Assembly: GCF_900129765.1 (NCBI RefSeq) | Contig: NZ_FQWU01000001.1 | Location: 1-64,000 of the forward strand | Length of the DNA stretch: 64,000 nt | From: Massilia sp. CF038 | GTDB taxonomy: Bacteria > Pseudomonadota > Gammaproteobacteria > Burkholderiales > Burkholderiaceae_D | Direction: 5' to 3' | Part shown: positions 1 to 64,000 of the stretch, piece after piece | Numbering within the stretch: position 1 is the stretch's first letter | How the letters are laid out: every line of letters starts with the position of its first letter | The notes under the pieces: generated by a model | The model's database searches: none | What the model was told of the DNA's origin: nothing | Seen by the model: only the letters and a program-made list of their open reading frames with translations | Program-made: the position numbers and the translations under genes

Positions 1-91
1 CGAAACAGGCTCACGGCCTTGAGGACGATTCAGCCTGCCTGCGCTCGGTTTTCCAAGCGTCCCTGGAATCATAACGTCTTCGTGACGTATA

Positions 92-102
92 GAGGGCGAT
101 GT
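92..102. repeat. possible solo REP terminus
   Basis: The 11 bases GAGGCGATGT-like (GAGGGCGATGT) match the outer end of the palindromic repeats found six times later in the window. No opposite arm is visible in the 91 bases upstream. It may be a decayed half-site or a chance match; the rest of the leader (1-186) shows only the ribosome binding site of the first gene. Confidence 0.3.
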
Positions 103-186
103 AGGGTCCGCGTCGAATTGAGTTGCACGCTTGCAGCCTCGCCAATACACTAGGCCTGCATTCTTACAATTCCAAGGAGACAACAA

Positions 187-1275
187 ATGCAACGTCGTTC
201 CTTCATCGGCAAGGCGGCGCTGGGCGCCTCGGCTGGCATCATCGCCGCCCCGGCCATCGCGCAGTCGCAGCCTGCCGTGACCTGGCGCCTTGCCAGCAGC
301 TTTCCCAAAACCCTCGATACCATCTACGGCGCTTCGGACACGCTCACCAAGCGCGTGGCGCAACTGACCGGGGGCAAGTTCAATATCCGCACCTTCGCTG
401 CCGGTGAAATCGTGCCGGGCCTGCAAGTGATGGACGCGGTCCAGGCCGGTACGGTCGAGATGGGCCACAGCGCTTCCTACTATTACTTCGGCAAGGATGC
501 CACCTTCGCCTTCGACTGCGCGGTGCCGTTTGGCCTGACTTCGCGCCAGCACACCGCCTGGTACGAGCAGGGCGGCGGACGCGAACTGATGCGCGATTTC
601 TTCAAGGGTTACGGCATCGTCAACTTCCTGGGTGGTAATTCCGGCACCCAGATGGGTGGCTGGTTCCGCAAGGAGATCAAGTCCGTGGCCGACCTGAAGG
701 GCACCAAGATGCGCGTGGGCGGTTTTGCCGGCAAGGTGCTTGAGCGCCTGGGCCTGGTGCCGCAGCAGCTGGCCGGCGGCGACATTTACCCGGCGCTGGA
801 AAAAGGCACCATTGACGCCGCGGAATGGGTGGGTCCGTACGACGATGAAAAGCTGGGCCTGTACAAAGTGGCGCCGTTCTACTATGCGCCAGGCTGGTGG
901 GAAGCAGGCGCCAGTTTCTCGTTCTACGTCGGCATCAAGGAATGGGAAAAGCTGCCCAAGGAATACCAGGCAGCGCTGGAAGTGGCCACCTACGAGGCGC
1001 ACATCGTGATGCAGGCCGAGTACGACGCCAAGAACCCGGCAGCACTGGCGCGCCTGCTCAAGAATGGCATCAAGCTGCGCACCTTCTCCAAGGACATCAT
1101 GAACGGCTGCTATGCGGCCGCCCAGGATGTGATGCGTGAAGAAGCGGCCAAGAATGCCAAATTCAAGAAGGTGTACGAGCCTTGGCAGCGCTTCCGTCAG
1201 GATCAGAACATGTGGGCGTCCGTCTCGGAAGCAACCATGCAGCAATTCCTGATCAACGCCGGGCGTGCCAAATAA
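187..1275 (+). CDS. TRAP transporter substrate-binding protein, FcbT1/DctP-like (copy 1)
   Basis: Periplasmic solute receptor of a tripartite ATP-independent (TRAP) transporter, 362 residues, the usual length. It opens with a twin-arginine-type leader (QRRSFIGK, hydrophobic stretch, APAIAQ cleavage region). The body has the features of the mannitol/chloroaromatic/2-oxo-acid TRAP binding family: VTWRLASSFPKTLDTIYG near the mature N-terminus and EKGTIDAAEWVGPYDDEKLG in the ligand-binding lobe. An AAGGAG ribosome site lies just upstream. No permease genes adjoin it; a matching dctQM pair sits at 28.4-30.7 kb, and a close paralogue is at 6269-7354. The ligand cannot be read from sequence; organic or 2-oxo acids are an inference from the family. 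Confidence 0.9.
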   Translation: MQRRSFIGKAALGASAGIIAAPAIAQSQPAVTWRLASSFPKTLDTIYGASDTLTKRVAQLTGGKFNIRTFAAGEIVPGLQVMDAVQAGTVEMGHSASYYYFGKDATFAFDCAVPFGLTSRQHTAWYEQGGGRELMRDFFKGYGIVNFLGGNSGTQMGGWFRKEIKSVADLKGTKMRVGGFAGKVLERLGLVPQQLAGGDIYPALEKGTIDAAEWVGPYDDEKLGLYKVAPFYYAPGWWEAGASFSFYVGIKEWEKLPKEYQAALEVATYEAHIVMQAEYDAKNPAALARLLKNGIKLRTFSKDIMNGCYAAAQDVMREEAAKNAKFKKVYEPWQRFRQDQNMWASVSEATMQQFLINAGRAK

Positions 1276-1292
1276 GCGATAATCCGCTATTC

Positions 1293-1313
1293 GGTCCCTG
1301 CGCCGCAGGGACC
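1293..1313 (+). terminator. hairpin after TRAP binding-protein gene
   Basis: GGTCCCTG (1293-1300), a 5-base loop and CAGGGACC (1306-1313) form a perfect 8-bp GC-rich stem, 17 bases after the stop codon. The following GCTTTCC is a poor T-tract, so it may be a weak terminator or an mRNA 3'-end stabiliser. Confidence 0.5.
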
Positions 1314-1334
1314 GCTTTCCCCGACCCGACCATC

Positions 1335-1976
1335 ATGCTCAGAATCGTCTTTGTCATCTGCCTCGCCTTTGGCGCCTTCCAGTTCTACAAGCACGGCAAC
1401 CCCTTCACGGCCGCGCCAGTGACCGACAAGGCGGGCAAGCCGCTGGTGATCTTGTTCACCGGACCCAATTGCGCCGAACATTGCGAGGGTCTGCGTGCCA
1501 CCCTCAAGGCGCGCAAGGTGGACTTCACCGAAATCGATCTGGCCGGACCCGATGGCCGGCTGGCGCGCAAATATGGTGTCGATGCGTATCCGACCACCAT
1601 GATCGGCAAGCGCATGGTGCGTGGCAGCGACGTCAAGCCGGTCGCCGGTGCGCTGGCGGAAGCGTTCGGATCGGACGTGCTGACCCGGGCCGAAAAAATG
1701 GCAATGAGTAATCACTTCGATGCCCAGGGCCGGCCCAAGGTGGTCCTGTACGGCACCACCTGGTGCGGTTATTGTGCCAAGCAGCGCGCCCTGTTTGCCG
1801 AACAGCAGATTCCGTTTGATGACATCAATGTCGAGGCGTCCGAGCGCGGCCAGCTGGCCTACAACGCCCTGGCCGGTACCGGCTATCCGCTCACCTACGT
1901 CGGCTACAACCGCTTTGACGGTTTCAATGATGATGAATTGATGGCGTCCGCCGCCGCTGCCGTCAAGGCACGCTGA
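1335..1976 (+). CDS. two-domain glutaredoxin/thioredoxin-fold protein
   Basis: Predicted 213-residue thiol-redox protein with an N-terminal membrane anchor or signal (MLRIVFVICLAFGAFQFY), then two glutaredoxin-like halves. The first (about residues 35-105) has CAEHC after LFTGPN and an AYPTTM cis-Pro segment. The second (about 135-210) has a canonical CGYC (TTWCGYC) followed by ALFAEQQIPFDDINVE and GYPLTYV, typical of glutaredoxins that reduce disulfides or glutathione adducts. The start at ATG 1335 is chosen because it opens the hydrophobic segment; upstream in-frame codons read back into the preceding gene. Its last 14 bases overlap the convergent kinase gene. Substrate unknown. Confidence 0.75.
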   Translation: MLRIVFVICLAFGAFQFYKHGNPFTAAPVTDKAGKPLVILFTGPNCAEHCEGLRATLKARKVDFTEIDLAGPDGRLARKYGVDAYPTTMIGKRMVRGSDVKPVAGALAEAFGSDVLTRAEKMAMSNHFDAQGRPKVVLYGTTWCGYCAKQRALFAEQQIPFDDINVEASERGQLAYNALAGTGYPLTYVGYNRFDGFNDDELMASAAAAVKAR

Positions 1977-4086
1977 GCGCACGCCCCTGAGCGATCAGGG
2001 CCAGCAGGCGCTCGGCCTCCACTGGCTTGACCAGATGCTGGTCGAAGCCCGCCTCCAACGCCCGCGTGCGATCGTTCTGCTGGCCGTAGCCGGTGACGGC
2101 GATGAGCATCGCGTGCGCTGTTTCCGGCATCGCGCGCAGGTGCTCTGCCAACTGGTAGCCGTCCATGTCGGGCAGGCCGATGTCAAGAATGCACACCGTT
2201 GGCGCATGCTGCGCCGCCAGCGCAATGGCGTCAGTTGGGCGGTGCGCCACCAGCACCGTGTGGCCTGATGCTTCCAGCAGCATCGCCAGCATGACGGCCG
2301 CATCTTCGTTGTCGTCCACGACCATGATGTTCTCGGGCCCGCCGGCCACTGGCGGTGCCGCTGTGGCTTGCACCGACTGCTTGATGGCCCGATGCCGTGG
2401 CAGGCGCACTTCAAAGGTGCTGCCGCGGTTGGCGCCGTCGCTCAGACAGCGTACCCGCCCGCCGTGCAGCTCAACCAGGCTGCGCACCAGAGCCAGTCCC
2501 AGACCCAGGCCGCCTTGCGATCGGTCGGACGTGCGTTCGGCCTGGGCAAACAGTTCGAATACGCGGGTTTGCATATCAGGCGCGATCCCGATCCCGTTGT
2601 CGCTCACGCGCACCAGCACCTGCCCCAGGTCTGCTTCCATCGACAGGCGCAATTGGCCGCCGTCGGCCGTGTACTTGGCCGCGTTGTTGAGCAGGTTGGT
2701 GAGGATTTGCACCAGCCGGTTGGCGTCACCCAGCACTTCGACCGGTTCCGGCGGCAGCGTCAGCGCCAGCTGATGGCGGCGCGCTTCGATCATGGGTTTG
2801 ACCTGCTCAACCGCGCTGGCAACAACCGCCTTCATGTCTTGCGGACTCGGTTCGATCTTGACCTGGCCGCGGGTGACGCGCGACACGTCCAGCAAGTCGT
2901 CGACCAGCCCCGTCATGTGGCGCACCTGGCGGCTGATGATGGCGCTGGTACGGCGCAAGGCCGGGCCGTCCAGTACCGATTTTTCCATCAGCTCGGCCGC
3001 CGCGCTGATGGGCGCGAGGGGATTGCGCAGCTCGTGCGCCAGCATCGCCAGGAACTCGTCCTTGCGCTGGTTTGCCTCGCGCAGTTCGGCCTGGGTACTG
3101 GCGTTTTCCATGGCCGACCAGGTGCGCTCGGCCATGTCGCGTGCCATCTGGACCTCGGCCGTGGTCCACTGGCGCGGCTGCGCATCGTGCACCGACAAAA
3201 TGGCGGTCATGCGGCCCGATTTGATCAGTGACAGCGCCAGGTTGGTCCCAATGCCGAGCGCCGCGTAGGCTTCGGAAAAGGCAGACGTGCGCGGGTCGCG
3301 TGCCACGTCGTTGACCACCATTGGTTCGCCGGCGCGCAGCAGGGCCACCACCTCGGGGCCAAAATCGTCGAGACGGCGGATCTGGCCTTCGATGCTGGCG
3401 GCGGCGCCTTGCATCCAGCCGCCGCGCACGCTGAACACACCGCGCTCGTCATCGACCTCGCAGTACTGCACGCGCGTGACGCCCAGCTGGCGCCCCAGGC
3501 TTTCGCTGGCGGCGGCGACCACCGCGTCGGCGGAGGCAAGGTCGCGCAGCAGATCGGCCAGGTGCAGCTGGAAAGCTTGCGCCTGGCGCGCAACGACCGA
3601 CGGGGTTGTTTCGACCACGGTGCAATACAGGCCAGCCACGGTCCCGGCCCGGTCTTCCATCGGGGAATACGAAAAGGTGAACCAGGCCGGCTCGGGGTAA
3701 CCGCGCCGATCGATCAACAGCGGCAAGTCTTCGAAGTAGGACGCGCGCCCGGCCATGGCCGCATCGATGATGGGCAGAATGTCGCTCCAGATTTCCGGCC
3801 AAACCGTGCGGAACGGCTGGCCCAGCCCGGCCGGATGCTTGTCACCCATGATGGCGGCGTACTCATCGTTGTACAGGAAGCCCAGTTCGGGGCCCCAGGC
3901 GACAAACATGGGGAACTTTGAACTGAGGATCAAATTGACCGTGGTGAGCAGTTCCTGCGGCCAATGGACTGGCGGACCGAGCGGCGAGGCTTGCCAGTCG
4001 AGCGCACGCAGGCGCGCGCGCACGTCGCCATCGCCGTCAAAACTGCGCGGTTGCCAGGAGATTTTGTCCATGCAATATTTTCGCAT
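1963..4086 (-). CDS. hybrid sensor histidine kinase/response regulator
   Basis: Cytoplasmic hybrid histidine kinase, 707 residues from ATG 4086, which follows a GGGG purine run; ATG 4071 is the alternative. Visible order: PAS-like domain (about 45-155, with MFVAWGPELGFLYNDEY), GAF domain (about 165-325), HisKA with FLAMLAHELRNPLAP (phospho-His about 351), HATPase with NLLNNAAKYT, DNGIGIAP and GGLGLGLALV, then a C-terminal receiver with VVDDNEDA, phospho-acceptor Asp about 635 (CILDIGLPDMDGY) and Lys about 687 (HLVKPVE). No transmembrane segment, so the signal is probably cytosolic. All catalytic residues look intact. No dedicated response-regulator gene adjoins it, so the output partner is unknown. 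Confidence 0.9.
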   Translation of the reverse strand: MRKYCMDKISWQPRSFDGDGDVRARLRALDWQASPLGPPVHWPQELLTTVNLILSSKFPMFVAWGPELGFLYNDEYAAIMGDKHPAGLGQPFRTVWPEIWSDILPIIDAAMAGRASYFEDLPLLIDRRGYPEPAWFTFSYSPMEDRAGTVAGLYCTVVETTPSVVARQAQAFQLHLADLLRDLASADAVVAAASESLGRQLGVTRVQYCEVDDERGVFSVRGGWMQGAAASIEGQIRRLDDFGPEVVALLRAGEPMVVNDVARDPRTSAFSEAYAALGIGTNLALSLIKSGRMTAILSVHDAQPRQWTTAEVQMARDMAERTWSAMENASTQAELREANQRKDEFLAMLAHELRNPLAPISAAAELMEKSVLDGPALRRTSAIISRQVRHMTGLVDDLLDVSRVTRGQVKIEPSPQDMKAVVASAVEQVKPMIEARRHQLALTLPPEPVEVLGDANRLVQILTNLLNNAAKYTADGGQLRLSMEADLGQVLVRVSDNGIGIAPDMQTRVFELFAQAERTSDRSQGGLGLGLALVRSLVELHGGRVRCLSDGANRGSTFEVRLPRHRAIKQSVQATAAPPVAGGPENIMVVDDNEDAAVMLAMLLEASGHTVLVAHRPTDAIALAAQHAPTVCILDIGLPDMDGYQLAEHLRAMPETAHAMLIAVTGYGQQNDRTRALEAGFDQHLVKPVEAERLLALIAQGRALSVP

Positions 4087-4122
4087 GAACCCCGTTTCCC
4101 GCGCGCCGCGCAATCGTGCGCG

Positions 4123-4746
4123 CTAAAACCGATAGCCGAGCCCGACGGCAATGAGGGTCGGATCGACCTTCACTTCACTGACAACCATGCCGCCCAGGCG
4201 CACGTCGCTACGGATATTGACACGTTTGATGTCGACATTGATCGACCAGTGGCGGTCGATGGCGACATCGACACCGGCCTGCAGGGCCAGGCCCACACTG
4301 TGGTTGTCCAGGTCGGCAGCGCCGTCCAGCAGATGCACGCTGGAAATTCGTGTGTAGTTCAGGCCGGCGCCCAGATAGGGCGTGAACTGGCCCACGGGAT
4401 CAAACCGGTATTGCGCCAGCAGCGTAGGCGGCAAGTGACGGAAGCTGCCGATGCGCGCGCCATCGAGCATGACATCGTGTTTTTGCGGGACCGTCAGCAC
4501 CAGTTCGGCAGCCAGGTTGGGACTGAAGAAGTAGCTGATGTCAAATTCTGGAATGGTGCGGCTTTCCACGGTCAGACGGTCGGCTGCCCCCACGCCGCCG
4601 ATGGGCGCTGATTTGTCGGCCGGCGACAGGTGGACCGCGCGTGCGCGCACCAGCCATGGGCTGTCCTGCGCGCTTGCCACGGGCGCGGCGGCGCTAAAGA
4701 CGGTGGCCAGGGTGGCGCTCAGGAGGGAGAGGGTAGTGCGTTTCAT
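4123..4746 (-). CDS. ompW: OmpW family outer-membrane protein
   Basis: Small 8-stranded outer-membrane beta-barrel of the OmpW/AlkL family, 207 residues. Evidence: signal peptide (MKRTTLSLLSATLATVFSAA...ASAQ), WLVRARAVHLSP at the mature N-terminus, alternating amphipathic strands, FDISYFFSPNLAAELVLT and PYLGAGLNYT, and a terminal aromatic (VGLGYRF). ATG 4746 is preceded by GAAGGA at a good distance; ATG codons further upstream lack this. Family members pass small hydrophobic molecules and are typically induced under oxygen limitation, which fits the FNR-type box at 4815-4828. Confidence 0.9.
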   Translation of the reverse strand: MKRTTLSLLSATLATVFSAAAPVASAQDSPWLVRARAVHLSPADKSAPIGGVGAADRLTVESRTIPEFDISYFFSPNLAAELVLTVPQKHDVMLDGARIGSFRHLPPTLLAQYRFDPVGQFTPYLGAGLNYTRISSVHLLDGAADLDNHSVGLALQAGVDVAIDRHWSINVDIKRVNIRSDVRLGGMVVSEVKVDPTLIAVGLGYRF

Positions 4747-4814
4747 GCTTGCGTCCTTCATCGTTTTTGAAATGGGTATGCGATGAAGTTTATTGACTCG
4801 CCTCAATAAAATCG

Positions 4815-4828
4815 TTGATGCAAATCAA
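4815..4828 (-). promoter_or_regulatory. FNR/Anr-type box upstream of ompW
   Basis: TTGAT-GCAA-ATCAA is a perfect match to the FNR/Anr/CRP-family consensus TTGAT-N4-ATCAA. It lies 69-82 bases upstream of the ompW start codon, a position compatible with activation of a minus-strand promoter in between. Regulation of ompW by FNR-type proteins is established in enterobacteria; here it is inferred from the site only. Confidence 0.7.
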
Positions 4829-4853
4829 AAAAGACAATTCATGAATCGTATGA

Positions 4854-4886
4854 CTGCCATCGCCCGCGCGAAGCAGGCGATGGCAG
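4854..4886 (-). terminator. hairpin downstream of M14 peptidase gene
   Basis: CTGCCATCGCC (4854-4864) and GGCGATGGCAG (4876-4886) form a perfect 11-bp stem with an 11-base loop, starting 9 bases after the peptidase stop codon. There is no immediate T-run on the minus strand, so it may act as an mRNA end or as a weak terminator insulating ompW. Confidence 0.55.
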
Positions 4887-4895
4887 TGGCGCGCG

Positions 4896-6026
4896 TTACT
4901 TCGCCGTGCGCAAGGTATGCAGAATCGGCTGCAACACGGCCGCGCCCAGGCGCGAACTGCGGGCGCCGTCCCAGCCGCTATGCGCGTCCGGGTCGTTGGC
5001 ATTGTCCTTGAACGGCAACTCCAGCGTCAGCGACAGGCAGCCAAAGGCGTGCGTGATGTGGGGCGAACCCATGCTCAAGGTTTCCGGCGTGTAAGGCGAG
5101 TCGCCATAGCCGTGTACATCCTGGAAGTCCGGGCTGGCCACCTTGTACAGGTCGGAGAAGGCTTTTTCCTGTGCTGCTTGCTCGGCGGTAAAAGTCGGCA
5201 GGGCCGCACTGCCGGCCACAAACACGTACGGCAAGCCTTCGTCGCCGTGCACGTCGAGGAACAGGTCGCAGCCAGTCTCGTGCATTTTCTGCTTGACCAC
5301 GAACACTTCGGGGCTGCGTTCCATGGTCGGATTCAGCCATTCGCGGTTCAGATTGGCGCCGGCGGCGTTGGTGCGCAGATTGCCGCGCACCGAGCCGTCC
5401 GGATTCATGTTTGGCACCACGTAGAACACGGCTTCCTTCAGGCACTGGCGGCCAAAGGCGTCGGCCGGGTCGAGCAGGGCATCGAGCATGCCTTCGACAA
5501 ACCATTCAGCCATGGTTTCGCCGGGGTGCTGGCGTGCGATGACCCAGACTTTTTTCGCCGCCGCCGGGTCGCCGATGACCAGGGCATTGATGTCGCGTCC
5601 GTCAACGGTGCTGCCCAGGTCGAGCATGCGCACGTGTTCCGACATTTGGGCACGGTCCAGCAGTTCCAGGTGGCGCTCCCACGAGTAGGGTTCGAAGTAA
5701 GCGTAGTACACGCTGTCCATGCCCGGCGTGTGGGAAATGGTCATCACGTCGCCGTCAAAGCTGGTCGGCACGCGGAACCAGTTCACGCGGTCGTAGCTGG
5801 CCATGGCTTGATAGTCGTTCCAGCCGTCAGGGTAGGCGGCTTTGCCGGCGTTTAAAAAGCGGATGGTGCAAGCCTGGCCTTGCGCGCCTTGCAGGCGGAA
5901 GTAGAACCATTGCGTGATGTCGGCATGCGAATCCTTGCGGATGTTCAGGTCGATGGCGTCGGCGCTGGTGGCGCGGACGACGTCGATAGCGCCAGCGTCG
6001 AACTGGGAGCTGATTTTGATCGACAT
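4896..6026 (-). CDS. M14 metallocarboxypeptidase, cytosolic carboxypeptidase-like
   Basis: Predicted zinc carboxypeptidase, 376 residues, no signal peptide. An N-terminal beta-sandwich domain (about 1-120, with WFYFRLQGAQG and RVPTSFDGDVM) precedes the peptidase domain, the arrangement of the Nna1/AGTPBP1-like cytosolic carboxypeptidases. Zinc ligands and catalytic residues are visible: His167 and Glu170 (RQHPGETMAEW), His260 (FLDVHGDEG), substrate-binding NLNREW, and catalytic Glu336 (SLTLELPFK). ATG 6026 is chosen because of the upstream AAGGA and because the family's N-terminal domain starts there. Bacterial substrates of this subgroup are poorly defined; relatives remove C-terminal Glu residues or act on peptides. 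It stands alone between ompW and a divergent TRAP receptor gene. Confidence 0.85.
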   Translation of the reverse strand: MSIKISSQFDAGAIDVVRATSADAIDLNIRKDSHADITQWFYFRLQGAQGQACTIRFLNAGKAAYPDGWNDYQAMASYDRVNWFRVPTSFDGDVMTISHTPGMDSVYYAYFEPYSWERHLELLDRAQMSEHVRMLDLGSTVDGRDINALVIGDPAAAKKVWVIARQHPGETMAEWFVEGMLDALLDPADAFGRQCLKEAVFYVVPNMNPDGSVRGNLRTNAAGANLNREWLNPTMERSPEVFVVKQKMHETGCDLFLDVHGDEGLPYVFVAGSAALPTFTAEQAAQEKAFSDLYKVASPDFQDVHGYGDSPYTPETLSMGSPHITHAFGCLSLTLELPFKDNANDPDAHSGWDGARSSRLGAAVLQPILHTLRTAK

Positions 6027-6268
6027 TGTGTGTCCTTGGCTGAATAAATGGGAGGGCGCGAACCCGTGGCGCCATGATAACGCCTGGCCGGATGTCATGC
6101 ACTCGAAACAAGCTTGCGCCATACTCATCCAATGTGTTCTTGTAAAGAAACAGAGGCTTCACATTTCATGACACTTTCTTCGCTTTCGCTCAAACAAACA
6201 GATACAATTGTCAGCTCATTGTCATGTTGGTAATGGCAACAAGTTGACAGGAACACCAGGAGAGTCGC

Positions 6269-7354
6269 ATGCGTCGTCGGTCCTTCCTTAGCAGTGCAGC
6301 AGTGGGTGCAGGTACGGGCATGGTTGCCGCGCCCGCCCTCGCGCAAGCGCTGCCGGCAGTGAGCTGGCGACTGGCGTCGAGCTTTCCGAAGACGCTGGAC
6401 ACGATATTCGGCGCCGCCGATGTATTTACGCGACGCGTATCGCAGCTGACCGGCGGAAAATTCCAGATTCGCGCATTTGCAGGTGGCGAGATCGTACCGG
6501 GCCTGCAAGTGCTTGACGCGGTCCAGGCCGGTACCGTGGAAATGGGCCACACCGCGTCCTACTATTACTTCGGCAAGGATCCGACGTTCTCGTTCGATAC
6601 CGCCATGCCTTTCGGGCTGACCTCGCGCCAGCAAACGGCGTGGTACGAGCAGGGCGGCGGGCGCGATTTGCTGCGTGAGTTCTTCCGCGGCTATGGTGTG
6701 GTGAACTTCCTTGGTGGCAACACCGGCACGCAAATGGGCGGCTGGTACCGCAAGCAGATCAAGACCGTGGCCGACGTCAAGGGACTCAAGATCCGTATCG
6801 CCGGCTTTGCTGGCCGCGTGATGGAGCGCATGGGCGCGGTGCCGCAGCAAATTGCCGGTGCCGATGTCTACCCGGCGCTCGAAAAAGGCACGATCGACGC
6901 GGCCGAGTGGGTCGGCCCGTACGACGATGAAAAACTGGGCCTGGCCAAGGTGGCGCCGTTCTACTACACGCCAGGCTGGTGGGAGGCGGGACCGCAGTTG
7001 TCGTTTTACGTCAACATCAAGGATTGGGAAAAACTGCCCAAGGAATATCAGGCAGCGGTGGAGGCGGCCAGCTACGAGGCCCACGTCGTGATGCAGGCCG
7101 AGTACGACGCGCGTAATCCAGCGGCGCTGGCGCGGCTGCTCAAGAGCGGCGCCAAACTGAACACCTTCTCCAAGCCGATCATGGATGCGGCGTACAAGTT
7201 TTCGCAGGAAGTGATGGATGAAGAGGCGGCCAAGAACGCCAAGTTCAAAAAGATTTACGAGCCATGGAAACGGTTTCGCCAGGACCAAAATATGTGGGCC
7301 TCGGTGGCGGAGGCGCAGATGCAGAATTATCTGATATCGGCCGGACGCAAGTAA
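6269..7354 (+). CDS. TRAP transporter substrate-binding protein, FcbT1/DctP-like (copy 2)
   Basis: Second TRAP receptor, 361 residues, collinear with and strongly similar to the protein at 187-1275 throughout (shared SFPKTLDTI, ASYYYFGKD, YPALEKGTIDAAEWVGPYDD, PWxRFRQDQNMWAS). It also starts with a double/triple-arginine Tat-like leader (MRRRSFLSSAAVGAG, PALAQA). A ribosome site (AGGAGAG) precedes ATG 6269. No permease is adjacent; dctQM at 28.4-30.7 kb is of the matching family. Probably an old duplication with diverged ligand range or regulation; which receptor serves the permease cannot be told. Confidence 0.9.
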   Translation: MRRRSFLSSAAVGAGTGMVAAPALAQALPAVSWRLASSFPKTLDTIFGAADVFTRRVSQLTGGKFQIRAFAGGEIVPGLQVLDAVQAGTVEMGHTASYYYFGKDPTFSFDTAMPFGLTSRQQTAWYEQGGGRDLLREFFRGYGVVNFLGGNTGTQMGGWYRKQIKTVADVKGLKIRIAGFAGRVMERMGAVPQQIAGADVYPALEKGTIDAAEWVGPYDDEKLGLAKVAPFYYTPGWWEAGPQLSFYVNIKDWEKLPKEYQAAVEAASYEAHVVMQAEYDARNPAALARLLKSGAKLNTFSKPIMDAAYKFSQEVMDEEAAKNAKFKKIYEPWKRFRQDQNMWASVAEAQMQNYLISAGRK

Positions 7355-7455
7355 TTTGTTCAGCTTGTTTTTGTTTTAAGTCAAAACGCGTAATGGCGTC
7401 GCTGTTAATTTAGCCGGTGCGCGTCGACAAGGCGGGTCCGTAATGGAGGTTTTAC

Positions 7456-7716
7456 ATGATTGGTATTTTCTTGAAATCGGCAAAAGTCACTAGCATTAAT
7501 AGCTATGGCTTCTGGATTCAGTGCGGCGAGGAAGAGCTGTACCTGCCGTTCGTCGAATTCCCCTGGTTCGAGCACGCGACCGTTCCGCAAATCTGCAAGG
7601 TGCGTTACGTCAGCTCCACCCGCCTGTACTGGCCGGACCTCGATCTGGACTTCACGCTCGAATCGCTGCGCAATCCTGTCGCATCGCCCAACAGTACCTT
7701 CCACTACGACTGCTAA
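7456..7716 (+). CDS. DUF2442 family protein
   Basis: Small 86-residue protein with the DUF2442 pattern: YGFWIQCGEEELYLPFVEFPWFEHAT followed by YWPDLDLDFTLESL. A strong GGAGG ribosome site precedes ATG 7456. Many DUF2442 proteins sit beside toxin-antitoxin-like genes or act as small DNA-associated or modulator proteins, but no partner is visible here, and the function is not known. The preceding gap (7355-7455) holds no other feature that I can support. Confidence 0.8.
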   Translation: MIGIFLKSAKVTSINSYGFWIQCGEEELYLPFVEFPWFEHATVPQICKVRYVSSTRLYWPDLDLDFTLESLRNPVASPNSTFHYDC

Positions 7717-7755
7717 GCGCCGTACAATGGCGACACAAACTCCGCGGGAGTGTCT

Positions 7756-8499
7756 GTGTCGCCCAAGCGCAAATGGCTGGTCGCTGTCCTGTTTGCCCCG
7801 GCCTTTGGCCTGGCGGCCGAACTGCGGATGTGCGTCGACCAGCATGCCCATCTTCCCTATTTAACGCCGCAAGGCGGTGGCACCGTCGGCCGCCTGGTTG
7901 AGCGCGCCGCGCGCGAAGCCGGTTTCAAGCTCACCCTGTTGGTTGCCCCAGTGGCGCGCTGCCGGGTTGAAGTCGAACGCGGTACGGCACACGCCTATCC
8001 TCTCACGCCATACCTTCCTGCAGTGCTGCCGTTCGCGCAGTACCCGATGCAGGGCGGCCTGGCCGACAGCACCCGCGCCACCGTGCGCGCGCGGGTGGCG
8101 CTGTTCCGCCCTGTCGGTGGCCAGGTCAAGTTTGACGGTGTCAGCATCAGCGGGCTTGATCGTAAAGTGCTGGTGCCCTTTGGCAGTCTGGTGCTGAGCG
8201 AGGTGCTGCGCGCACGCCAGGTGCCGTTCGATCAGGAAGGCCGTTCACTGGCCATCAATTTCGCCAAGATGCTGGCCGGGCGCGGCGATGCGGCAGCGGG
8301 TTTCGAAGCGGAGGGCCTGCAGCTGATGGCGCAGCCGCCGTTCGCGGGCAAGATCGAAATGCTGCCGCTACCGCTGTTCGAACAAACCTACTATCTGGGT
8401 GTGTCGAAGGATTACTACGCGCGCCACGGCGTCGCCGTCGAGCGCCTGTGGGATGCGATCGGCCGCTTAAACAAGGCCGCCGAAGCGCAGGAAAAATGA
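7756..8499 (+). CDS. secreted periplasmic-binding-protein-like protein
   Basis: Predicted 247-residue exported protein: positive N-terminus (SPKRKW), hydrophobic core (LVAVLFAPAFGLAA), then ELRMCVDQHAHLPYLTPQGGGTVGRLVERAAREAGF, the opening of extracellular solute-binding family 3-like domains. The later VLVPFGSLVLSEVL and AINFAKMLAGRGDAAAGFEAEGLQL fit the same fold. GTG 7756 is favoured because GGGAG lies 5 bases upstream; GTG 7750 would overlap that site. No transporter genes adjoin it, so a stand-alone sensor or scavenging role is possible. The 3' end overlaps the convergent paaX by 33 bases. Confidence 0.65.
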   Translation: MSPKRKWLVAVLFAPAFGLAAELRMCVDQHAHLPYLTPQGGGTVGRLVERAAREAGFKLTLLVAPVARCRVEVERGTAHAYPLTPYLPAVLPFAQYPMQGGLADSTRATVRARVALFRPVGGQVKFDGVSISGLDRKVLVPFGSLVLSEVLRARQVPFDQEGRSLAINFAKMLAGRGDAAAGFEAEGLQLMAQPPFAGKIEMLPLPLFEQTYYLGVSKDYYARHGVAVERLWDAIGRLNKAAEAQEK

Positions 8500-9393
8500 G
8501 GGGTCCGCAGGTGGCGGATGCAGCTCTTCGCGCAGCAGGGCATGCATAATATGGGTCTCGGCCGCAGCATAGGTCAGGCGGTACACGGCGCGCGCCAGTT
8601 CATAAGCCTGCGAACCGGGCCAGGGGTCGGGCAGCAGTTCCACCGGCAGCATCGGATCGTGCAGCTGCACCCGGCGGTAGGCGTGGATCAGCAGCGTGCG
8701 GATCATGAATGCCTGCTGGGGGCCGGCTGATTCACCGGCCTCCAACGCTGCCAGCAAAGGCTGGAACTCGCTGATGAAGCGGTGGTAGCCTTGTTCGACG
8801 ATGGACAGATCCCAGCCTTCGGCGGCCAGCTCGCGCAGCGGCCGGCTCGATACGCCCGCCAGTTCGCTGCTGCGGCACACCAGCAGCTTGCCCTGGGCGC
8901 CGTGGCGCTGCAGGATTTCTTCGATCACGTCAGGGCTGGCCACCGGGTGGCCAAAGATGCCATTCGAGATCATGGCATAGCCTTCCCACTCAAGCTCCTT
9001 GCGCAGCTGTGCGCGGGTCGGCGCGTCCACCGCACCATTCGGCGCCAGCAGCATGGTCCAGCTGCCATCCCAGTGCGCGGTGAGGGGCGCGTAGATGCGG
9101 CGGTTGGCGCGCTCGAAGCGGGGCAGCGCCTGCGGCAGGATGGCATACGAACTGCGGCGCCCGTCGCGGTTGGCCACCAGCCAGCCTTCCTGCGCCAGGC
9201 GGAACACGCTGGTGCGCAGCAGCCGGTCATTGACGCCGAACGGCGCCAGCAACTCGATCAGGCTGCCCAGCCAGATGGTGCCGCCATGCGGGGCAATGGC
9301 GTCGCCGAAAATTGTCATCACCAGCGACTTCGAGCGCGGCGGGTCGTTGGCCAAAAATGCGGCTATCCATTCGGTGCTGGTGATTTGTTTCAT
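8467..9393 (-). CDS. paaX: PaaX, phenylacetyl-CoA-responsive repressor
   Basis: GntR-like winged-helix repressor of phenylacetate catabolism, 308 residues (316 in E. coli). N-terminal PaaX-type HTH (SLVMTIFGDAIAPHGGTIWLGSLIELLAPFGVNDRLLRTSVFRLAQEGWL) is followed by the PaaX C-terminal domains (GYHRFISEFQPLL, RTLLIHAYRRVQLHDPMLPVELLP, with DPWPGSQAYELARAVYRL). It is divergent from paaA and shares the 106-base intergenic region holding a GAATC-N5-GATTC palindrome, as expected for an autoregulated repressor released by phenylacetyl-CoA. Its 3' end overlaps the neighbouring convergent gene by 33 bases. Confidence 0.95.
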   Translation of the reverse strand: MKQITSTEWIAAFLANDPPRSKSLVMTIFGDAIAPHGGTIWLGSLIELLAPFGVNDRLLRTSVFRLAQEGWLVANRDGRRSSYAILPQALPRFERANRRIYAPLTAHWDGSWTMLLAPNGAVDAPTRAQLRKELEWEGYAMISNGIFGHPVASPDVIEEILQRHGAQGKLLVCRSSELAGVSSRPLRELAAEGWDLSIVEQGYHRFISEFQPLLAALEAGESAGPQQAFMIRTLLIHAYRRVQLHDPMLPVELLPDPWPGSQAYELARAVYRLTYAAAETHIMHALLREELHPPPADPSFFLRFGGLV

Positions 9394-9410
9394 ATATGAA
9401 TCTTAACGCG

Positions 9411-9425
9411 GAATCGATATGATTC
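9411..9425. promoter_or_regulatory. candidate PaaX operator
   Basis: GAATC-GATAT-GATTC is a perfect palindrome (5-bp arms) 18 bases upstream of the paaX start, in the divergent paaX-paaA region. The ATATGATTCAC side resembles the TGATTC core known for PaaX sites. A second TGAATC is at 9397-9402. Operator function is inferred. Confidence 0.6.
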
Positions 9426-9436
9426 ACAAAAATAGG

Positions 9437-9466
9437 TGGACTAAGTCAAAAACTGTATCGTATTAT
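9437..9466 (+). promoter_or_regulatory. candidate paaA promoter
   Basis: TGGACT (9437-9442), an 18-base spacer and TATTAT (9461-9466) resemble sigma-70 -35/-10 elements, 34 bases before ATG 9500 and immediately downstream of the candidate operator. Confidence 0.4.
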
Positions 9467-9499
9467 GGATCTACAGCCTTTGCAAACGGGAGAAGCACC

Positions 9500-10486
9500 A
9501 TGTACGCACAATTGGTAGAAACCGGCCTTCAAAAAGTTCAGACGGCCGAGGACATGGGCGCGGACGAGCTCGCCTTCCAGGCCCGCATCGACGCCGGCGT
9601 CAAGATCGAAGCAAAAGACTGGATGCCGGACGCTTACCGCAAAACGCTGGTGCGCCAGATTTCGCAGCACGCGCATTCGGAAATCGTGGGCCAGCTGCCG
9701 GAAGGGAACTGGGTCACGCGTGCGCCTACGCTCAAGCGCAAGTCCATCCTGCTGGCCAAAATCCAGGACGAAGCAGGCCACGGCCTGTATCTGTACAGCG
9801 CCGCCGAAACGCTGGGCGTCTCGCGTGACGAGCTGCTCGCCGCCCTCCATTCGGGCAAGGCCAAGTACTCCAGCATCTTCAATTACCCCACTCTATCGTG
9901 GGCCGACATGGGCGCCGTGGGCTGGCTGGTCGACGGCTCGGCCATCATCAACCAGATTCCCTTGTGCCGCTGCTCGTATGGTCCATACGCGCGCGCCATG
10001 ATCCGCGTCTGCAAGGAAGAATCCTTCCACGCGCGCCAGGGCTACGACATCATGATGAGTCTGGCCAAAGGCACGCCCGAACAAAAAGCCATGGCGCAGG
10101 ATGCGCTCAACCGCTGGTGGTGGCCGTCGCTGATGATGTTCGGCCCGTCCGACGCCGAATCGGTCAACAGCGCGCAGTCGGCCAAGTGGCGCATCAAGTT
10201 GTTCTCCAACGATGAGCTGCGCCAGCGCATGGTCGACCAGACCGTGCCCCAGGCCGAGTACCTGGGCCTGACCATTCCCGACCCTGACCTGAAGTTCAAC
10301 GCCGAGACCGGCCACTACGAATTCGGCACCATCGACTGGAGCGAATTCAATAACGTCCTCAAGGGCAATGGCCCGTGCAACCGCGAGCGCCTGGCGACCC
10401 GCGTCAAGGCCTGGGACGACGGCGCCTGGTTCCGCGACGCCATGGTGGCCTACGCCGATAAAAAAAGCGCGCGCGCAGCCGCGTAA
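9500..10486 (+). CDS. paaA: PaaA, phenylacetyl-CoA 1,2-epoxidase catalytic subunit
   Basis: Di-iron oxygenase subunit that epoxidises the aromatic ring of phenylacetyl-CoA, 328 residues (309 in E. coli). Ferritin-like helices carry the iron ligands: Glu/His in [16 protein letters not shown] and [13 protein letters not shown]. The conserved [20 protein letters not shown] and MFGPSD segments are present. ATG 9500 is chosen (GGGAG upstream, and known PaaA starts align here). First gene of a collinear operon; works with PaaC as scaffold, PaaB as bridge and PaaE as reductase. Confidence 0.96.
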
Positions 10487-10509
10487 GTTCGAATCAACTG
10501 GAGAGCGAC

Positions 10510-10794
10510 ATGAGTAAAGAATGGCCACTGTGGGAAGTCTTCATCCGCAGCCAGCACGGCCTGGCGCACAAGCACGTGGGCAGTCTGCACGCGTCCGACG
10601 CTGAAATGGCGGTCAACAATGCGCGCGACGTCTACACCCGCCGCAACGAAGGCGTGTCGATCTGGGTGGTGCGTGCGGCCGACATCGTCGCCTCCAGCCC
10701 GGGCGACAAGACGGCGCTGTTCGAGCCGTCGAATAACAAAGTCTATCGCCACCCGACCTTCTTCCCGATGCCGGAAGAAGTCAAAAACCTGTGA
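10510..10794 (+). CDS. paaB: PaaB, phenylacetyl-CoA epoxidase subunit
   Basis: Small bridging subunit of the PaaABCE complex, 94 residues (95 in E. coli). Characteristic opening WPLWEVFIRSQHGLAHKHVGSLHA, then the ARDVYTRRNEGVSIWVVRA core. It is preceded by a GGAGAG ribosome site and ends in a GTGA overlap with paaC, indicating coupled translation. Confidence 0.96.
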   Translation: MSKEWPLWEVFIRSQHGLAHKHVGSLHASDAEMAVNNARDVYTRRNEGVSIWVVRAADIVASSPGDKTALFEPSNNKVYRHPTFFPMPEEVKNL

Positions 10795-11570
10795 GCGCGC
10801 CAGTGAACGAGAAGATCGACGGGGTCAAATTCGACTACCTGCTGCGCCAGGGCGACAATGCCCTGATCCTGTCGCAGCAGTTGTCCAAGCTGTGCGGCAA
10901 AGGCCCGGCGCTGGAAGAAGACATGGCACTGACCAACGTCGCGCTCGACCTGCTGGGCCAGACCCGCATGTGGCTGACCTACGCGGGCGAACTGGAAGGC
11001 GCCGGCCGCGACGAGGACAAGCTGGCCTACCTGCGCGACGCCCACCAGATGCGCAACTGCCTGCTGCTGGAACAGCCCAACGGCAATTACGCCGACACCA
11101 TGGTGCGCCAGTTCTACTTCGATACCTGGCACTACTTCCTGATGCTGGGCCTGACCAAGGCTAGCGATGTGCGCATCGCCGAAATCGCCGAAAAATCGAT
11201 CAAGGAAGTGACGTATCACCTGCGCCGCAGCGGCGACCTGATTGTGCGCATGGGTGACGGGACGCCTGAAAGCCATGCCAAAACCCAGGCGGCGGTCAAC
11301 GCACTGTGGATGTACTCGGGCGAAGTGTTCCTGTACGACGCGGTCGATGAAGCGATGGTGGCGCAGGGCGTGGCGCCCGCCGCCGAAGGCTTGCGCGCCC
11401 AGTTCATGGAGCATGTGAGCGAGATTTTCGCCGAAGCCACCTTGACCATGCCGGATCCGGCAGCGTGGATGCAGAAGGGCGGCAAGCAAGGCCGCCACAG
11501 CGAGCACCTGGGCTACATCCTGGCCGAGATGCAGTTCCTGCAGCGCGCCTATCCCGGCAGCGAGTGGTAA
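10791..11570 (+). CDS. paaC: PaaC, phenylacetyl-CoA epoxidase structural subunit
   Basis: Ferritin-like helical partner of PaaA, 259 residues (248 in E. coli). Features: LLRQGDNALILSQQLSKLCGKGPALEEDMALTN at the N-terminus, QPNGNYADTMVRQFYFDTWHYF, and HLRRSGDLIVRMGDGTPESH. PaaC homologues have lost the di-iron site and hold PaaA in place. It starts with GTG 10791, overlapping the paaB stop by 4 bases; GTG 10803 is an alternative. Confidence 0.95.
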   Translation: MSAPVNEKIDGVKFDYLLRQGDNALILSQQLSKLCGKGPALEEDMALTNVALDLLGQTRMWLTYAGELEGAGRDEDKLAYLRDAHQMRNCLLLEQPNGNYADTMVRQFYFDTWHYFLMLGLTKASDVRIAEIAEKSIKEVTYHLRRSGDLIVRMGDGTPESHAKTQAAVNALWMYSGEVFLYDAVDEAMVAQGVAPAAEGLRAQFMEHVSEIFAEATLTMPDPAAWMQKGGKQGRHSEHLGYILAEMQFLQRAYPGSEW

Positions 11571-12088
11571 TGAACGCGCAAGCGGCCAGCGTGGCGGAAG
11601 TCTGGTCCTGGCTCGGCGAAGTGGCCGATCCGGAGATCCCCGTCATCTCGGTGGTCGACCTGGGCATCGTGCGCGATGTCGCTTTCGACGGCGACGCCTG
11701 CGTGGTCACCATCACGCCCACCTATTCGGGTTGTCCGGCGATGCAGGTGATTGCCGAATCGGTAGAGCAGGCCTTGCATGTGCATGGCTTGCGCGATGTG
11801 CGCCTGGTGACGCAGCTGTCGCCGGCCTGGACCACCGACTGGATGAGCGAGGCAGGCAAGGCTGCACTCAAGGGCTACGGCATTGCACCGCCAGCCCAGC
11901 AGGTGATTGACATCAGCGGCTTGCATGCTGGCGTCAAGCGGCGCGCCGCGCCACCGCTGGTGGTGAGCTGTCCGAATTGCGGCTCGCAGCACACGCAGCT
12001 GACCAGCCAGTTCGGTTCTACGCCGTGCAAGGCGCTGTACAAGTGCCTGGACTGCCGCGAACCCTTCGATTATTTCAAGTGCCACTGA
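11570..12088 (+). CDS. paaD: PaaD, Fe-S/maturation protein of the phenylacetate pathway
   Basis: Required for assembly of the epoxidase system, probably for Fe-S insertion; 172 residues (165 in E. coli). N-terminal MIP18/DUF59 domain (EVADPEIPVISVVDLGIVRDV, PTYSGCPAMQVIAES) and C-terminal zinc-ribbon-like CPNCGSQHT ... CLDCREPFDYFKCH. ATG 11570 overlaps the paaC stop by one base (TAATG). Confidence 0.95.
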   Translation: MNAQAASVAEVWSWLGEVADPEIPVISVVDLGIVRDVAFDGDACVVTITPTYSGCPAMQVIAESVEQALHVHGLRDVRLVTQLSPAWTTDWMSEAGKAALKGYGIAPPAQQVIDISGLHAGVKRRAAPPLVVSCPNCGSQHTQLTSQFGSTPCKALYKCLDCREPFDYFKCH

Positions 12089-12106
12089 GGCAAACCCGGG
12101 CCACCC

Positions 12107-13183
12107 ATGAGTAAATTTTATCCATTGACCGTCGCGCGCGTGCACAACGAAACGCGCGACACCATCGCTGTGACCTTTGAGGTGCCGGCCGATCTGCAGC
12201 CCAGTTTCGGCTACCAGCAGGGCCAGCACCTGACGCTGCGGGCGCAGATTGAAGGTGAAGATGTGCGCCGCTCGTATTCGATCTGCTCCGCGGTGCAGGA
12301 CAACTGCCTGCGCGTTGCCATCAAGCGCACCCAGGGCGGACTGTTCTCCAGCTGGGCCAATGAACATCTCAAGCCGGGCATGCAGCTGGAAGTGATGCCA
12401 CCCATGGGCCACTTCAATGTGGCGCTGGCGCCCGAGAACGCGCGCCACTATCTGGCCTTTGCGGCCGGCAGCGGCATCACGCCGATCCTGTCGATCATCA
12501 AGACCACGCTGCTGCACGAACCGAACAGCCGCTTCACCCTGTTTTACGGCAATCGCGCCTCGTCATCGGTGATCTTCAAGGACGAACTGTCGGACCTGAA
12601 GGATATCTACACCGAACGCCTGAATCTGGCCTATGTGATGAGCCGCGAGCAGCAGGACATCGAATTGTTCAACGGCCGCATCACCAAAGAGAAGTGCGCG
12701 CAGTTCCTCAAGTACTGGGTGCGGGTGGAAGATATCGACGTGGCCTTCATCTGCGGCCCAGAGGACATGATGCACGGCGTGTCGAGCGCACTGCAGGAAG
12801 CGGGCATGCCGAAGCAAAATATCAAGGTCGAGCTGTTCGCGGCCAGTATTCCCAAGCACGAGCACAAACCGCGCGCGCAGGTGGCCGGTGAGCGTCACGA
12901 GACCGAAGTCACGGTCATCATGGACGGCAACCACACCAGCTTCACGATGGACAAGGACAAGGAGTCCATTCTGGATGCCGGTCTGCGCGCCGGCATCGAC
13001 ATGCGCTACTCCTGCAAAGGTGGCGTATGCTCGACCTGCCGCTGCAAACTGATCGACGGCAAAGTCGACATGGATGCGAACTACGCGCTGGAAGACTACG
13101 AGATTGCCCGCGGCTTTGTACTGAGCTGCCAGAGTTTCCCCGTCACCGACAAGGTGATCGTCGATTTTGACCAGGCTGAATAA
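12107..13183 (+). CDS. paaE: PaaE, phenylacetyl-CoA epoxidase reductase
   Basis: NADPH- and FAD-dependent ferredoxin-type reductase that feeds electrons to PaaA, 358 residues (356 in E. coli). FAD domain with RRSYSICSAVQDN, NAD(P) domain with AAGSGITPILSIIKTTL and FICGPEDMM, and a plant-type 2Fe-2S domain at the C-terminus (CKGGVCSTCRCKL plus FVLSCQSFP). Confidence 0.96.
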   Translation: MSKFYPLTVARVHNETRDTIAVTFEVPADLQPSFGYQQGQHLTLRAQIEGEDVRRSYSICSAVQDNCLRVAIKRTQGGLFSSWANEHLKPGMQLEVMPPMGHFNVALAPENARHYLAFAAGSGITPILSIIKTTLLHEPNSRFTLFYGNRASSSVIFKDELSDLKDIYTERLNLAYVMSREQQDIELFNGRITKEKCAQFLKYWVRVEDIDVAFICGPEDMMHGVSSALQEAGMPKQNIKVELFAASIPKHEHKPRAQVAGERHETEVTVIMDGNHTSFTMDKDKESILDAGLRAGIDMRYSCKGGVCSTCRCKLIDGKVDMDANYALEDYEIARGFVLSCQSFPVTDKVIVDFDQAE

Positions 13184-13193
13184 GGCGGACCCC

Positions 13194-13994
13194 ATGCTGA
13201 ACATTGACTTCGAAAATATCCTGTTCCAGATCGAGAATGGCGTCGCCACCCTGACGCTGAACCGTCCCGATAAACTGAACAGCTTCACCGTCGCGATGCA
13301 CCGCGAAGTGCGCGCCGCGCTGGACCACGTCCAGGCCGACAAGTCGGTGCGCGTGCTGCTGCTGACCGGTGCGGGGCGCGGCTTTTGCGCGGGCCAGGAT
13401 CTATCCGATCGTGCGGTGGAACCGGGCGCGCAAGGCGTCGACCTGGGCTTCTCGGTCGAGACCTACTACGCACCACTGGTCATGACGCTGCGCGCGCTGC
13501 CCATGCCCGTGATTTGCGCCGTCAATGGCGTGGCGGCGGGCGCCGGCGCCAACATTGCGCTGGCCTGCGACATCGTCCTGGCCGGCAAATCGGCCAGCTT
13601 TGTCGAAGTGTTCTGCAAGCTTGGCCTGATTCCCGATACGGGCGGCACCTGGCATCTGCCACGCCTGGTGGGCCACGCGCGCGCCATGGGCATGGCCATG
13701 CTGGGCGAAAAAATCAGCGCTGAAAATGCCGAGCAGTGGGGCTTGATCTGGCGCTGCGTGTCCGACGAAGGCCTGATGGACGAAGCGCGCAGCATGGCCG
13801 CCCACCTGGCGATTGCACCGACCAAGGGACTGGCATTCACCAAGCGCGCGCTGCAGGCCAGCTACGCCAACACCTTGCCCGAGCAGCTCAAGCTCGAAGG
13901 CGAGATGATGCGCGAACTCGGTTACAGCCACGATTACCGCGAAGGTGTGGCTGCCTTCATCGCCAAACGCGCACCGCACTTTACGGGAGAATAA
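13194..13994 (+). CDS. paaG: PaaG, ring-1,2-epoxyphenylacetyl-CoA isomerase
   Basis: Crotonase-fold isomerase that converts the epoxide to oxepin-CoA, 266 residues (262 in E. coli). LTGAGRGFCAGQDLSDR and CAVNGVAAGAGANIALACDIV form the oxyanion-hole and CoA region. SKLGLIPD-type catalytic Asp segment reads CKLGLIPDTGGTW; it ends in YREGVAAFIAKRAPHFTG, as PaaG does. ATG 13194 is used; a TTG at 13167 would lie inside paaE. Confidence 0.94.
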   Translation: MLNIDFENILFQIENGVATLTLNRPDKLNSFTVAMHREVRAALDHVQADKSVRVLLLTGAGRGFCAGQDLSDRAVEPGAQGVDLGFSVETYYAPLVMTLRALPMPVICAVNGVAAGAGANIALACDIVLAGKSASFVEVFCKLGLIPDTGGTWHLPRLVGHARAMGMAMLGEKISAENAEQWGLIWRCVSDEGLMDEARSMAAHLAIAPTKGLAFTKRALQASYANTLPEQLKLEGEMMRELGYSHDYREGVAAFIAKRAPHFTGE

Positions 13995-13995
13995 G

Positions 13996-15552
13996 ATGGC
14001 CGCAGCACTCGCAAAGGACAGCATTGTCGCCGTCATCGGCAGTGGCGCCATGGGTGCCGGTATCGCCCAGGTTGCGGCCGCATCGGGTTACCAGGTGCGC
14101 CTGTTCGACACCCGGCCCGACGCGGTTGCCAAGGCGATTGCCGACATCGGCAAGGTCTACGGCAAGCTGGTGGAAAAAGGCCGCATGAGCGGTGACGAAG
14201 CCGCCGCTGCCAACGCCCGCCTGCACCGCCTCGGCGATCTGCACGAAGTCGATGGCGCCGCGCTGGTGATCGAAGCCATCGTTGAAAACCTCGACGTCAA
14301 GCGCATGCTGTTTGCGGACCTGGAAAAAATTGTGGCGGACGACTGCATCCTGGCCACCAATACCTCGTCCATTTCGGTGACCGCCATTGCCGCCAAGCTG
14401 CGCCGTCCCGAGCGTCTGGTGGGCATGCACTTCTTTAATCCGGTACCGCTGATGGCGCTGGTGGAAGTGATCAGCGGCCTGGCAACCGCGCAGGACGTGG
14501 CCGACACCGTGTATGCCACGGCTGCGGCATGGGGCAAGAACCCGGTGCATGCCAAATCCACGCCGGGCTTTATCGTCAACCGCGTGGCGCGCCCGTTTTA
14601 CGCTGAAGGGCTGCGCCTGCTGTCCGAGCAAGCCGCCGATCCCGCCACGCTGGACGTACTGATGCGCGAAGCGGGCGGCTTCCGCATGGGCCCCTTCGAA
14701 CTGATGGACCTGATCGGCCACGACGTCAATTTTTCGGTCACGCAGTCGGTCTTCAATGCCTACTACGGCGACCCGCGCTTCATGCCGTCGGTGCTGCAGC
14801 AAGAGATGGTCAACGCCGGCTTTTTGGGACGTAAATCGGGCCGTGGCTTCTATCACTACGGCGAGGACGCTGCCAAACCCGTGGCGCAGACGATGGCGCG
14901 CCAGAGCCGGCCCGAAACGGTCGGCATCAGCATGGAGCCAGGCGTCAAGAACGCCGTCACCGAGCCGGTTGAATTGCGTCTGCGGGAGGCTGGTTACACC
15001 GTCACCCACCGCAAACCGCTGCCGGGCGCTGGCCACAACGAAGCCCCTGGTTTCCACTGCACCGGCGCCGCGATTTTCCTGACCGATGGCCGCACCGCCA
15101 CGGAACGGGCGAACGCCAACAAGCATCCCGACACGGTGCTGTACGACCTGCAGTTCGATGCTGCCGGCGCCACCCGCATTGCGCTGGCGCGTGCCGATCA
15201 GTGCAGCGAGAGTGCCTGGCTGGCCACGGTCGGCCTGTTCCAGGCCACCGGCCTGGAAGTCACGCAGATTGATGACGTGCCCGGCATGGTGGTGATGCGC
15301 ACCGTGGCCATGCTGGCCAACGAAGCGGCCGATGCCGTCAACCAGGGCGTATGCTCGGCCGAAGCGGTCGACATCGCCATGCAGAAGGGCGTCAATTATC
15401 CGCGCGGGCCATTGGCCTGGGCCGATACGGTGGGCATTGCGCATATCGTGACGGTGCTGTCGAATCTGGCCGCTACCTACGGCGAAGACCGCTACCGTGT
15501 CTCGCCGCTGCTGCGCCGCAAACTGGCCAATGGAAGCCGTTTTCATGGATGA
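13996..15552 (+). CDS. paaH: PaaH, 3-hydroxyadipyl-CoA dehydrogenase
   Basis: NAD-dependent 3-hydroxyacyl-CoA dehydrogenase, 518 residues, somewhat longer than E. coli PaaH (475). Rossmann motif VIGSGAMGAGIAQVAA at the N-terminus, catalytic segment GMHFFNPVPLMALVEVI, then two 3HCDH C-terminal domains (about 190-290, GFIVNRVARPFYAE; about 400-490, MVVMRTVAMLANEAADAVNQG). It begins one base after the paaG stop with a GGGAGA site and overlaps paaI by 8 bases. Confidence 0.94.
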   Translation: MAAALAKDSIVAVIGSGAMGAGIAQVAAASGYQVRLFDTRPDAVAKAIADIGKVYGKLVEKGRMSGDEAAAANARLHRLGDLHEVDGAALVIEAIVENLDVKRMLFADLEKIVADDCILATNTSSISVTAIAAKLRRPERLVGMHFFNPVPLMALVEVISGLATAQDVADTVYATAAAWGKNPVHAKSTPGFIVNRVARPFYAEGLRLLSEQAADPATLDVLMREAGGFRMGPFELMDLIGHDVNFSVTQSVFNAYYGDPRFMPSVLQQEMVNAGFLGRKSGRGFYHYGEDAAKPVAQTMARQSRPETVGISMEPGVKNAVTEPVELRLREAGYTVTHRKPLPGAGHNEAPGFHCTGAAIFLTDGRTATERANANKHPDTVLYDLQFDAAGATRIALARADQCSESAWLATVGLFQATGLEVTQIDDVPGMVVMRTVAMLANEAADAVNQGVCSAEAVDIAMQKGVNYPRGPLAWADTVGIAHIVTVLSNLAATYGEDRYRVSPLLRRKLANGSRFHG

Positions 15553-15970
15553 TTTGCAGGCACTGGCTGAACTGGCCGGCAAAACCATGTTCGAGCGCGA
15601 CCCCGCCAGTCAGGCGCTGGGCATGCTGCTGGCCGAGATCCGCCCAGGCTACGCGCGCATGACCATGCCGGTAAGGCAGGACATGCTCAATGGCCACCAG
15701 ACCTGTCACGGCGGCTACATTTTCATGCTGGCAGATAGCGCGTTCGCGTTTGCCTGCAATTCGCATAACCACAATACGGTGGGCGCAGGCTGCACCATCG
15801 AGTATCTCGCACCGGGACAACTGGGCGACCTGCTGACCGCGGAGGCGGTGGAGCAGGCCTTGTCCGGCAAGACCGGCGTCTACGACGTCAAGGTCACCAA
15901 TCAGGATGGGCGCACTGTGGCCCTCCTGCGCGGAAAATCGCATCGCATCAGCGGTCTGGTGGCCTCCTAG
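15545..15970 (+). CDS. paaI: PaaI, hydroxyphenylacetyl-CoA thioesterase
   Basis: Hot-dog fold thioesterase, 141 residues (140 in E. coli). The PaaI signature HQTCHGGYIFMLADSAFAFACNSH and AGCTIEYLAPGQLGDLL are present. It clears dead-end or over-accumulated phenylacetate CoA esters and so recovers CoA. ATG 15545 gives the family length and has GGAAG 8 bases upstream; ATG 15530 would add five residues. Confidence 0.94.
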   Translation: MDDLQALAELAGKTMFERDPASQALGMLLAEIRPGYARMTMPVRQDMLNGHQTCHGGYIFMLADSAFAFACNSHNHNTVGAGCTIEYLAPGQLGDLLTAEAVEQALSGKTGVYDVKVTNQDGRTVALLRGKSHRISGLVAS

Positions 15971-15983
15971 AAGGAGAAACACG

Positions 15984-17297
15984 ATGGTTCAACGTATTCC
16001 CGCGCCCGGCGATCTGGAGCCGATCGAGATGGCCAGCCGCGACGAGCTGCAAGCCTTGCAGCTGCAGCGCATGAAATGGACGCTCAAGCACGCCTATGAC
16101 AACGTCCCGCATTACAAGGCGGCGTTTGACGCGGCAGGCGTGCACCCGGAAGACTTGCGCACGCTGGCGGACCTGGCCAAGTTCCCGTTCACCGACAAGA
16201 AGACGTTGCGCGACAATTATCCCTTTGGCCTGTTCGCGGTACCGCGCGAGAAAGTCGTGCGCGTGCACGCTTCGTCCGGCACCACCGGCAAGGCCACCGT
16301 GGTGGGCTACACGCAGGGCGACATCGATACCTGGGCCAACGTGGTCGCGCGCTCGATTCGCGCGGCGGGCGGACGCGCGGGCGACCGTGTGCATATCTCC
16401 TACGGCTACGGCCTTTTTACAGGCGGGCTGGGTGCGCACTACGGCGCCGAGCGCCTTGGCTGCACCGTGATCCCCATGTCGGGCGGGCAGACCGAAAAGC
16501 AGGTACAGCTCATTTGCGACTTCGAGCCCGAGATCATCATGGTCACGCCTTCGTACATGCTTAATATTATTGAAGAATTCAAGCGCCAGGGGATGGATGC
16601 CGCCAAGTCCTCGCTCAAAATCGGCATCTTCGGCGCCGAGCCCTGGACTGACGCCATGCGTACGGAGATCGAAAACCGCGCCGGGATCGATGCGGTCGAC
16701 ATCTACGGCCTGTCGGAAGTCATGGGACCGGGCGTGGCCAGCGAGTGCATCGAGAGCAAGGACGGCCCGGTCGTCTGGGAAGACCATTTTTATCCCGAGA
16801 TCATTGACCCCGTTACTGGCGAGGTACTGCCCGATGGCGCCGAGGGCGAACTCGTATTCACCTCGCTGACCAAGGAAGCGCTGCCGATCATCCGCTACCG
16901 CACGCGCGATCTGACGCGCCTGCTGCCGCCGACCTCACGCACCATGCGCCGCATGGGCAAGATCAATGGGCGTTCCGACGACATGCTGATCATTCGTGGG
17001 GTAAACGTCTTCCCCAGCCAGATCGAGGAACTGATCCTGAAGATGCCCGCGCTGGCGCCGCATTACCAGCTGGTGGTCTCGCGCGAGGGCCATCTGGACT
17101 GCCTGGCCGTGCGCGCGGAACTGCGCAACCCCGGACAAGCCCAAGACAGCATCGCCGCCGCCGCGCGCGAGCTGGAACACAACATCAAGACCTTCGTCGG
17201 TGTGACAACGAAGGTCACGCTGGTGCCGCCCGAAGGCATCGAACGCACGCTGACCGGCAAGGCCAAGCGCGTGATCGACCAGCGGCCGACGCCTTAG
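15984..17297 (+). CDS. paaK: PaaK, phenylacetate-CoA ligase
   Basis: AMP-forming ligase making phenylacetyl-CoA, the first pathway step, 437 residues as in E. coli. Adenylation motifs HASSGTTGKATVVGYT (P-loop) and YGLSEVMGPGVASEC, RTRDLTRLLPP, and C-terminal GRSDDMLIIRGVNVFPSQIEE with the catalytic Lys segment LTGKAKRV. An AAGGAG site is just before ATG 15984. Confidence 0.96.
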   Translation: MVQRIPAPGDLEPIEMASRDELQALQLQRMKWTLKHAYDNVPHYKAAFDAAGVHPEDLRTLADLAKFPFTDKKTLRDNYPFGLFAVPREKVVRVHASSGTTGKATVVGYTQGDIDTWANVVARSIRAAGGRAGDRVHISYGYGLFTGGLGAHYGAERLGCTVIPMSGGQTEKQVQLICDFEPEIIMVTPSYMLNIIEEFKRQGMDAAKSSLKIGIFGAEPWTDAMRTEIENRAGIDAVDIYGLSEVMGPGVASECIESKDGPVVWEDHFYPEIIDPVTGEVLPDGAEGELVFTSLTKEALPIIRYRTRDLTRLLPPTSRTMRRMGKINGRSDDMLIIRGVNVFPSQIEELILKMPALAPHYQLVVSREGHLDCLAVRAELRNPGQAQDSIAAAARELEHNIKTFVGVTTKVTLVPPEGIERTLTGKAKRVIDQRPTP

Positions 17298-17312
17298 AAC
17301 TCTGGAGAGACA

Positions 17313-18527
17313 ATGAGCAAAATAATCGACGCCTATATTTGCGATGCCATTCGCACCCCCTTCGGCCGCTACGGCGGCTCCCTGGCTGGCGTGCGCGCCG
17401 ACGATCTGGCAGCGCTGCCCATTGCCGCCCTGATGGCGCGCAACGGCGGGGTGGATTGGACCGCGGTGGATGATCTGTACTACGGCTGCGCCAACCAGGC
17501 CGGCGAAGACAACCGCAATATTGGACGCATGGCGGCGCTGCTGGCAGGCTTGCCGCCGGAAGTGCCAGCCAATACCATCAACCGCCTGTGCGGCTCCAGT
17601 CTGGACGCGGTGGGCATGGGCGCGCGCGCCATCAAGTCGGGTGAAGCCAGTCTGATCATCGCTGGCGGTGTAGAGAGCATGACGCGCGCCCCATTCGTGA
17701 TGGGCAAAGCCGACAGCGCATTCTCGCGCGCAGCCAGGATTGAAGACACCACGCTCGGCTGGCGCTTCGTCAATCCGCTTATGAAAGCGAAGTACGGGAT
17801 CGACAGCATGCCCGAAACGGCCGAGAACGTGGCGAAGGAATTCGGCATCAGCCGCGCCGACCAGGATGCGTTTGCCTTGCGCAGCCAGCAGCGCTGGGCG
17901 GCCGCCCATGCTGCCGGGGTGTTCAAGGAAGAGATCATTGGCGTCACGATCCCCATGAAAAAAGGGGAATCGCGCCTGTTCGATACCGATGAACATGCGC
18001 GTCCTGACAGCAGCATCGAGATGCTGGCCAAACTCAAAGGTGTGGTCACGCCGGACGGCACCGTCACGGCCGGCAATGCTTCGGGTTTGAATGACGGCGC
18101 CTGCGCCATCCTGCTCGCTTCCAGCGAAGCAGCCGCCCGCCACAGCCTGACGCCGCGCGCGCGCGTGGTCGGCATGGCCACTGCGGGCCTGGCGCCGCGC
18201 ATCATGGGCTTCGGTCCATCGCCCGCGTCCAAAAAGGTGCTGGCCATGACCGGCCTGTCGATTGGGCAGATGGACGTGATCGAACTCAATGAAGCCTTTG
18301 CCGCCCAGGGTCTGGCAGTCACGCGCGATCTGGGCCTGGCCGATGACGCTGCCCACGTCAACCCGAATGGTGGCGCGATCGCCATCGGCCACCCGCTGGG
18401 CGCCTCGGGCGCACGCCTGGTGCTTGCGGCCGTCAACCAGCTGCACCGCACTGGTGGCCGCTACGCGCTGTGCACCATGTGCATTGGCGTGGGGCAGGGC
18501 ATCGCACTGATCGTCGAACGCGTATAG
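17313..18527 (+). CDS. paaJ: PaaJ, 3-oxoadipyl-CoA/3-oxo-5,6-dehydrosuberyl-CoA thiolase
   Basis: Thiolase, 404 residues (401 in E. coli). Nucleophilic Cys in TINRLCGSSLDAV, catalytic His in NPNGGAIAIGHPLGASGA and second Cys in CTMCIGVGQGIAL. The N-terminal AYICDAIRTPFGRYGGSLAGVRADDLAALPI is typical of PcaF/PaaJ. It cleaves both thiolytic steps of the pathway. Position between paaK and paaY supports PaaJ over PcaF. Confidence 0.93.
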   Translation: MSKIIDAYICDAIRTPFGRYGGSLAGVRADDLAALPIAALMARNGGVDWTAVDDLYYGCANQAGEDNRNIGRMAALLAGLPPEVPANTINRLCGSSLDAVGMGARAIKSGEASLIIAGGVESMTRAPFVMGKADSAFSRAARIEDTTLGWRFVNPLMKAKYGIDSMPETAENVAKEFGISRADQDAFALRSQQRWAAAHAAGVFKEEIIGVTIPMKKGESRLFDTDEHARPDSSIEMLAKLKGVVTPDGTVTAGNASGLNDGACAILLASSEAAARHSLTPRARVVGMATAGLAPRIMGFGPSPASKKVLAMTGLSIGQMDVIELNEAFAAQGLAVTRDLGLADDAAHVNPNGGAIAIGHPLGASGARLVLAAVNQLHRTGGRYALCTMCIGVGQGIALIVERV

Positions 18528-18536
18528 GAGACTGCC

Positions 18537-19133
18537 ATGGTCAAGGTGTATGAAATCGATGGGGTGCGGCCGGTGGTGCACCCGAGCGCCTATGTGCACC
18601 CCAGCGCGGTGCTGATTGGCGACGTGATTGTCGGCCCGCGCTGCTATATTGGTCCGCTCGCGTCGCTGCGCGGCGACTTTGGGCGCCTGATCATGGAAGA
18701 AGGCGCCAACCTGCAGGATACCTGCGTGATGCACGGTTTTCCAGGTGAAGATACGGTAGTCGGCATTGACGGCCACATTGGCCACGGCGCCGTGCTGCAC
18801 GGCTGCCGCGTGCTGCGCAACGCCATGGTCGGCATGAATGCCGTGGTCATGGACAAGGCCGTGGTGGGCGAAGAGTCCATCGTTGCCGCGATGAGTTTTG
18901 TGAAGGCCGGCATGATCATCCCGCCACGCAGCCTGGTGATGGGCGCGCCCGCGCGCGTGGTGCGCGCACTGGAAGACAAGGACATCGCCTGGAAGAGTTT
19001 CGGCACCAGGCAATACCACGACCTGGCGATTCGCTCGATGCAGACCATGCGCGAAGTGGACGCCCTGACCGAACCTGAAGCGGACCGCAAGCGGATCGAC
19101 TTTGGCCCCGACATGCACGCCCCAAAAAACTGA
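18537..19133 (+). CDS. paaY: PaaY, hexapeptide-repeat thioesterase/carbonic-anhydrase-like
   Basis: Left-handed beta-helix protein of the gamma-carbonic anhydrase fold, 198 residues (196 in E. coli). Hexapeptide turns run from about residue 20 to 140 ([57 protein letters not shown]), followed by a C-terminal helix. PaaY homologues hydrolyse stalled CoA intermediates of phenylacetate breakdown. Nine bases after paaJ. Confidence 0.93.
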
Positions 19134-19152
19134 TTATTCCGGAGAGACTCCC

Positions 19153-21219
19153 ATGTCCAAAGTAGCAACCCTGCAAAGCTTGATTGGCGGCCGCTGGCTC
19201 GGCGCCGAAGCGTCCATGCCGCTGCACAGTGCCCTGAACAACGCGCTGATTTATCACACGCACGCCGAAAAGATCGACTTCGACGAAGCCGTCACCTACG
19301 CCCGCAAGACTGGCGTGCCGGCCTTGATGGCGCTCGACTTCCAGAAACGCGCGCAGATTCTCAAAGCGCTGGCGCTATACCTGATGGAGCGCAAGGAAGA
19401 GCTGTACAAGGTGTCGCACCTGACCGGCGCGACCCGTCCCGACAGCTGGGTCGACATCGAAGGCGGCATCGGCACCTTGTTCGCCTACGCCAGCATGGGC
19501 AGCCGCGAGCTGCCGTCGTCAAACGTGCTGCATGAAGGGCCGGCGCTGGCGCTGGGTAAAAATGGCGGCTTTGCCGGCACCCACATTCTGGTGCCGCGCG
19601 GCGGGCTGGCAGTGCACATCAATGCCTTCAACTTCCCGATCTGGGGCCTGCTTGAAAAATTCGCGCCCAGCTTCCTGGCGGCGATGCCCTGCATCGGCAA
19701 GCCGGCCACCGCTACCAGCTATCTGACAGAAGCGGTGGTGCGCATGATCCACGATTCCGGCTTGCTGCCGCCAGGTGCGCTGCAGCTGGTCATCGGCAGC
19801 ACCGGTGACCTGCTGGACCGCCTGGGCGGCTTTGATGCCGTGACCTTCACCGGCTCGGCCGACACTGCCGCCAAACTGCGTGTGAACAAGAACCTGATCG
19901 CCAATTCGGTCCCCTTTACTGCCGAAGCGGACTCGCTCAACTGCGCCATCCTGGGCCCGGATGTCACGCCGGACGATGTGGAATTCGACCTGTTCGTCAA
20001 GGAAGTCGCACGCGAAATGACGGGCAAGTCCGGCCAAAAGTGTACGGCCATCCGCCGTATCATCGTGCCGCACCAGCATATCGAGGCAGTGGGCGAGCGC
20101 TTGCGCCAGCGCCTGTCCAAGATTGTTGTCGGCGACCCGTCGCTGGAAGGCGTGCGCATGGGCGCCCTGGCATCCATGGATCAGCACCGCGATGTGGGCG
20201 AGCGCGTGGCCATGCTTGCGCGCGGCAACGAAACGCTGTTTGGCGCCGCCGATGGCTTTGCGCCGGTGGGTGAGGGCGCGGCAAACGGTGCCTTCTTCTC
20301 GCCAACGCTGCTGCTGTGCCGCGACGGCATGAACAACGACGCGGTGCATGATGTCGAGGCCTTTGGCCCGGTCAGCACCATGATGGGCTATGCCGATCTG
20401 GATGAGGCGCTAGCGCTGGCCGCGCGTGGCAAGGGAAGCCTGGTCAGCACGCTGGTGACGCGTGATCCGATGATCGCTGCCAAGGCGGTCCCGGTGGCTG
20501 CTGCCTCGCACGGGCGCGTGCTGGTGCTGGACCGCGAAGCGGCGGTTGATTCGACCGGGCACGGCTCACCGCTGCCCCAACTTAAGCACGGCGGTCCTGG
20601 CCGCGCCGGTGGTGGCGAAGAGCTGGGCGGCATCCGGGCGGTGCGCCACTTCCTGCAGCGCGCTGCGGTACAGGGTTCGCCCACCATGCTGGCGGCGATC
20701 ACGGGTGAGTATGTGCGCGGCGCCGCGGTGCGCGAGAGCGAGCTTCACCCATTCCGCAAGTACTTCGAGGACCTGGAGATGGGCGACTCGCTGCTGACCC
20801 ACCGGCGCACCGTGAGCGAGGCAGACATCGTCGCCTTTGGCGGCATTTCGGGCGACTTCTTCTACATGCACTTTGACGAAATCGCAGCGAAGGATTCGCA
20901 GTTCGGCAAGCGTATCGCGCACGGCTACTTCGTGCTGTCGGCGGCGGCAGGCTTGTTTGTATCGCCAGCGCCAGGGCCGGTGCTGGCCAATTACGGGCTG
21001 GATAATCTGCGCTTCATCACGCCGGTGGCCATTGGCGACACGATTCGCGCGCGCCTGACGTGCAAGCGCAAGGTGGACCGCAACCGCACCGACGAAAAGG
21101 GTGTGGGACAGGGCGTGGTGGCGTGGGATGTGCAGGTGACCAATCAGAACGATGAGCTGGTGGCTAGTTACGACATTCTGACGCTGGTGATGAAGCGCGC
21201 GCTGCACGTGGTGCAATAA
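19153..21219 (+). CDS. paaZ: PaaZ, oxepin-CoA hydrolase/semialdehyde dehydrogenase
   Basis: Bifunctional ring-opening enzyme, 688 residues (681 in E. coli). N-terminal NADP aldehyde dehydrogenase with FTAEADSLN (catalytic Glu) and KSGQKCTAIRRI (catalytic Cys). C-terminal MaoC-like hydratase (about 535-685) with the GDFFYMHFD and RIAHGYFVLSAAAG hydrolase residues. ATG 19153 is preceded by GGAGAG. The last 45 bases recur with one mismatch at 21338-21382 as part of a tandem duplication, and a REPIN-type repeat starts 8 bases after the stop. Confidence 0.96.
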   Translation: MSKVATLQSLIGGRWLGAEASMPLHSALNNALIYHTHAEKIDFDEAVTYARKTGVPALMALDFQKRAQILKALALYLMERKEELYKVSHLTGATRPDSWVDIEGGIGTLFAYASMGSRELPSSNVLHEGPALALGKNGGFAGTHILVPRGGLAVHINAFNFPIWGLLEKFAPSFLAAMPCIGKPATATSYLTEAVVRMIHDSGLLPPGALQLVIGSTGDLLDRLGGFDAVTFTGSADTAAKLRVNKNLIANSVPFTAEADSLNCAILGPDVTPDDVEFDLFVKEVAREMTGKSGQKCTAIRRIIVPHQHIEAVGERLRQRLSKIVVGDPSLEGVRMGALASMDQHRDVGERVAMLARGNETLFGAADGFAPVGEGAANGAFFSPTLLLCRDGMNNDAVHDVEAFGPVSTMMGYADLDEALALAARGKGSLVSTLVTRDPMIAAKAVPVAAASHGRVLVLDREAAVDSTGHGSPLPQLKHGGPGRAGGGEELGGIRAVRHFLQRAAVQGSPTMLAAITGEYVRGAAVRESELHPFRKYFEDLEMGDSLLTHRRTVSEADIVAFGGISGDFFYMHFDEIAAKDSQFGKRIAHGYFVLSAAAGLFVSPAPGPVLANYGLDNLRFITPVAIGDTIRARLTCKRKVDRNRTDEKGVGQGVVAWDVQVTNQNDELVASYDILTLVMKRALHVVQ

Positions 21220-21226
21220 ACCCACC

Positions 21227-21311
21227 ACATCGCCCTCGCGAAGGCGGGGGCCCATAACGCTGAACAACTTCGGTGCTGTGTCATAGGCCCCCGCCTGCGC
21301 GAGGGCGATGT
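21227..21311. repeat. REPIN-type palindromic repeat A
   Basis: Two inverted REP arms: ACATCGCCCTCGCGAAGGCG at the left end, and CGCCTGCGCGAGGGCGATGT at the right, separated by a short spacer with ACGCTGAACAACTTCGG. Total 85 bp. Lies just after paaZ and could fold into a long transcript-end hairpin. Confidence 0.9.
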
Positions 21312-21390
21312 AGGTTCTGCCAGTGCCTGAACTATTCATTCTGACACTGGTGATGAAGCGCGCGCTGCACGTGGTGCAATAAGCACCACC

Positions 21391-21477
21391 ACATCGTCCT
21401 CGCGAAGGCGGGGACTCATACCACACTATCGAAGTTGTTCAGCGTGCTATAGGCCCCCGCCTTCGCGAGGGCGATGT
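21391..21477. repeat. REPIN-type palindromic repeat B
   Basis: Second copy, 87 bp, arms starting ACATCGTCCTCGCGAAGGCG and ending CGCCTTCGCGAGGGCGATGT. Its right arm is read as the last codons of the minus-strand EAL gene, whose stop (21447-21449) lies inside the repeat. Confidence 0.9.
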
Positions 21478-23633
21478 TGGTTCTGCACCAGCGCCATGAA
21501 CTCGTGCGCTGGCAGGGGTTTGCTGAACAGGAAGCCTTGCATTTCATCGCAGCGTAGTGCGCGCAGTGCGGCCAGTTGCGCTTCGGTCTCAACCCCTTCC
21601 GCCACCACCTTCAATCCCAGACTATGCGCCATCGCGATGATGGCGGCGGCGATCGCCTCGTCTTCGGGGTTGCTGTCAATGCCGGCAATGAAGCTGCGGT
21701 CAATTTTGACAAAGTCGAACGGGAAGCGCTTGAGCTGGGCCAGCGATGAATAGCCGGTGCCAAAATCGTCCAGCGACAGCTGCACCCCCAGCGCCTTGAG
21801 TCCGTTCAAATTGCGCGCCGCTTCGTCGGGATTGTTCATTACCGCGGTTTCGGTCAGTTCAAATTCGATGAAATTGCGCTCCAGCCCATTTTCGGCCATG
21901 GCGATGGCGATCTGATTGAGCAGCTCGGACTGCACGCACTGCACCGCCGACAGATTGATCGCGACTGGCACGATCTCGATCCCGGCGCGGCGCCAGCTAC
22001 CCTGCTGGGCACATACGTCTTCGATTACCCAGGCGCCGATAGGGCGGATCAGCCCCGTTTCTTCGGACAGCCCGATGAATTCGAGTGGGCTGATCATGCC
22101 GCGCTGCGGGTGGTTCCAGCGAATCAGCGCCTCCGCACTGACCACGCGTCCACTGTGCAAGTCCACGCGCGGTTGATAGTACATTTCGAACTGGCGTTCC
22201 TCGATCGCCAGCTGCAGCTCGTTTTCCAGCGCCACGCGCGCCGCCAGTGCGGCGTTCATGCGCGGCGCGTAATACAGATAGCGCTGGCCCGAGCTCTTGG
22301 CGTTTTTAAGGGCCGCTTCGGCATGCTTGAACAGGGTTTCCGCGTCGCCGCCGTCACCCGGATAAGTGGCCAGGCCGGCCCGGGTCGAGATGCGCACTTC
22401 CTGATCATCGAGCATGAACGGCAAGTCCAGCGCGCTGAACACCTGCTCGTGCAGTACCTCGGCCGCTTGTTCCGGCCCGCTCAGATGCGCCAGCGACAAG
22501 GCAAACGTGTCGCCGCCGATGCGCGCCACGTTGTATGAATCAGGCAGGCTGTGGCCCAGCCGGCGTGCAATCTGTACCAGCAGCGCATCGCCCGCATGCC
22601 GGCCCATGGTGTCGTTCAGGTGCGCGAAACGGTCGAGATTGATGAGCACCACGGCCACAAAGCCATCGGCCCCGGCGTGCAGGAGCTGGGTCAGGCGATC
22701 CTGGAAGCGGCGCCGGTTCGGCAGCGCCGTCATGACGTCGTAGTAAGCCAGGTAGGAAAGCTGCTCTTCGCGGTCGAGAAACAGGAGCGCAAAAGAGAGG
22801 TCGCCGGCGATTTCGTTGAGTATTTTCAGTTCTTCGGCATCGAACACACCTGGCGTTTCCGACACCAGCGTCAAGACTGCCACCACGCGCTGGCCCACCT
22901 GCAGCGGGAAGGCCGCCGCGGCGCGCAAGCCGCGCGGCGCCATGTGATCGCGAAACGCCGCCATGCTGGGATCGAAGGCGACCACGTTGCAAATGACAGG
23001 ATGGCGCGCCTGCACCGCACGCGCGGCAATCCATTCGTGTTCGGTATGGGGCGGGCGCTGGGGCAGCGCGACGCCCGCGCTGACGATGTTTTCCAGTCCT
23101 TCGAGTTCGGCCATGTCGATGCTGGCAGCGACAAAGCCGCCTTCCACCGTGGCCAGCCGGCACGCCTCTTTGAACAGGGCATTGCGTTCGCGGATGCGCA
23201 CAATGGCCGAATTGATGCCGGACAGGAGCGCATACACGCGGTTCAGACGGGCGATCTTGCGGTGCGCTTCGACCCGCTCGGTGACATCGTGCGCGAGCAC
23301 GAATTTACAGGCATGGCCGTTAAATTGCAGCGGATGGGACGTGATCTCGACATCGATCAGGGTGCCGTCTTTTTTGCGGTGGCGCCAGGTGCCGGATTTT
23401 TCCAACGTGTCGAGCGGCGCATGGCGCAAATTGGCGAACAGCTTGGGCAGTTCTTCGGGCGGGCGCAGGTCGGCAATGGTCAGCGCCAGAAACTCGGCTT
23501 CGCTGAAACCATAATGCACGATGGCCGCCGTATTGACGGCCAAAAATGCCAACGTGTCCAGGTCGTACACCCACATGGGCATGGGGTACGCCTTGAACAG
23601 ATCGTTAAATGTCGTGCCGTTTTCGTCTGCCAT
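21447..23633 (-). CDS. PAS-GAF-GGDEF-EAL c-di-GMP phosphodiesterase-type protein
   Basis: Cytoplasmic c-di-GMP protein of 728 residues. PAS domain about 10-120, GAF about 145-290, GGDEF-like about 290-450, EAL about 470-720. The cyclase motif is IGGDTF (373-377), so the GGDEF signature is degenerate and cyclase activity is unlikely. The EAL domain keeps AEALIRWNHP, LSLDDFGTGYSSL, VKIDRSF and EGVETEAQ, consistent with an active phosphodiesterase. The final residues QHRPREGGGL are encoded by the arm of REPIN B, so the natural C-terminus has been replaced or extended by repeat sequence. Signal unknown; no transmembrane segment. Confidence 0.9.
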   Translation of the reverse strand: MADENGTTFNDLFKAYPMPMWVYDLDTLAFLAVNTAAIVHYGFSEAEFLALTIADLRPPEELPKLFANLRHAPLDTLEKSGTWRHRKKDGTLIDVEITSHPLQFNGHACKFVLAHDVTERVEAHRKIARLNRVYALLSGINSAIVRIRERNALFKEACRLATVEGGFVAASIDMAELEGLENIVSAGVALPQRPPHTEHEWIAARAVQARHPVICNVVAFDPSMAAFRDHMAPRGLRAAAAFPLQVGQRVVAVLTLVSETPGVFDAEELKILNEIAGDLSFALLFLDREEQLSYLAYYDVMTALPNRRRFQDRLTQLLHAGADGFVAVVLINLDRFAHLNDTMGRHAGDALLVQIARRLGHSLPDSYNVARIGGDTFALSLAHLSGPEQAAEVLHEQVFSALDLPFMLDDQEVRISTRAGLATYPGDGGDAETLFKHAEAALKNAKSSGQRYLYYAPRMNAALAARVALENELQLAIEERQFEMYYQPRVDLHSGRVVSAEALIRWNHPQRGMISPLEFIGLSEETGLIRPIGAWVIEDVCAQQGSWRRAGIEIVPVAINLSAVQCVQSELLNQIAIAMAENGLERNFIEFELTETAVMNNPDEAARNLNGLKALGVQLSLDDFGTGYSSLAQLKRFPFDFVKIDRSFIAGIDSNPEDEAIAAAIIAMAHSLGLKVVAEGVETEAQLAALRALRCDEMQGFLFSKPLPAHEFMALVQNQHRPREGGGL

Positions 23634-23673
23634 GAATTGAGGTTACCGTAACCTGAAATTACATGGACAGAGT

Positions 23674-25074
23674 TTATACGAAGCCGAGGTTGCGCACGCT
23701 TGAATTGTAGTTGGTCAAGTTCGGTAGCAAATCAAGCAAGTTCGAGTCCGAGATGCCCAGCCATGAACCGAGCGTGGCGGCAAGCTGCTCGACCGAGGTG
23801 GTGGGCAGCAGGCGGCCCTGGCCGACATCATCGACGCCATTGTTGGCCACCACGGGTGCGGTGCCATAGAAGCGCTGGCCCTTGACGGCGCCGCCCATCA
23901 GGAAGTGCATGCTGCCCCAGCCATGGTCGGAACCGTCGGCATTGCCTGCCATCGTGCGGCCGAAATCGGACGCCGTGAAGGTGGTGACCTTGTCGGCCAC
24001 GCCCAGTTCGGCCGTGGCAGCGTAGAACGCGGCCATGGCGTTGCCGACTTTGGTCATCAGCGCCGGGTGGTCGGTCAGCATGCCGTCGTGGGTGTCGAAA
24101 CCACCCATCGAGACGAAGAACACCTGACGCTTGGCGCCCAGTTCGGCGCCCACCGAAATCATGCGGGCCACCAGTTTGAGCTGGTCGCCCAGGTTGTTAG
24201 CGGTCGGGAACACGGTGGTCAGCGGCTTGGCGGCAGCCAGGGCGCCGGTCAGCACTTCATTGGCATCGATGGCGCGCTTGCTGACCTTGTTGTATTCGTT
24301 TTCCAGCGTGTGGGTACGGCTCTGGGTAATCAGGCTGCGCAGTGCGGACGAGGCGTTGGCCGAACCGAACAGGGCATTCTTGACGCCGTTGACCGGCGTC
24401 GAGCCATTGGTCGACACTTGATATTGCACTGCGGTTTTGCCGGACAAATACACCGCATTGCCAGACACGTTGACGCAGGTGAAGGTCGAGTTCGTGTTCC
24501 CGGACTGGAACAGATCGCCCATGCGGCCGCCCCAGCCGGAGGTCGCGCCTTCCGGCAGCGACGATTGCCAGACCGATTGCTGGTCATTGTGCGAGAACAG
24601 CTTGGGCGGCAGCTTGACCGATTTATTGTTGTATTGCAGTTTGGTGGTCGGCTGCACCAGGGTGCCGATATTGAGCATCACGCCCAGCTTGCCGCTGTTG
24701 AACAGCGGAATCAGGGGCGCCAGGCCGGGTGCCAGGGCGTACTGGTGGGCCGCGCCGGTGCTGTCGAGCGGCGCCACGGTTGGCTTCAGCTCGGTGGCCA
24801 GCAGCGCGTCGCGGGTGTACGCAAACGAGGGGCGAAAGCCCGTGTACAGCGCGTGGCTGGCGGTGTCATATGGCACCACGGTGTTGGCGTAGTCATTGCC
24901 GCCATACAGGAACACGCAGACCAGTGCCTTGTAATCGGTGGCGGTGGCAGCGCTTGCCTCGGCCATGGCGGCCAGGTTCAGGGCCCATGGGGTCGCCACA
25001 CCAGCGAGCGAGAGGGTGCCGGCGCGTTTCAAAAACGCTCGCCGGGAAGCGGTCATTCCATCTTTATAGTTCAA
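23674..25074 (-). CDS. DUF1501 family Tat-exported protein
   Basis: Predicted exported protein of 466 residues with a twin-arginine leader (SRRAFLKRAGTLSLAGVATPWALNL), then the DUF1501 body: ALVCVFLYGGNDYANTVVPYD near the start, QSVWQSSLPEGATSGWGGRMGD, and FFVSMGGFDTHDGML and TASDFGRTMAGNADGSDHGWGSMHFLMGG later. The alkaline-phosphatase-superfamily-like fold is suggested for this family, but no enzymatic role is established. ATG 25074 or ATG 25056 could start it. It follows the DUF1800 gene by 9 bases; the two families are commonly paired and probably act together outside the cytoplasm. Confidence 0.85.
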   Translation of the reverse strand: MNYKDGMTASRRAFLKRAGTLSLAGVATPWALNLAAMAEASAATATDYKALVCVFLYGGNDYANTVVPYDTASHALYTGFRPSFAYTRDALLATELKPTVAPLDSTGAAHQYALAPGLAPLIPLFNSGKLGVMLNIGTLVQPTTKLQYNNKSVKLPPKLFSHNDQQSVWQSSLPEGATSGWGGRMGDLFQSGNTNSTFTCVNVSGNAVYLSGKTAVQYQVSTNGSTPVNGVKNALFGSANASSALRSLITQSRTHTLENEYNKVSKRAIDANEVLTGALAAAKPLTTVFPTANNLGDQLKLVARMISVGAELGAKRQVFFVSMGGFDTHDGMLTDHPALMTKVGNAMAAFYAATAELGVADKVTTFTASDFGRTMAGNADGSDHGWGSMHFLMGGAVKGQRFYGTAPVVANNGVDDVGQGRLLPTTSVEQLAATLGSWLGISDSNLLDLLPNLTNYNSSVRNLGFV

Positions 25075-25083
25075 GGCGAGCTC

Positions 25084-26802
25084 CTATTTCTGCACAATGA
25101 ATTCGGGGGCGGCCATCACCATCACCAGGGCCGCGTAAATGCGGTTCAGGCGCGCCGGGTCGGTGCCCTTGGGCATGCTGTCGACGGCATTGCCGATGAT
25201 GCTGATGGTCGCTTGCGACAATTGACCTGCGACCAGGACCAGATTGAGTTCATCGAGCAGCACCTGGGCCGAGTCAGCCATTGGCAGCAAAGGCGTGTAG
25301 TCAGCTTTGACGTCACCCGTCCCGCGGCTGATGATGTTCTGCATGTAGTTGATATATCCAACCACGGTCGATTCGTTGGTGATCTGGAATTCCGGTGCCA
25401 CCATGTTGGCGCGGCCGATTTCCGTGTTCGGCGGCACATAGCCGGGACGGAAAAAGTTAAACACGCTGCCGGAACGCATCGGGCTTTGGCCGAGGCGGCT
25501 GGCAGGATCGGAGGTATTGCCAATCGCCCACAGATTGCCAGGCGAGCTTGCCTTGAAGGCGCGCGCCCAGGCGGTAAAGCGCAAAATCGGTTCGCGCAAT
25601 TTGCCGAAGCTCGGTGCGGTCAGGCCGGCCGCGCCGCGTGCTTCCTCATCGAGCAGAATGGCGCGGATCACCGCCTTCATATCGCCCTTGACGCCATTGC
25701 CGTCGTTATTGAACGCGGTGGCCACGCGGGCGATATAGGCCGGCGATGGATTGCTGCAAACCAGACGCTGGATTAACTGGCGGCTGATGAACGGCGCCAC
25801 GTTCGGGTGGGCGAAAATTGCGTCCAGCGCCATTTTCAGACTGACCACGCCGTCCGTGCCGGCAGGGATGGTGGTGCCAAGGAAGGTCTTGGCAGCCGTT
25901 TCGTGACGGGCAGCGGTCTGGGTCATGGGACGGCGCTTGAAATCGGGCACGTCCATGGTGGTATTGGTGGTGTCGTAGTTCCAGCCGGTAAACACCTTGG
26001 CCAGGCCAGTGATGTCGTCCAGGGTGTACGTTTCCAGTGCCACGCCGTTGGCGGTCTTGGGCGTGCCGTCCAGATTCAGCTGCAACAGGCCGATGGTAAA
26101 CAGCTGCATGATTTCGCGCGCATAGTTCTCGTCCGGCAGGGCACCTGTTTTCGGGTTGAACTTGGCGTTGTTGCGGAAGGTGAGGTACTCGCCCATGGCC
26201 GGGCTGGTCGACACGTCCTGCAGCAGGGTGCGGTAATTGCCGAAGGCGTTCGCTTCCAGCATGTCCATGAAGGCGGCGCCAGTGAAGGCGTTCCAGCCGC
26301 TGGTAAATGCCGAAATCGAGGTGACGATGATTTCCGACAGCGCAAAGGTGACGCGCTGGCGCAGCGTGTCCGGGGCGGTGATCATCTTGACCCACAGGCA
26401 GGCATCGGCGCCCGATTCGCTGTTTTTCTTGTCGAGTGCGCCGTGGCCGCCGGCAATCAGCCAGTCCCAGCGGGTGGCGGACGGGGCCATCTTGAACTGC
26501 TCCTCGAGCCACGCGCGGTAGCCCACGGTTTGCACGCGGATCAGCTCCTCGCGCGTGGTGCCCATGGAGGACTGGGCCAGGAAGCGCGATGCTTCCGGCG
26601 CTGTGGGCGGCACAGTCGGCACGCTCTTGTCAGGTGCCAGAATGGGCGAGCCGTCGGATCCGCCGCTGCCGCCACAGGCGCTCAGGGCCACGCCCGACAA
26701 CAGGGCAAGTGCGGGAACTTGCAATGCAGGCTTGTCGGCGCCGACCGTGTCCATCACATCGAGTTCGATGCTTTCGAGACAACTTTCGTGTGAATCTGGC
26801 AT
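25084..26802 (-). CDS. DUF1800 family lipoprotein-like protein
   Basis: DUF1800 protein of about 572 residues. ATG 26802 is favoured because AGGATGG lies upstream. After an acidic opening it has LALLSGVALSACGGSGGSDG, which reads like a lipobox (LSAC) although the preceding segment is unusually long (about 38 residues). Family features follow: ASRFLAQSSMGTTREELIRVQTVGY, GYRAWLEEQF, the helix-rich YAREIMQLFTIGLLQLNLDGTP, and FTGWNYD. First gene of a two-gene operon with the DUF1501 protein. Function of the pair is unknown; families of this kind are often linked to cell-surface or polysaccharide-related exported systems, which I cannot confirm here. Confidence 0.85.
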   Translation of the reverse strand: MPDSHESCLESIELDVMDTVGADKPALQVPALALLSGVALSACGGSGGSDGSPILAPDKSVPTVPPTAPEASRFLAQSSMGTTREELIRVQTVGYRAWLEEQFKMAPSATRWDWLIAGGHGALDKKNSESGADACLWVKMITAPDTLRQRVTFALSEIIVTSISAFTSGWNAFTGAAFMDMLEANAFGNYRTLLQDVSTSPAMGEYLTFRNNAKFNPKTGALPDENYAREIMQLFTIGLLQLNLDGTPKTANGVALETYTLDDITGLAKVFTGWNYDTTNTTMDVPDFKRRPMTQTAARHETAAKTFLGTTIPAGTDGVVSLKMALDAIFAHPNVAPFISRQLIQRLVCSNPSPAYIARVATAFNNDGNGVKGDMKAVIRAILLDEEARGAAGLTAPSFGKLREPILRFTAWARAFKASSPGNLWAIGNTSDPASRLGQSPMRSGSVFNFFRPGYVPPNTEIGRANMVAPEFQITNESTVVGYINYMQNIISRGTGDVKADYTPLLPMADSAQVLLDELNLVLVAGQLSQATISIIGNAVDSMPKGTDPARLNRIYAALVMVMAAPEFIVQK

Positions 26803-27137
26803 GAAAACCATCCTGGTGAGTAACATAACTCATGGATGGTAGATGATTAGAGGAAACTTTCCAAACTGCATCTTGTAAATATTTGTTATAAGTTAACACA
26901 TCGCCGCTCGTCCCGTTTATGAGAATTTGACGAATAGTTATTCTGATATTGCAACCGCCATGCATGCGGACGGCATGTTCCGATCATGTTAAGGGGAGTA
27001 AGGGGGTGTTTGGCACGCGCAGGGTAACCCGCTGGCGCGCCCGCAAGCTGACAGTTCCCTTACAGAATGTGAAATGCATTTTTCGACTGCAATGTCGTGT
27101 TTACCCAACCACGACACGGCAAAAAAGTGCATGTGCG
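26803..27137. other. intergenic region with small palindrome
   Basis: 335 bases between the DUF1800 start and the M24 peptidase stop; AT-rich on the DUF1800 side. GGAAA-C-TTTCC (26852-26862) is a perfect short palindrome about 50 bases upstream of the DUF1800 start and could be an operator. The half near 27000-27137 has GC-rich sequence without a supportable gene or terminator. Confidence 0.4.
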
Positions 27138-28376
27138 CTAGCGCGCCAGGGCGAACGGATCGTCGATGGTGTGGGCAGGCTCAGTGAACCATTTCGGTCC
27201 CGATTCGGTCATGTAGAAGTGGTCTTCGTGGCGTATGCCAAACTCGCCGGGAATGCAAATCATCGGCTCGTTCGAAAAACACATGCCCACGTCCAGCGGC
27301 GTGGCGTCGCTGCCCACCAGGTAGGGCCATTCGTGAATGTCCATGCCAATGCCGTGGCCTGTGCGGTGCGGCAGGCCGGGCAATTTGTAGCCGGGGCCAA
27401 AACCATTGGCCTCCAGCGAGGCGCGCGCGGCTGCGTCGACGTCGCGGCAAGGTACGCCCAGCTGGGCGGCAGCAAAAGCGGCCAGCTGCGCTTGCTTTTC
27501 CGCATTCCACACGAAGCGCTGGCGTTCGCTGATCTCGCCAAACACATAGGTGCGGGTAATGTCCGAAATATAGCCTTTGACCTGGCAGCCGGTGTCGATC
27601 AGTACCGTGTCGCCGCGCTTCAGGGTTTGCACATAGCTCACGCCATGCGGATAGGCGGTGGCCTCGCCAAACAGCACGATGCAGAAGTACGATCCCGGCG
27701 CACCGACTTTGCGGTGCGCGCGCGCAATGAAGTCAGCCACTTCCACCGTGGTGATGCCTTCGTGCAGAATGCTGGCAGCTGCCTTGTGGACTTCCAGCGT
27801 CATGTCCTTGCAGCGCTGCATGAGGGCGATTTCCGCACCCGACTTGCGCGCGCGGCAATGGGCCGTCACGCTCTTGGCGTTTTCCAGCGCATAGCCCGCA
27901 GCCAGCGGACGAATGCCGTCGGCAATGAAGAAGGCGGCGCTTTCGCAAATGCCAATCCGGGGCGGCTGCGCGGCGTTGGCAGCAATGCCCATCTTTGCCA
28001 GCACCGCAATGAACAACTGGTAGGGGCTCTCGTGCTCCTCCCAGCAATGGACCTCGCCTTCGACCAGCATGAAGTCGCGGATCGTGCTTTCCTCGAAGGC
28101 GGGCGCAATGTACGCCAGTGCGCCACGAGCCGGCAGGATCGCGCCCACCATGCGCTCGCTGGCGTACCACTTGGTACCGCTGAAGTACGTCATGTTGGTG
28201 CCGGCGTTCAGGTAGACGGCAGAAATGCCCTCGGCCTGCATGAAAGCCTGGGCGCGGGCAATGCGCGCCAGGTGTTCGTCCTTGCCAATGGCGACCATGC
28301 CGCCTGTCATGTCGGACAGGGCGGCCAGCGCCTCGTCCATGCTACTGCCGCCAATGCCCTTGCTGCCGATGTTCAT
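27138..28376 (-). CDS. M24 family Xaa-Pro-type metallopeptidase
   Basis: Pita-bread-fold peptidase, 412 residues: creatinase-like N-terminal domain (about 30-175) and catalytic domain (about 185-400). The dinuclear metal ligands are visible: Asp in VLIDTGCQVKG and YISDITRTY, His in RTGHGIGMDIHEWPY, Glu in SNEPMICIPGEFGIRHEDHF and MTESGP. No signal peptide. It follows dctM by 11 bases, so it is probably co-expressed with the TRAP permease, suggesting that the imported compound contains an amide or peptide bond. Aminopeptidase P, prolidase or a creatinase-type amidinohydrolase-like role are all possible. Confidence 0.88.
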   Translation of the reverse strand: MNIGSKGIGGSSMDEALAALSDMTGGMVAIGKDEHLARIARAQAFMQAEGISAVYLNAGTNMTYFSGTKWYASERMVGAILPARGALAYIAPAFEESTIRDFMLVEGEVHCWEEHESPYQLFIAVLAKMGIAANAAQPPRIGICESAAFFIADGIRPLAAGYALENAKSVTAHCRARKSGAEIALMQRCKDMTLEVHKAAASILHEGITTVEVADFIARAHRKVGAPGSYFCIVLFGEATAYPHGVSYVQTLKRGDTVLIDTGCQVKGYISDITRTYVFGEISERQRFVWNAEKQAQLAAFAAAQLGVPCRDVDAAARASLEANGFGPGYKLPGLPHRTGHGIGMDIHEWPYLVGSDATPLDVGMCFSNEPMICIPGEFGIRHEDHFYMTESGPKWFTEPAHTIDDPFALAR

Positions 28377-28387
28377 ACGCTTCCTTG

Positions 28388-30073
28388 CTATTTCTTTTCG
28401 GTGTCACTCGAAAAATTCAGTTCCGGGGTGCTGTCCTGGTCGGCCTTGTTCGGGTCTTCCGTACCGGCCGGGGGCAGCTGCATGGGCGTCTCTTCCATCG
28501 CAGGCGCGTCGATCTTCAGTTCCAGCTGTTCGGTCATGTCGACCTTTTTATCGACTGACACCAGGGTGGGGAACAGGATGATCAGCGCGACCATGATGAC
28601 CTGGATTGCCACAAACGGTATTGCACCCCAATAGATGTCCGAGGTCTTGACCTCTTTCGGCGCCACCGAGCGCAAATAGAACAAAGCAAATCCGAACGGC
28701 GGGTGCATGAAGGAAGTCTGCATGTTTACGCCCAGCAGCACGCCAAACCAGATCAGATCAATCCCGAGCTTGGACGCCACCGGCCCCACCAGTGGCACCA
28801 GGATGAAGGCCAGTTCGAAAAAGTCCAGGAAGAAGGCCAGCACGAAGAACATCACATTGACCACCACCAGGAAGCCAGTGGTGCCGCCGGGCAGACCGGT
28901 GAGCAGGTGTTCGACCCACAGGTCGCCCGAGACGCCGCGGAATACCAGCGCAAACACGGTGGAACCGACCAGAATGAACATCACAAAGCACGACAGGCGG
29001 GTGGTATGGGCCATGGCCTGGCGCAGCAGGGTCCATGACAGGCGCCGGTTGATCAGGGCCACCACGATGGCGCCCACCGCGCCCATGCCACCGCCTTCGG
29101 TCGGGGTGGCGATGCCGACGAAAATGGTCCCTAGCACCAGAAAGATCAGCACCAGCGGCGGCGCCATCACGAATACGACCCGTTCGGCCATGCGCGAAAG
29201 CAGGCCCAGTTTCATGGTGCGGTTGGCCAGCGCGATCACGAATGCGACGGCAATGCCGAAGGTGGCGGCGTACACGCCCACCTGGTCGGCCGGCAAAGCA
29301 GGGTGGCTGGCACCCCAGAATGCATTGAAGCCCAGGCCCGCAGCGACGGCTGCCACCACCAGCAACAGCAGCGACACGCCGCCACTGTCGCCGTTTGGCT
29401 CGCGCAGATTGCGCGCCTCGGGCGGCAGCGTCGGCACTGCTGAAGGCTTGAACAGCGACACCGCGAGCACATAACCGGCATACATGGCCGCCAGCAAGAC
29501 GCCCGGCAGGAAAGCAGCGCGGTACATATCGCCGACCGAGCGGCCCAGCTGTTCGGCCATCACGATCAGCACCAGCGATGGGGGAATGATTTGCGCCAGC
29601 GTGCCCGACGCGGCAATGACGCCACTGGCAACGCGCTTGTCGTAGCCGTAGCGCAGCATCACCGGCAGCGAAATCAAGCCCATTGAAATGACCGATGCCG
29701 CCACCACGCCGGTGGTCGCTGCAAGCAGGGCGCCAACGAAAATGACGGCGTAGGCCAGACCGCCGCGGATCGGCCCGAACAGCTGGCCGATCGTGTCAAG
29801 CAGGTCTTCCGCCATGCCCGACCTTTCCAGGATCAAGCCCATGAAGGTAAAGAAGGGGATCGCCAGCAGGGTATCGCTGGCCATGATGCCGAAGATGCGG
29901 TTGGGCAGTGCCTGCAGCAGCTCGGGCTTGAGCAAGCCCAGTTCGATGCCGACCAGGCCGAAGAACAGACCATTGGCGGCCAGCGAGAAGGCGACCGGGA
30001 AACCCGACAACAAGAAGATCACCAGGCAGCCGAACATGATCGGCGCGATATTCGCAATGAGGAATTGTTCCAT
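28388..30073 (-). CDS. TRAP transporter large permease, FcbT3/DctM-like
   Basis: Ion-coupled large permease, 561 residues with about 13-14 hydrophobic segments. ATG 30073 (MEQFLIANIAPIMFGCLVIFLLSGFPVAFSLA) is chosen because upstream codons run into dctQ. Family segments: FFTFMGLILERSGMAEDLLD, GALLAATTGVVAASVISMGLISLP, ASGTLAQIIPPSLVLIVMAEQLG, VLGTIFVGIATPTEGGGMGAVGA, and MQTSFMHPPFGFALFYLRS. The 40-residue hydrophilic loop after SLFKPSAVPTLPPEA and a 55-residue acidic tail make it longer than DctM (about 430), as in the mannitol/chloroaromatic group. It needs a binding protein; the receptors at 0.2 and 6.3 kb are of the same family. Confidence 0.9.
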   Translation of the reverse strand: MEQFLIANIAPIMFGCLVIFLLSGFPVAFSLAANGLFFGLVGIELGLLKPELLQALPNRIFGIMASDTLLAIPFFTFMGLILERSGMAEDLLDTIGQLFGPIRGGLAYAVIFVGALLAATTGVVAASVISMGLISLPVMLRYGYDKRVASGVIAASGTLAQIIPPSLVLIVMAEQLGRSVGDMYRAAFLPGVLLAAMYAGYVLAVSLFKPSAVPTLPPEARNLREPNGDSGGVSLLLLVVAAVAAGLGFNAFWGASHPALPADQVGVYAATFGIAVAFVIALANRTMKLGLLSRMAERVVFVMAPPLVLIFLVLGTIFVGIATPTEGGGMGAVGAIVVALINRRLSWTLLRQAMAHTTRLSCFVMFILVGSTVFALVFRGVSGDLWVEHLLTGLPGGTTGFLVVVNVMFFVLAFFLDFFELAFILVPLVGPVASKLGIDLIWFGVLLGVNMQTSFMHPPFGFALFYLRSVAPKEVKTSDIYWGAIPFVAIQVIMVALIILFPTLVSVDKKVDMTEQLELKIDAPAMEETPMQLPPAGTEDPNKADQDSTPELNFSSDTEKK

Positions 30074-30081
30074 GTGGGGGC

Positions 30082-30660
30082 TCAGTCGATCTGGTTGGCG
30101 GCTTTGATCGCGTCGATCTCGTCCTGGGGCGTGGCGGCATGCTTGGCGAATTCGTGGCCATCGATGCGGCCGGCCAGGAAGGCGATGCGTTTGATGATCT
30201 CCGAGATACCCTGCAGTACCAGCAGCAGGAAGCCAAGCGGCACCAGCAGCTTGGCAGGCCACACGATCAGCCCGCCGGCATTGCTGGACATTTCAGCGCT
30301 GCGGATCGAGAGCAGGGCGAACGGGATCCCATACCAGAGAATGAGCAGACAGACCGGGAGCAGGAACAGCACAAAGCCGAACAGATCGATCCAGACCTGG
30401 GTGCGCCTGGAGAAGCGGCCGACCACGACGTCGACCCGCACGTGTTCATCGCGCTTAAGGGTGTGGGCCGAAGCCAGCATGAAGACGGCGGCGTACAGGT
30501 ACCACTGAATTTCAAGCCAGCCGTTGGAACTATAGTTGAACAGGTAGCGCACCAGGGCATTGCCGGCGCAAATGAGCACGGCAGCCAGGAGCGCCCAGCT
30601 GACCGCGCCAGCGATTTTCTCGTTGACGCTGTCGATCAGGCGGGAAAGTGACATGAACAT
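30082..30660 (-). CDS. TRAP transporter small permease, DctQ-like
   Basis: Four-helix small TRAP subunit, 192 residues. Hydrophobic segments at about 18-40, 52-72, 92-115 and 135-158, with EIQWYLYAAVFMLASAHTLKRDEHVRVDVVVGRF as the family core. GGAGAC lies 8 bases before ATG 30660. Its stop is 8 bases before the dctM start, giving the order dctQ-dctM-M24 peptidase. REPIN repeats occupy the region upstream, so its promoter must lie within about 45 bases or read through them from argH. Confidence 0.9.
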   Translation of the reverse strand: MFMSLSRLIDSVNEKIAGAVSWALLAAVLICAGNALVRYLFNYSSNGWLEIQWYLYAAVFMLASAHTLKRDEHVRVDVVVGRFSRRTQVWIDLFGFVLFLLPVCLLILWYGIPFALLSIRSAEMSSNAGGLIVWPAKLLVPLGFLLLVLQGISEIIKRIAFLAGRIDGHEFAKHAATPQDEIDAIKAANQID

Positions 30661-30704
30661 ACGGTGAAGTCTCCATTATGGTTATTTTTTTCACGTACTC
30701 ATAT

Positions 30705-30806
30705 ACATCGTCCTCGCGGAGGCGGCGGTCCGACGACTCGGGACCCATGGCACAGTGACCGACTTCGATACCTGTCTATGGGTCCCCGCCTGCGCGAGGA
30801 CGATGT
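30705..30806. repeat. REPIN-type repeat C
   Basis: Left arm ACATCGTCCTCGCGGAGGCG with a 15-base insertion (CGGTCCGACGACTCG) after GGCGG, then GGACCCATGGCAC; right arm TATGGGTCCCCGCCTGCGCG ending GACGATGT. 102 bp. Its left arm is a perfect 49-bp inverted match to the right arm of repeat D. Confidence 0.88.
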
Positions 30807-30831
30807 CGTGGTACTTCTACTGCTACCACCT

Positions 30832-30946
30832 CATCGTCCTCGCGAAGGCGGGGACCTATAGCACCTCGGCTTCGTGTTATTTTGCTTCTAAGCTCAGGTG
30901 CCATGGGTCCCGAGTCGTCGGACCGCCGCCTCCGCGAGGACGATGT
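30832..30946. repeat. REPIN-type repeat D
   Basis: Left arm CATCGTCCTCGCGAAGGCGG (30832 on), right arm 30898-30946 carrying the same 15-base insertion as repeat C but in inverted orientation. 30705-30753 and 30898-30946 are exact reverse complements over 49 bp. The unit ends 10 bases before the argH stop codon. Confidence 0.88.
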
Positions 30947-30956
30947 CGTGGACCTT

Positions 30957-32369
30957 CTATTTCTGTGTTCCTTGCTCCATCAGCTGCTTGCGCACCCGTT
31001 CAATGGCCAGGCGCACCTGGCGCGGCGCGGTGCCGCCGACATGGTCACGCGCGGCCACCGAGCCTTCCAGCGTCAGCACGGCAAACACATCGTCGTCAAT
31101 CAGCGTGGAAAACGCGCGCAGGCGCTCCAGCGACATCTCCGACAGATCGCATTTGGCGTCATCGCAGGCACGCACTGCATGCGCCACTGCTTCATGCGCA
31201 TCGCGGAACGGCAATCCCTTCTTGACCAGGTAGTCGGCCAGATCGGTCGCGGTGGCATACCCTTGCAGGGCAGCGGCGCGCATCGCATCCGGCTTGACCG
31301 AAATTCCGCCTGCCATGTCGGCAAAGATGCGCAGCGTGTCGATGACCGTGTCGACCGTGTCGAACAGCGGCTCCTTGTCTTCCTGGTTGTCCTTGTTGTA
31401 GGCCAGAGGCTGGCCCTTCATCAAGGTCAGCAGGCCGGTCAGGTGGCCATACACGCGCCCGGTCTTGCCGCGCGCCAGTTCCGGCACGTCCGGGTTCTTC
31501 TTTTGCGGCATGATCGACGAGCCCGTGCAGAAGCGGTCGGCAATGTCGATAAAGCCCACGCGCGGGCTCATCCAGATCACCAGTTCTTCCGACATGCGCG
31601 AGATGTGGGTCATGATCAAGGCAGCGGCAGCACAGAACTCGATGGCGAAATCGCGGTCTGATACAGCGTCGAGCGAATTGTGGCACACATCGTCAAAGCC
31701 CAGGGTGCGGGCCACGCGTTCGCGGTCGATCGGGAAGGTGGTGCCGGCCAGGGCGGCGGCGCCCAGCGGCAGGCGGTTCACGCGCTTGCGGGCGTCGAGC
31801 ATGCGTTCGGCGTCGCGGCCGAACATCTCCACATAGGCCAGCATATGGTGGCCAAAGGTGATCGGCTGCGCCACTTGCATGTGGGTAAAGCCAGGCATGA
31901 TGGTGTCGGCGTTCTTTTCGGCCAGGTCCGTCAGGGCGCCGCGCAGGGTGTGCAGCAGGGTGACAATGTCGTCAATGGCAGCGCGCACGTACAGGCGAAT
32001 ATCAGTCGCCACCTGGTCATTGCGCGAGCGGCCCGTGTGCAGGCGCTTGCCGGCGTCGCCTACCAGTTCGGTCAGGCGTTTTTCGATGTTCAGATGAACG
32101 TCTTCCAGGTCCAGCAGCCATTCAAAGCTGCCGGCTTCGATTTCGGCCTTGATCTGGGCCATGCCGCGCTCGATTTCGGCGCGGTCGGCCGCGCTGATGA
32201 TGCCCTGGGCCGCCAGCATCTCGGCATGCGCCAGCGAACCGGCAATGTCAAACAGGGCCAGGCGTTTATCGAAGAAGACAGAAGCGGTGTAGCGTTTGAC
32301 GAGGTCGGAAACAGGTTCGGAAAAGCGCGCCGACCAGGCTTCGCCCTTCTTGGAGAGTTGTGCGGTCAT
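30957..32369 (-). CDS. argH: argininosuccinate lyase
   Basis: Last step of arginine synthesis: argininosuccinate to arginine and fumarate. 470 residues, usual length. Lyase-1 fold with [18 protein letters not shown], catalytic His163 in [13 protein letters not shown], and the fumarase/aspartase signature [12 protein letters not shown] (283-294). A sigma-70-like promoter lies upstream (32396-32424). REPIN repeats abut its 3' end. Confidence 0.96.
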
Positions 32370-32395
32370 GTGGGAGGGTTCCTTTGATTTACCTG

Positions 32396-32424
32396 ATTAT
32401 AAACAAGGTCCGCAGCCTTGGTAA
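32396..32424 (-). promoter_or_regulatory. candidate argH promoter
   Basis: On the minus strand TTACCA (32424-32419), a 17-base spacer and a perfect TATAAT (32401-32396), 27 bases before the argH start codon. The -35 region overlaps a CAAGG/CCTTG inverted repeat (32404-32420). Confidence 0.6.
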
Positions 32425-32512
32425 AAAACCCGCCCGGGCCAAAAGTGCAAAGGAACGTGATTGTTCTTCCTTTCGACGGTAGAATTGTTTTTTTACCCGG
32501 ATTCTCTCCACC

Positions 32513-32947
32513 ATGGCCAGCACGTCCACTTTACAGATCAGCACCGACCGCTCCGAACTCGATGTACCGCTGATTTACCGCTTCCTGAGCGAGCAATCGA
32601 CCTGGGCCGTGGGTATCTCGCGCGCCATTGTCGACCGGGCCATCGAAAATTCGCTGTGCTTCGGCGGCTACGTCGATGGCCGCCAGGTGGCTTTTGCCCG
32701 CGTCGTCACCGACTACGCCACCTTTGGCAACCTGGTCGATGTGTTCGTTATCCCCGAATTCCGGGGGCGCGGCTACAGCAAAGAGATCATGAAAGCGGTC
32801 ATGGCCCATCCCAGCCTGAAGGGCTTGCGCCGCTTCATGCTGGCCACGGGCGACGCCCACGGCCTGTACGCCCAATTCGGCTTTACCGCGCCGCAGCGGC
32901 CCGAAACGCTGATGGAGCGCTACTTCCCCAACATTTACGTCAGCTGA
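32513..32947 (+). CDS. GNAT family N-acetyltransferase
   Basis: Single GNAT domain, 144 residues. Acetyl-CoA-binding motif VFVIPEFRGRGYSKEIMKAVM (the RGRGYS phosphate loop) follows beta-4 AFARVVTDYATFGNLVDV; the C-terminal strand reads RFMLATGDAHGLYAQFGF, as in the YitH/YafP-like group. Substrate unknown. The convergent membrane-protein gene begins its stop codon at the very next base. Confidence 0.87.
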   Translation: MASTSTLQISTDRSELDVPLIYRFLSEQSTWAVGISRAIVDRAIENSLCFGGYVDGRQVAFARVVTDYATFGNLVDVFVIPEFRGRGYSKEIMKAVMAHPSLKGLRRFMLATGDAHGLYAQFGFTAPQRPETLMERYFPNIYVS

Positions 32948-33664
32948 TCAATCGAGCGGGCGGCCTGCCAGCAGGCTGACCAGGCTTTTCCATGGCCCGA
33001 TGGCCATCGACACTTCGTAACTGGCTTGCTGCAATAGCAGCAGCACCAGCAAAATCACATACGGCGCGCGCACCTTGCCGGCGCGCCAATCGTTCACGAT
33101 CAGGGCCACCGCAATCAGCGCCGCCGCCAGATAGCTCAGATGGAAGGCTTGGGCAAAGGTGGCGCCATCGGGCATCACAAAATGCCCGAGTGCGCGCGAC
33201 AGGGCTGGCGGCAGCAAGGGCAGGGCGGTACAGCTCATATATCTTGCATGCAGCTGGACATCGCGCCGGTGCACGATCGCCATCAGGTAGGCGAACACAA
33301 AGAACCCCACTGAACTGATGTCGACAAACGCCAGACGGGGGCCGAAGCGGCGTGAAAAGCCGCCTTCGCCGGTCAGCATGGCATGCACGATCATCAGACC
33401 CGAGACCACAAACAGCGCTGCCAGCACGATCGACGCTTTGCCGACAGCACGGTGCAGCGCCAGCTTGCGCTGGCGCATCAGATAGCTTTGACCGATCAGC
33501 AGCAGCATCCACAGCGTGGCAATGGCGCCGTGGAACTGGTGCGCGAACTGGCCGCTGCCCAGCTTGCTGTAGTACGAGGGGAAGAAGCCGACCAGGGCGG
33601 TCAGCAGAAGCAGGATGAAATACAGCGGCGCGTCGCTGTAGAAGGGCGAGGTGCGAGCGTGCAT
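32948..33664 (-). CDS. multi-pass membrane protein, unknown function
   Basis: 238-residue membrane protein with about seven hydrophobic segments (LYFILLLLTALVGFFPSYY, GAIATLWMLLLIGQSYLM, ASIVLAALFVVSGLMIVHAML, VGFFVFAYLMAIVH and others). Histidines in QFHGAIA, LALHRAVGK, VHRRDVQLHARYM are spaced as in DUF2306 or cytochrome b561-like proteins, but I do not claim haem binding. ATG 33664 has GGGAG upstream; an in-frame ATG at 33703 lacks a site. Converges with the GNAT gene with no intervening bases. Confidence 0.7.
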   Translation of the reverse strand: MHARTSPFYSDAPLYFILLLLTALVGFFPSYYSKLGSGQFAHQFHGAIATLWMLLLIGQSYLMRQRKLALHRAVGKASIVLAALFVVSGLMIVHAMLTGEGGFSRRFGPRLAFVDISSVGFFVFAYLMAIVHRRDVQLHARYMSCTALPLLPPALSRALGHFVMPDGATFAQAFHLSYLAAALIAVALIVNDWRAGKVRAPYVILLVLLLLQQASYEVSMAIGPWKSLVSLLAGRPLD

Positions 33665-33730
33665 CGGGGGCTCCCTGAGGAAGTTGTCATGTTGACAATC
33701 CACTCAGGGTAGCACCGTTTCACGAAAAAA

Positions 33731-35116
33731 TCACTGCCAAACCATCAGGCAGGGTGGAATCAGCAACACCATGGCCATCACAAAGTACATCAGTTGCAGC
33801 GGCACCATCCACTTGGCCCAGGTAATCCAGGGAATCCTGGCCAGGGTCAGCACGCCCACGGTGATGCCCGAGGTGGGGATCATCGGCGTGGTCAGTTCGC
33901 CCAGCTGGTAAGCCAGGATCGCGGTCTGCCGCGTCACGCCCACCAGGTCTGCCAGCGGCGCCATGATCGGCATGGTCAGCGCAGCCTGACCGGTGCCGGA
34001 ATGGATGAAGAAGTTCACCACCGTCTGAATCACGAACATCTTCTGCGCCGCGATGATCGGGCTGGCCGACTGCACCAGCGGCATCAGGCCGTGCAGCATG
34101 GTGTCGATGATGTGTGCGTCGCGGGCCAGCACCACGGTGCCCTTGGCCAGTGCGATGACCAGCCCGGTGGTCACCAGGTCCTTGGCGCCCTGAATAAAGG
34201 CGGCGACGAATTCATCGGACGACAAGCGTCCAACGGCGCCAATGACGATGGCCATGACCAGGAACAGGGCGGCGATTTCGTTGATGAACCACTCGTAGCG
34301 GGTCACGCCCACCAGCATCGCGACCATGAAGCCGACGAACAGAGCCAGCACCAGGCTGTGGGTGCGCGTCATGCGTTCGAAGCCGTCCACGCTGACCATT
34401 TTCTCCTTGCGCTTCTCCTGGTCGATCAGGTAGGTCGGGCTCAACTCCGGACGGCGCTTGATGCGCGCTGCGTACCACATCATGAAGCCGGCGGTGATCG
34501 CCGTGGCGACTGACCAGACCAGGATCCGGTAACCCATGCCGGAATACAGGGGGAGGCCGGCGATGCCTTGCGCGACGCCCACGTTGAAGGGGTTCATGAA
34601 GGCGGTGGCAAATCCCACCTGCGAGCCGACGAAGGGAATCGACACGCCGACCACCGAGTCGTAGCCAAGCGCCAGCGCCAGCGGTACAAAAATCAGCACG
34701 AAGGGAATCGCTTCTTCGCTCATGCCGAAGGTGGCCCCGCCAATCGAGAACATGGTGATGAACACGGGGATCATGGTGGCGCGCACGAAGGCCGAGCGGG
34801 TGTGCGCCTTGGCCACGGTCTTGATCATCGAATCAATCGCCTCGGTGCGCTGCAGGACCGAAAACGTGCCACCCGCGATGAGCACGAAGGCGATGATCTG
34901 CGCCGCTTCGACGAAGCCTTTGATGGGCGCCATCATCAGCGCCACAAAGCCCTGTGGATTGCTGGCGATGTACTGGAACGAGGCTGGGTCGATGCGTGGT
35001 TTGCCGTCGACCATGACGGTGCCGTACTGTCCGCCGGGCACCAGCCAGGTCGAGATGGCGATCATCGCCAAAATCATGAACAGCAGGACGAAGGTATTGG
35101 GGAGGCGCAGCTTCAT
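33731..35116 (-). CDS. YfcC/DcuC family membrane transporter
   Basis: Integral membrane carrier of 461 residues, about 11-12 hydrophobic segments. Family segments: MISTWLVPGGQYG-type opening (AISTWLVPGGQYGTVM), GGTFSVLQRTEAIDSMI, SIGGATFGMSEEAIPFVLIFVPLALALGYDSVVG, and FFIHSGTGQAALTMPIMAPLADLVGVTRQ near the end. YfcC proteins are predicted basic amino acid or dicarboxylate carriers. It lies 2 bases after the aspartoacylase-like gene, and divergent from a cyanophycinase operon, so an aspartate/arginine-type or dipeptide substrate is a reasonable inference. Confidence 0.85.
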   Translation of the reverse strand: MKLRLPNTFVLLFMILAMIAISTWLVPGGQYGTVMVDGKPRIDPASFQYIASNPQGFVALMMAPIKGFVEAAQIIAFVLIAGGTFSVLQRTEAIDSMIKTVAKAHTRSAFVRATMIPVFITMFSIGGATFGMSEEAIPFVLIFVPLALALGYDSVVGVSIPFVGSQVGFATAFMNPFNVGVAQGIAGLPLYSGMGYRILVWSVATAITAGFMMWYAARIKRRPELSPTYLIDQEKRKEKMVSVDGFERMTRTHSLVLALFVGFMVAMLVGVTRYEWFINEIAALFLVMAIVIGAVGRLSSDEFVAAFIQGAKDLVTTGLVIALAKGTVVLARDAHIIDTMLHGLMPLVQSASPIIAAQKMFVIQTVVNFFIHSGTGQAALTMPIMAPLADLVGVTRQTAILAYQLGELTTPMIPTSGITVGVLTLARIPWITWAKWMVPLQLMYFVMAMVLLIPPCLMVWQ

Positions 35117-35118
35117 GG

Positions 35119-36237
35119 TTATTGGCTCAGCAGTTTGCCGGCGCGGAAGGCGACCGGTCCGGCGATCTTACCGACCTGCATGCCACGCAGCAGGTGGCGG
35201 TGGGCGGTACGCGCAAAGAACACGCCCGCGACTTTGGTATGCAAGGTGGTGGTGGCGCCGCTGACCGGGTCGATCAAGTCGGCAATCGCGTCACCGGCGG
35301 CGACTTTGTCACCCAGCGCCTTGAGGAACACCAGAACGCCCGCATGCGGGGCCGCGATCGGCTCCACGCCTTCCAGCGGCGTGGCGGCGCACAGCGGCGC
35401 CGGCATCGGATCGGGTGTCCCGTCCAGCACACCCACGTGGGTCAGGTAATTGATCAGGGCACGCGCATCGTTGCGCGCGTAGTCGTAAGCGACATCCATC
35501 TCGCCGCGCAGCTCCACCGTGACCGACATGCACGCAGGCGGTAACGGGAAGGCGGGACCGAAATGGGCGGCCAGGTCCCACCACAGGCGGCTGCACGCTT
35601 CGTCGAACGGCTCTTCGCCTGCTTCCAGTGCCAGCAGCAGGGCATGCGCGCCCAGGTAGGCCGATAACGGCGCGGCCGCCTCGGCCAGCGGCGTGCCGGC
35701 GTAAATATGCAGCACTGCCTCGTTATCGCAATGCAGATCGAGCACGATGTCGGCGTCAATGGCCAGGCCGAGCAGGGTCTTCTTCAGCGTGTCGGCATCG
35801 GTCGACGGCACCCATGCGGCCACCGAATCGCGGGCATGCGCGCGCACCAGGGCGACATTGGCCTCGGCGCTGTCCGTCAACAGGCCGGACAGCGATTTTT
35901 TCAAGTCTTCGGCCACATGCTTGTAAGCGCGGTTGAAATTGATGCCGGTGGTCAGGTCAAAGCGGCCAAAGGGCGCACCTTGAATGGCTTGCGCCAGGCC
36001 GATCGGATTGGCTGCGGGCACCAGCACGATTTCGCCACGGATTTTGCCGGCCGCTTCCAGGGCCTCGAATTCGGTGCGCAGGAACTGGGCGACCAGCATG
36101 CCCGGTACTTCGTCGGCATGCAGTGCGCCCTGAATGTATACCTTCTTGCCCGAACCGGGCGTGCCGTAGTGAAAACTGGTCAGCGTGGGCGACATGCTGC
36201 CGCCGGCCGGAGAGAGAGGATGTTTTTGTGATTGCAT
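35119..36237 (-). CDS. succinylglutamate desuccinylase/aspartoacylase-like hydrolase
   Basis: Zinc hydrolase of the AstE/AspA (M14-like) family, 372 residues. Metal ligands His and Glu in QGALHADEVPGMLVAQF and a third His in DIVLDLHCDNEAVLHIY; NPIGLAQAIQGAPFGRFDLTTGINFNR supplies substrate residues; the catalytic Glu is probably in SVTVELRGEMD. The C-terminal 90 residues form a beta-barrel/lipoyl-like domain (HAGVLVFLKALGDKVAAGDAIADLIDP). The start may instead be ATG 36195. Upstream of yfcC in a two-gene operon divergent from rpiR. Hydrolysis of an N-acyl-aspartate/arginine or an aspartyl-arginine product of cyanophycin is inferred from context. Confidence 0.85.
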   Translation of the reverse strand: MQSQKHPLSPAGGSMSPTLTSFHYGTPGSGKKVYIQGALHADEVPGMLVAQFLRTEFEALEAAGKIRGEIVLVPAANPIGLAQAIQGAPFGRFDLTTGINFNRAYKHVAEDLKKSLSGLLTDSAEANVALVRAHARDSVAAWVPSTDADTLKKTLLGLAIDADIVLDLHCDNEAVLHIYAGTPLAEAAAPLSAYLGAHALLLALEAGEEPFDEACSRLWWDLAAHFGPAFPLPPACMSVTVELRGEMDVAYDYARNDARALINYLTHVGVLDGTPDPMPAPLCAATPLEGVEPIAAPHAGVLVFLKALGDKVAAGDAIADLIDPVSGATTTLHTKVAGVFFARTAHRHLLRGMQVGKIAGPVAFRAGKLLSQ

Positions 36238-36342
36238 GAGTCAGGTAGGTGTTGGTGCGGTTGGCCGACAGTGTGGCATGAAAGAATTATGTCTCATTTT
36301 TTTCATTCAGTCCACGCATGTAAAAAATTTTTCAGAAAAACG

Positions 36343-36371
36343 TTGAGTTTTTGTTTTGATGCCGGTACAGT
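36343..36371 (+). promoter_or_regulatory. candidate promoter of rpiR-TonB-cyanophycinase operon
   Basis: TTGAGT (36343-36348), a 17-base spacer and TACAGT (36366-36371), in an AT-rich stretch 41 bases before ATG 36412. The shared region 36238-36411 also serves the divergent aspartoacylase-like/yfcC operon. Confidence 0.5.
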
Positions 36372-36411
36372 CAATGACATCTTGCAATTAGTCTTACAGT
36401 ACAGGACCGCC

Positions 36412-37404
36412 ATGAAGTCGACCCCGCCCGCCAGTCAACGCGATTATGCCTCGCCCGAGATCGCATTTGCAGAATCCTCGCTTGGCGAATCGCTGCTCAA
36501 GATCCTCGCCGAGGGCTCGGTCTCGAACCGCGCCATTGCCGACTACCTGCTGCGCAACCAGGTGCGCGTGACGGCGCTTGGCATTGAGGAGCTGGCCGAC
36601 AACTGCCAGGTCTCGACTGCCACCATCAGCCGCTTTGCGCGCGAACTCGGTTTCAAGAACTACGCAGCCATGCGCAACGAGATCGCCACCACCTTGCAGT
36701 CGGTCCTGCAGCCGGTCGACAAGCTGCGTAATAATATCGCGCGCCGGGCCGGCGCCACCGCACCTGCGCTCGAGAGCCTGGAGTATGCCGCCGCCAATGT
36801 CAAGGCAGCCGGCCAGGCGCTTGACCTGCGTGAGCTGGACAAGATCGTCAAGGTGCTGACCGCGGCGCGCTCGGTGTATGTGATGGGCTTTGGCCTGTCG
36901 TCGCAGCTGGCGGGCATGCTGTCGCTGCACCTGCAGCCGTTCTGCCAGCAGGTGATCGAGGTGGCAGGACCGGGCGGCACCGAAGTGGCAGCCGGCCACC
37001 TGGCCAATATCACCAAAGATGACGTGCTGGTGGTGATCTCGTTCCCGCGCTATTCGCTTGATGTGATCCGCCTGGCCGGCTTTGCGCGCGCGCGCGACGC
37101 CTGTGTGGTGTCGATTACCGATTCGCCGGCGTCGGCCCTGGCCGGCGTGGCCACTTACGCGCTGTACGCGCAATCGACCCATCCTGTCCTGCCGAGCAGC
37201 GCGACCGCGGCCATTGCCGTGATCGAAGCGCTGGTGGTGTCGCTGATGGTATCGAACAAGGACAACGTCGCCAAGGCAGCCCGCCTGACTGACGCCATTT
37301 CGGCCTGGTTGTACGGCGCCGATCCCGTTTTTGACAGCAGCACCGACGGCACCCGTCGTTCCCAGCCCCGCCCCAAGAAGCAGGTAATAAAACCACAGGA
37401 GTAA
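36412..37404 (+). CDS. RpiR family transcriptional regulator (HTH-SIS)
   Basis: 330-residue regulator with an N-terminal RpiR helix-turn-helix (about 25-105, GIEELADNCQVSTATISRFARELGF) and a C-terminal SIS sugar-phosphate-type isomerase domain (about 145-275, YVMGFGLSSQLAGML, DVLVVISFPRYS). ATG 36412 is chosen (AGGA upstream; the longer in-frame extension is unlike the family). It starts the operon rpiR-TonB receptor-cyanophycinase and is divergent to yfcC, so local control of both operons is likely. A basic tail (RRSQPRPKKQV) is unusual. Confidence 0.87.
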   Translation: MKSTPPASQRDYASPEIAFAESSLGESLLKILAEGSVSNRAIADYLLRNQVRVTALGIEELADNCQVSTATISRFARELGFKNYAAMRNEIATTLQSVLQPVDKLRNNIARRAGATAPALESLEYAAANVKAAGQALDLRELDKIVKVLTAARSVYVMGFGLSSQLAGMLSLHLQPFCQQVIEVAGPGGTEVAAGHLANITKDDVLVVISFPRYSLDVIRLAGFARARDACVVSITDSPASALAGVATYALYAQSTHPVLPSSATAAIAVIEALVVSLMVSNKDNVAKAARLTDAISAWLYGADPVFDSSTDGTRRSQPRPKKQVIKPQE

Positions 37405-37408
37405 CAAC

Positions 37409-40144
37409 ATGAGTCAGCACTACAAAAAGCAGCCCGCGAGGACTGCTCTGGCCGCCGCATTGTCCGCCGCTTTTGGCCTGATGCCTTTCCAGGCGCACGC
37501 CCAGGAGGCGGAAGCGCCAAAGATTCAACGCGTCGAGATCACGGGTTCGTCCATCAAGCGCCTTGAAAACGAGACCGCGCTGCCGGTCCAGGTGATCAAG
37601 CGCGAAGACATCGACAAGAGCGGTGTGACCACTGCCGCTGAACTGCTCAAGAACATCAGCGCCAATACCGCGCCGCTGTCGGACGGTGCCAGCATCACCG
37701 ACGGCACGTCCGGCCAGCGCGGCTTCAACGGTGCCAATCTGCGCGGTCTGGGCGTATCGTCCACGCTGGTGCTGCTCAATGGCCGCCGCCTGGCCAACTT
37801 CGCTTCGCCAGGCGACAACGCCGGCGTTGACTTGAATAATATCCCGGCTGGGGCGATTGCCCGGGTCGAAATTCTGAAAGACGGCGCTTCGGCCATCTAT
37901 GGCACCGACGCCATTGGCGGCGTGATCAACTTCATCACCCGCAAGGATTATCAGGGCGTGGACCTGAACGCGTCGGTGGCAGGCACCCAGGAAGGCGGCG
38001 CAGGCAAGCGCACGGCCAGCATCAGCGGCGGCCTGGGCGACCTGTCGACCGACCGTTTCAATGTGTTTGGCGTGCTGGATGTGCAAAAACTGCAGTCGCT
38101 GCGCTCAAGCCAGCGCGACTTCATCGCCGAACGGCCGCTGGCATCGAACCTGCCGGCTCTGATGTCGAGTAATACCTACCCGGCCAATATCGATATCTCC
38201 AGCGCTCAGCGCAATGCCCTGATCAATGCGGGCGCGCTGCCGGCGGGTGCCACCCGCACCCGCGTCAATCCAAGTGCGCCAGGCTGCAGCGGCCCGGCCA
38301 CCGTGTACGCGCCGCAGGGTCCGGGCGGGCCACTGGGTTGCAGCTACGACTACATGCAGGATACCGAGCTGTATCCGGAGTCGAGCAAAATCGGCTTCAT
38401 CGGCCGCGCCACCTTCCAGGTCACACCCGATCACCAGGTGTTTGCAGAACTGGTGCAGTCGCAGGCCAAGAGCCGCTATGTGCTGAGCCCGAACCCGATC
38501 CGCATCCGCAATCTGGCGGTCAACCGCCTGCCGGCAAACTACGCCAGCGCACTCTCGGGTGCCGGGCTGCCGACGACCGTGAGCGGCATCCGCTACCGCA
38601 TGGAAGAAGCGGGCAACCGTACCAATGAGGTGGAAAGCACCGCCCAGCGCCTGGTATTGGGCGCCAATGGCAGTGTGGCAGGCTGGGACTATGACGTCGG
38701 CGTGTCGCGCGCCGAAAACCGCGCGGTGGACAAGTACGTTGACGGCTACGTATTGTTCGACCAGTTTGAAGCCGGTGTGCGCTCTGGCGCGATCAACCCG
38801 TTCGGGCCATCGAGCCAGGCAGGGCGCGATCTGATCAACAGCATCAAGATCAATAACGAGGCCCGCAAGTCGAAGGGCATTTCGACTTCGGTCGACGGAA
38901 AAATGTCGCGCAGCCTGATGGCACTGGACGGGGGCGACCTGGCCATTGCCGTGGGCGGCGAAGCGCGGCGCGAAAAGACCAGCTTCACGCCATCGGCACT
39001 GCTGCTGTCAAATAACATCGCCGGTGACCGCGGAACCGGCTCGGCCGAATTGACGGCCACCGCTGACAGCCGCCGCGTATGGTCACTGTTCACCGAACTC
39101 AATGCGCCGTTGAGCAAGACGCTGGAAGTGCAACTGGCTGTGCGCCATGACGACTACAGCCAGGTGGGCGGCACCACCAATCCAAAAATCGGCGTGCGCT
39201 GGCAGCCGGCGGCCAGCGTGCTGCTGCGCGCCTCGGCCAATACGGGCTTCCGCGCGCCGTCGCTGTCGGATTTGAACCGTCCGGCCACCTTTGGCAGCGC
39301 GGCCAGCTTCCTGACCGATCCCCAGTGCGTGGCCGATGGCCTGGACACGATTGATGGCTGTACCGACCAGTATCCGGTCGAGCGCCGTTCCAACCCCGAC
39401 CTGAAGCCGGAAACCTCGCGCCAGTTCGCGCTGGGCGCGGTGTGGGATGTGAGCAAGCAGCTCAACCTCTCGGTCGACTACTGGAACATCCAGAAAAAGG
39501 ACGTCATCAGCACGCTGGGCGAGCAGATCATCGTCGATAGCCCGGATAAATACAACGGCAAATACATCCAGCGCGACGACGACGGCTTCATCACCAACAT
39601 CCTGCTGCAGAAGGAGAATCAGGGCCAGCTCAATACCTCCGGTCTGGACTTCGGGCTCGATTACAAGACCGCCGCCGCACCGGAAGGGCGCTTCAGCATC
39701 AACATGAGCGGGACGCTGGTGCTAAAATACGACCGTCAGTTCGGACCGCTGGAAGCGGAGCGCAGCAATCTTGGCCTGTTCCTGAATGACCAGGTGATCC
39801 AGAAATGGCGTCACCGCATCAGTTTCGGCTATGACCGCGGCCCGCTCAGCGTGACGCTGGCAAACCAGTATTCGTCGTCGTACACGGACCAGAACACCAC
39901 GTACGATCCGGCTAGCGACAGCGTGCTGCCGTCGCGCAGGGTCAAGGCGTACTCGCTGTGGGACATGACTGCCAGTTACGCGGTTAGTAAACAGATCAAG
40001 CTCCGGTTGGGCGTGCTGAACTTGCTCGACACGGCGCCGCCGTTTTCTAATCAAGCGTATTACTTCCTGGCCGGGTATGATCCTACGTATACCGACCCGC
40101 GTGGACGCAGTGCGTTCCTGAGCTTGAACTATTCATTCAAATAG
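37409..40144 (+). CDS. TonB-dependent outer-membrane receptor
   Basis: 911-residue active outer-membrane importer. Signal peptide (FGLMPFQAHAQEA), TonB-box/plug region with QRVEITGSSIKRLENETALPVQVI, plug core NLRGLGVSSTLVLLNGRRLANF and EILKDGASAIYGTDAIGGVINFITRKDY, then the 22-strand barrel (SANTGFRAPSLSDLNRP, RSNPDLKPETSRQFALG) and terminal aromatic motif LSLNYSFK. It begins 4 bases after rpiR stop with CAGGAG. Its neighbours point to uptake of cyanophycin-derived peptides; the ligand is not proved by sequence. Confidence 0.94.
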   Translation: MSQHYKKQPARTALAAALSAAFGLMPFQAHAQEAEAPKIQRVEITGSSIKRLENETALPVQVIKREDIDKSGVTTAAELLKNISANTAPLSDGASITDGTSGQRGFNGANLRGLGVSSTLVLLNGRRLANFASPGDNAGVDLNNIPAGAIARVEILKDGASAIYGTDAIGGVINFITRKDYQGVDLNASVAGTQEGGAGKRTASISGGLGDLSTDRFNVFGVLDVQKLQSLRSSQRDFIAERPLASNLPALMSSNTYPANIDISSAQRNALINAGALPAGATRTRVNPSAPGCSGPATVYAPQGPGGPLGCSYDYMQDTELYPESSKIGFIGRATFQVTPDHQVFAELVQSQAKSRYVLSPNPIRIRNLAVNRLPANYASALSGAGLPTTVSGIRYRMEEAGNRTNEVESTAQRLVLGANGSVAGWDYDVGVSRAENRAVDKYVDGYVLFDQFEAGVRSGAINPFGPSSQAGRDLINSIKINNEARKSKGISTSVDGKMSRSLMALDGGDLAIAVGGEARREKTSFTPSALLLSNNIAGDRGTGSAELTATADSRRVWSLFTELNAPLSKTLEVQLAVRHDDYSQVGGTTNPKIGVRWQPAASVLLRASANTGFRAPSLSDLNRPATFGSAASFLTDPQCVADGLDTIDGCTDQYPVERRSNPDLKPETSRQFALGAVWDVSKQLNLSVDYWNIQKKDVISTLGEQIIVDSPDKYNGKYIQRDDDGFITNILLQKENQGQLNTSGLDFGLDYKTAAAPEGRFSINMSGTLVLKYDRQFGPLEAERSNLGLFLNDQVIQKWRHRISFGYDRGPLSVTLANQYSSSYTDQNTTYDPASDSVLPSRRVKAYSLWDMTASYAVSKQIKLRLGVLNLLDTAPPFSNQAYYFLAGYDPTYTDPRGRSAFLSLNYSFK

Positions 40145-40155
40145 AAAGAACACCG

Positions 40156-41487
40156 ATGCTGAAAATGGCCCGCCGCTGTGCACAGATTGCTTTACTGGCG
40201 CTAGCCGCATCAGGCCATGTCACGGCGCAGACGCAGACGGGGGTATCGCCTGCACCTGCGCCGGCCGCATCGGAGCTCAAGCAGCAGGACGAACCCAAAA
40301 AAGCGCCGGTGCCACAGTCGGAAGTCAAGGCGCCGGCCACCGCATCCACCGCGCCCAAGGGCACGCTGGTCATTATCGGTGGCGGCCTGCGCGGCGAGAA
40401 CGAACCCGTATGGGAGCGCATCGTCGAACTGGCCGGCGGCAAGGGCGCCCGTATTGCCGTATTCGGCACCGCGTCTGCCAGCCCCGAACGCGCGGCCCGT
40501 CTTGACGCCGAACGTCTCAATTTCTACGGTGCCGACGCCTTCGTGGTGCCAGTTGCTGTACGCCTGAAGGGCACCGATTACCGCGCTGCCGCCAACGACC
40601 CTGTGCTGGCGGCCCAGGTCAGCTCCGCCGCCGGCGCCTATTTTGTCGGCGGCGACCAGGCCCGCATTACCGAAGCGCTGCGCAAACCTGACGGCAGCAG
40701 CACCCTGATGCTGGACGCGCTGTGGGATATGTACCGCCGCGGCGGCGTGATTGCCGGCACCAGCGCCGGCGCCGCCATCATGAGTAAAACCATGTTCTAC
40801 AACGTCAGCTCGGTGCTGTCGACGCTCAAGCGCGGCGTGGCCGATGGCATGGAACTGGCGCCTGGCATCGGCTTTATTGGTGACGACGTCTTCGTTGACC
40901 AGCACTTGCTGGTGCGTGGCCGCTTTGCCCGCATGCTGCCCGCCATGATGGCCAAGGGGTACAAAACCGGTCTTGGTATCGATGAAAACACGGCCATGAT
41001 CATTCACGCCAACCGCGACGTGGAAGTGCTGGGTTACAAAGGCGCTTTGCTGATCGACCTCAATAGCGCCACCAGCGTGCCGGGCGACTTCAATGTCACC
41101 AATGCGCGCTTGTCGTATCTGGATAATGGCGACCGCTACAACATCGCCAAGCAGACCTTCACGCCTTCGCCTGACAAAGCTAGTGGCAAGTTTGATCCGG
41201 CCAGACCGTACTACAAAGGGCCGCTGTTCACGGCCGACATTCTGGGTCACACTACCATTGTCGACCTGATGACTAAATTGATCGACAGCGATCAGCCGGA
41301 CGCAATTGGGATTGCCTTCGGCAGCCCGCGCGATCTGCAGGCCGATCTGGGCTTTGAATTCCGCCTGTCCCGGATCAGTGACAGCGTCGGTTATGCGTCG
41401 GCCGTGGCGGACGCCTACTCGGTGTACAACATTCGTCTGGATGTCCGTCCGATCAAGATTCAGCAGCCGTTCTACCAATACAAATAA
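40156..41487 (+). CDS. extracellular/periplasmic cyanophycinase, CphE-like
   Basis: Serine-type exopeptidase of family S51 that releases beta-Asp-Arg dipeptides from cyanophycin, 443 residues. Signal peptide (IALLALAASGHVTAQ), Pro/Ala-rich linker about 25-66, then GTLVIIGGGLRGENEPVWERIVELAGG, nucleophile Ser203 in VIAGTSAGAAIMS, and DDVFVDQHLLVRGRFARMLP. The exported form distinguishes it from cytosolic CphB and fits external polymer use. It lies 11 bases after the TonB receptor; no isoaspartyl dipeptidase gene is visible in the window. Confidence 0.9.
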   Translation: MLKMARRCAQIALLALAASGHVTAQTQTGVSPAPAPAASELKQQDEPKKAPVPQSEVKAPATASTAPKGTLVIIGGGLRGENEPVWERIVELAGGKGARIAVFGTASASPERAARLDAERLNFYGADAFVVPVAVRLKGTDYRAAANDPVLAAQVSSAAGAYFVGGDQARITEALRKPDGSSTLMLDALWDMYRRGGVIAGTSAGAAIMSKTMFYNVSSVLSTLKRGVADGMELAPGIGFIGDDVFVDQHLLVRGRFARMLPAMMAKGYKTGLGIDENTAMIIHANRDVEVLGYKGALLIDLNSATSVPGDFNVTNARLSYLDNGDRYNIAKQTFTPSPDKASGKFDPARPYYKGPLFTADILGHTTIVDLMTKLIDSDQPDAIGIAFGSPRDLQADLGFEFRLSRISDSVGYASAVADAYSVYNIRLDVRPIKIQQPFYQYK

Positions 41488-41493
41488 CCAACA

Positions 41494-41580
41494 ACATCGT
41501 CCTCGCGAAGGCGGGGACCTATTCCACGCTGAACAACTTCGGAAACGTGGAATAGGTCCCCGCCTTCGCGAGGACGATGT
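41494..41580. repeat. REPIN-type repeat E, perfect palindrome arms
   Basis: 87 bp: left arm 41494-41528 and right arm 41546-41580 are exact reverse complements over 35 bases, with a 17-base loop (CTGAACAACTTCGGAAA). The copy lies between the cyanophycinase stop and the M64 gene start and could end or stabilise the first transcript. Confidence 0.93.
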
Positions 41581-41600
41581 GCGTTTACCGAGGATAGTCC

Positions 41601-43010
41601 ATGCTTCGTGCTTTGTCCGCCGCAGCGCTGCTGCTTGCCACCGCCTCTGCCCTGGCCCAGGCCCCCGCCACCGTGCGGGTCGACTACAACCACAGCGGCA
41701 ACGCCCTCGGCGAGCAGTACGCGCTGGAGCGGGTCCTGATCGAGCCGCTGCCCTGGCCGGGCAGCCTGTCCCAGAACTTCGACAACACCGACCGTGGCCA
41801 GAACCGGCTTGAAGTGGTCGACGCCAAAACCGGCGACCTGCTGTACTCACGAGGCTTTTCCACCATCTTCGGCGAGTGGCGTACCACCGACGAAGCCGCG
41901 CGCGTGAGCCGCGGCTTCCATGAATCGGTGCGCTTTCCCAAACCCGCCAAACCGGTCAAGGTCCGCATTCTCAAGCGCGACGAGCGCAATCTGTTTTCGG
42001 TTGTCTGGACGGTCGACATCGATACCGACGCGCAGGACGTGATCCGCGCCCAGCCGCCTGCGCCGGCCAAGCCGATCCCCATCCGCGTGAGCGGACCCTC
42101 GCCCGACAAGGTCGACCTGCTGGTGCTGGGCGATGGCTACACTGCTGCGGACATGGGTAAATTCGAGGCTGATGCGCGGCGCCTGTCCGACCATCTGTTC
42201 TCGGTGTCGCCGTTCAAGGAACGGGCGCGTGACTTCAATGTATGGGCCCTGGCCGTGCCGACCCAGGAGTCGGGCGTGTCGCGCCCCTCTACCGGTCTGC
42301 ACCACGCGTCCGCGCTAGGCACACGCTACGATATTTTCGGCAGCGAGCGCTATGTACTCACGCTCGACAACCGCGCCCTGCGCGACATCGCTCAGAACGC
42401 CCCGTACGAGTTCATTGAAATCCTGGTCAACAACGACACTTACGGCGGCGGGGGCATCTTCGGGCAGTTCAGCACCGCGGCCGCCGGCAACGACTGGGCC
42501 AATTATCTGTTCGTGCACGAATTTGGCCACCACTTCGCCGGCCTGGCAGACGAGTACTACACCTCGCCGGTGGCCTATGCGGCAGCGGCGGGCCGGCCCG
42601 AACCCTGGGAGCCAAACGTGACGGCCCTGCGCGACCCGACCAAGCTCAAATGGAAGCAGCACGTCAAGGCAGGGACGCCACTGCCAACGGCCTGGCCCAA
42701 GGCCGAGTACGAGGAATATTCGCGCGCCTATCAAAAGCGCCGCGCCGCCCTGCGCGCAGCCAATCGGCCGGAATCGGAAATGAGTGCGCTGTTCAAGGAA
42801 GACTTACAGCACACAACGGAATTATTTTCCAAACAGAAACATGTGCACGCCATCGGCGCGTTCGAAGGGGCGAACTATGAGGCCACCGGATATTACCGCT
42901 CCGAAATGCGCTGCATCATGTTCGATCGAAGTGAAAGATTCTGTAAGGTATGTAACGAGGGCATCGGTGCGGTCATTGACCTGTACGCTGCACCCGCCAG
43001 GGCAAAATAG
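41601..43010 (+). CDS. secreted M64 (IgA-peptidase-like) metallopeptidase
   Basis: Zinc metallopeptidase with signal peptide (ALSAAALLLATASALAQA), 469 residues. An N-terminal beta domain (about 25-150) precedes the catalytic domain, which starts DKVDLLVLGDGYTAADMGKFEAD and holds the zincin motif HEFGHHFAGLADEYY (306-320). A C-terminal Cys segment follows (MRCIMFDRSERFCKVCNEG). M64 peptidases cleave proteins outside the cell. It follows the cyanophycinase gene across REPIN E; co-function in nutrient peptide scavenging is possible but unproven. Confidence 0.88.
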   Translation: MLRALSAAALLLATASALAQAPATVRVDYNHSGNALGEQYALERVLIEPLPWPGSLSQNFDNTDRGQNRLEVVDAKTGDLLYSRGFSTIFGEWRTTDEAARVSRGFHESVRFPKPAKPVKVRILKRDERNLFSVVWTVDIDTDAQDVIRAQPPAPAKPIPIRVSGPSPDKVDLLVLGDGYTAADMGKFEADARRLSDHLFSVSPFKERARDFNVWALAVPTQESGVSRPSTGLHHASALGTRYDIFGSERYVLTLDNRALRDIAQNAPYEFIEILVNNDTYGGGGIFGQFSTAAAGNDWANYLFVHEFGHHFAGLADEYYTSPVAYAAAAGRPEPWEPNVTALRDPTKLKWKQHVKAGTPLPTAWPKAEYEEYSRAYQKRRAALRAANRPESEMSALFKEDLQHTTELFSKQKHVHAIGAFEGANYEATGYYRSEMRCIMFDRSERFCKVCNEGIGAVIDLYAAPARAK

Positions 43011-43029
43011 GCATACGCCCCGTGGTTGG

Positions 43030-43059
43030 AGGCGGTCTTGCGCACAGTCCGCCTTTTTT
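43030..43059 (+). terminator. terminator of M64 gene
   Basis: AGGCGG (43030-43035) and CCGCCT (43049-43054), with an imperfect inner stem, followed by a T-run (43054-43059), 20 bases after the M64 stop codon. Confidence 0.75.
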
Positions 43060-43231
43060 AATGCCAAAAAAATTTCTGATTGGCACGGAAGACTAAGTGC
43101 GTTTGCGCACAGACCCTGATGTCTTTACCTCATATTCTGAACACGTTCCTCGACGAAACATACAGTTGAGAACGGTAGATGGACGACAACGTCCACGATT
43201 GTTCCCTCCATATACATAAAGGTAAAATGCC

Positions 43232-43705
43232 ATGAATAAATTGCTCGTAACCATGATCGCCGGCCTGTTCGCTACTTCGGTTTATGCACAAACCCCAGCT
43301 ACCCCAGCGGTAGTAAAGGCACAGGAAGAAGCCAGCAAAGACATCGCCAAGGCTGAAAACAAAGAAGCCAAGGCTGACGCCAAAGCCAACGAAAAAATCA
43401 CCAAGGCCCAGGCCGATGCGTCCGAAAAGAAAATGAAGGCGCATAACAAAGCAGTCAAGGAACACGCTGAAGCGCACACCGACGTCGCCAAAGCTGACCC
43501 AGAAGACAAAATGAAAGCAGAAGCCAAGGCCGACGAGAAAGTCGCCAAAGCCAACCTGAAGGCTGAGAAAAAAATGATCAAAGCCGACGTCAAAGCTGAA
43601 AAGAAAATCACCGAAGCCGCTGGCGACAAAGCAACCGCAGCAGCCAAAACCGCTGAAGCGAAAGCCGAAGCCAATGCTGAAGTGAAAAAAGCAGCCACCA
43701 AGTAA
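43232..43705 (+). CDS. secreted Lys/Ala/Glu-rich repetitive protein
   Basis: 157-residue protein with a signal peptide (MNKLLVTMIAGLFATSVYA, cut before QTPA). The mature part is almost wholly Ala, Lys and Glu in irregular heptad-like repeats (AKAENKEAKADAKANEK, KADVKAEKKITEA), so a long alpha-helix or coiled coil is likely. Codon bias is strongly toward AAA/GCC and lower GC than its neighbours. Similar low-complexity periplasmic proteins exist, but no function can be assigned; envelope-stress or polyanion-binding roles are guesses. It has its own terminator and a 220-base upstream gap, so it is probably a single strongly expressed unit. Confidence 0.75.
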   Translation: MNKLLVTMIAGLFATSVYAQTPATPAVVKAQEEASKDIAKAENKEAKADAKANEKITKAQADASEKKMKAHNKAVKEHAEAHTDVAKADPEDKMKAEAKADEKVAKANLKAEKKMIKADVKAEKKITEAAGDKATAAAKTAEAKAEANAEVKKAATK

Positions 43706-43723
43706 TCTGGTGCGCTTGAAATG

Positions 43724-43754
43724 AAAAACGCAGCCTTCGGGCTGCGTTTTTTTT
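43724..43754 (+). terminator. strong terminator of Lys/Ala-rich gene
   Basis: Stem AACGCAGCC/GGCTGCGTT with a TTCG tetraloop (43736-43739) and eight T residues to 43754. The A-run upstream extends the pairing and makes it bidirectional, also serving the convergent gene ending at 43758. Confidence 0.93.
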
Positions 43755-43757
43755 CGT

Positions 43758-44450
43758 CTATGCGGGCTTTTGCGATTCTCCATCGCTTGTTGCCTGCCGC
43801 CACAGCCACACCGCCAGCAGCAAGCGCGACACGGGCTGCAACACGGGGTACACCATGCCCACAATCCCGTCGAAGTTGCTGATTGACGTGTAGCCACCCA
43901 ACATGATGGCCACGGTGAGCGGGACCGCGAGCAGGAACAGCCACCCCAGCGTACGCTCGACTTTTTGCTGGCGCACCAGTGCCAGCCCGTAGCAAAGCGA
44001 GCCCAGCAAAAAGCACACGAGCAACAGGAAGAACATGCCATCCCAAACGCCCTGGAACCCCAGCAGCAGGATGCGCAGCTGATCCTGCACTGCGGGCGCG
44101 CTGATGGCAAACTGCGCACGCCAAGTGGCGTTGACCGCAAACAAATTGACCGACACGCCCAAAAGTTCGGTCAGCGCCCACATGAACATCGAGATAAAAC
44201 CAGCTCCGGCCAGCGCCGGACTGCGGCGCCACAGCAGCCAGGTCGCCCCCGCGTATGCGCTCAGGGCGAAAAAGATATGGATGAAATTAACCCACAGGCG
44301 GCCAAGATACAGCGGGTTGGCATGCAGCGCGATGGTCTCGTCGAAAGTAGCGGGAGCCACGGTCAGGCGCGGCAGCAGCCACAGGAGAAAGGTCGTCAGC
44401 GCCGACAGGGCGGCTGCGACGGCAGCCAATCGAAGGGCGGTGCGTGGCAT
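43758..44450 (-). CDS. six-helix membrane protein of unknown function
   Basis: 230 residues with about six hydrophobic segments: LAAVAAALSALTTFLLWLL, WVNFIHIFFALSAYAGATWLL, FISMFMWALTELLGVSV, LGFQGVWDGMFFLLLVCFLLGSL, LGWLFLLAVPLTVAIMLGG and LLLAVWLW. I do not recognise a family with confidence; a DUF4386-like membrane protein is one possibility. No operon partner: it is convergent with the preceding gene and separated by 187 bases from parC. Confidence 0.6.
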   Translation of the reverse strand: MPRTALRLAAVAAALSALTTFLLWLLPRLTVAPATFDETIALHANPLYLGRLWVNFIHIFFALSAYAGATWLLWRRSPALAGAGFISMFMWALTELLGVSVNLFAVNATWRAQFAISAPAVQDQLRILLLGFQGVWDGMFFLLLVCFLLGSLCYGLALVRQQKVERTLGWLFLLAVPLTVAIMLGGYTSISNFDGIVGMVYPVLQPVSRLLLAVWLWRQATSDGESQKPA

Positions 44451-44557
44451 TAAATTTCTCCTCTGAATTTTTATGGCAGAGCGTAGCGCATATCGTCAGC
44501 AGGGGCAATCAGGCAGGGGCGGAGCCGACATGAGCGCCGCGCCCGTCCTGGCCAAAG

Positions 44558-44589
44558 AAAAAGACCCGGTCAGGGATTCTGAGCGGGCC
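44558..44589 (-). terminator. terminator downstream of parC
   Basis: On the minus strand GGCCCG-C-TCAG (44589-44579), loop AATCC and CTGA-C-CGGGTC, followed by TTTTT at 44562-44558. The stem has one C/C mismatch. About 50 bases after the parC stop. Confidence 0.75.
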
Positions 44590-44637
44590 TTCGCGGAAGG
44601 TGCGCCTCTGGTCTGTCAGGCCAGGGCTACTACAGGT

Positions 44638-46959
44638 TTATACGATGGCCTTGAGCGCCAGCGCCTTCACCTTCGCTTCAAGCGCCTTGCCTTTGCGGGC
44701 GCGTTTGCCGAAGTGGACCGCCAGACCGGAGGCCGACAGATCCACTTCGCGCGGCTTGCCGCCGGCCCAAGTGCCGACCACGGTCACGCCCTTCTGGGTG
44801 ATCGGCTGCACTGCAGCCAGCTTCTCTTTCGCTTCCAGTTCCATCAGAGTGACGCCGCGACCGCCATTGGTCAGTGTCTTGAGTTCGTCCATGCCGAACA
44901 CCAGCAGGCGGCCTTTCTCGGACAGGCAGGCGATTGCGCTGGCGCCGGTGGCGATGACGCGCGGCGTCAGGGGGACTGCGCCTTCATCAAGGGTGATGAA
45001 GGATTTTCCACCCTTGAGACGGCTCACCATATCGCCTGCTTTGGCTGCGAAGCCGTAGCCGGCGGACGACGCCAACATCAGATTGGTGGCAGCGCTGCCA
45101 GCGAAGAAGTGCAGCAGGCGCACGCCGCCCGACAGATCGACCAGGGTCGTCATCGGCACGCCGTCCCCGCGCGCGCCCGGCAGGGCCGATACCGGCACCG
45201 AGTACACCTTGCCGTTGTCGCCGAAGGCCAGCAGGGTATCGACAGTGCGGCATTCGAAGGCGTTGTGCAGCGAGTCGCCGGCCTTGAAGGTGAACTGGGT
45301 GACGTCGTGGCCAATGCCGGTGCGGGCGCGGACCCAGCCTTTTTCGGACACGATCACCGTCACCGGTTCATCGATGACTTTCTGTTCGGCGGTGGCGCGG
45401 GCGGCTTCTTCGATGATGGTGCGGCGCGCGTCGCCAAAGGTCTTGGCATCGGACTCGATTTCGCGAATGATCAGGCGTTTCATCGACGATGGGTTGTCGA
45501 GCAGGTCTTGCAGCGTCTCTTTTTCCTTGCGTAGTTCGCCCAGCTCTTTCTCGATCTTGATCGCTTCCAGACGCGCCAGTTGGCGCAGTCGGATTTCAAG
45601 AATGTCTTCGGCCTGGATGTCGGTCAGGTCGAATTCGGCGATCAGGGCCGCCTTCGGATCGTCCGAATTGCGGATGATGTGAATCACCTTGTCGATATTG
45701 AGCAGCACCGTCATCCGGCCTTCGAGGATGTGGATGCGTGCGTTGACTTTGCCCAGCCTGAATTCGGTGCGGCGCCGTACCGTGACGAAACGGAATTCGA
45801 TCCACTCCTGCAGAATTTCGGTCAGACCCTTCTGGCGCGGACGGCCATCGCCGCCAATCATCACCAGGTTGATCGAATTGGACGACTCCAGCGACGTGTG
45901 CGCGAGCAGCATCAGCATGAATTCGTTCTGGTCCTGGTTTTTCGATTTTGGCTCGAATACCAAGCGCACCGGCGCCTCCCGCCCCGATTCATCGCGCACC
46001 TTGTCGAGCGAGCCAAGAATGTTCTGCTTCATCGCCAACTGCTCGGGCGAGAGCGACTTCTTGCCCAGCTTGATCTTGGGATTGGTCAGCTCTTCGATCT
46101 CTTCCAGCACTTTTTGCGAGGAGCAGCCCGGCGGCAGTTCGTATACCACCGCCTGCCACTGGCCACGCGCCAGTTCTTCGATTTTCCAGCGCGCGCGCAC
46201 CTTCATGGAGCCGCGTCCGCTGGTGTACATGTCGGCGATCTGCGACTGCGGTGTGATGATCTGGCCACCGCCCGGGAAGTCCGGGCCCGGCATGAAGGCC
46301 ATCAGTTCGGCGTGGGTGATCTTCGGATTGCGGATCATGGCCACCGCCGCCTGCGCCACTTCGGTCAGGTTGTGCGAGGGGATTTCCGTGGCCAGGCCCA
46401 CCGCAATGCCGGAAGCGCCGTTGAGCAGCACCATGGGCAGGCGCGCGGGCAGTGCCTTTGGTTCGTTGTGAGCGCCGTCGTAGTTGGGCTGGAAGTCGAC
46501 CGTGCCTTCGTCGATTTCTTCCATCAGTACGCGGGCAATCGGTGTCAGGCGCGCTTCCGTGTAGCGCATGGCTGCCGCGCCGTCGCCGTCGCGCGAGCCG
46601 AAGTTGCCCTGGCCGTCGACCAGCGGGTAGCGCAGCGAGAAATCCTGCGCCATGCGCACCAGCGCGTCGTAGATCGACTGGTCGCCGTGCGGGTGCAATT
46701 TACCCATCACGTCACCCACCACGGCGGCGGATTTACGCGGCTTGGCGGTGGCACCCAGACCGAGTTCGTTCATCTGGAACAGGATACGGCGCTGCACCGG
46801 CTTCTGGCCGTCGCTGACATCAGGCAGGGCGCGGCCCTTGACCACTGAAACAGCGTAGTCAAGGTAGGCGCGCTCGGCGAACGTGGACAGGGTCAGCGTG
46901 TCGCCGTCTTCTGGTGGCGGCGGTGGCGGTTCTGCAAAAAGGTCGGTCTGGTTAGTCAT
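44638..46959 (-). CDS. parC: DNA topoisomerase IV subunit A
   Basis: DNA-cleaving subunit of topoisomerase IV, which decatenates daughter chromosomes; 773 residues. Catalytic Tyr133 in [14 protein letters not shown], winged-helix region with [20 protein letters not shown], tower and coiled-coil parts, and C-terminal beta-pinwheel blades ([35 protein letters not shown]). At the quinolone-resistance positions equivalent to E. coli Ser80 and Glu84 it has Gln94 and Asp98; related lineages may carry these natively, so no resistance is inferred. Separated from parE by a three-gene chaperone cassette. Confidence 0.95.
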
Positions 46960-47007
46960 GTACGTGTGTCGATTGGTGTTGATTTGCGTGGTGTTAAACG
47001 GTGCCGA

Positions 47008-47664
47008 TTATGGCCGTTGATTCAGATAGTCGCGGTAAAAATGCAGCCGCGACAGGATCGCTTCCGCCTCTTCCGGCATTTCGCGGTAAATAAACGAGGG
47101 ATTCTGCTCCCAATGAAAATAGTCTGCCAGGTCGATCCGGAATTGGTCGTCGCAGCCGGTGCCGGCGCAGTACTGCACTGCGCACAGTTCGAAGCATTCG
47201 CGCACCTCGAGATCGAGAAAATCGCCGCGGGCCGCCAGCGCGGCAAGCTGCGCGCCGGTATTGATGTGCGCGCGCGGTAGAAATTCGGCCCAGATCCGGC
47301 GTGCCTCGACCACTGCCGAGGCCCCGGACGATGACGTTTCGGGGACAAAGTCAAACACGGCGCGGTACACCGGCACGTCGGGATCGGTGTCAGGGTCCCA
47401 TTCGTAGCAAGCCGTGTACACGGGCTGCTCCGGTGGCGCAGCGATTTCGCGATCCGACTCGTCCTCGAGCGGCTCGTCGAGCTCCATGCCATAGGTGTCG
47501 GCGTGGCGTGCCACGCGCAAAGCGGTTTCGTAGGCGTCACGCAGGTCCTGGAAACCCTGCGGATCGTCCTCCGGGCGCGTGGTCTTGAGCTGGCGCGCAT
47601 AGGCGCGCTTGATTTCGCGCTCGTCGCTGGTGGCCCTGATGCCCAGTATGGTCCAGATATTCAT
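47008..47664 (-). CDS. J-domain-like protein with four-cysteine C-terminal domain
   Basis: 218-residue soluble protein. Its start ([49 protein letters not shown]) is a J-domain-like fold in which the canonical HPD loop is replaced by RPEDDP. After an acidic linker (about 60-110) comes a domain also found in the next gene upstream, containing [24 protein letters not shown] with a C-x3-C-x4-C-x4-C array. ATG 47664 is chosen because the J-domain begins there. It lies 4 bases after the membrane-bound J protein and 48 before parC. Presumed co-chaperone of the HscC-like Hsp70 encoded upstream. Confidence 0.8.
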
Positions 47665-47668
47665 GGTG

Positions 47669-49483
47669 CTAACCTGCCTGCGCTTCAATGCGCGGTGCTT
47701 CATGCATGTTGATCGCCGCATGAATGCCCAGCGTCAGCAGGATGATGCCAAAGATGAAAATCAGGTTGTCCTGGAAGCGAAGATCTGGAACCACCACTTT
47801 GACCATGGACATCAGGAACAGGGTAACGATCGCAATTCCCGCGGTCTCTTCGACGGCGCGGAAGAAGACAAAGCCCGCAAGCACCCATGCCCACATGATC
47901 AGGCTGAAGGGGAATTCGGCTTTCGTCGTCGAGAAGCACATCAGGAACAGGGCCATCGCGCCGATGAACCATACCATACGGCCAGCGGTCCGTTTGCGCT
48001 CCACGCAGCCTAGCCAGGTAAGCAAGTCGCCGCCACCGCGGAACAGTATCTGTAAAGCGCCAAATGTGGCGAACGTGTTCGTCAACAATGACAAGTCGCG
48101 GAAAACATTCGTCTGCAGGATCAGTCCCAGAATGATCGCAAAGGCGGCATGCGTCAGAAACGCGATCGGAAGAAAATGCGTGGAGTTGGCAAAGACACTT
48201 GCCAGTACGGTCGCCAGCAGGAACGCGCCCAACAAAAAACCGAGCACGGAGGACCCCTGCGCCAGGGGCATCAACATGGTGCCAGCGCAGTAGGCTGCCA
48301 TCCATCCGAACTGCCATTGCGGCCGATAACGGTGGTGGTGCGTAAAGATGTTGAAGCTTTCCTGCCAAGCGCGAAACCGTTCCGACTGCAGGAAGGCAGG
48401 GGGACGCTGCGTCCACCTTGCGACCGCGAAAAAGGCCAGTGCCTGCGACAGCGCAAGCGCGATGAGCGCCACTGGCATGGAGAACTTCTGGCCGCTGGTG
48501 TAGTGGATAGCGGTGGCCAGCAAGGCGATGACCAGGCCGGTGTAAGCAGACAATTTGAGCGTCTGCTTGAAATAGCGGCGCTCATTGGCCGCCTTTTCCC
48601 ACGCTTCGAATACCTGCTGATTCAGTTTGTAGTGCAGCATATTGCGGTGGCCCCAGCGGATCGTGGCGATCCAATGCTGCATGGAGCGGGTGAAGTCGCG
48701 ATCGAAGGTGTCGCGAAAGCTGCTTGGCACACTGGTTGCAAGCAAGGCGCTCACCACCGGATTGTCATGGTGCGAGTACAGCCAGCAGTGCGAACGGTAG
48801 GCGTCCAGACGGTTCATGGCTTCCCGGGCTTCCTGCGGCATTGCGCGCTGAGCGCTCGAATTACCAAGATCCCATTCAAAGAATTCAGCCATGTGCTGGC
48901 GAAACTTGTCTTCGCATTCGGCCCGGGCGCAATGGCGCAGCGCGCACAATTCAAAGCATTCGCGCACCTGGAGGTCGAGCAGGTCGCCGCTGGCGACCAA
49001 TTCATCGATGCAGGCGCGCGTGTCGCGCAGACCTTTGCGCGAGAAGGCCTCCCAAAGGCGTTGCGCTTCGACTTCGGGAAGTTCAGCAATGGCGGGCTCG
49101 CCCCAGTGGCGTTCGTAGGCAGCGGAATAGGCCGGGCCACCGCCGGAGCGCAGCGCAATTTTGGGCTCGGGCGGCGCTGGTGGCGGCGCATCATCGCGCA
49201 GGTGACGGCGCATGCGTGGTGGCGCGTCTTCTTCGGCCACAATTGCGACCGGTGCTTGCGGATCGATCGCATCTTCCTGGTACGGGGAAGAAGGCGGTGC
49301 CGCGTTTTCGCTGGCGGCGCCATTGGCTGCCATCGACAGGGCCCGCTCATAAGCTTCGCGCAGAGTCTGAAATGCCGCGGGATCGTCCTCGGGACGGGTC
49401 GTTTTGAGCTGCAACGCGTAGGCGCGCTTGATCGCACGTTCGCCGCTGTCGGACTCTATCCCGAGGATTTCCCACGCATTCAC
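47669..49483 (-). CDS. membrane-anchored J-domain-like protein
   Basis: 604 residues: N-terminal J-like domain ([52 protein letters not shown] replaced by RPEDDP), Pro-rich linker, four-cysteine domain ([24 protein letters not shown]), a helical segment (about 220-300), and then about nine to ten transmembrane helices from residue 310 to 590. It shares the J and Cys domains with the downstream protein. GTG 49483 overlaps the hscC stop by 4 bases (GTGA). Likely recruits the Hsp70 to the inner membrane; clients unknown. Confidence 0.8.
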
Positions 49484-51189
49484 AGGAATGAACCCCGATC
49501 CAGCGCATTCATGGCCTGTTCCAGTGCCTCGCGCGCGCGCCGGGTGGCCTGCGCATCCTGCTGTTCCAGTACCGCGATAAAGTGGGCCACGTACTGCGCC
49601 AGATGTTCGCGGTCATTTCCCAGCAGCTGTTCGTAGAGGCGGTCCGCCTTGGCGACGAGGGTGCGGTTTTCAATCCGGTCGCGCGGGTGAATCTTCAGGT
49701 CGGCCAGTTCGGCCAGGCGTTTTTCGATCTCGTCCGGCGACATGACGCCAGCGTTTTCCGTGATCAGAAGTTTGTGCTTTTCCTGGGTCGGCAGCACCGT
49801 GATTTCGCACTCGAGCACACCGCTGATATCGTAAGTAAAGCGAACGTCGGCACTGATCTCGCCGGATTTTTTCGGCGCGATCGGGAACAGCAGCTTACCG
49901 AGGAAAATATTGTCGGCAACCCGTCGTGCTTCGCCCTGATAGATCATGACCATCAATTCATTCTGATAGTCGTTGATCGTGGTAATGCGTTCCACGCGCG
50001 ATACCGGCACCGCGGAATTGCGATCGATAATCGGCAGGTAGTGGCCGGACTCATAGTTATTCGGACCCATCTGGCGCGAGATGTTAATGCCGAGCGAATA
50101 AGGCGCCACATCGGTCATGACGATTTCGCTGAGGGCGGCATCACGCATCTTCAGCCCGGCCTGCACGGCCGCGCCAAGGGCGATCGCTTCGTCGGGATCG
50201 AGATGAATCAGCGGGAAGCGGCCGAACATGCGCGAGGCAAGTTTGCGTACCAGCGGCATGCGCGTGGCGCCACCGGCCAGTACCACCGACTCCAGCTCCG
50301 AAGCCTTGATGGTGGCGTCGCGCAGCGCGCGTTCGACCGGGGTGCGCAGGCGTTGCATGAGTGGCTCGCACAGCTGCGCCAGCACGTCTTCGGTCAGCTC
50401 CCATTGGTATTCGGTGCCGTCATAATGCATCAGCATCTTGACTTGCGGTGCTTCCGACAAAGCGCGCTTGGCCCGCTCGCCTTCGTCGCGCAGGCGCTGG
50501 CGCTGACTGCCCGTGAGGACATTGCTGCCAATGGCCTTTTCCAGCCCGCTTTTCTGCAGGAAGCCATCCACGATGGCGGTAACGAAGTCTTCACCGCCGA
50601 GGAAGTTGTCGCCAGCCGAGGCCCGCACTTCCATCACGCCGTCGAACAGCTCCAGAATCGAGACGTCGAACGTGCCGCCGCCCAGATCGAACACCAGAAA
50701 TTTGGTTTCGCGCTGGGCATCCTGAATGCCATAGGCGAGGGCCGCTGCGGTTGGCTCGTTGAGCAAGCGTTCCACCTTGAGCCCGGCCAGCTGGCCGGCC
50801 ACGCGGGTGGCCTTGCGTTGCGCGTCACTGAAGTAAGCTGGCACCGTGATGATCGCTTCGGTGACGGTTTCGCCCAGATAGCTCTCGGCATCTTCCTTGA
50901 GCGCGCGCAGCACCATTGACGACAGTTCCTCCGGGCGGAAAACCTGCTTGCCCAGCTGCGTCTTGCGTTCGCTGCCCATGTAGCGCTTGAACACGGCTGC
51001 CGTCAGGTGCGGGTGGGTCTGCAGACGCGCGTGCGCCGCTTCCCCGATCAGGATCGTGCCGTCATCATCAATCCCCACGCACGAAGGCGTCAGGTTCTTG
51101 CCCAGTGCATTGGGAATGATGGAAGCTTTCCCGTCGCGCCAGACCGCCACCAGGCTGTTGGTGGTGCCAAGGTCGATCCCGATGATCAT
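49480..51189 (-). CDS. hscC: Hsp70 family chaperone, HscC-like
   Basis: 569-residue Hsp70 (E. coli HscC 556; DnaK about 640). ATPase motifs: [64 protein letters not shown]. Substrate-binding domain present but the C-terminal lid is short and there is no EEVD-like acidic tail. Starts 1 base after the parE stop and is translationally coupled to the J protein gene that follows, so Hsp70 and its two J-like partners form one cassette. HscC-type Hsp70s have specialised, poorly known clients. Confidence 0.9.
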
Positions 51190-51190
51190 G

Positions 51191-53188
<1,998 letters not shown>

Positions 53189-53351
53189 ATCAAAATTCTT
53201 TATGCGGATGCCTGCGCATTCTATCTTGTCGGACGGAAAAGTAAGCCATTTTGGCGCGAATGAAACGCTTGCCAGCGTCAGCGATAGTGGTTAGATTCAC
53301 TTCAAGCGTGTCGCAATCACCCGCGCCGCTTCACAAATTTGCAAGAAAAGC

Positions 53352-54173
53352 ATGTATAAGTATCCATTCGCCATCCGCCTTGCCGGCTTCGATCCGGACG
53401 AAAGGCCCCGTCTGGCGAACGCGCTCGCCAAGGCGCCCGGAGACGGGCCGGGATATTCTTGCCTGCTTGACGACAGTTTGCAAGACCCCGATCTGGTCAT
53501 TGCCAATGGCGATGATCTGAAAGCCATCGCCTCGGTCCTGGCTGCGCCGCCGACGGCACTCGATCCCGTCATCGTCATCGGCGGAGCGGTGCTGGAATTT
53601 CCCTATCCCCGTTTGCTGCGCCCGCTGGACCTGGGCAGCCTGTACGCGATCATGGCTGACCTGCTGCTGCGCCGCGCCGAGGCGCAGGCACAGCTGCTGG
53701 CGCGCGGCTTACCGCTGCTGACGGAGCGGCGCCGCAAACCGCGCCTGGATCTGGACATTACCGACCCGGCCGACTACCTCAAGCGGCGCAAGGCGCCACC
53801 GACGGGCGCGGTACTGATCATCGACAAAAGCGAAGCCCTGCGCGACCACCTGGACACCCTGATGGGCGCCGGACGCATGACCATCACCTGGACCGACAGC
53901 GCCGCCACCGCCTTGCGCCTGTGCGAGGAAACGGCGGTGTCGCTGGTGCTGATTAATACCTCCACGCCTGTGATCGACCCTTACGGTCTGACCGCCGCCA
54001 TCAAGGGCCAGCCGGGCGGCAAGCGCACTGCCGTGGTGCTGCTGGTGGGGCCGGGGTTTCACTATCACACGGCGCGCGCAAGAGCGGCGGGGGTGCGCGG
54101 CATGCTCGATAAGCCAGTGGCCGACCAGCATCTGGTGGCGACCCTGAAAAAGCTGCTGTCGCTGCCGCTGTGA
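53352..54173 (+). CDS. atypical (pseudo-)receiver domain protein
   Basis: 273 residues, cytoplasmic. The C-terminal half (about 150-270) is a response-regulator receiver fold: AVLIIDKSEALRDHLDTLMG for beta-1/alpha-1, VSLVLINTSTPVIDPYGL at the phospho-acceptor strand, and GVRGMLDKPVADQHLV with the conserved Lys254. The phospho-acceptor Asp is replaced by Asn202, so phosphorylation is unlikely. The N-terminal 100 residues may be a second, more degenerate receiver (VIVIGG, LRPLDLGSLYAIM). It has no output domain and stands alone between parE and the amidotransferase gene. Role unknown; a protein-interaction role is likely. Confidence 0.75.
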   Translation: MYKYPFAIRLAGFDPDERPRLANALAKAPGDGPGYSCLLDDSLQDPDLVIANGDDLKAIASVLAAPPTALDPVIVIGGAVLEFPYPRLLRPLDLGSLYAIMADLLLRRAEAQAQLLARGLPLLTERRRKPRLDLDITDPADYLKRRKAPPTGAVLIIDKSEALRDHLDTLMGAGRMTITWTDSAATALRLCEETAVSLVLINTSTPVIDPYGLTAAIKGQPGGKRTAVVLLVGPGFHYHTARARAAGVRGMLDKPVADQHLVATLKKLLSLPL

Positions 54174-54240
54174 TCAGGAACACCACAATTTTGTTACAAC
54201 TTTGAATCGTGCGCCCGGTGGCAATTGCTATATTGAAGCC

Positions 54241-55221
54241 ATGCCAGATACAGACAAGCCCGACAGACGCGGCCCCCCTACAGAAAAAGACGGTGTACCC
54301 CACGCGACGCGGGTACCCGACCGGCGGGCGGCCGATGCGCCACCGCGCTACCTGAAAGTCAACGACACGCCGCTGTCGCTGGCCAAGCGGGTATTCAGTT
54401 CGCGCTGGCGCGCGGTACGCGACAAGATCGGCCGCGACTTCATGCGGCGCACGTTGCGCATTGGCGTGTCGGCCCGGATATTTCATCCCGAAGCGGGCGC
54501 GACCGGCCTGCGCAGCAAAAATCTGCAATATCTCGAAGAATCGATTGCCCAGTGGGTCATGTCGCGCGACGTGCTGGTGTTCATGGTGCCGACGGTGAAT
54601 ACCAACGGCCTTCTGCATCCCAGCAATATTACTCTTCGCCACTACGCGAAACACCTGGACGGCTTGGTGCTGCAGGGTGGGGCGGACGTGTCGCCGCAGA
54701 CGTATTCCGAGTCGCCCACGCGGCCCGAGTGGAGCGGCGACCGCGCGCGCGACGTCTACGAACTGGAACTGCTGCATGAGTTTGTAGACGCTGGCAAGCC
54801 GGTGCTGGGCATTTGCCGCGGCTGCCAACTGATCAACGTGGCTTTTGGCGGTACCTTGTACCAGGATGTGGCGACCAATGTGCCTGACGCGCTGGCGCAC
54901 GTGCACAGCGATTACGACGCGCACCGGCATGCGATTCTGTTCCCGCAAGGTTCATCGCTGGCGCGCATGTTCCCCAAGGTGCAGCGGCCGATCGTCAATT
55001 CGATCCACCATCAGGCGGTCAAGGATCTGGGGCGCGACATCATGGTCGAAGCCGTGTCGGAACCGGACGGGATTGTGGAGGCGATTCGCTACCAGCGGGC
55101 CAGTTTCGTGATGGGCTTGCAGTGGCATCCGGAGTTTCACCGGGCCGGCGGCGTCGATCTGCTCGATTGCACGCCCATCCTCGACGAGTTCCTGCGCGCC
55201 GCCCGCGAAACCCGGCTGTAA
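54241..55221 (+). CDS. class I glutamine amidotransferase, PuuD/gamma-glutamyl hydrolase-like
   Basis: 326-residue peptidase C26-type protein. The catalytic triad is visible: Cys in VLGICRGCQLINVAFGGTLYQDV, His/Glu in MGLQWHPEFH. DVSPQTYSESPTRPEWSGDRARDVYELELLHEF matches the PuuD family, which hydrolyses gamma-glutamyl-GABA in putrescine breakdown. An extra basic N-terminal part of about 75 residues precedes the domain. ATG 54241 is used; the upstream ATG at 54202 is in frame. Its product type complements the YbdK-like gamma-glutamyl ligase encoded beyond the GIY-YIG gene. Confidence 0.88.
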   Translation: MPDTDKPDRRGPPTEKDGVPHATRVPDRRAADAPPRYLKVNDTPLSLAKRVFSSRWRAVRDKIGRDFMRRTLRIGVSARIFHPEAGATGLRSKNLQYLEESIAQWVMSRDVLVFMVPTVNTNGLLHPSNITLRHYAKHLDGLVLQGGADVSPQTYSESPTRPEWSGDRARDVYELELLHEFVDAGKPVLGICRGCQLINVAFGGTLYQDVATNVPDALAHVHSDYDAHRHAILFPQGSSLARMFPKVQRPIVNSIHHQAVKDLGRDIMVEAVSEPDGIVEAIRYQRASFVMGLQWHPEFHRAGGVDLLDCTPILDEFLRAARETRL

Positions 55222-55265
55222 GTTGCATTGGGTTTTGCGCTTGCCCGCAAAATCGCCCTTCACGC

Positions 55266-55683
55266 ACATCGTCCTCGCGAAGGCGGGGACCCATGCCACG
55301 CTGACCTAAGCCGTAAAATCAGCGTACAGGTCGCGCCATGTCGGATTACTTTTTGAAATCAGCGAAATCTTCCACGCGCGCTTGAATTTCTTGATCCGCT
55401 TCTCGCGAGCCACGGCCTCCATCACATCGCCGTGAATCTCATACCAAACAAGCCGGTGCACGTGGTATGTACTTGTAAAACACTCCAGGAATTCTTCGCG
55501 GTGTTCCCATACGCGGCGTACCAGGTCGGTTGAAACGCCGGTGTAGAGCGTACCGTAGGGCTTGCTTGCCATGATGTAGACGTAGCTGGGCTGGTCCATC
55601 CAGACATGGTGCGGCCCCGGGCTTGATCACAGTTTGGTGCGGATCAAACGTGGGATGGGCCCCCGCCTTCGCGAGGGCGATGT
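55266..55683. mobile_element. REP-bounded GIY-YIG element (putative autonomous REP element)
   Basis: Left terminus 55266-55294 starts ACATCGTCCTCGCGAAGGCG; right terminus 55655-55683 ends CGCCTTCGCGAGGGCGATGT. The two 29-base termini are inverted repeats matching at 27 positions, and similarity continues a few bases inward (GCCACGCTGA against CCCACGTTTGA). Between them lies only the GIY-YIG gene. These termini are the same half-sites that make up the six REPIN repeats elsewhere in the window, in which they are only 17-60 bases apart. Element status is inferred from this arrangement; no target-site duplication could be established. Confidence 0.6.
55306..55599 (-). CDS. GIY-YIG endonuclease family protein (COG2827-like)
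   Basis: 97-residue single-domain GIY-YIG protein. The signature reads YVYIMASKPYGTLYTGVS, a usual variant of GIY-x10-YIG in small UPF0213/YhbQ-like proteins. Next come the catalytic Arg region DLVRRVWEHREEF, the HRLVWYEIHGDVMEAVAREKRIKKF helix that supplies the metal-binding Glu, and WRDLYADF. All key residues look intact. The gene lies inside a pair of REP half-sites; the stop codon sits just inside the left half-site. Its role in repeat mobility is a hypothesis; alternatives are a solo DNA-repair-like nuclease that REPs happen to flank. Confidence 0.88.
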   Translation of the reverse strand: MDQPSYVYIMASKPYGTLYTGVSTDLVRRVWEHREEFLECFTSTYHVHRLVWYEIHGDVMEAVAREKRIKKFKRAWKISLISKSNPTWRDLYADFTA

Positions 55684-55790
55684 GGTGGGCGCTTAAGCGA
55701 TGTGGGGGTGCTTAAGCGATGTGGGGGTGCTTAAGCGATGTGGTGGTGCTTAAGCGATGTGGTGGGCGCTCAAGCGATGTGGTGGCTACG
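55677..55790. repeat. 19-20-bp tandem array built from the REP terminus
   Basis: Five full units and one partial: GCGATGTGGTGGGCGCTTAA (55677-55696), GCGATGTGGGGGTGCTTAA twice, GCGATGTGGTGGTGCTTAA, GCGATGTGGTGGGCGCTCAA (55754-55773), then GCGATGTGGTGG. The first unit overlaps the right end (GCGATGT) of the GIY-YIG element; the last runs into the stop codon of the YbdK-like gene at 55786. Confidence 0.92.
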
Positions 55791-56907
55791 CGTCGCCGCG
55801 GAATTTGTGGATGGCGGCATTGACCATGCCTTCGGCGCTGCCCTGCTCTGCATACTGCCGGCGCAGGTAGGTCGAATCGCTTGAATCCTGCGCTGCCGCC
55901 GTCAAGTGACGCAGGGCGCCCAGCGAACCCAGGGCTTCGCCATGCGGCTCCATCTTGCGCAGCGTCGTCAGAATATCCTCGCGCAGCGACATCGTCTCGT
56001 ACGTTTTCGGATGCGTGATCGCGCCGTCCAGACCGAAGCGGCATGCCTGGAAACGGTTGAAGTTGTAGACCAGGTAGTCGTCTTCCACGGGCGGCTCTTC
56101 ACGCCGTTCCAGCAGGTGGCGGCACAAGGCCTGCAAATACCCTGCCAGCGCCGCGGCCCGCTCCACCGTCAGCGGCGTGTCGCACACGCGCAGTTCGATG
56201 GTGCCGTATTCCGGCTTGGGCCGGATGTCCCAGTAAAAGTCCTTCATGCTCTTGATGATGCCGGTGCCTTCCATCTTGGCGAAGTAGACGTTGGCAAATT
56301 CATCCCAGGTCAGGGTGAACGGCGCCCGTCCGCTCATGGGGAAGGCAAACACGGAATTGAGCCGGGCCGAATCGAACAGACTGTCGTGGCCCTGGACGAA
56401 AGGTGAGGAGGCCGACAGGGCAATGAAGTGCGGGATGTAGCGGCTGAGCGAATGGAGCAGGAACATGGCGTCGTCGCCCGAGGCGCAGCCAATGTGCACG
56501 TGTTGTCCGAACACGGTGAACTGCTTGGCCAGGTAGCCGTACAGCGAGGACAGTTCGCGAAAGCGCGGCTTTTCGAAAATCTTCTGTTCCGACCAATGCT
56601 GAAACGGATGGGTGCCGCCACCGGACAGGCCGATGTTGAGCTGGTCGCCTGCGGCCACCAGCAGGTCGCGAATTTCCAGCAGCTCGGCCAGCAGCGGTGC
56701 GTGCTGCGAATGCACGCTCGAATTAATCTCGATCATGCTCTCGGCAATCTCGGGTGTGACGTTGCCGGGGAAGGGTTTCTTGCCCAGTAAATGAAGCAGG
56801 TCAGGGCTGGACGCGGTCAGGTCGAAGTCCGACAGGCTGACCAGCTGCAGTTCCAGTTCGACCCCGAAGGTCAGCGCCTGCGACTGCGCGAAGGGTTCCA
56901 ATGGCAT
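55786..56907 (-). CDS. ybdK: YbdK-like carboxylate-amine ligase (GCS2 family)
   Basis: ATP-dependent gamma-glutamyl ligase-like enzyme, 373 residues (E. coli YbdK 372). GCS2 features: [20 protein letters not shown] with the metal-binding Glu residues, [45 protein letters not shown], and [22 protein letters not shown]. YbdK has weak glutamate-cysteine ligase activity; the true substrate is uncertain. ATG 56907 has GGAGA upstream and is one base after the antiporter stop, so the two are coupled. The gene terminates in the REP-derived tandem array. Confidence 0.9.
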
Positions 56908-56908
56908 C

Positions 56909-58087
56909 TTATTCTCCGTGTGATTCTTTGGCCCAGACCAGCGCACGCTGGATCAGGATCGGACCGAACACTTCGAGCAGCAGCGTCACGCCAGCCATGG
57001 CGCGCAGTTCTTCGGCCAGGTTCACGCCGCGCAGACGCGCATGTTCGAGCAGCAGGATGACAAACACCGACACCGGCGCCAGCGCCAGGCCGGTGAGCGC
57101 ACCCTTGCGCCAGGAGATGCCCGACAGCTCGGAGAACGCGGTCACGCCGACGATTTTGGTCAGCATGCGCACGGCCACCACCGCCAGTGCCAGCGCGGTG
57201 CCGCTGGTGATGGTGCGCCAGTCAAGGGTGGACGCTGCAAACACGAACAACAGTACGGTAAGCAGTTCGCCCAACGCGCCAAAGTTGCGTTGCGCCTGGG
57301 TGAAGGCCACACGCCGGTGACGCGCTGTCAGGCCAAAAGCCAGGGTGGCCACGACGGGCGAAAGCTGGGTCGTGTAGGTAACTGCCACCAGCAGGATCAC
57401 CGCCAGCGCGAAGCCGACCGTAGCATCCTTGGACAGGTTGCCCATGTGGCGCAGCACAGCCGGTACCACCAGGCCAAACACGGCGCCCGTCAGCGCCGAC
57501 AGCGCCAGTGCGACCAGGCTGTTGAGCGTGGCGTCGCCAATGTCTTCGGAGCTGCGGAAGATCCAGAAGCCGATAATGACGTTGAAGGTAAACACCGACA
57601 GCACGCAGTTAATCGCTGTCAGATGCAGGGCGCGTTCCGTCACCTGGCCGGAGCTGCGCATCTCGTTAATCACGCGCACCACCGTGGCCGGGGAGGTCGA
57701 CATGCCGAGGGCAGCGAGCATCAGCGCCGTCATGGTCGACGTGTTGAATGCCAGTGCGACGAAGTAGATGGCGAAGAACGTACCGACTGCTTCGACCAGT
57801 GCTGCCATGCCGAACCAGGGATTGGTGCGGATCCAGCGCAAGTTGATACGGTAACCCAGTTCAAACAGGATCAGGCCGAATCCGACGTCGGCCATGACCA
57901 GCACGATGCCCGGATCCGTTTGTGGCAATACGCCGATTTGCGACGAGGCGAGCAGGAAGCCGGCAATGCCATAGAAGCTGATCTTTGGCAGTCCGGTCCA
58001 GCGCTGACCGTATTCTCCCGCGAGCCAGGCGATGCAAATCGCTACGGGCCAGGAGAGGTCGGTCAGGATCTGCAGGAGATCTGGCAT
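56909..58087 (-). CDS. CPA2-type cation:proton antiporter
   Basis: 392-residue membrane protein with about 12-13 helices of the sodium/hydrogen exchanger (PF00999) fold. [59 protein letters not shown] (the STSPATV ion site) and [17 protein letters not shown] are visible. No RCK/TrkA-N domain is attached. Operon with ybdK; since KefB/KefC-type CPA2 proteins are gated by glutathione compounds, a link between a gamma-glutamyl ligase and this transporter is conceivable but unproven. Confidence 0.88.
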
Positions 58088-58195
58088 GGCGTCCTTTCAG
58101 TAAAACCCGCGAAGAGGTGACGCGAGATTTTACAAGATGACATCGTGCGCACGATTGAATTAGAGCAAATACTCGATGTGCATGGAGAGACCACT

Positions 58196-58281
58196 ACATC
58201 GCCCTCGCGCAGGCGGGGGGCTATACCATGCTGCCGGATTCGGTCAGATGGCATGGGCCCCCGCCTTCGCGAGGGCGATGT
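58196..58281. repeat. REPIN-type repeat F
   Basis: 86 bp. Left arm ACATCGCCCTCGCGCAGGCG, right arm CGCCTTCGCGAGGGCGATGT, loop includes ACCATGCTGCCGGATTCGGT. Followed 17 bases on by a solo right terminus, GCGCGAGGGCGATGT (58298-58312), just before the VWA gene stop at 58317. Confidence 0.88.
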
Positions 58282-58297
58282 ATCTTTCTATGCATGT

Positions 58298-58312
58298 GCG
58301 CGAGGGCGATGT
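58298..58312. repeat. solo REP right terminus
   Basis: GCGCGAGGGCGATGT repeats the outer end of REPIN F, without a left arm. It directly abuts the stop codon of the VWA-domain gene, similar to the extra termini seen at 55677-55790. Confidence 0.7.
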
Positions 58313-58316
58313 GGTG

Positions 58317-59486
58317 TTACTTGCTCAGCAGGCGCATTGCTCGTTCCAAACCCTCAATGGTCAATGGAAACATGCGGTTATTCATGATCTGCTTGATCAC
58401 GGCAATCGACTGCCGGTACTGCCACACGCCTTCCGGTTCCGGATTGAGCCAGATGAATTTGGGGAAGGCATTGGTAAAGCGTGCCAGCCACTCCGCGCCC
58501 GCTTCCTCGTTGTTGTATTCAACCGAGCCACCTGGCGCCAGCACCTCGTATGGACTCATGGTCGCATCGCCGACAAAAATGAGTTTGGTATCGGGCGGGT
58601 ACTTGCGCAGGATATCCCAGGTGGGAAAACGCTCGGCGTTGCGGCGCCGGTTGTTCTTCCACAGGTAGTCATACACGCAGTTATGAAAGTAGAAGAACTC
58701 CATGTTCTTGAATTCGGTCTTCGAGGCCGAGAACAATTCTTCGGTGCGTTCGATATGGTCGTCCATGGTGCCGCCCACATCGAGCAGCATCAGCACCTTG
58801 ATTTTGTTTTTGCGCTCCGGCTGCATCTTGATGTCGAGGAAGCCGGCATTGCTGGCCGTGGCGCGGATGGTGGCGTCCAGCGCCAATTCGTCTTCCGCGC
58901 CTTCGCGTGCGAATTTACGCAGCCGGCGCAGCGCCACCTTGATGTTGCGGGTGCCCAGTTCGCGTTCGGCATCGTAGTCCTTGTAGGCGCGCTGCTCCCA
59001 TACCTTGACGGCCGTGCGGTTGCCGCCAGCGCCGCCGATGCGGATGCCTTCCGGGTTGGTGCCGCCATTGCCAAACGGCGAAGTGCCGCCAGTGCCAATC
59101 CACTTGCTGCCGCCTTCGTGGCGCTCTTTCTGTTCCTTGAGCAGCTCGTTGAGGCGGTCCATCAGTTTGTCGTAACCGAATTTTTCGAGCTGGGCCTTCT
59201 GTTCGGCCGACAGTTCGCGTTCCATGCGCTTGATCAGCCAGTCCAGCGGAATGCCGGCATTGGTTTCGAAGGCCGCGTTGATGCCTTTGAAGTACTGCGC
59301 AAATGCGCGGTCGAACTTGTCGAAGTGGGCTTCATCCTTGACCAGCGTGAGGCGCGACACATAGTAGAAGTCGTCCATCGACGGGCCGATCACGTTCTTT
59401 TCCATCGCCTCGAGCAGGGTCAGAAATTCCTTGATGGTGACCGGGATCTTGGCATCCTTGAGCGTGAAGAAAAAATCAATCAGCAT
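58317..59486 (-). CDS. VWA-domain protein, CoxE-like
   Basis: 389 residues, cytoplasmic. An N-terminal helical region (MLIDFFFTLKDAKIPVTIKEFLTLLEAM, LNELLKEQKERHEGG) is followed by a von Willebrand A domain from about 210: KIKVLMLLDVGGTMDDHIERTEELF, in which the MIDAS DxSxS reads DVGGT, then FFYFHNCVYDYLWKNN and FVGDATMSPYEV. The MIDAS is degenerate, so metal binding may be changed. ATG 59486 has AAGGAG upstream. MoxR ATPases and such VWA proteins work together as chaperone/activator systems for enzymes or envelope complexes; client here unknown. Starts 1 base after the GNAT stop. Confidence 0.87.
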   Translation of the reverse strand: MLIDFFFTLKDAKIPVTIKEFLTLLEAMEKNVIGPSMDDFYYVSRLTLVKDEAHFDKFDRAFAQYFKGINAAFETNAGIPLDWLIKRMERELSAEQKAQLEKFGYDKLMDRLNELLKEQKERHEGGSKWIGTGGTSPFGNGGTNPEGIRIGGAGGNRTAVKVWEQRAYKDYDAERELGTRNIKVALRRLRKFAREGAEDELALDATIRATASNAGFLDIKMQPERKNKIKVLMLLDVGGTMDDHIERTEELFSASKTEFKNMEFFYFHNCVYDYLWKNNRRRNAERFPTWDILRKYPPDTKLIFVGDATMSPYEVLAPGGSVEYNNEEAGAEWLARFTNAFPKFIWLNPEPEGVWQYRQSIAVIKQIMNNRMFPLTIEGLERAMRLLSK

Positions 59487-59487
59487 C

Positions 59488-60069
59488 TCAACTCCTTTGC
59501 AGCCGGTAATGCAGCTGCGCCTTGATCTCGGGCCATTCGCCACGCAGGATGCTGTACAGGACCGTGTCGCGCACGGTACCGTCGCGGCGCGGGCTGGAAT
59601 GGCGCATCACGCCATCTTTTTTTGCACCCAGGCGTTCGATGGCTGCCTGCGAGGCATGATTGAAGTTGTCGGTGCGCAGACCCACCACCGCGCAGCCCAG
59701 CGTGTCGAAGGCATGCGAGAGCAGGGCCAGCTTGCAGCTGGTGTTGACGTGACTGCGCTGGCGGCTTTTGGCGTACCAGGTCCAGCCGATTTCAACGCGG
59801 TCGATCTCGGGCACGATGTCGTGGTAGCTGCTGGTGCCAATCACGGCGCCGCTGGCGGCATCGATCACGGCAAAGGCGAGCCGGTTGCGCATGTCCAGCG
59901 CTGTACGAATGTAGTTCTCGACCTGGTGCGGTTCCGGCACCGAGGTGACGCGAATGTTCCACAGTTCACCGTCGCTGGCGGCAGCGCGCAAGCCATCTGC
60001 GTGCGACAGCGCCAGCGGTTCGAGCAGCACACCGTTGAACTGCAGGGTAAGCGGGTCGACCTGGATCAT
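59488..60069 (-). CDS. GNAT acetyltransferase, RimJ/RimL-like
   Basis: 193-residue GNAT of the RimJ/RimL type. Features: PLALSHADGLRAAASDGELW, FAVIDAASGAVIGTSSYHDI, VEIGWTWYAKSRQRSHVNTSCKLALLSHAFDTL and GLRTDNFNHASQAAIERLGAKKDGVMRHS. Its start overlaps the MoxR stop by 1 base, and its stop is 1 base from the VWA start, so it is fully embedded in the moxR-VWA operon. Whether it modifies the ATPase, the VWA protein or their client is unknown. Confidence 0.87.
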   Translation of the reverse strand: MIQVDPLTLQFNGVLLEPLALSHADGLRAAASDGELWNIRVTSVPEPHQVENYIRTALDMRNRLAFAVIDAASGAVIGTSSYHDIVPEIDRVEIGWTWYAKSRQRSHVNTSCKLALLSHAFDTLGCAVVGLRTDNFNHASQAAIERLGAKKDGVMRHSSPRRDGTVRDTVLYSILRGEWPEIKAQLHYRLQRS

Positions 60070-60929
60070 CAGCGATTCATCCGCGACATGGCGACCAGGC
60101 GTTCAAACAGATGCACGTCCTGCTCGTTTTTCAGCAGCGCGCCATGCAGTGGCGGCACGATGGTCTTGGCATCCTTGCTGCGCAGCGCTTCCGGAGGAAT
60201 GTCTTCGGCCAGCAGCAGCTTGAGCCAGTCCAAAAACTCGGAGGTCGACGGCTTTTTCTTCAGGCCTGGCACGTCGCGCACTTCGTAGAAGCTTTGCAGG
60301 GCCTGGGCCAGCAGTTCCTGCTTCAAGGTCGGGTAGTGCACCTTGACGATCTGCTCCATCGTGTCTTTGTCGGGGAATTTGATGTAATGGAAGAAGCAGC
60401 GGCGCAGGAAAGCGTCCGGCAGTTCCTTCTCGTTGTTGGAGGTGATGATCACCAGCGGGCGGTGCTTGGCCACCACCATCTCGCGCGTTTCGTAGACGTA
60501 GAACTCCATGCGGTCCAGTTCGCGCAGCAGATCGTTGGGGAACTCGATGTCGGCCTTATCGATCTCGTCGATCAGCAGCACCACCGGTTCCGGCGCCGTG
60601 AACGCTTGCCACAGCACGCCCTTGACGATGTAGTTGTTGATGTCACGTACCCGTTCGTCGCCCAGCTGCGAGTCGCGCAGGCGCGAGACGGCGTCGTATT
60701 CGTACAAGCCTTGCTGGGCCTTGGTGGTCGACTTGATGTGCCACTGCATGAGCGGCATGTCGAGCGCCTGCGCCACTTCTTCGGCCAGCATGGTCTTGCC
60801 AGTACCCGGCTCGCCCTTGATCAGGAGCGGACGCTGGAGCGTGAGGGCGGCATTGACGGCCAGTTTCAGGTCGGCGGTAGCAACATAGGCATCGGAGCCG
60901 TCGAAGCGGGGAGTTTGCGGTGCGTGCAT
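60069..60929 (-). CDS. MoxR family AAA+ ATPase
   Basis: 286 residues from ATG 60929 (a TTG at 60944 would add five). Walker A GEPGTGKTML, Walker B VVLLIDEIDKADIEF, sensor VIITSNNEKELPDAFLRRCFFHYI, typical of MoxR/RavA-clade ATPases. The operon order is moxR-GNAT-VWA, all with 0-1-base spacing. Provides ATP-driven remodelling to the VWA partner. Confidence 0.92.
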   Translation of the reverse strand: MHAPQTPRFDGSDAYVATADLKLAVNAALTLQRPLLIKGEPGTGKTMLAEEVAQALDMPLMQWHIKSTTKAQQGLYEYDAVSRLRDSQLGDERVRDINNYIVKGVLWQAFTAPEPVVLLIDEIDKADIEFPNDLLRELDRMEFYVYETREMVVAKHRPLVIITSNNEKELPDAFLRRCFFHYIKFPDKDTMEQIVKVHYPTLKQELLAQALQSFYEVRDVPGLKKKPSTSEFLDWLKLLLAEDIPPEALRSKDAKTIVPPLHGALLKNEQDVHLFERLVAMSRMNR

Positions 60930-61058
60930 GGCGAGAAAGCTCAAAAAGTGAAGTTGGTTTGAGTATAAGCCAGATCACAAATGCCGGCCCGGATGGACAG
61001 CCTGGTCCGCCATGCGTACACTGCGCAGATTGTTATTCAAGCACCATTTTTCGGTCCC

Positions 61059-61571
61059 ATGAAATTATTCCGCCTCTTGCCTCTGCTGGCCCTGGCCGCA
61101 TTGCCCGCCCTGGCCGACGCGCCGCTGCGTATTGTGAAATCCGACACCGGTTACCGTTTTTCAGCCAAGACCAAGTCGTCCGAGTATGCGTTCGAGGTGC
61201 CGGGAAAAACCATCCGCACTTCGGAAAAGGATCACCGTATTTTTGCCATGATCGACGGCGCCATGTTGCAGGTCTTGCGCGTGCCCGCAAGCGCAGGGAC
61301 CGAAGAAGAAGCGCTGGCGGCGCACCGCCAGACCGAGTCGGCTTTCCTGGAAAAGAGCGGCGCCACCGTGTCCGAATCGTCCCACTGCGCCAGCCTGGCG
61401 GTGCCGCACGCCGCCTGGCAGGCCGAACTGGCAGACGTGAGCGTATCGCGCTATCTGACGGTGAAAATCGACGAGACGATTCTGGTGCTGGTGGTGGCCT
61501 CCAACGTCACCACGCCTTCCGGTGTGGCCGACAAACAGATGGACAGCATTTGCAGTACCTTCCAGCGTTAG
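61059..61571 (+). CDS. secreted protein of unknown function
   Basis: 170 residues. Signal peptide MKLFRLLPLLALAALPALADA, then a mixed alpha/beta body: SAKTKSSEYAFEVPGKTIRTSEKDHRIF, and a C-terminal MDSICSTFQ. Two cysteines (SSHCASL and SICSTF) could pair in the periplasm. I do not recognise the family. It is followed after 14 bases by another small secreted protein, suggesting an operon of three envelope genes. Confidence 0.65.
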   Translation: MKLFRLLPLLALAALPALADAPLRIVKSDTGYRFSAKTKSSEYAFEVPGKTIRTSEKDHRIFAMIDGAMLQVLRVPASAGTEEEALAAHRQTESAFLEKSGATVSESSHCASLAVPHAAWQAELADVSVSRYLTVKIDETILVLVVASNVTTPSGVADKQMDSICSTFQR

Positions 61572-61585
61572 GCAAGGCGCACTTC

Positions 61586-62242
61586 ATGCACATACTGGGA
61601 CGAGCCCTCATGCTGGCGCTGGCCATCGGCGCGATGGCGCAGGCGGCCGCGCAGGACCAGAGTGCCACGCTGCAGTTACTGGTGGCGGTGCTGGAGCCGG
61701 GCGGCCAGTTGGCGCCCGATCCCAAGTGTTCGCGCAAGGACGTGATCTGCCTTGATCCACCGCCGTTCTGGCTCAAGGCGAACGTGATTGCGACCCTGTA
61801 TGGCCAGAGCGGCCCCGCATATCGCGAAATCCATGGATCGTCCCACTACGGTATGCAGCAATTCGCCGGCCCGCCCAGGCCCAGCTTGTTGTTGGCGCGC
61901 ACCGAGGGGGCGCGCACCGTGATGTTGCGCAACCGGGTTGCCGGGCTGACCGCAGACAAGGCTGGTACGCTGTTCCTGATCGGGCGACGCAGCGGCTATC
62001 CGGGCTGGTTGCCTTGCACGATCGAAAAGATGCAGGAAGAACTGGCCGAAGCCGACTTCGACGACGAGGACATGACGATCCTGCCGGACGACTTTGAAAG
62101 TGCCGGCGTGGACGCTAACCCGGAACATTTTCGCCGGACCGCGCGCGGCGCAATGCCCCGTTACGGAATCCGCATGGCGCGCCTTGCCGAGTACATTGCC
62201 CAGCGCAGCAACGCGGGTCTACCTCCCACCTGTTCTTCCTAA
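61586..62242 (+). CDS. secreted protein of unknown function
   Basis: 218 residues. Signal peptide (MHILGRALMLALAIGAMAQAAAQ). The body has CSRKDVICLDPPPFWLKANVIATLYG, an acidic stretch EELAEADFDDEDMTILPDDF and a final PPTCSS, giving several possible disulfides. No family is recognised. The gene ends 4 bases before the small membrane protein gene. Confidence 0.65.
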   Translation: MHILGRALMLALAIGAMAQAAAQDQSATLQLLVAVLEPGGQLAPDPKCSRKDVICLDPPPFWLKANVIATLYGQSGPAYREIHGSSHYGMQQFAGPPRPSLLLARTEGARTVMLRNRVAGLTADKAGTLFLIGRRSGYPGWLPCTIEKMQEELAEADFDDEDMTILPDDFESAGVDANPEHFRRTARGAMPRYGIRMARLAEYIAQRSNAGLPPTCSS

Positions 62243-62246
62243 TTCG

Positions 62247-62684
62247 ATGTCGAAAAATCCCTACGCCGCGCCCGCAGCGCCTGTCCCGCCGCCCATCAGG
62301 AAGCCGAGCAAGGTCGGGCTGCGGCATTACTTTTTGCTTTTGTTCACCTGGCTGGTGGGGCTGTACGTAGTACAGGCGTGGCCTGTACTGTGGCTTGTCG
62401 CCAGCTCGGATGCGCATGGCATGCTGATTGGTCTACTGGCCTTGATCGGGGCCAGTGGATTGCTGCTCGGCCTGGCGCGTTCCATGTATCGCCCCTGGCT
62501 GGGCCGGACCGCGTTTTGCATTGCGCTGGCGGCACTCGCGCTGGGCTTTGCCGTGTTGATCTGGGGTGGCAGCGGGCAGGATGTTGGCCCGCTGGAACTG
62601 GGCTTCGCGGTTGTCATGGTACTGGCGATGGGGCTGTCGGTCTGGGGCGCGCTGATGAGTTTTCTGGCCGTGAAAGGCGGCTGA
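62247..62684 (+). CDS. small membrane protein
   Basis: 145 residues. A cytoplasmic Pro-rich start (SKNPYAAPAAPVPPPIRKPSKVG) precedes four hydrophobic segments (YFLLLFTWLVGLYVV, MLIGLLALIGASGLLLGLA, AFCIALAALALGFAVLIWGG, LGFAVVMVLAMGLSVWGALM). The Asn-Pro-Tyr-Ala-Ala-Pro start is common in small proteobacterial membrane proteins of unknown role. Confidence 0.6.
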   Translation: MSKNPYAAPAAPVPPPIRKPSKVGLRHYFLLLFTWLVGLYVVQAWPVLWLVASSDAHGMLIGLLALIGASGLLLGLARSMYRPWLGRTAFCIALAALALGFAVLIWGGSGQDVGPLELGFAVVMVLAMGLSVWGALMSFLAVKGG

Positions 62685-62777
62685 CCCAGGCCCCGGGCGC
62701 TGGCAGCGGCCGGCTTGCAGGGCGCGACCGTCGTGTTGAGCGGCAGTTGGCAGGTGCACAGGGCCAACACGGTGAAG

Positions 62778-62842
62778 TGGACGCCAATCCGCGTATCAGT
62801 TAAAATCGCAGGTTGATAGTGCAAATGGTAACTTTTTTGCAC
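62778..62842 (+). promoter_or_regulatory. candidate cytochrome promoter and inverted repeat
   Basis: TGGACG (62778-62783), a 17-base spacer and TAAAAT (62801-62806) resemble sigma-70 elements. Downstream GTGCAAA (62819-62825) and TTTGCAC (62836-62842) are exact inverted repeats with a 10-base spacer, a possible operator or 5'-UTR hairpin. ATG of the cytochrome is at 62876. Confidence 0.4.
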
Positions 62843-62875
62843 GTACGGTACCGACTACCACTTACCATCGCCACC

Positions 62876-63193
62876 ATGAAAAAATTCTTCGCACTTCTCG
62901 TGCTCGCCGGCGTCGCCAACCTGTCCGCCGCTGCGGATATCGTTGCCAATGCCAAGGCCGCTAAAGTTGAACAATGTATCGGCTGCCACGGCATCTCCGG
63001 TTACAAAGCAACTTTCCCTGAAGTCTATCCGGTTCCGATGCTGGGCGGCCAGTCAGCCAAGTACATCGAAAATGCGTTGAACGCCTACAAAAAGGGCGAC
63101 CGCAAGCATCCAACAATGCGCGGCGTGGCTTCCACCATGACCGACCAGGAAATCGCCGACGTAGCGGCCTATTACTCCCAGCAGAAGAAATAA
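62876..63193 (+). CDS. class I cytochrome c (c553-like)
   Basis: Periplasmic monohaem cytochrome, 105 residues. Signal peptide (MKKFFALLVLAGVANLSAAA), haem-binding CIGCH, distal ligand Met in PTMRGVASTM, and PMLGGQSAKYIENALNAYKKGDRKHPTM. Tandem with a second cytochrome c. An electron shuttle between the bc1 complex and terminal oxidases is the family's usual role. Confidence 0.9.
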   Translation: MKKFFALLVLAGVANLSAAADIVANAKAAKVEQCIGCHGISGYKATFPEVYPVPMLGGQSAKYIENALNAYKKGDRKHPTMRGVASTMTDQEIADVAAYYSQQKK

Positions 63194-63203
63194 GGACAGC
63201 GCC

Positions 63204-63539
63204 ATGAAAAAACTGATTATCGCCCTGTTCTGCATGGTTTCTGCCAGTGCCTTCGCCGGCAACGTCGCCAAGGGCGAAAAGCTGGTCAAGGATAACAATT
63301 GCGCTGCCTGCCATGGCGCCGATTACAACAAGCCTATCGATCCAAGCTATCCAAAGCTGGCTGGCCAGCACGCCGAGTACCTCGAGCACGCGCTCAAGGC
63401 TTACAAGCGCGGCAACGGCGCCAATGGCCGTAACAACGCCATCATGGGCGGCCAGGTCAGCAAACTGTCGAACCAGGACATGTCCGACATCGCCGCTTAC
63501 CTGCACAGCCTGCCTTCGGAGCTGGTACTGAAGCGCTAA
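63204..63539 (+). CDS. class I cytochrome c
   Basis: 111 residues. Signal peptide (MKKLIIALFCMVSASAFA), haem motif CAACH, YPKLAGQHAEYLEHALKAYKRGN and axial Met in AIMGGQVSKL. Ten bases after the first cytochrome; the two share the KLAGQ/YLEHALKAYK pattern and may be a duplication. Together they resemble the two halves of a cytochrome c4 split into two genes. Confidence 0.9.
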   Translation: MKKLIIALFCMVSASAFAGNVAKGEKLVKDNNCAACHGADYNKPIDPSYPKLAGQHAEYLEHALKAYKRGNGANGRNNAIMGGQVSKLSNQDMSDIAAYLHSLPSELVLKR

Positions 63540-63582
63540 GCAGCCGGCTGCACTGCCATCATCGACCCGATGATCGCGAACG

Positions 63583-63621
63583 ATCCCTTCCGCCGGCAGC
63601 AAGCCGCTGAAGGGATTTTTT
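63583..63621 (+). terminator. terminator of cytochrome genes
   Basis: ATCCCTTC (63583-63590) and GAAGGGAT (63609-63616) form an 8-bp stem with an inner CGGC/GCCG pair, then TTTTT to 63621. Confidence 0.88.
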
Positions 63622-63637
63622 CATTCCGGGGCCGGGT

Positions 63638-64000
63638 TTGAGCAGTACGGTCGTGTCCTGGTTGCTGTTGCTGGCCATAGGACAAGCCGGCTTTCTGATG
63701 GTCGCGCTGCTAAGTGCGCCTCAAAGGGAATTGCGCCCGGCCAACCGTCTGCTGGCGGCCCTGCTGCTGGTGTGCGCCGCGGTGATTCTGCATGCCTGGC
63801 TGGGCGTCAATCGTCTTTACACAGTCTATCCACATAGCGCCAACGCCATCGCCACGCTGGGACTGGCAACCGGGCCGCTGCTGTACTTCTATCTGCGCAG
63901 CGTGTTGTACGACACGCCCTTGCGTGTACGGGCCTGGCTGCATTTCCTGCCGTTTGCGCTGGCCACCCTGGCCATGCTGCCCTTTTACCTGCAGTCGGGC
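63638..64000 (+). CDS. probable AraC-family regulator, membrane N-terminus (partial)
   Basis: Incomplete at the window end; 121 codons visible. WLLLLAIGQAGFLMVALLS, NRLLAALLLVCAAVILHAWLGV, IATLGLATGPLLYFYLRSVL and WLHFLPFALATLAMLPFYL form at least four hydrophobic segments typical of the membrane sensor half of transmembrane AraC regulators. The DNA-binding half would lie beyond 64000. TTG 63638 or GTG 63653 may start it; no clear ribosome site. Confidence 0.6.
   Translation, partial: MSSTVVSWLLLLAIGQAGFLMVALLSAPQRELRPANRLLAALLLVCAAVILHAWLGVNRLYTVYPHSANAIATLGLATGPLLYFYLRSVLYDTPLRVRAWLHFLPFALATLAMLPFYLQSG

Follow-up and report, generated by a model that had tools for sequence, protein, structure and literature searches.

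The 418-bp unit described here, found in the first 64,000 nucleotides of contig NZ_FQWU01000001.1 of Massilia sp. CF038 (hereafter the window), consists of an intact gene for a small GIY-YIG nuclease enclosed by two inverted REP arms, and it is probably the autonomous element of a REP transposition system served by that nuclease. The association between such genes and REP arms is not a coincidence: it recurs in other bacterial lineages with different hairpin stems, and the presence of the gene is correlated with the number of REPs in the genome.

The two termini of the unit agree, as inverted repeats, at 27 of 29 positions (55,266–55,294 against the reverse complement of 55,655–55,683; two mismatches), and the minus-strand open reading frame (ORF) between them is intact over its 97 codons for amino acids and ends in a stop codon 11 bp inward of the left terminus. 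These features had been read correctly in the first-pass annotation, as had the recurrence of the arms in six REPIN-type pairs elsewhere in the window (Table 1). Each arm has the layout CATC-GTCCTCGC-GAAG-GCGGGGAC-CCA, that is, an unpaired tag of four bases, then a stem of 8 bp closed by a four-base loop, and finally a CCA tail, and the tags of both arms of the unit point outwards. The unit is located between two ORFs, which we take to encode a glutamine amidotransferase-like peptidase on the left and a YbdK-like glutamate-cysteine ligase on the right; the ORF map and the corresponding loci of relatives place it in neither an intron, an intein nor a protein-coding target. A 19-bp tandem array (window positions 55,685–55,785) adjoins the right end of the unit, and its copies include GCGATGTGG, which is the REP's outer end; the array looks as though this terminus had undergone repeated copying.

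Table 1. The REP-enclosed GIY-YIG unit, its neighboring genes and the REPINs of the window
Feature	Position	Strand	Description or basis
Whole unit, REP arm + GIY-YIG gene + inverted REP arm	55266..55683		418 bp
REP arm 3' of the gene	55266..55294	+	CATC tag outward, 8-bp stem with T.G wobble, GAAG loop, CCA tail
GIY-YIG nuclease gene, intact, 97 aa	55306..55599	-	ORF, Pfam match
REP arm 5' of the gene, inverted, tag outward	55655..55683	-	Sequence comparison
Left neighbor gene	54202..55221	+	ORF; defines the orthologous site
Right neighbor gene	55786..56946	-	ORF; defines the orthologous site
REPIN, same family, no gene	21227..21311		Arm match
REPIN, same family	21391..21477		Arm match
REPIN, same family	30706..30805		Arm match
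REPIN, same family	30832..30945		Arm match
REPIN, arms 35/35 complementary	41494..41580		Arm match; inner flanks CCACGCTGA / CCACGTTT, similar to those of the GIY element
REPIN, same family	58196..58281		Arm match

Across the 5.66 Mb of the genome, the REP half-site pattern had 720 matches, whereas its reversed control had none. Within a 464-kb sample, composed of the window and 20 stretches of 20 kb picked where the genome-wide pattern listed sites, there are 126 half-sites and 53 inverted pairs, of which 31 are 84–85 bp long. The second pair of the stem (5–22), which the sequence pattern had left nearly open by admitting any base on one side and A or G on the other, is T-A in 59 and C-G in 57 of 127 half-sites, with T-G in 6, C-A in none and other combinations in 5; the T-A/C-G exchange amounts to a paired change on both sides and thus reveals a real hairpin family. 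Of the 127 sampled half-sites, 119 have CATC as their tag and 4 have CGTC, and the arms of the unit likewise carry CATC rather than the commoner CGTC, with a T.G wobble in the hairpin. At their inner flanks, the REPs of the genome agree with the GIY element at a mean of 5.7 of 10 positions, compared with 2.6 of 10 for the outer flanks, and the consensus ACCACG found just inside the REPs is present in both inner flanks of the unit. At 21,174–21,255 and again at 21,337–21,419, a 46-base stretch ending in TAA (copies 98% identical, 163 bp apart) has been duplicated along with the adjoining REPIN arm.

Most REPs fall into two classes, GTAG and CGTC (Di Nocera, De Gregorio and Rocco 2013, PMC3733652). 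The CGTC superfamily is characterized by an unpaired CGTC, TGTC or CCTC tag, a stem of 8–9 bp, a loop of 4–5 bases and a CCA-type tail; its members are widespread, chiefly in alphaproteobacteria, include the dRS3 repeats of Neisseria (CGTC-1), and, as that survey concluded, are apparently without a dedicated transposase. The repeats of the window share with the CGTC REPs the 8-bp stem, the 4-base loop, the CCA tail, the arrangement in inverted pairs and the large copy number, but differ in the tag, which is mostly CATC in this genome, and in the presence of a nuclease gene between the REPs. By their sequence, they fit the CGTC-tagged class (CGTC-1 type), with a variant tag.

The 97-aa protein matches the GIY-YIG family of Pfam (PF01541) with 42.7 bits (gathering score 22.6, E 7e-11); this is its only Pfam match, with no HUH/Y1 tyrosine transposase encoded between the REPs, and none of the NCBIfam models matched it at E 0.001. 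PF01541 has two matches in the genome, the gene of the unit and a 635-aa frame that we took for UvrC. In GIY-YIG nucleases, catalysis depends on Tyr, Arg and Glu residues, and in an alignment of 26 GIY proteins G15, Y18, G20, R28, H32 and E65, among others, are invariant, with Y7 conserved in at least 90%. A gonococcal protein is 52.7% identical to the one from the window, and its gene lies within an array of dRS3 (CGTC-1) repeats; one gonococcal record among the loci (L174, NZ_CP119140.1, 2.17 Mb) is filed among plasmids and, by its size, looks like the chromosome. A sequence search of the PDB yielded as its sole sensible match the UPF0213 GIY-YIG protein BH0048 (1zg2; E 0.005), which is likewise a single-domain protein, the WD40 matches in the same search being judged repeat artefacts. 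The GIY protein had no match in PHROGs at 0.001, and a search of phage records at 1e-6 found no relative of it. A function as a defense gene was considered and rejected, the matches in PADLOC being weak and partial (best E 0.022 for the window protein and 0.0026 for the gonococcal one).

To establish how general the arrangement is, relatives were collected by protein search alone of genome contigs, which provided 67 loci spread over alpha-, beta-, gamma- and deltaproteobacteria and scattered other groups. Arms were scored by inverted complementarity between the 250 bp on each side of the gene, with a threshold of 18 or more, at 65 loci (L038 lies near a contig end and L053 has an unreadable flank). 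This threshold was reached by 36 of the 65 GIY genes versus none of 5612 placements drawn at random, with the same spacing, from these loci, and by 35 of 64 GIY genes versus 4 of 750 other ORFs (Fisher 3e-39), leaving 29 of the 64 below it; the link to matching inverted termini, for which the first-pass annotation had recommended a search around related genes, is a general one. Outward CGTC-type REPs on both sides were found for 30 of the 64 GIY genes versus 6 of the 750 other ORFs. Many of the arms recovered by complementarity scoring, which presupposes no particular shape, have the form of CGTC REPs; the hairpin detector, by comparison, also fires on shuffled sequence (85 versus 362 hits) and, because the sets that it produces demand pairing, stem pairing in them is no evidence. 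Within the family of the window, where 57 of 59 loci were scored (L129 and L130 have no hit with the window protein), 28 of the 57 GIY genes display a high arm score, outward REPs or both and 29 display neither, although many of the latter still have a REP on one side.

The stems of the arms vary by lineage (for example, CCCGC/GCGGG, CCGGC/GCCGG and CGGGCTTGACCCG), and a single genome with three GIY paralogues (G151) has a different stem for each of them, in the third case on just one side. Arms are alike within an element: among 53 elements with both arms, agreement is 0.91 within and 0.66 between elements, and the more similar two proteins are, the more similar their arms tend to be (Mantel r 0.38, equaled in 0 of 2000 permutations), a signal that in part reflects the relatedness of the hosts. 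This set was compiled without L001, L002, L019, L020, L087, L185–L206 and the duplicates L012, L115 and L150. L233 (G579) contains two GIY genes in the same orientation, 1039 bp apart and without a difference over 270 bp, and the detector reported no CGTC REP near them; in L012 and L020, a tandem array with self-matches at a 50-bp step adjoins the GIY unit about 160–1020 bp downstream of the gene.

The number of REPs was then compared with the presence of the gene, as the first-pass annotation had advised, and the two proved to be correlated, within genera as well, and more weakly across the class. In both data sets a single CGTC-1 REP pattern was counted, so that other REP types are undercounted. 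Of the 245 genomes sampled from the window's family, a GIY match at 1e-5 was obtained in 49, a number that takes in decayed copies; the median number of REPs is 111 in these 49 genomes and 0 in the 196 without a match, and at least 30 REPs are present in 41 of the 49 versus 17 of the 196. When the gene label was shuffled within genera, the observed difference was reached in 0 of 20,000 trials. When the comparison was repeated for the class (369 genomes; query, the gonococcal protein), at least 10 REPs were present in 37 of 95 genomes with the gene versus 25 of 274 without it, with an odds ratio smaller (6) than that in the family (54).

There are exceptions in both directions. Eleven of the 245 family genomes have at least 50 REPs yet no match to the GIY gene; in a PF01541 search, eight of these have a single match of UvrC size (G001, G051, G052, G055, G128, G182, G219 and G233), two have another GIY frame of single-domain size (G015 and G189), and one has two weak extra hits in longer frames (G072). 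In the class sample, 12 genomes without a GIY hit have at least 30 REPs. Conversely, seven family genomes with the gene have fewer than 20 REPs, and in G310 the REP pattern matches only twice, both times flanking the GIY gene. REP families without the gene had been put forward in advance as a sign that the association is coincidental; they occur, and weaken a one-to-one rule, while the association itself stands. Repeats can persist once the gene is gone, and arms can degenerate.

RAYT-type genes, recognized by the Y1_Tnp domain, are present in 228 of the 245 family genomes and are unrelated to REP number (p 0.30); among the 17 genomes that lack Y1_Tnp, 6 have at least 30 REPs, and 5 of these 6 have the GIY gene. 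The genome of the window encodes three such genes (L003, L004 and L005), each with its own terminal repeats, the sequence of which is unlike that of the present REP family, although one REPIN of this family lies upstream of one of them. The combination of other termini and the lack of a relation with Y1_Tnp led us to reject RAYT as the cause of the correlation with REP number. The termini of L003 include GGGGTCAG, which fits the GGGGWSAS motif described in PMC3733652 for TIRYT termini.

A GIY match was obtained in 13 of 17 genomes of the genus, and the flanking DNA places the gene at no fewer than four sites: that of the window, where it is also found in G014; a second site, denoted site B, common to eight genomes; a third in two genomes; and a fourth in one. 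In that close relative (G014; L017 and L102), the copy at the window's site has decayed: in-frame stops interrupt it, and its inverted arms, 42 bases long, are altered. As a rule there is one copy of the gene per genome, as in the genome of the window. At site B, it has been vertically inherited in the eight genomes, and the arms are often absent or one-sided, which resembles the behavior of RAYT genes, known to be single-copy and long-lived. Orthologous GIY genes at one locus without REP termini, which the first-pass annotation had regarded as grounds for abandoning the association, thus do occur, several copies at site B lacking one or both arms; these copies, too, weaken a strict one-to-one rule without turning the association into a coincidence.

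The site occupied in the window was followed through 14 further relatives that have its right-hand gene, 13 of them with the left-hand gene nearby, and the GIY protein is encoded in none of these 14 loci. Three have a complete REPIN at the site and some a single recognizable or degraded REP, whereas no REP was seen in others (for example, L096, L098 and L099). In the empty-site comparison, which involved 13 relatives without the gene, the sequences have diverged too far for an exact boundary. Among the polymorphic Sinorhizobium REPs compared, no target-site duplication or clean insertion boundary was found; the S. medicae case looks like a tandem change and the S. meliloti case like a complex replacement. 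Two S. medicae megaplasmids (L205 and L206) carry a 3'-truncated GIY gene with its 5' REP, which was rejected as an amplified derivative because it occupies the same site in both strains and looks like an old relic.

Full and internally deleted units with the same ends coexist in one genome in G427 and, for a single shortened unit, in S. meliloti. In S. meliloti Ak57, a complete REP-GIY-REP unit of 375 bp is accompanied, at a distance of 122 bp, by a unit of 161 bp; the latter has the same kind of ends, with only the last 27 residues of a GIY gene left. In G427, one complete 362-bp unit is accompanied by 13 shortened copies, 134–214 bp as cut, some of these lengths depending on contig ends and on the cutting points. 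Nine of the 13 share the same junction, with unit position 33 joined to position 220, and three of these nine have a second deletion; three of the 13 end at contig ends and one has an altered left arm. The flanks of the G427 derivatives are partly repeated as well, so that the copies lie in larger mosaic blocks (L234, L236 and L237 have different neighboring ORFs and shared stretches of at most about 260 bp), and their spread need not have been by one-by-one transposition.

Across the window and loci L001–L184, we counted 90 outward REP pairs, 87 of them distinct; an earlier count of 108 had included duplicate loci and stretches of the window's own genome (G000). Of the distinct pairs, 34 enclose a full gene, 1 a clear remnant and 2 doubtful ones, and 50 have no detectable gene, which means that most REPINs do not reveal their origin; outside G427, there is thus one clear deleted unit. 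L032 and L085 were not counted as deleted units, the REP call being doubtful and inside the gene or the frame broken. Also left uncounted were three similar but not quite identical stretches of 1186 bp in G271 (L225, L226 and L227), with the same REP and partial GIY gene at the same positions, which probably represent a larger duplicated segment. The proposal that short repeats are non-autonomous derivatives is accordingly borne out in G427 and in one further case, but not in the genome of the window, where no shortened unit with remnants of the gene turned up.

Three known systems offer close parallels. The REP-RAYT system (REPtrons and REPINs) has a small nuclease gene between inverted REPs, often in a single copy, and many gene-less REPINs, but its nuclease is a different protein: RAYT belongs to the HUH Y1 tyrosine transposases and serves REPs with a GTAG tag (see PMC3733652), whereas the protein here belongs to the GIY-YIG family and the REPs are of the CGTC type. 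The unit works like a REP-RAYT element but is not a member of that system, because the tyrosine transposase is absent. MITEs and their parent insertion sequences also share termini, and internal-deletion derivatives beside a full copy, as in G427, are typical of that relationship; unlike an insertion sequence, the GIY unit has no DDE or tyrosine transposase, and target duplication was not found.

The third parallel is with Ssn, which Chenal et al. reportedly described in Nature Communications in 2025 as widespread site-specific single-strand nucleases of the GIY-YIG superfamily. The Neisseria enzyme is said to cut a sequence present in hundreds of copies and to modulate transformation, and the gonococcal relative in the dRS3 array is presumably Ssn, with dRS3 as its target. 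The likeness consists in a single-domain GIY-YIG protein paired with a repeated cognate sequence and in the homology to the gonococcal protein; the Ssn work reportedly focuses on cutting and transformation, whereas the present analysis concerns the placement of the gene within a REPIN, the correlation with REP number, the turnover of sites and the deletion derivatives, some of which may be reported there as well. That the arrangement had gone undescribed, as the first-pass annotation supposed, is therefore doubtful; if the Ssn work is as reported, the pairing of nuclease and repeat is already in print, and the reading as a mobile element is the new part. Among the matches listed in a search of the open literature, which leaves subscription papers and preprints mostly outside, there was no statement of GIY-YIG genes between REPs or mobilizing them, nor was there one in passages of PMC1564403, PMC9465073, PMC12306157, PMC6006769 and PMC5082802.

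The principal alternative, possible although we consider it distinctly less probable than not, is that an Ssn-type nuclease uses the REPs as cutting sites for a housekeeping role, such as limiting or shaping DNA uptake and recombination, with the REPs accumulating through the usefulness of cutting or through local duplications that it sets off and with the gene being no transposition enzyme. The reported effect of Ssn on transformation, the location of the 52.7% identical gonococcal relative in a dRS3/CGTC-1 array and the vertical inheritance at site B are all in keeping with such a role, which, taken alone, leaves unexplained why the gene changes site together with its arms, why the arms match within each element and why deletion derivatives have the same ends. 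Gene homing, in which the nuclease would cut gene-less REPINs and the gene would be copied in by repair, in the manner of homing endonuclease genes, would account for the complete REPIN that three relatives have at a site where the window has a REPIN plus the gene, and for the inner flanks common to REPINs and the GIY element. Yet the gene has remained single-copy in a genome with about 700 REP half-sites available, and G427 and S. meliloti exhibit the opposite direction, with the gene lost from the unit, which makes homing very improbable.

A passenger gene caught between two REPs, with a RAYT or another transposase acting in trans on the CGTC REPs, could draw on the prevalence of RAYT-type genes in the family (228 of 245 genomes) and on the REPIN upstream of one of them in the window's genome. 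We regard this as improbable, given the other terminal repeats of all three RAYT-type genes of that genome, the lack of a relation between Y1_Tnp and REP number, the GIY gene in five of the six REP-rich genomes without Y1_Tnp, and the tyrosine transposase genes of the named CGTC-positive species, none of which is flanked by CGTC REPs according to PMC3733652. Finally, with 720 half-sites in the genome, some small gene might be expected to fall between two REPs through intergenic crowding; this explanation is hardly credible, being refuted by the control ORFs (4 of 750 at the threshold) and the random placements (0 of 5612) and at odds with the recurrence of the association with different stems in other lineages.

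We therefore return to a REP transposition system served by the GIY-YIG nuclease. The proposal of the first-pass annotation that a GIY-YIG protein replaces RAYT gains from the association, from the REP numbers and from the failure of RAYT to explain them, the mobilizing role itself being what we infer from these. The hairpin flanking the gene is most probably what the nuclease recognizes, and the hundreds of gene-less REPs and REPINs appear from their sequences to be non-autonomous relatives, some of which, in other genomes, are demonstrably internal-deletion derivatives. Where the DNA becomes single-stranded, on the lagging-strand template, during repair or in DNA uptake, each REP would fold into a hairpin, a substrate suggested by the Ssn work reported for the Neisseria relative. 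The nuclease would bind the REP and cut at or beside the unpaired tag; this could free the REPIN or the whole unit, or allow it to be copied, and host repair would join or recombine it at another place. All matching REPs would be served in trans by this one nuclease, as GTAG REPs are by RAYT.

More broadly, we lean, by a small degree, towards the view that the CGTC REP superfamily has its long-missing dedicated mobilizers in single-domain GIY-YIG (Ssn-like) nucleases and that its REPINs, dRS3 included, are deletion derivatives. If true, this would amount to a second, independent kind of REP transposition, with REP-nuclease-REP units as the autonomous form, and a REP-cutting enzyme would have been recruited twice, from the HUH fold and from the GIY-YIG fold. 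It would also join two literatures, on REP evolution and on Ssn nucleases. With a candidate enzyme, matched targets and a correlation within genera, the question of the CGTC transposase becomes directly testable, and the many natural enzyme-hairpin pairs with differing stems would provide a means to study how a small nuclease reads its site.
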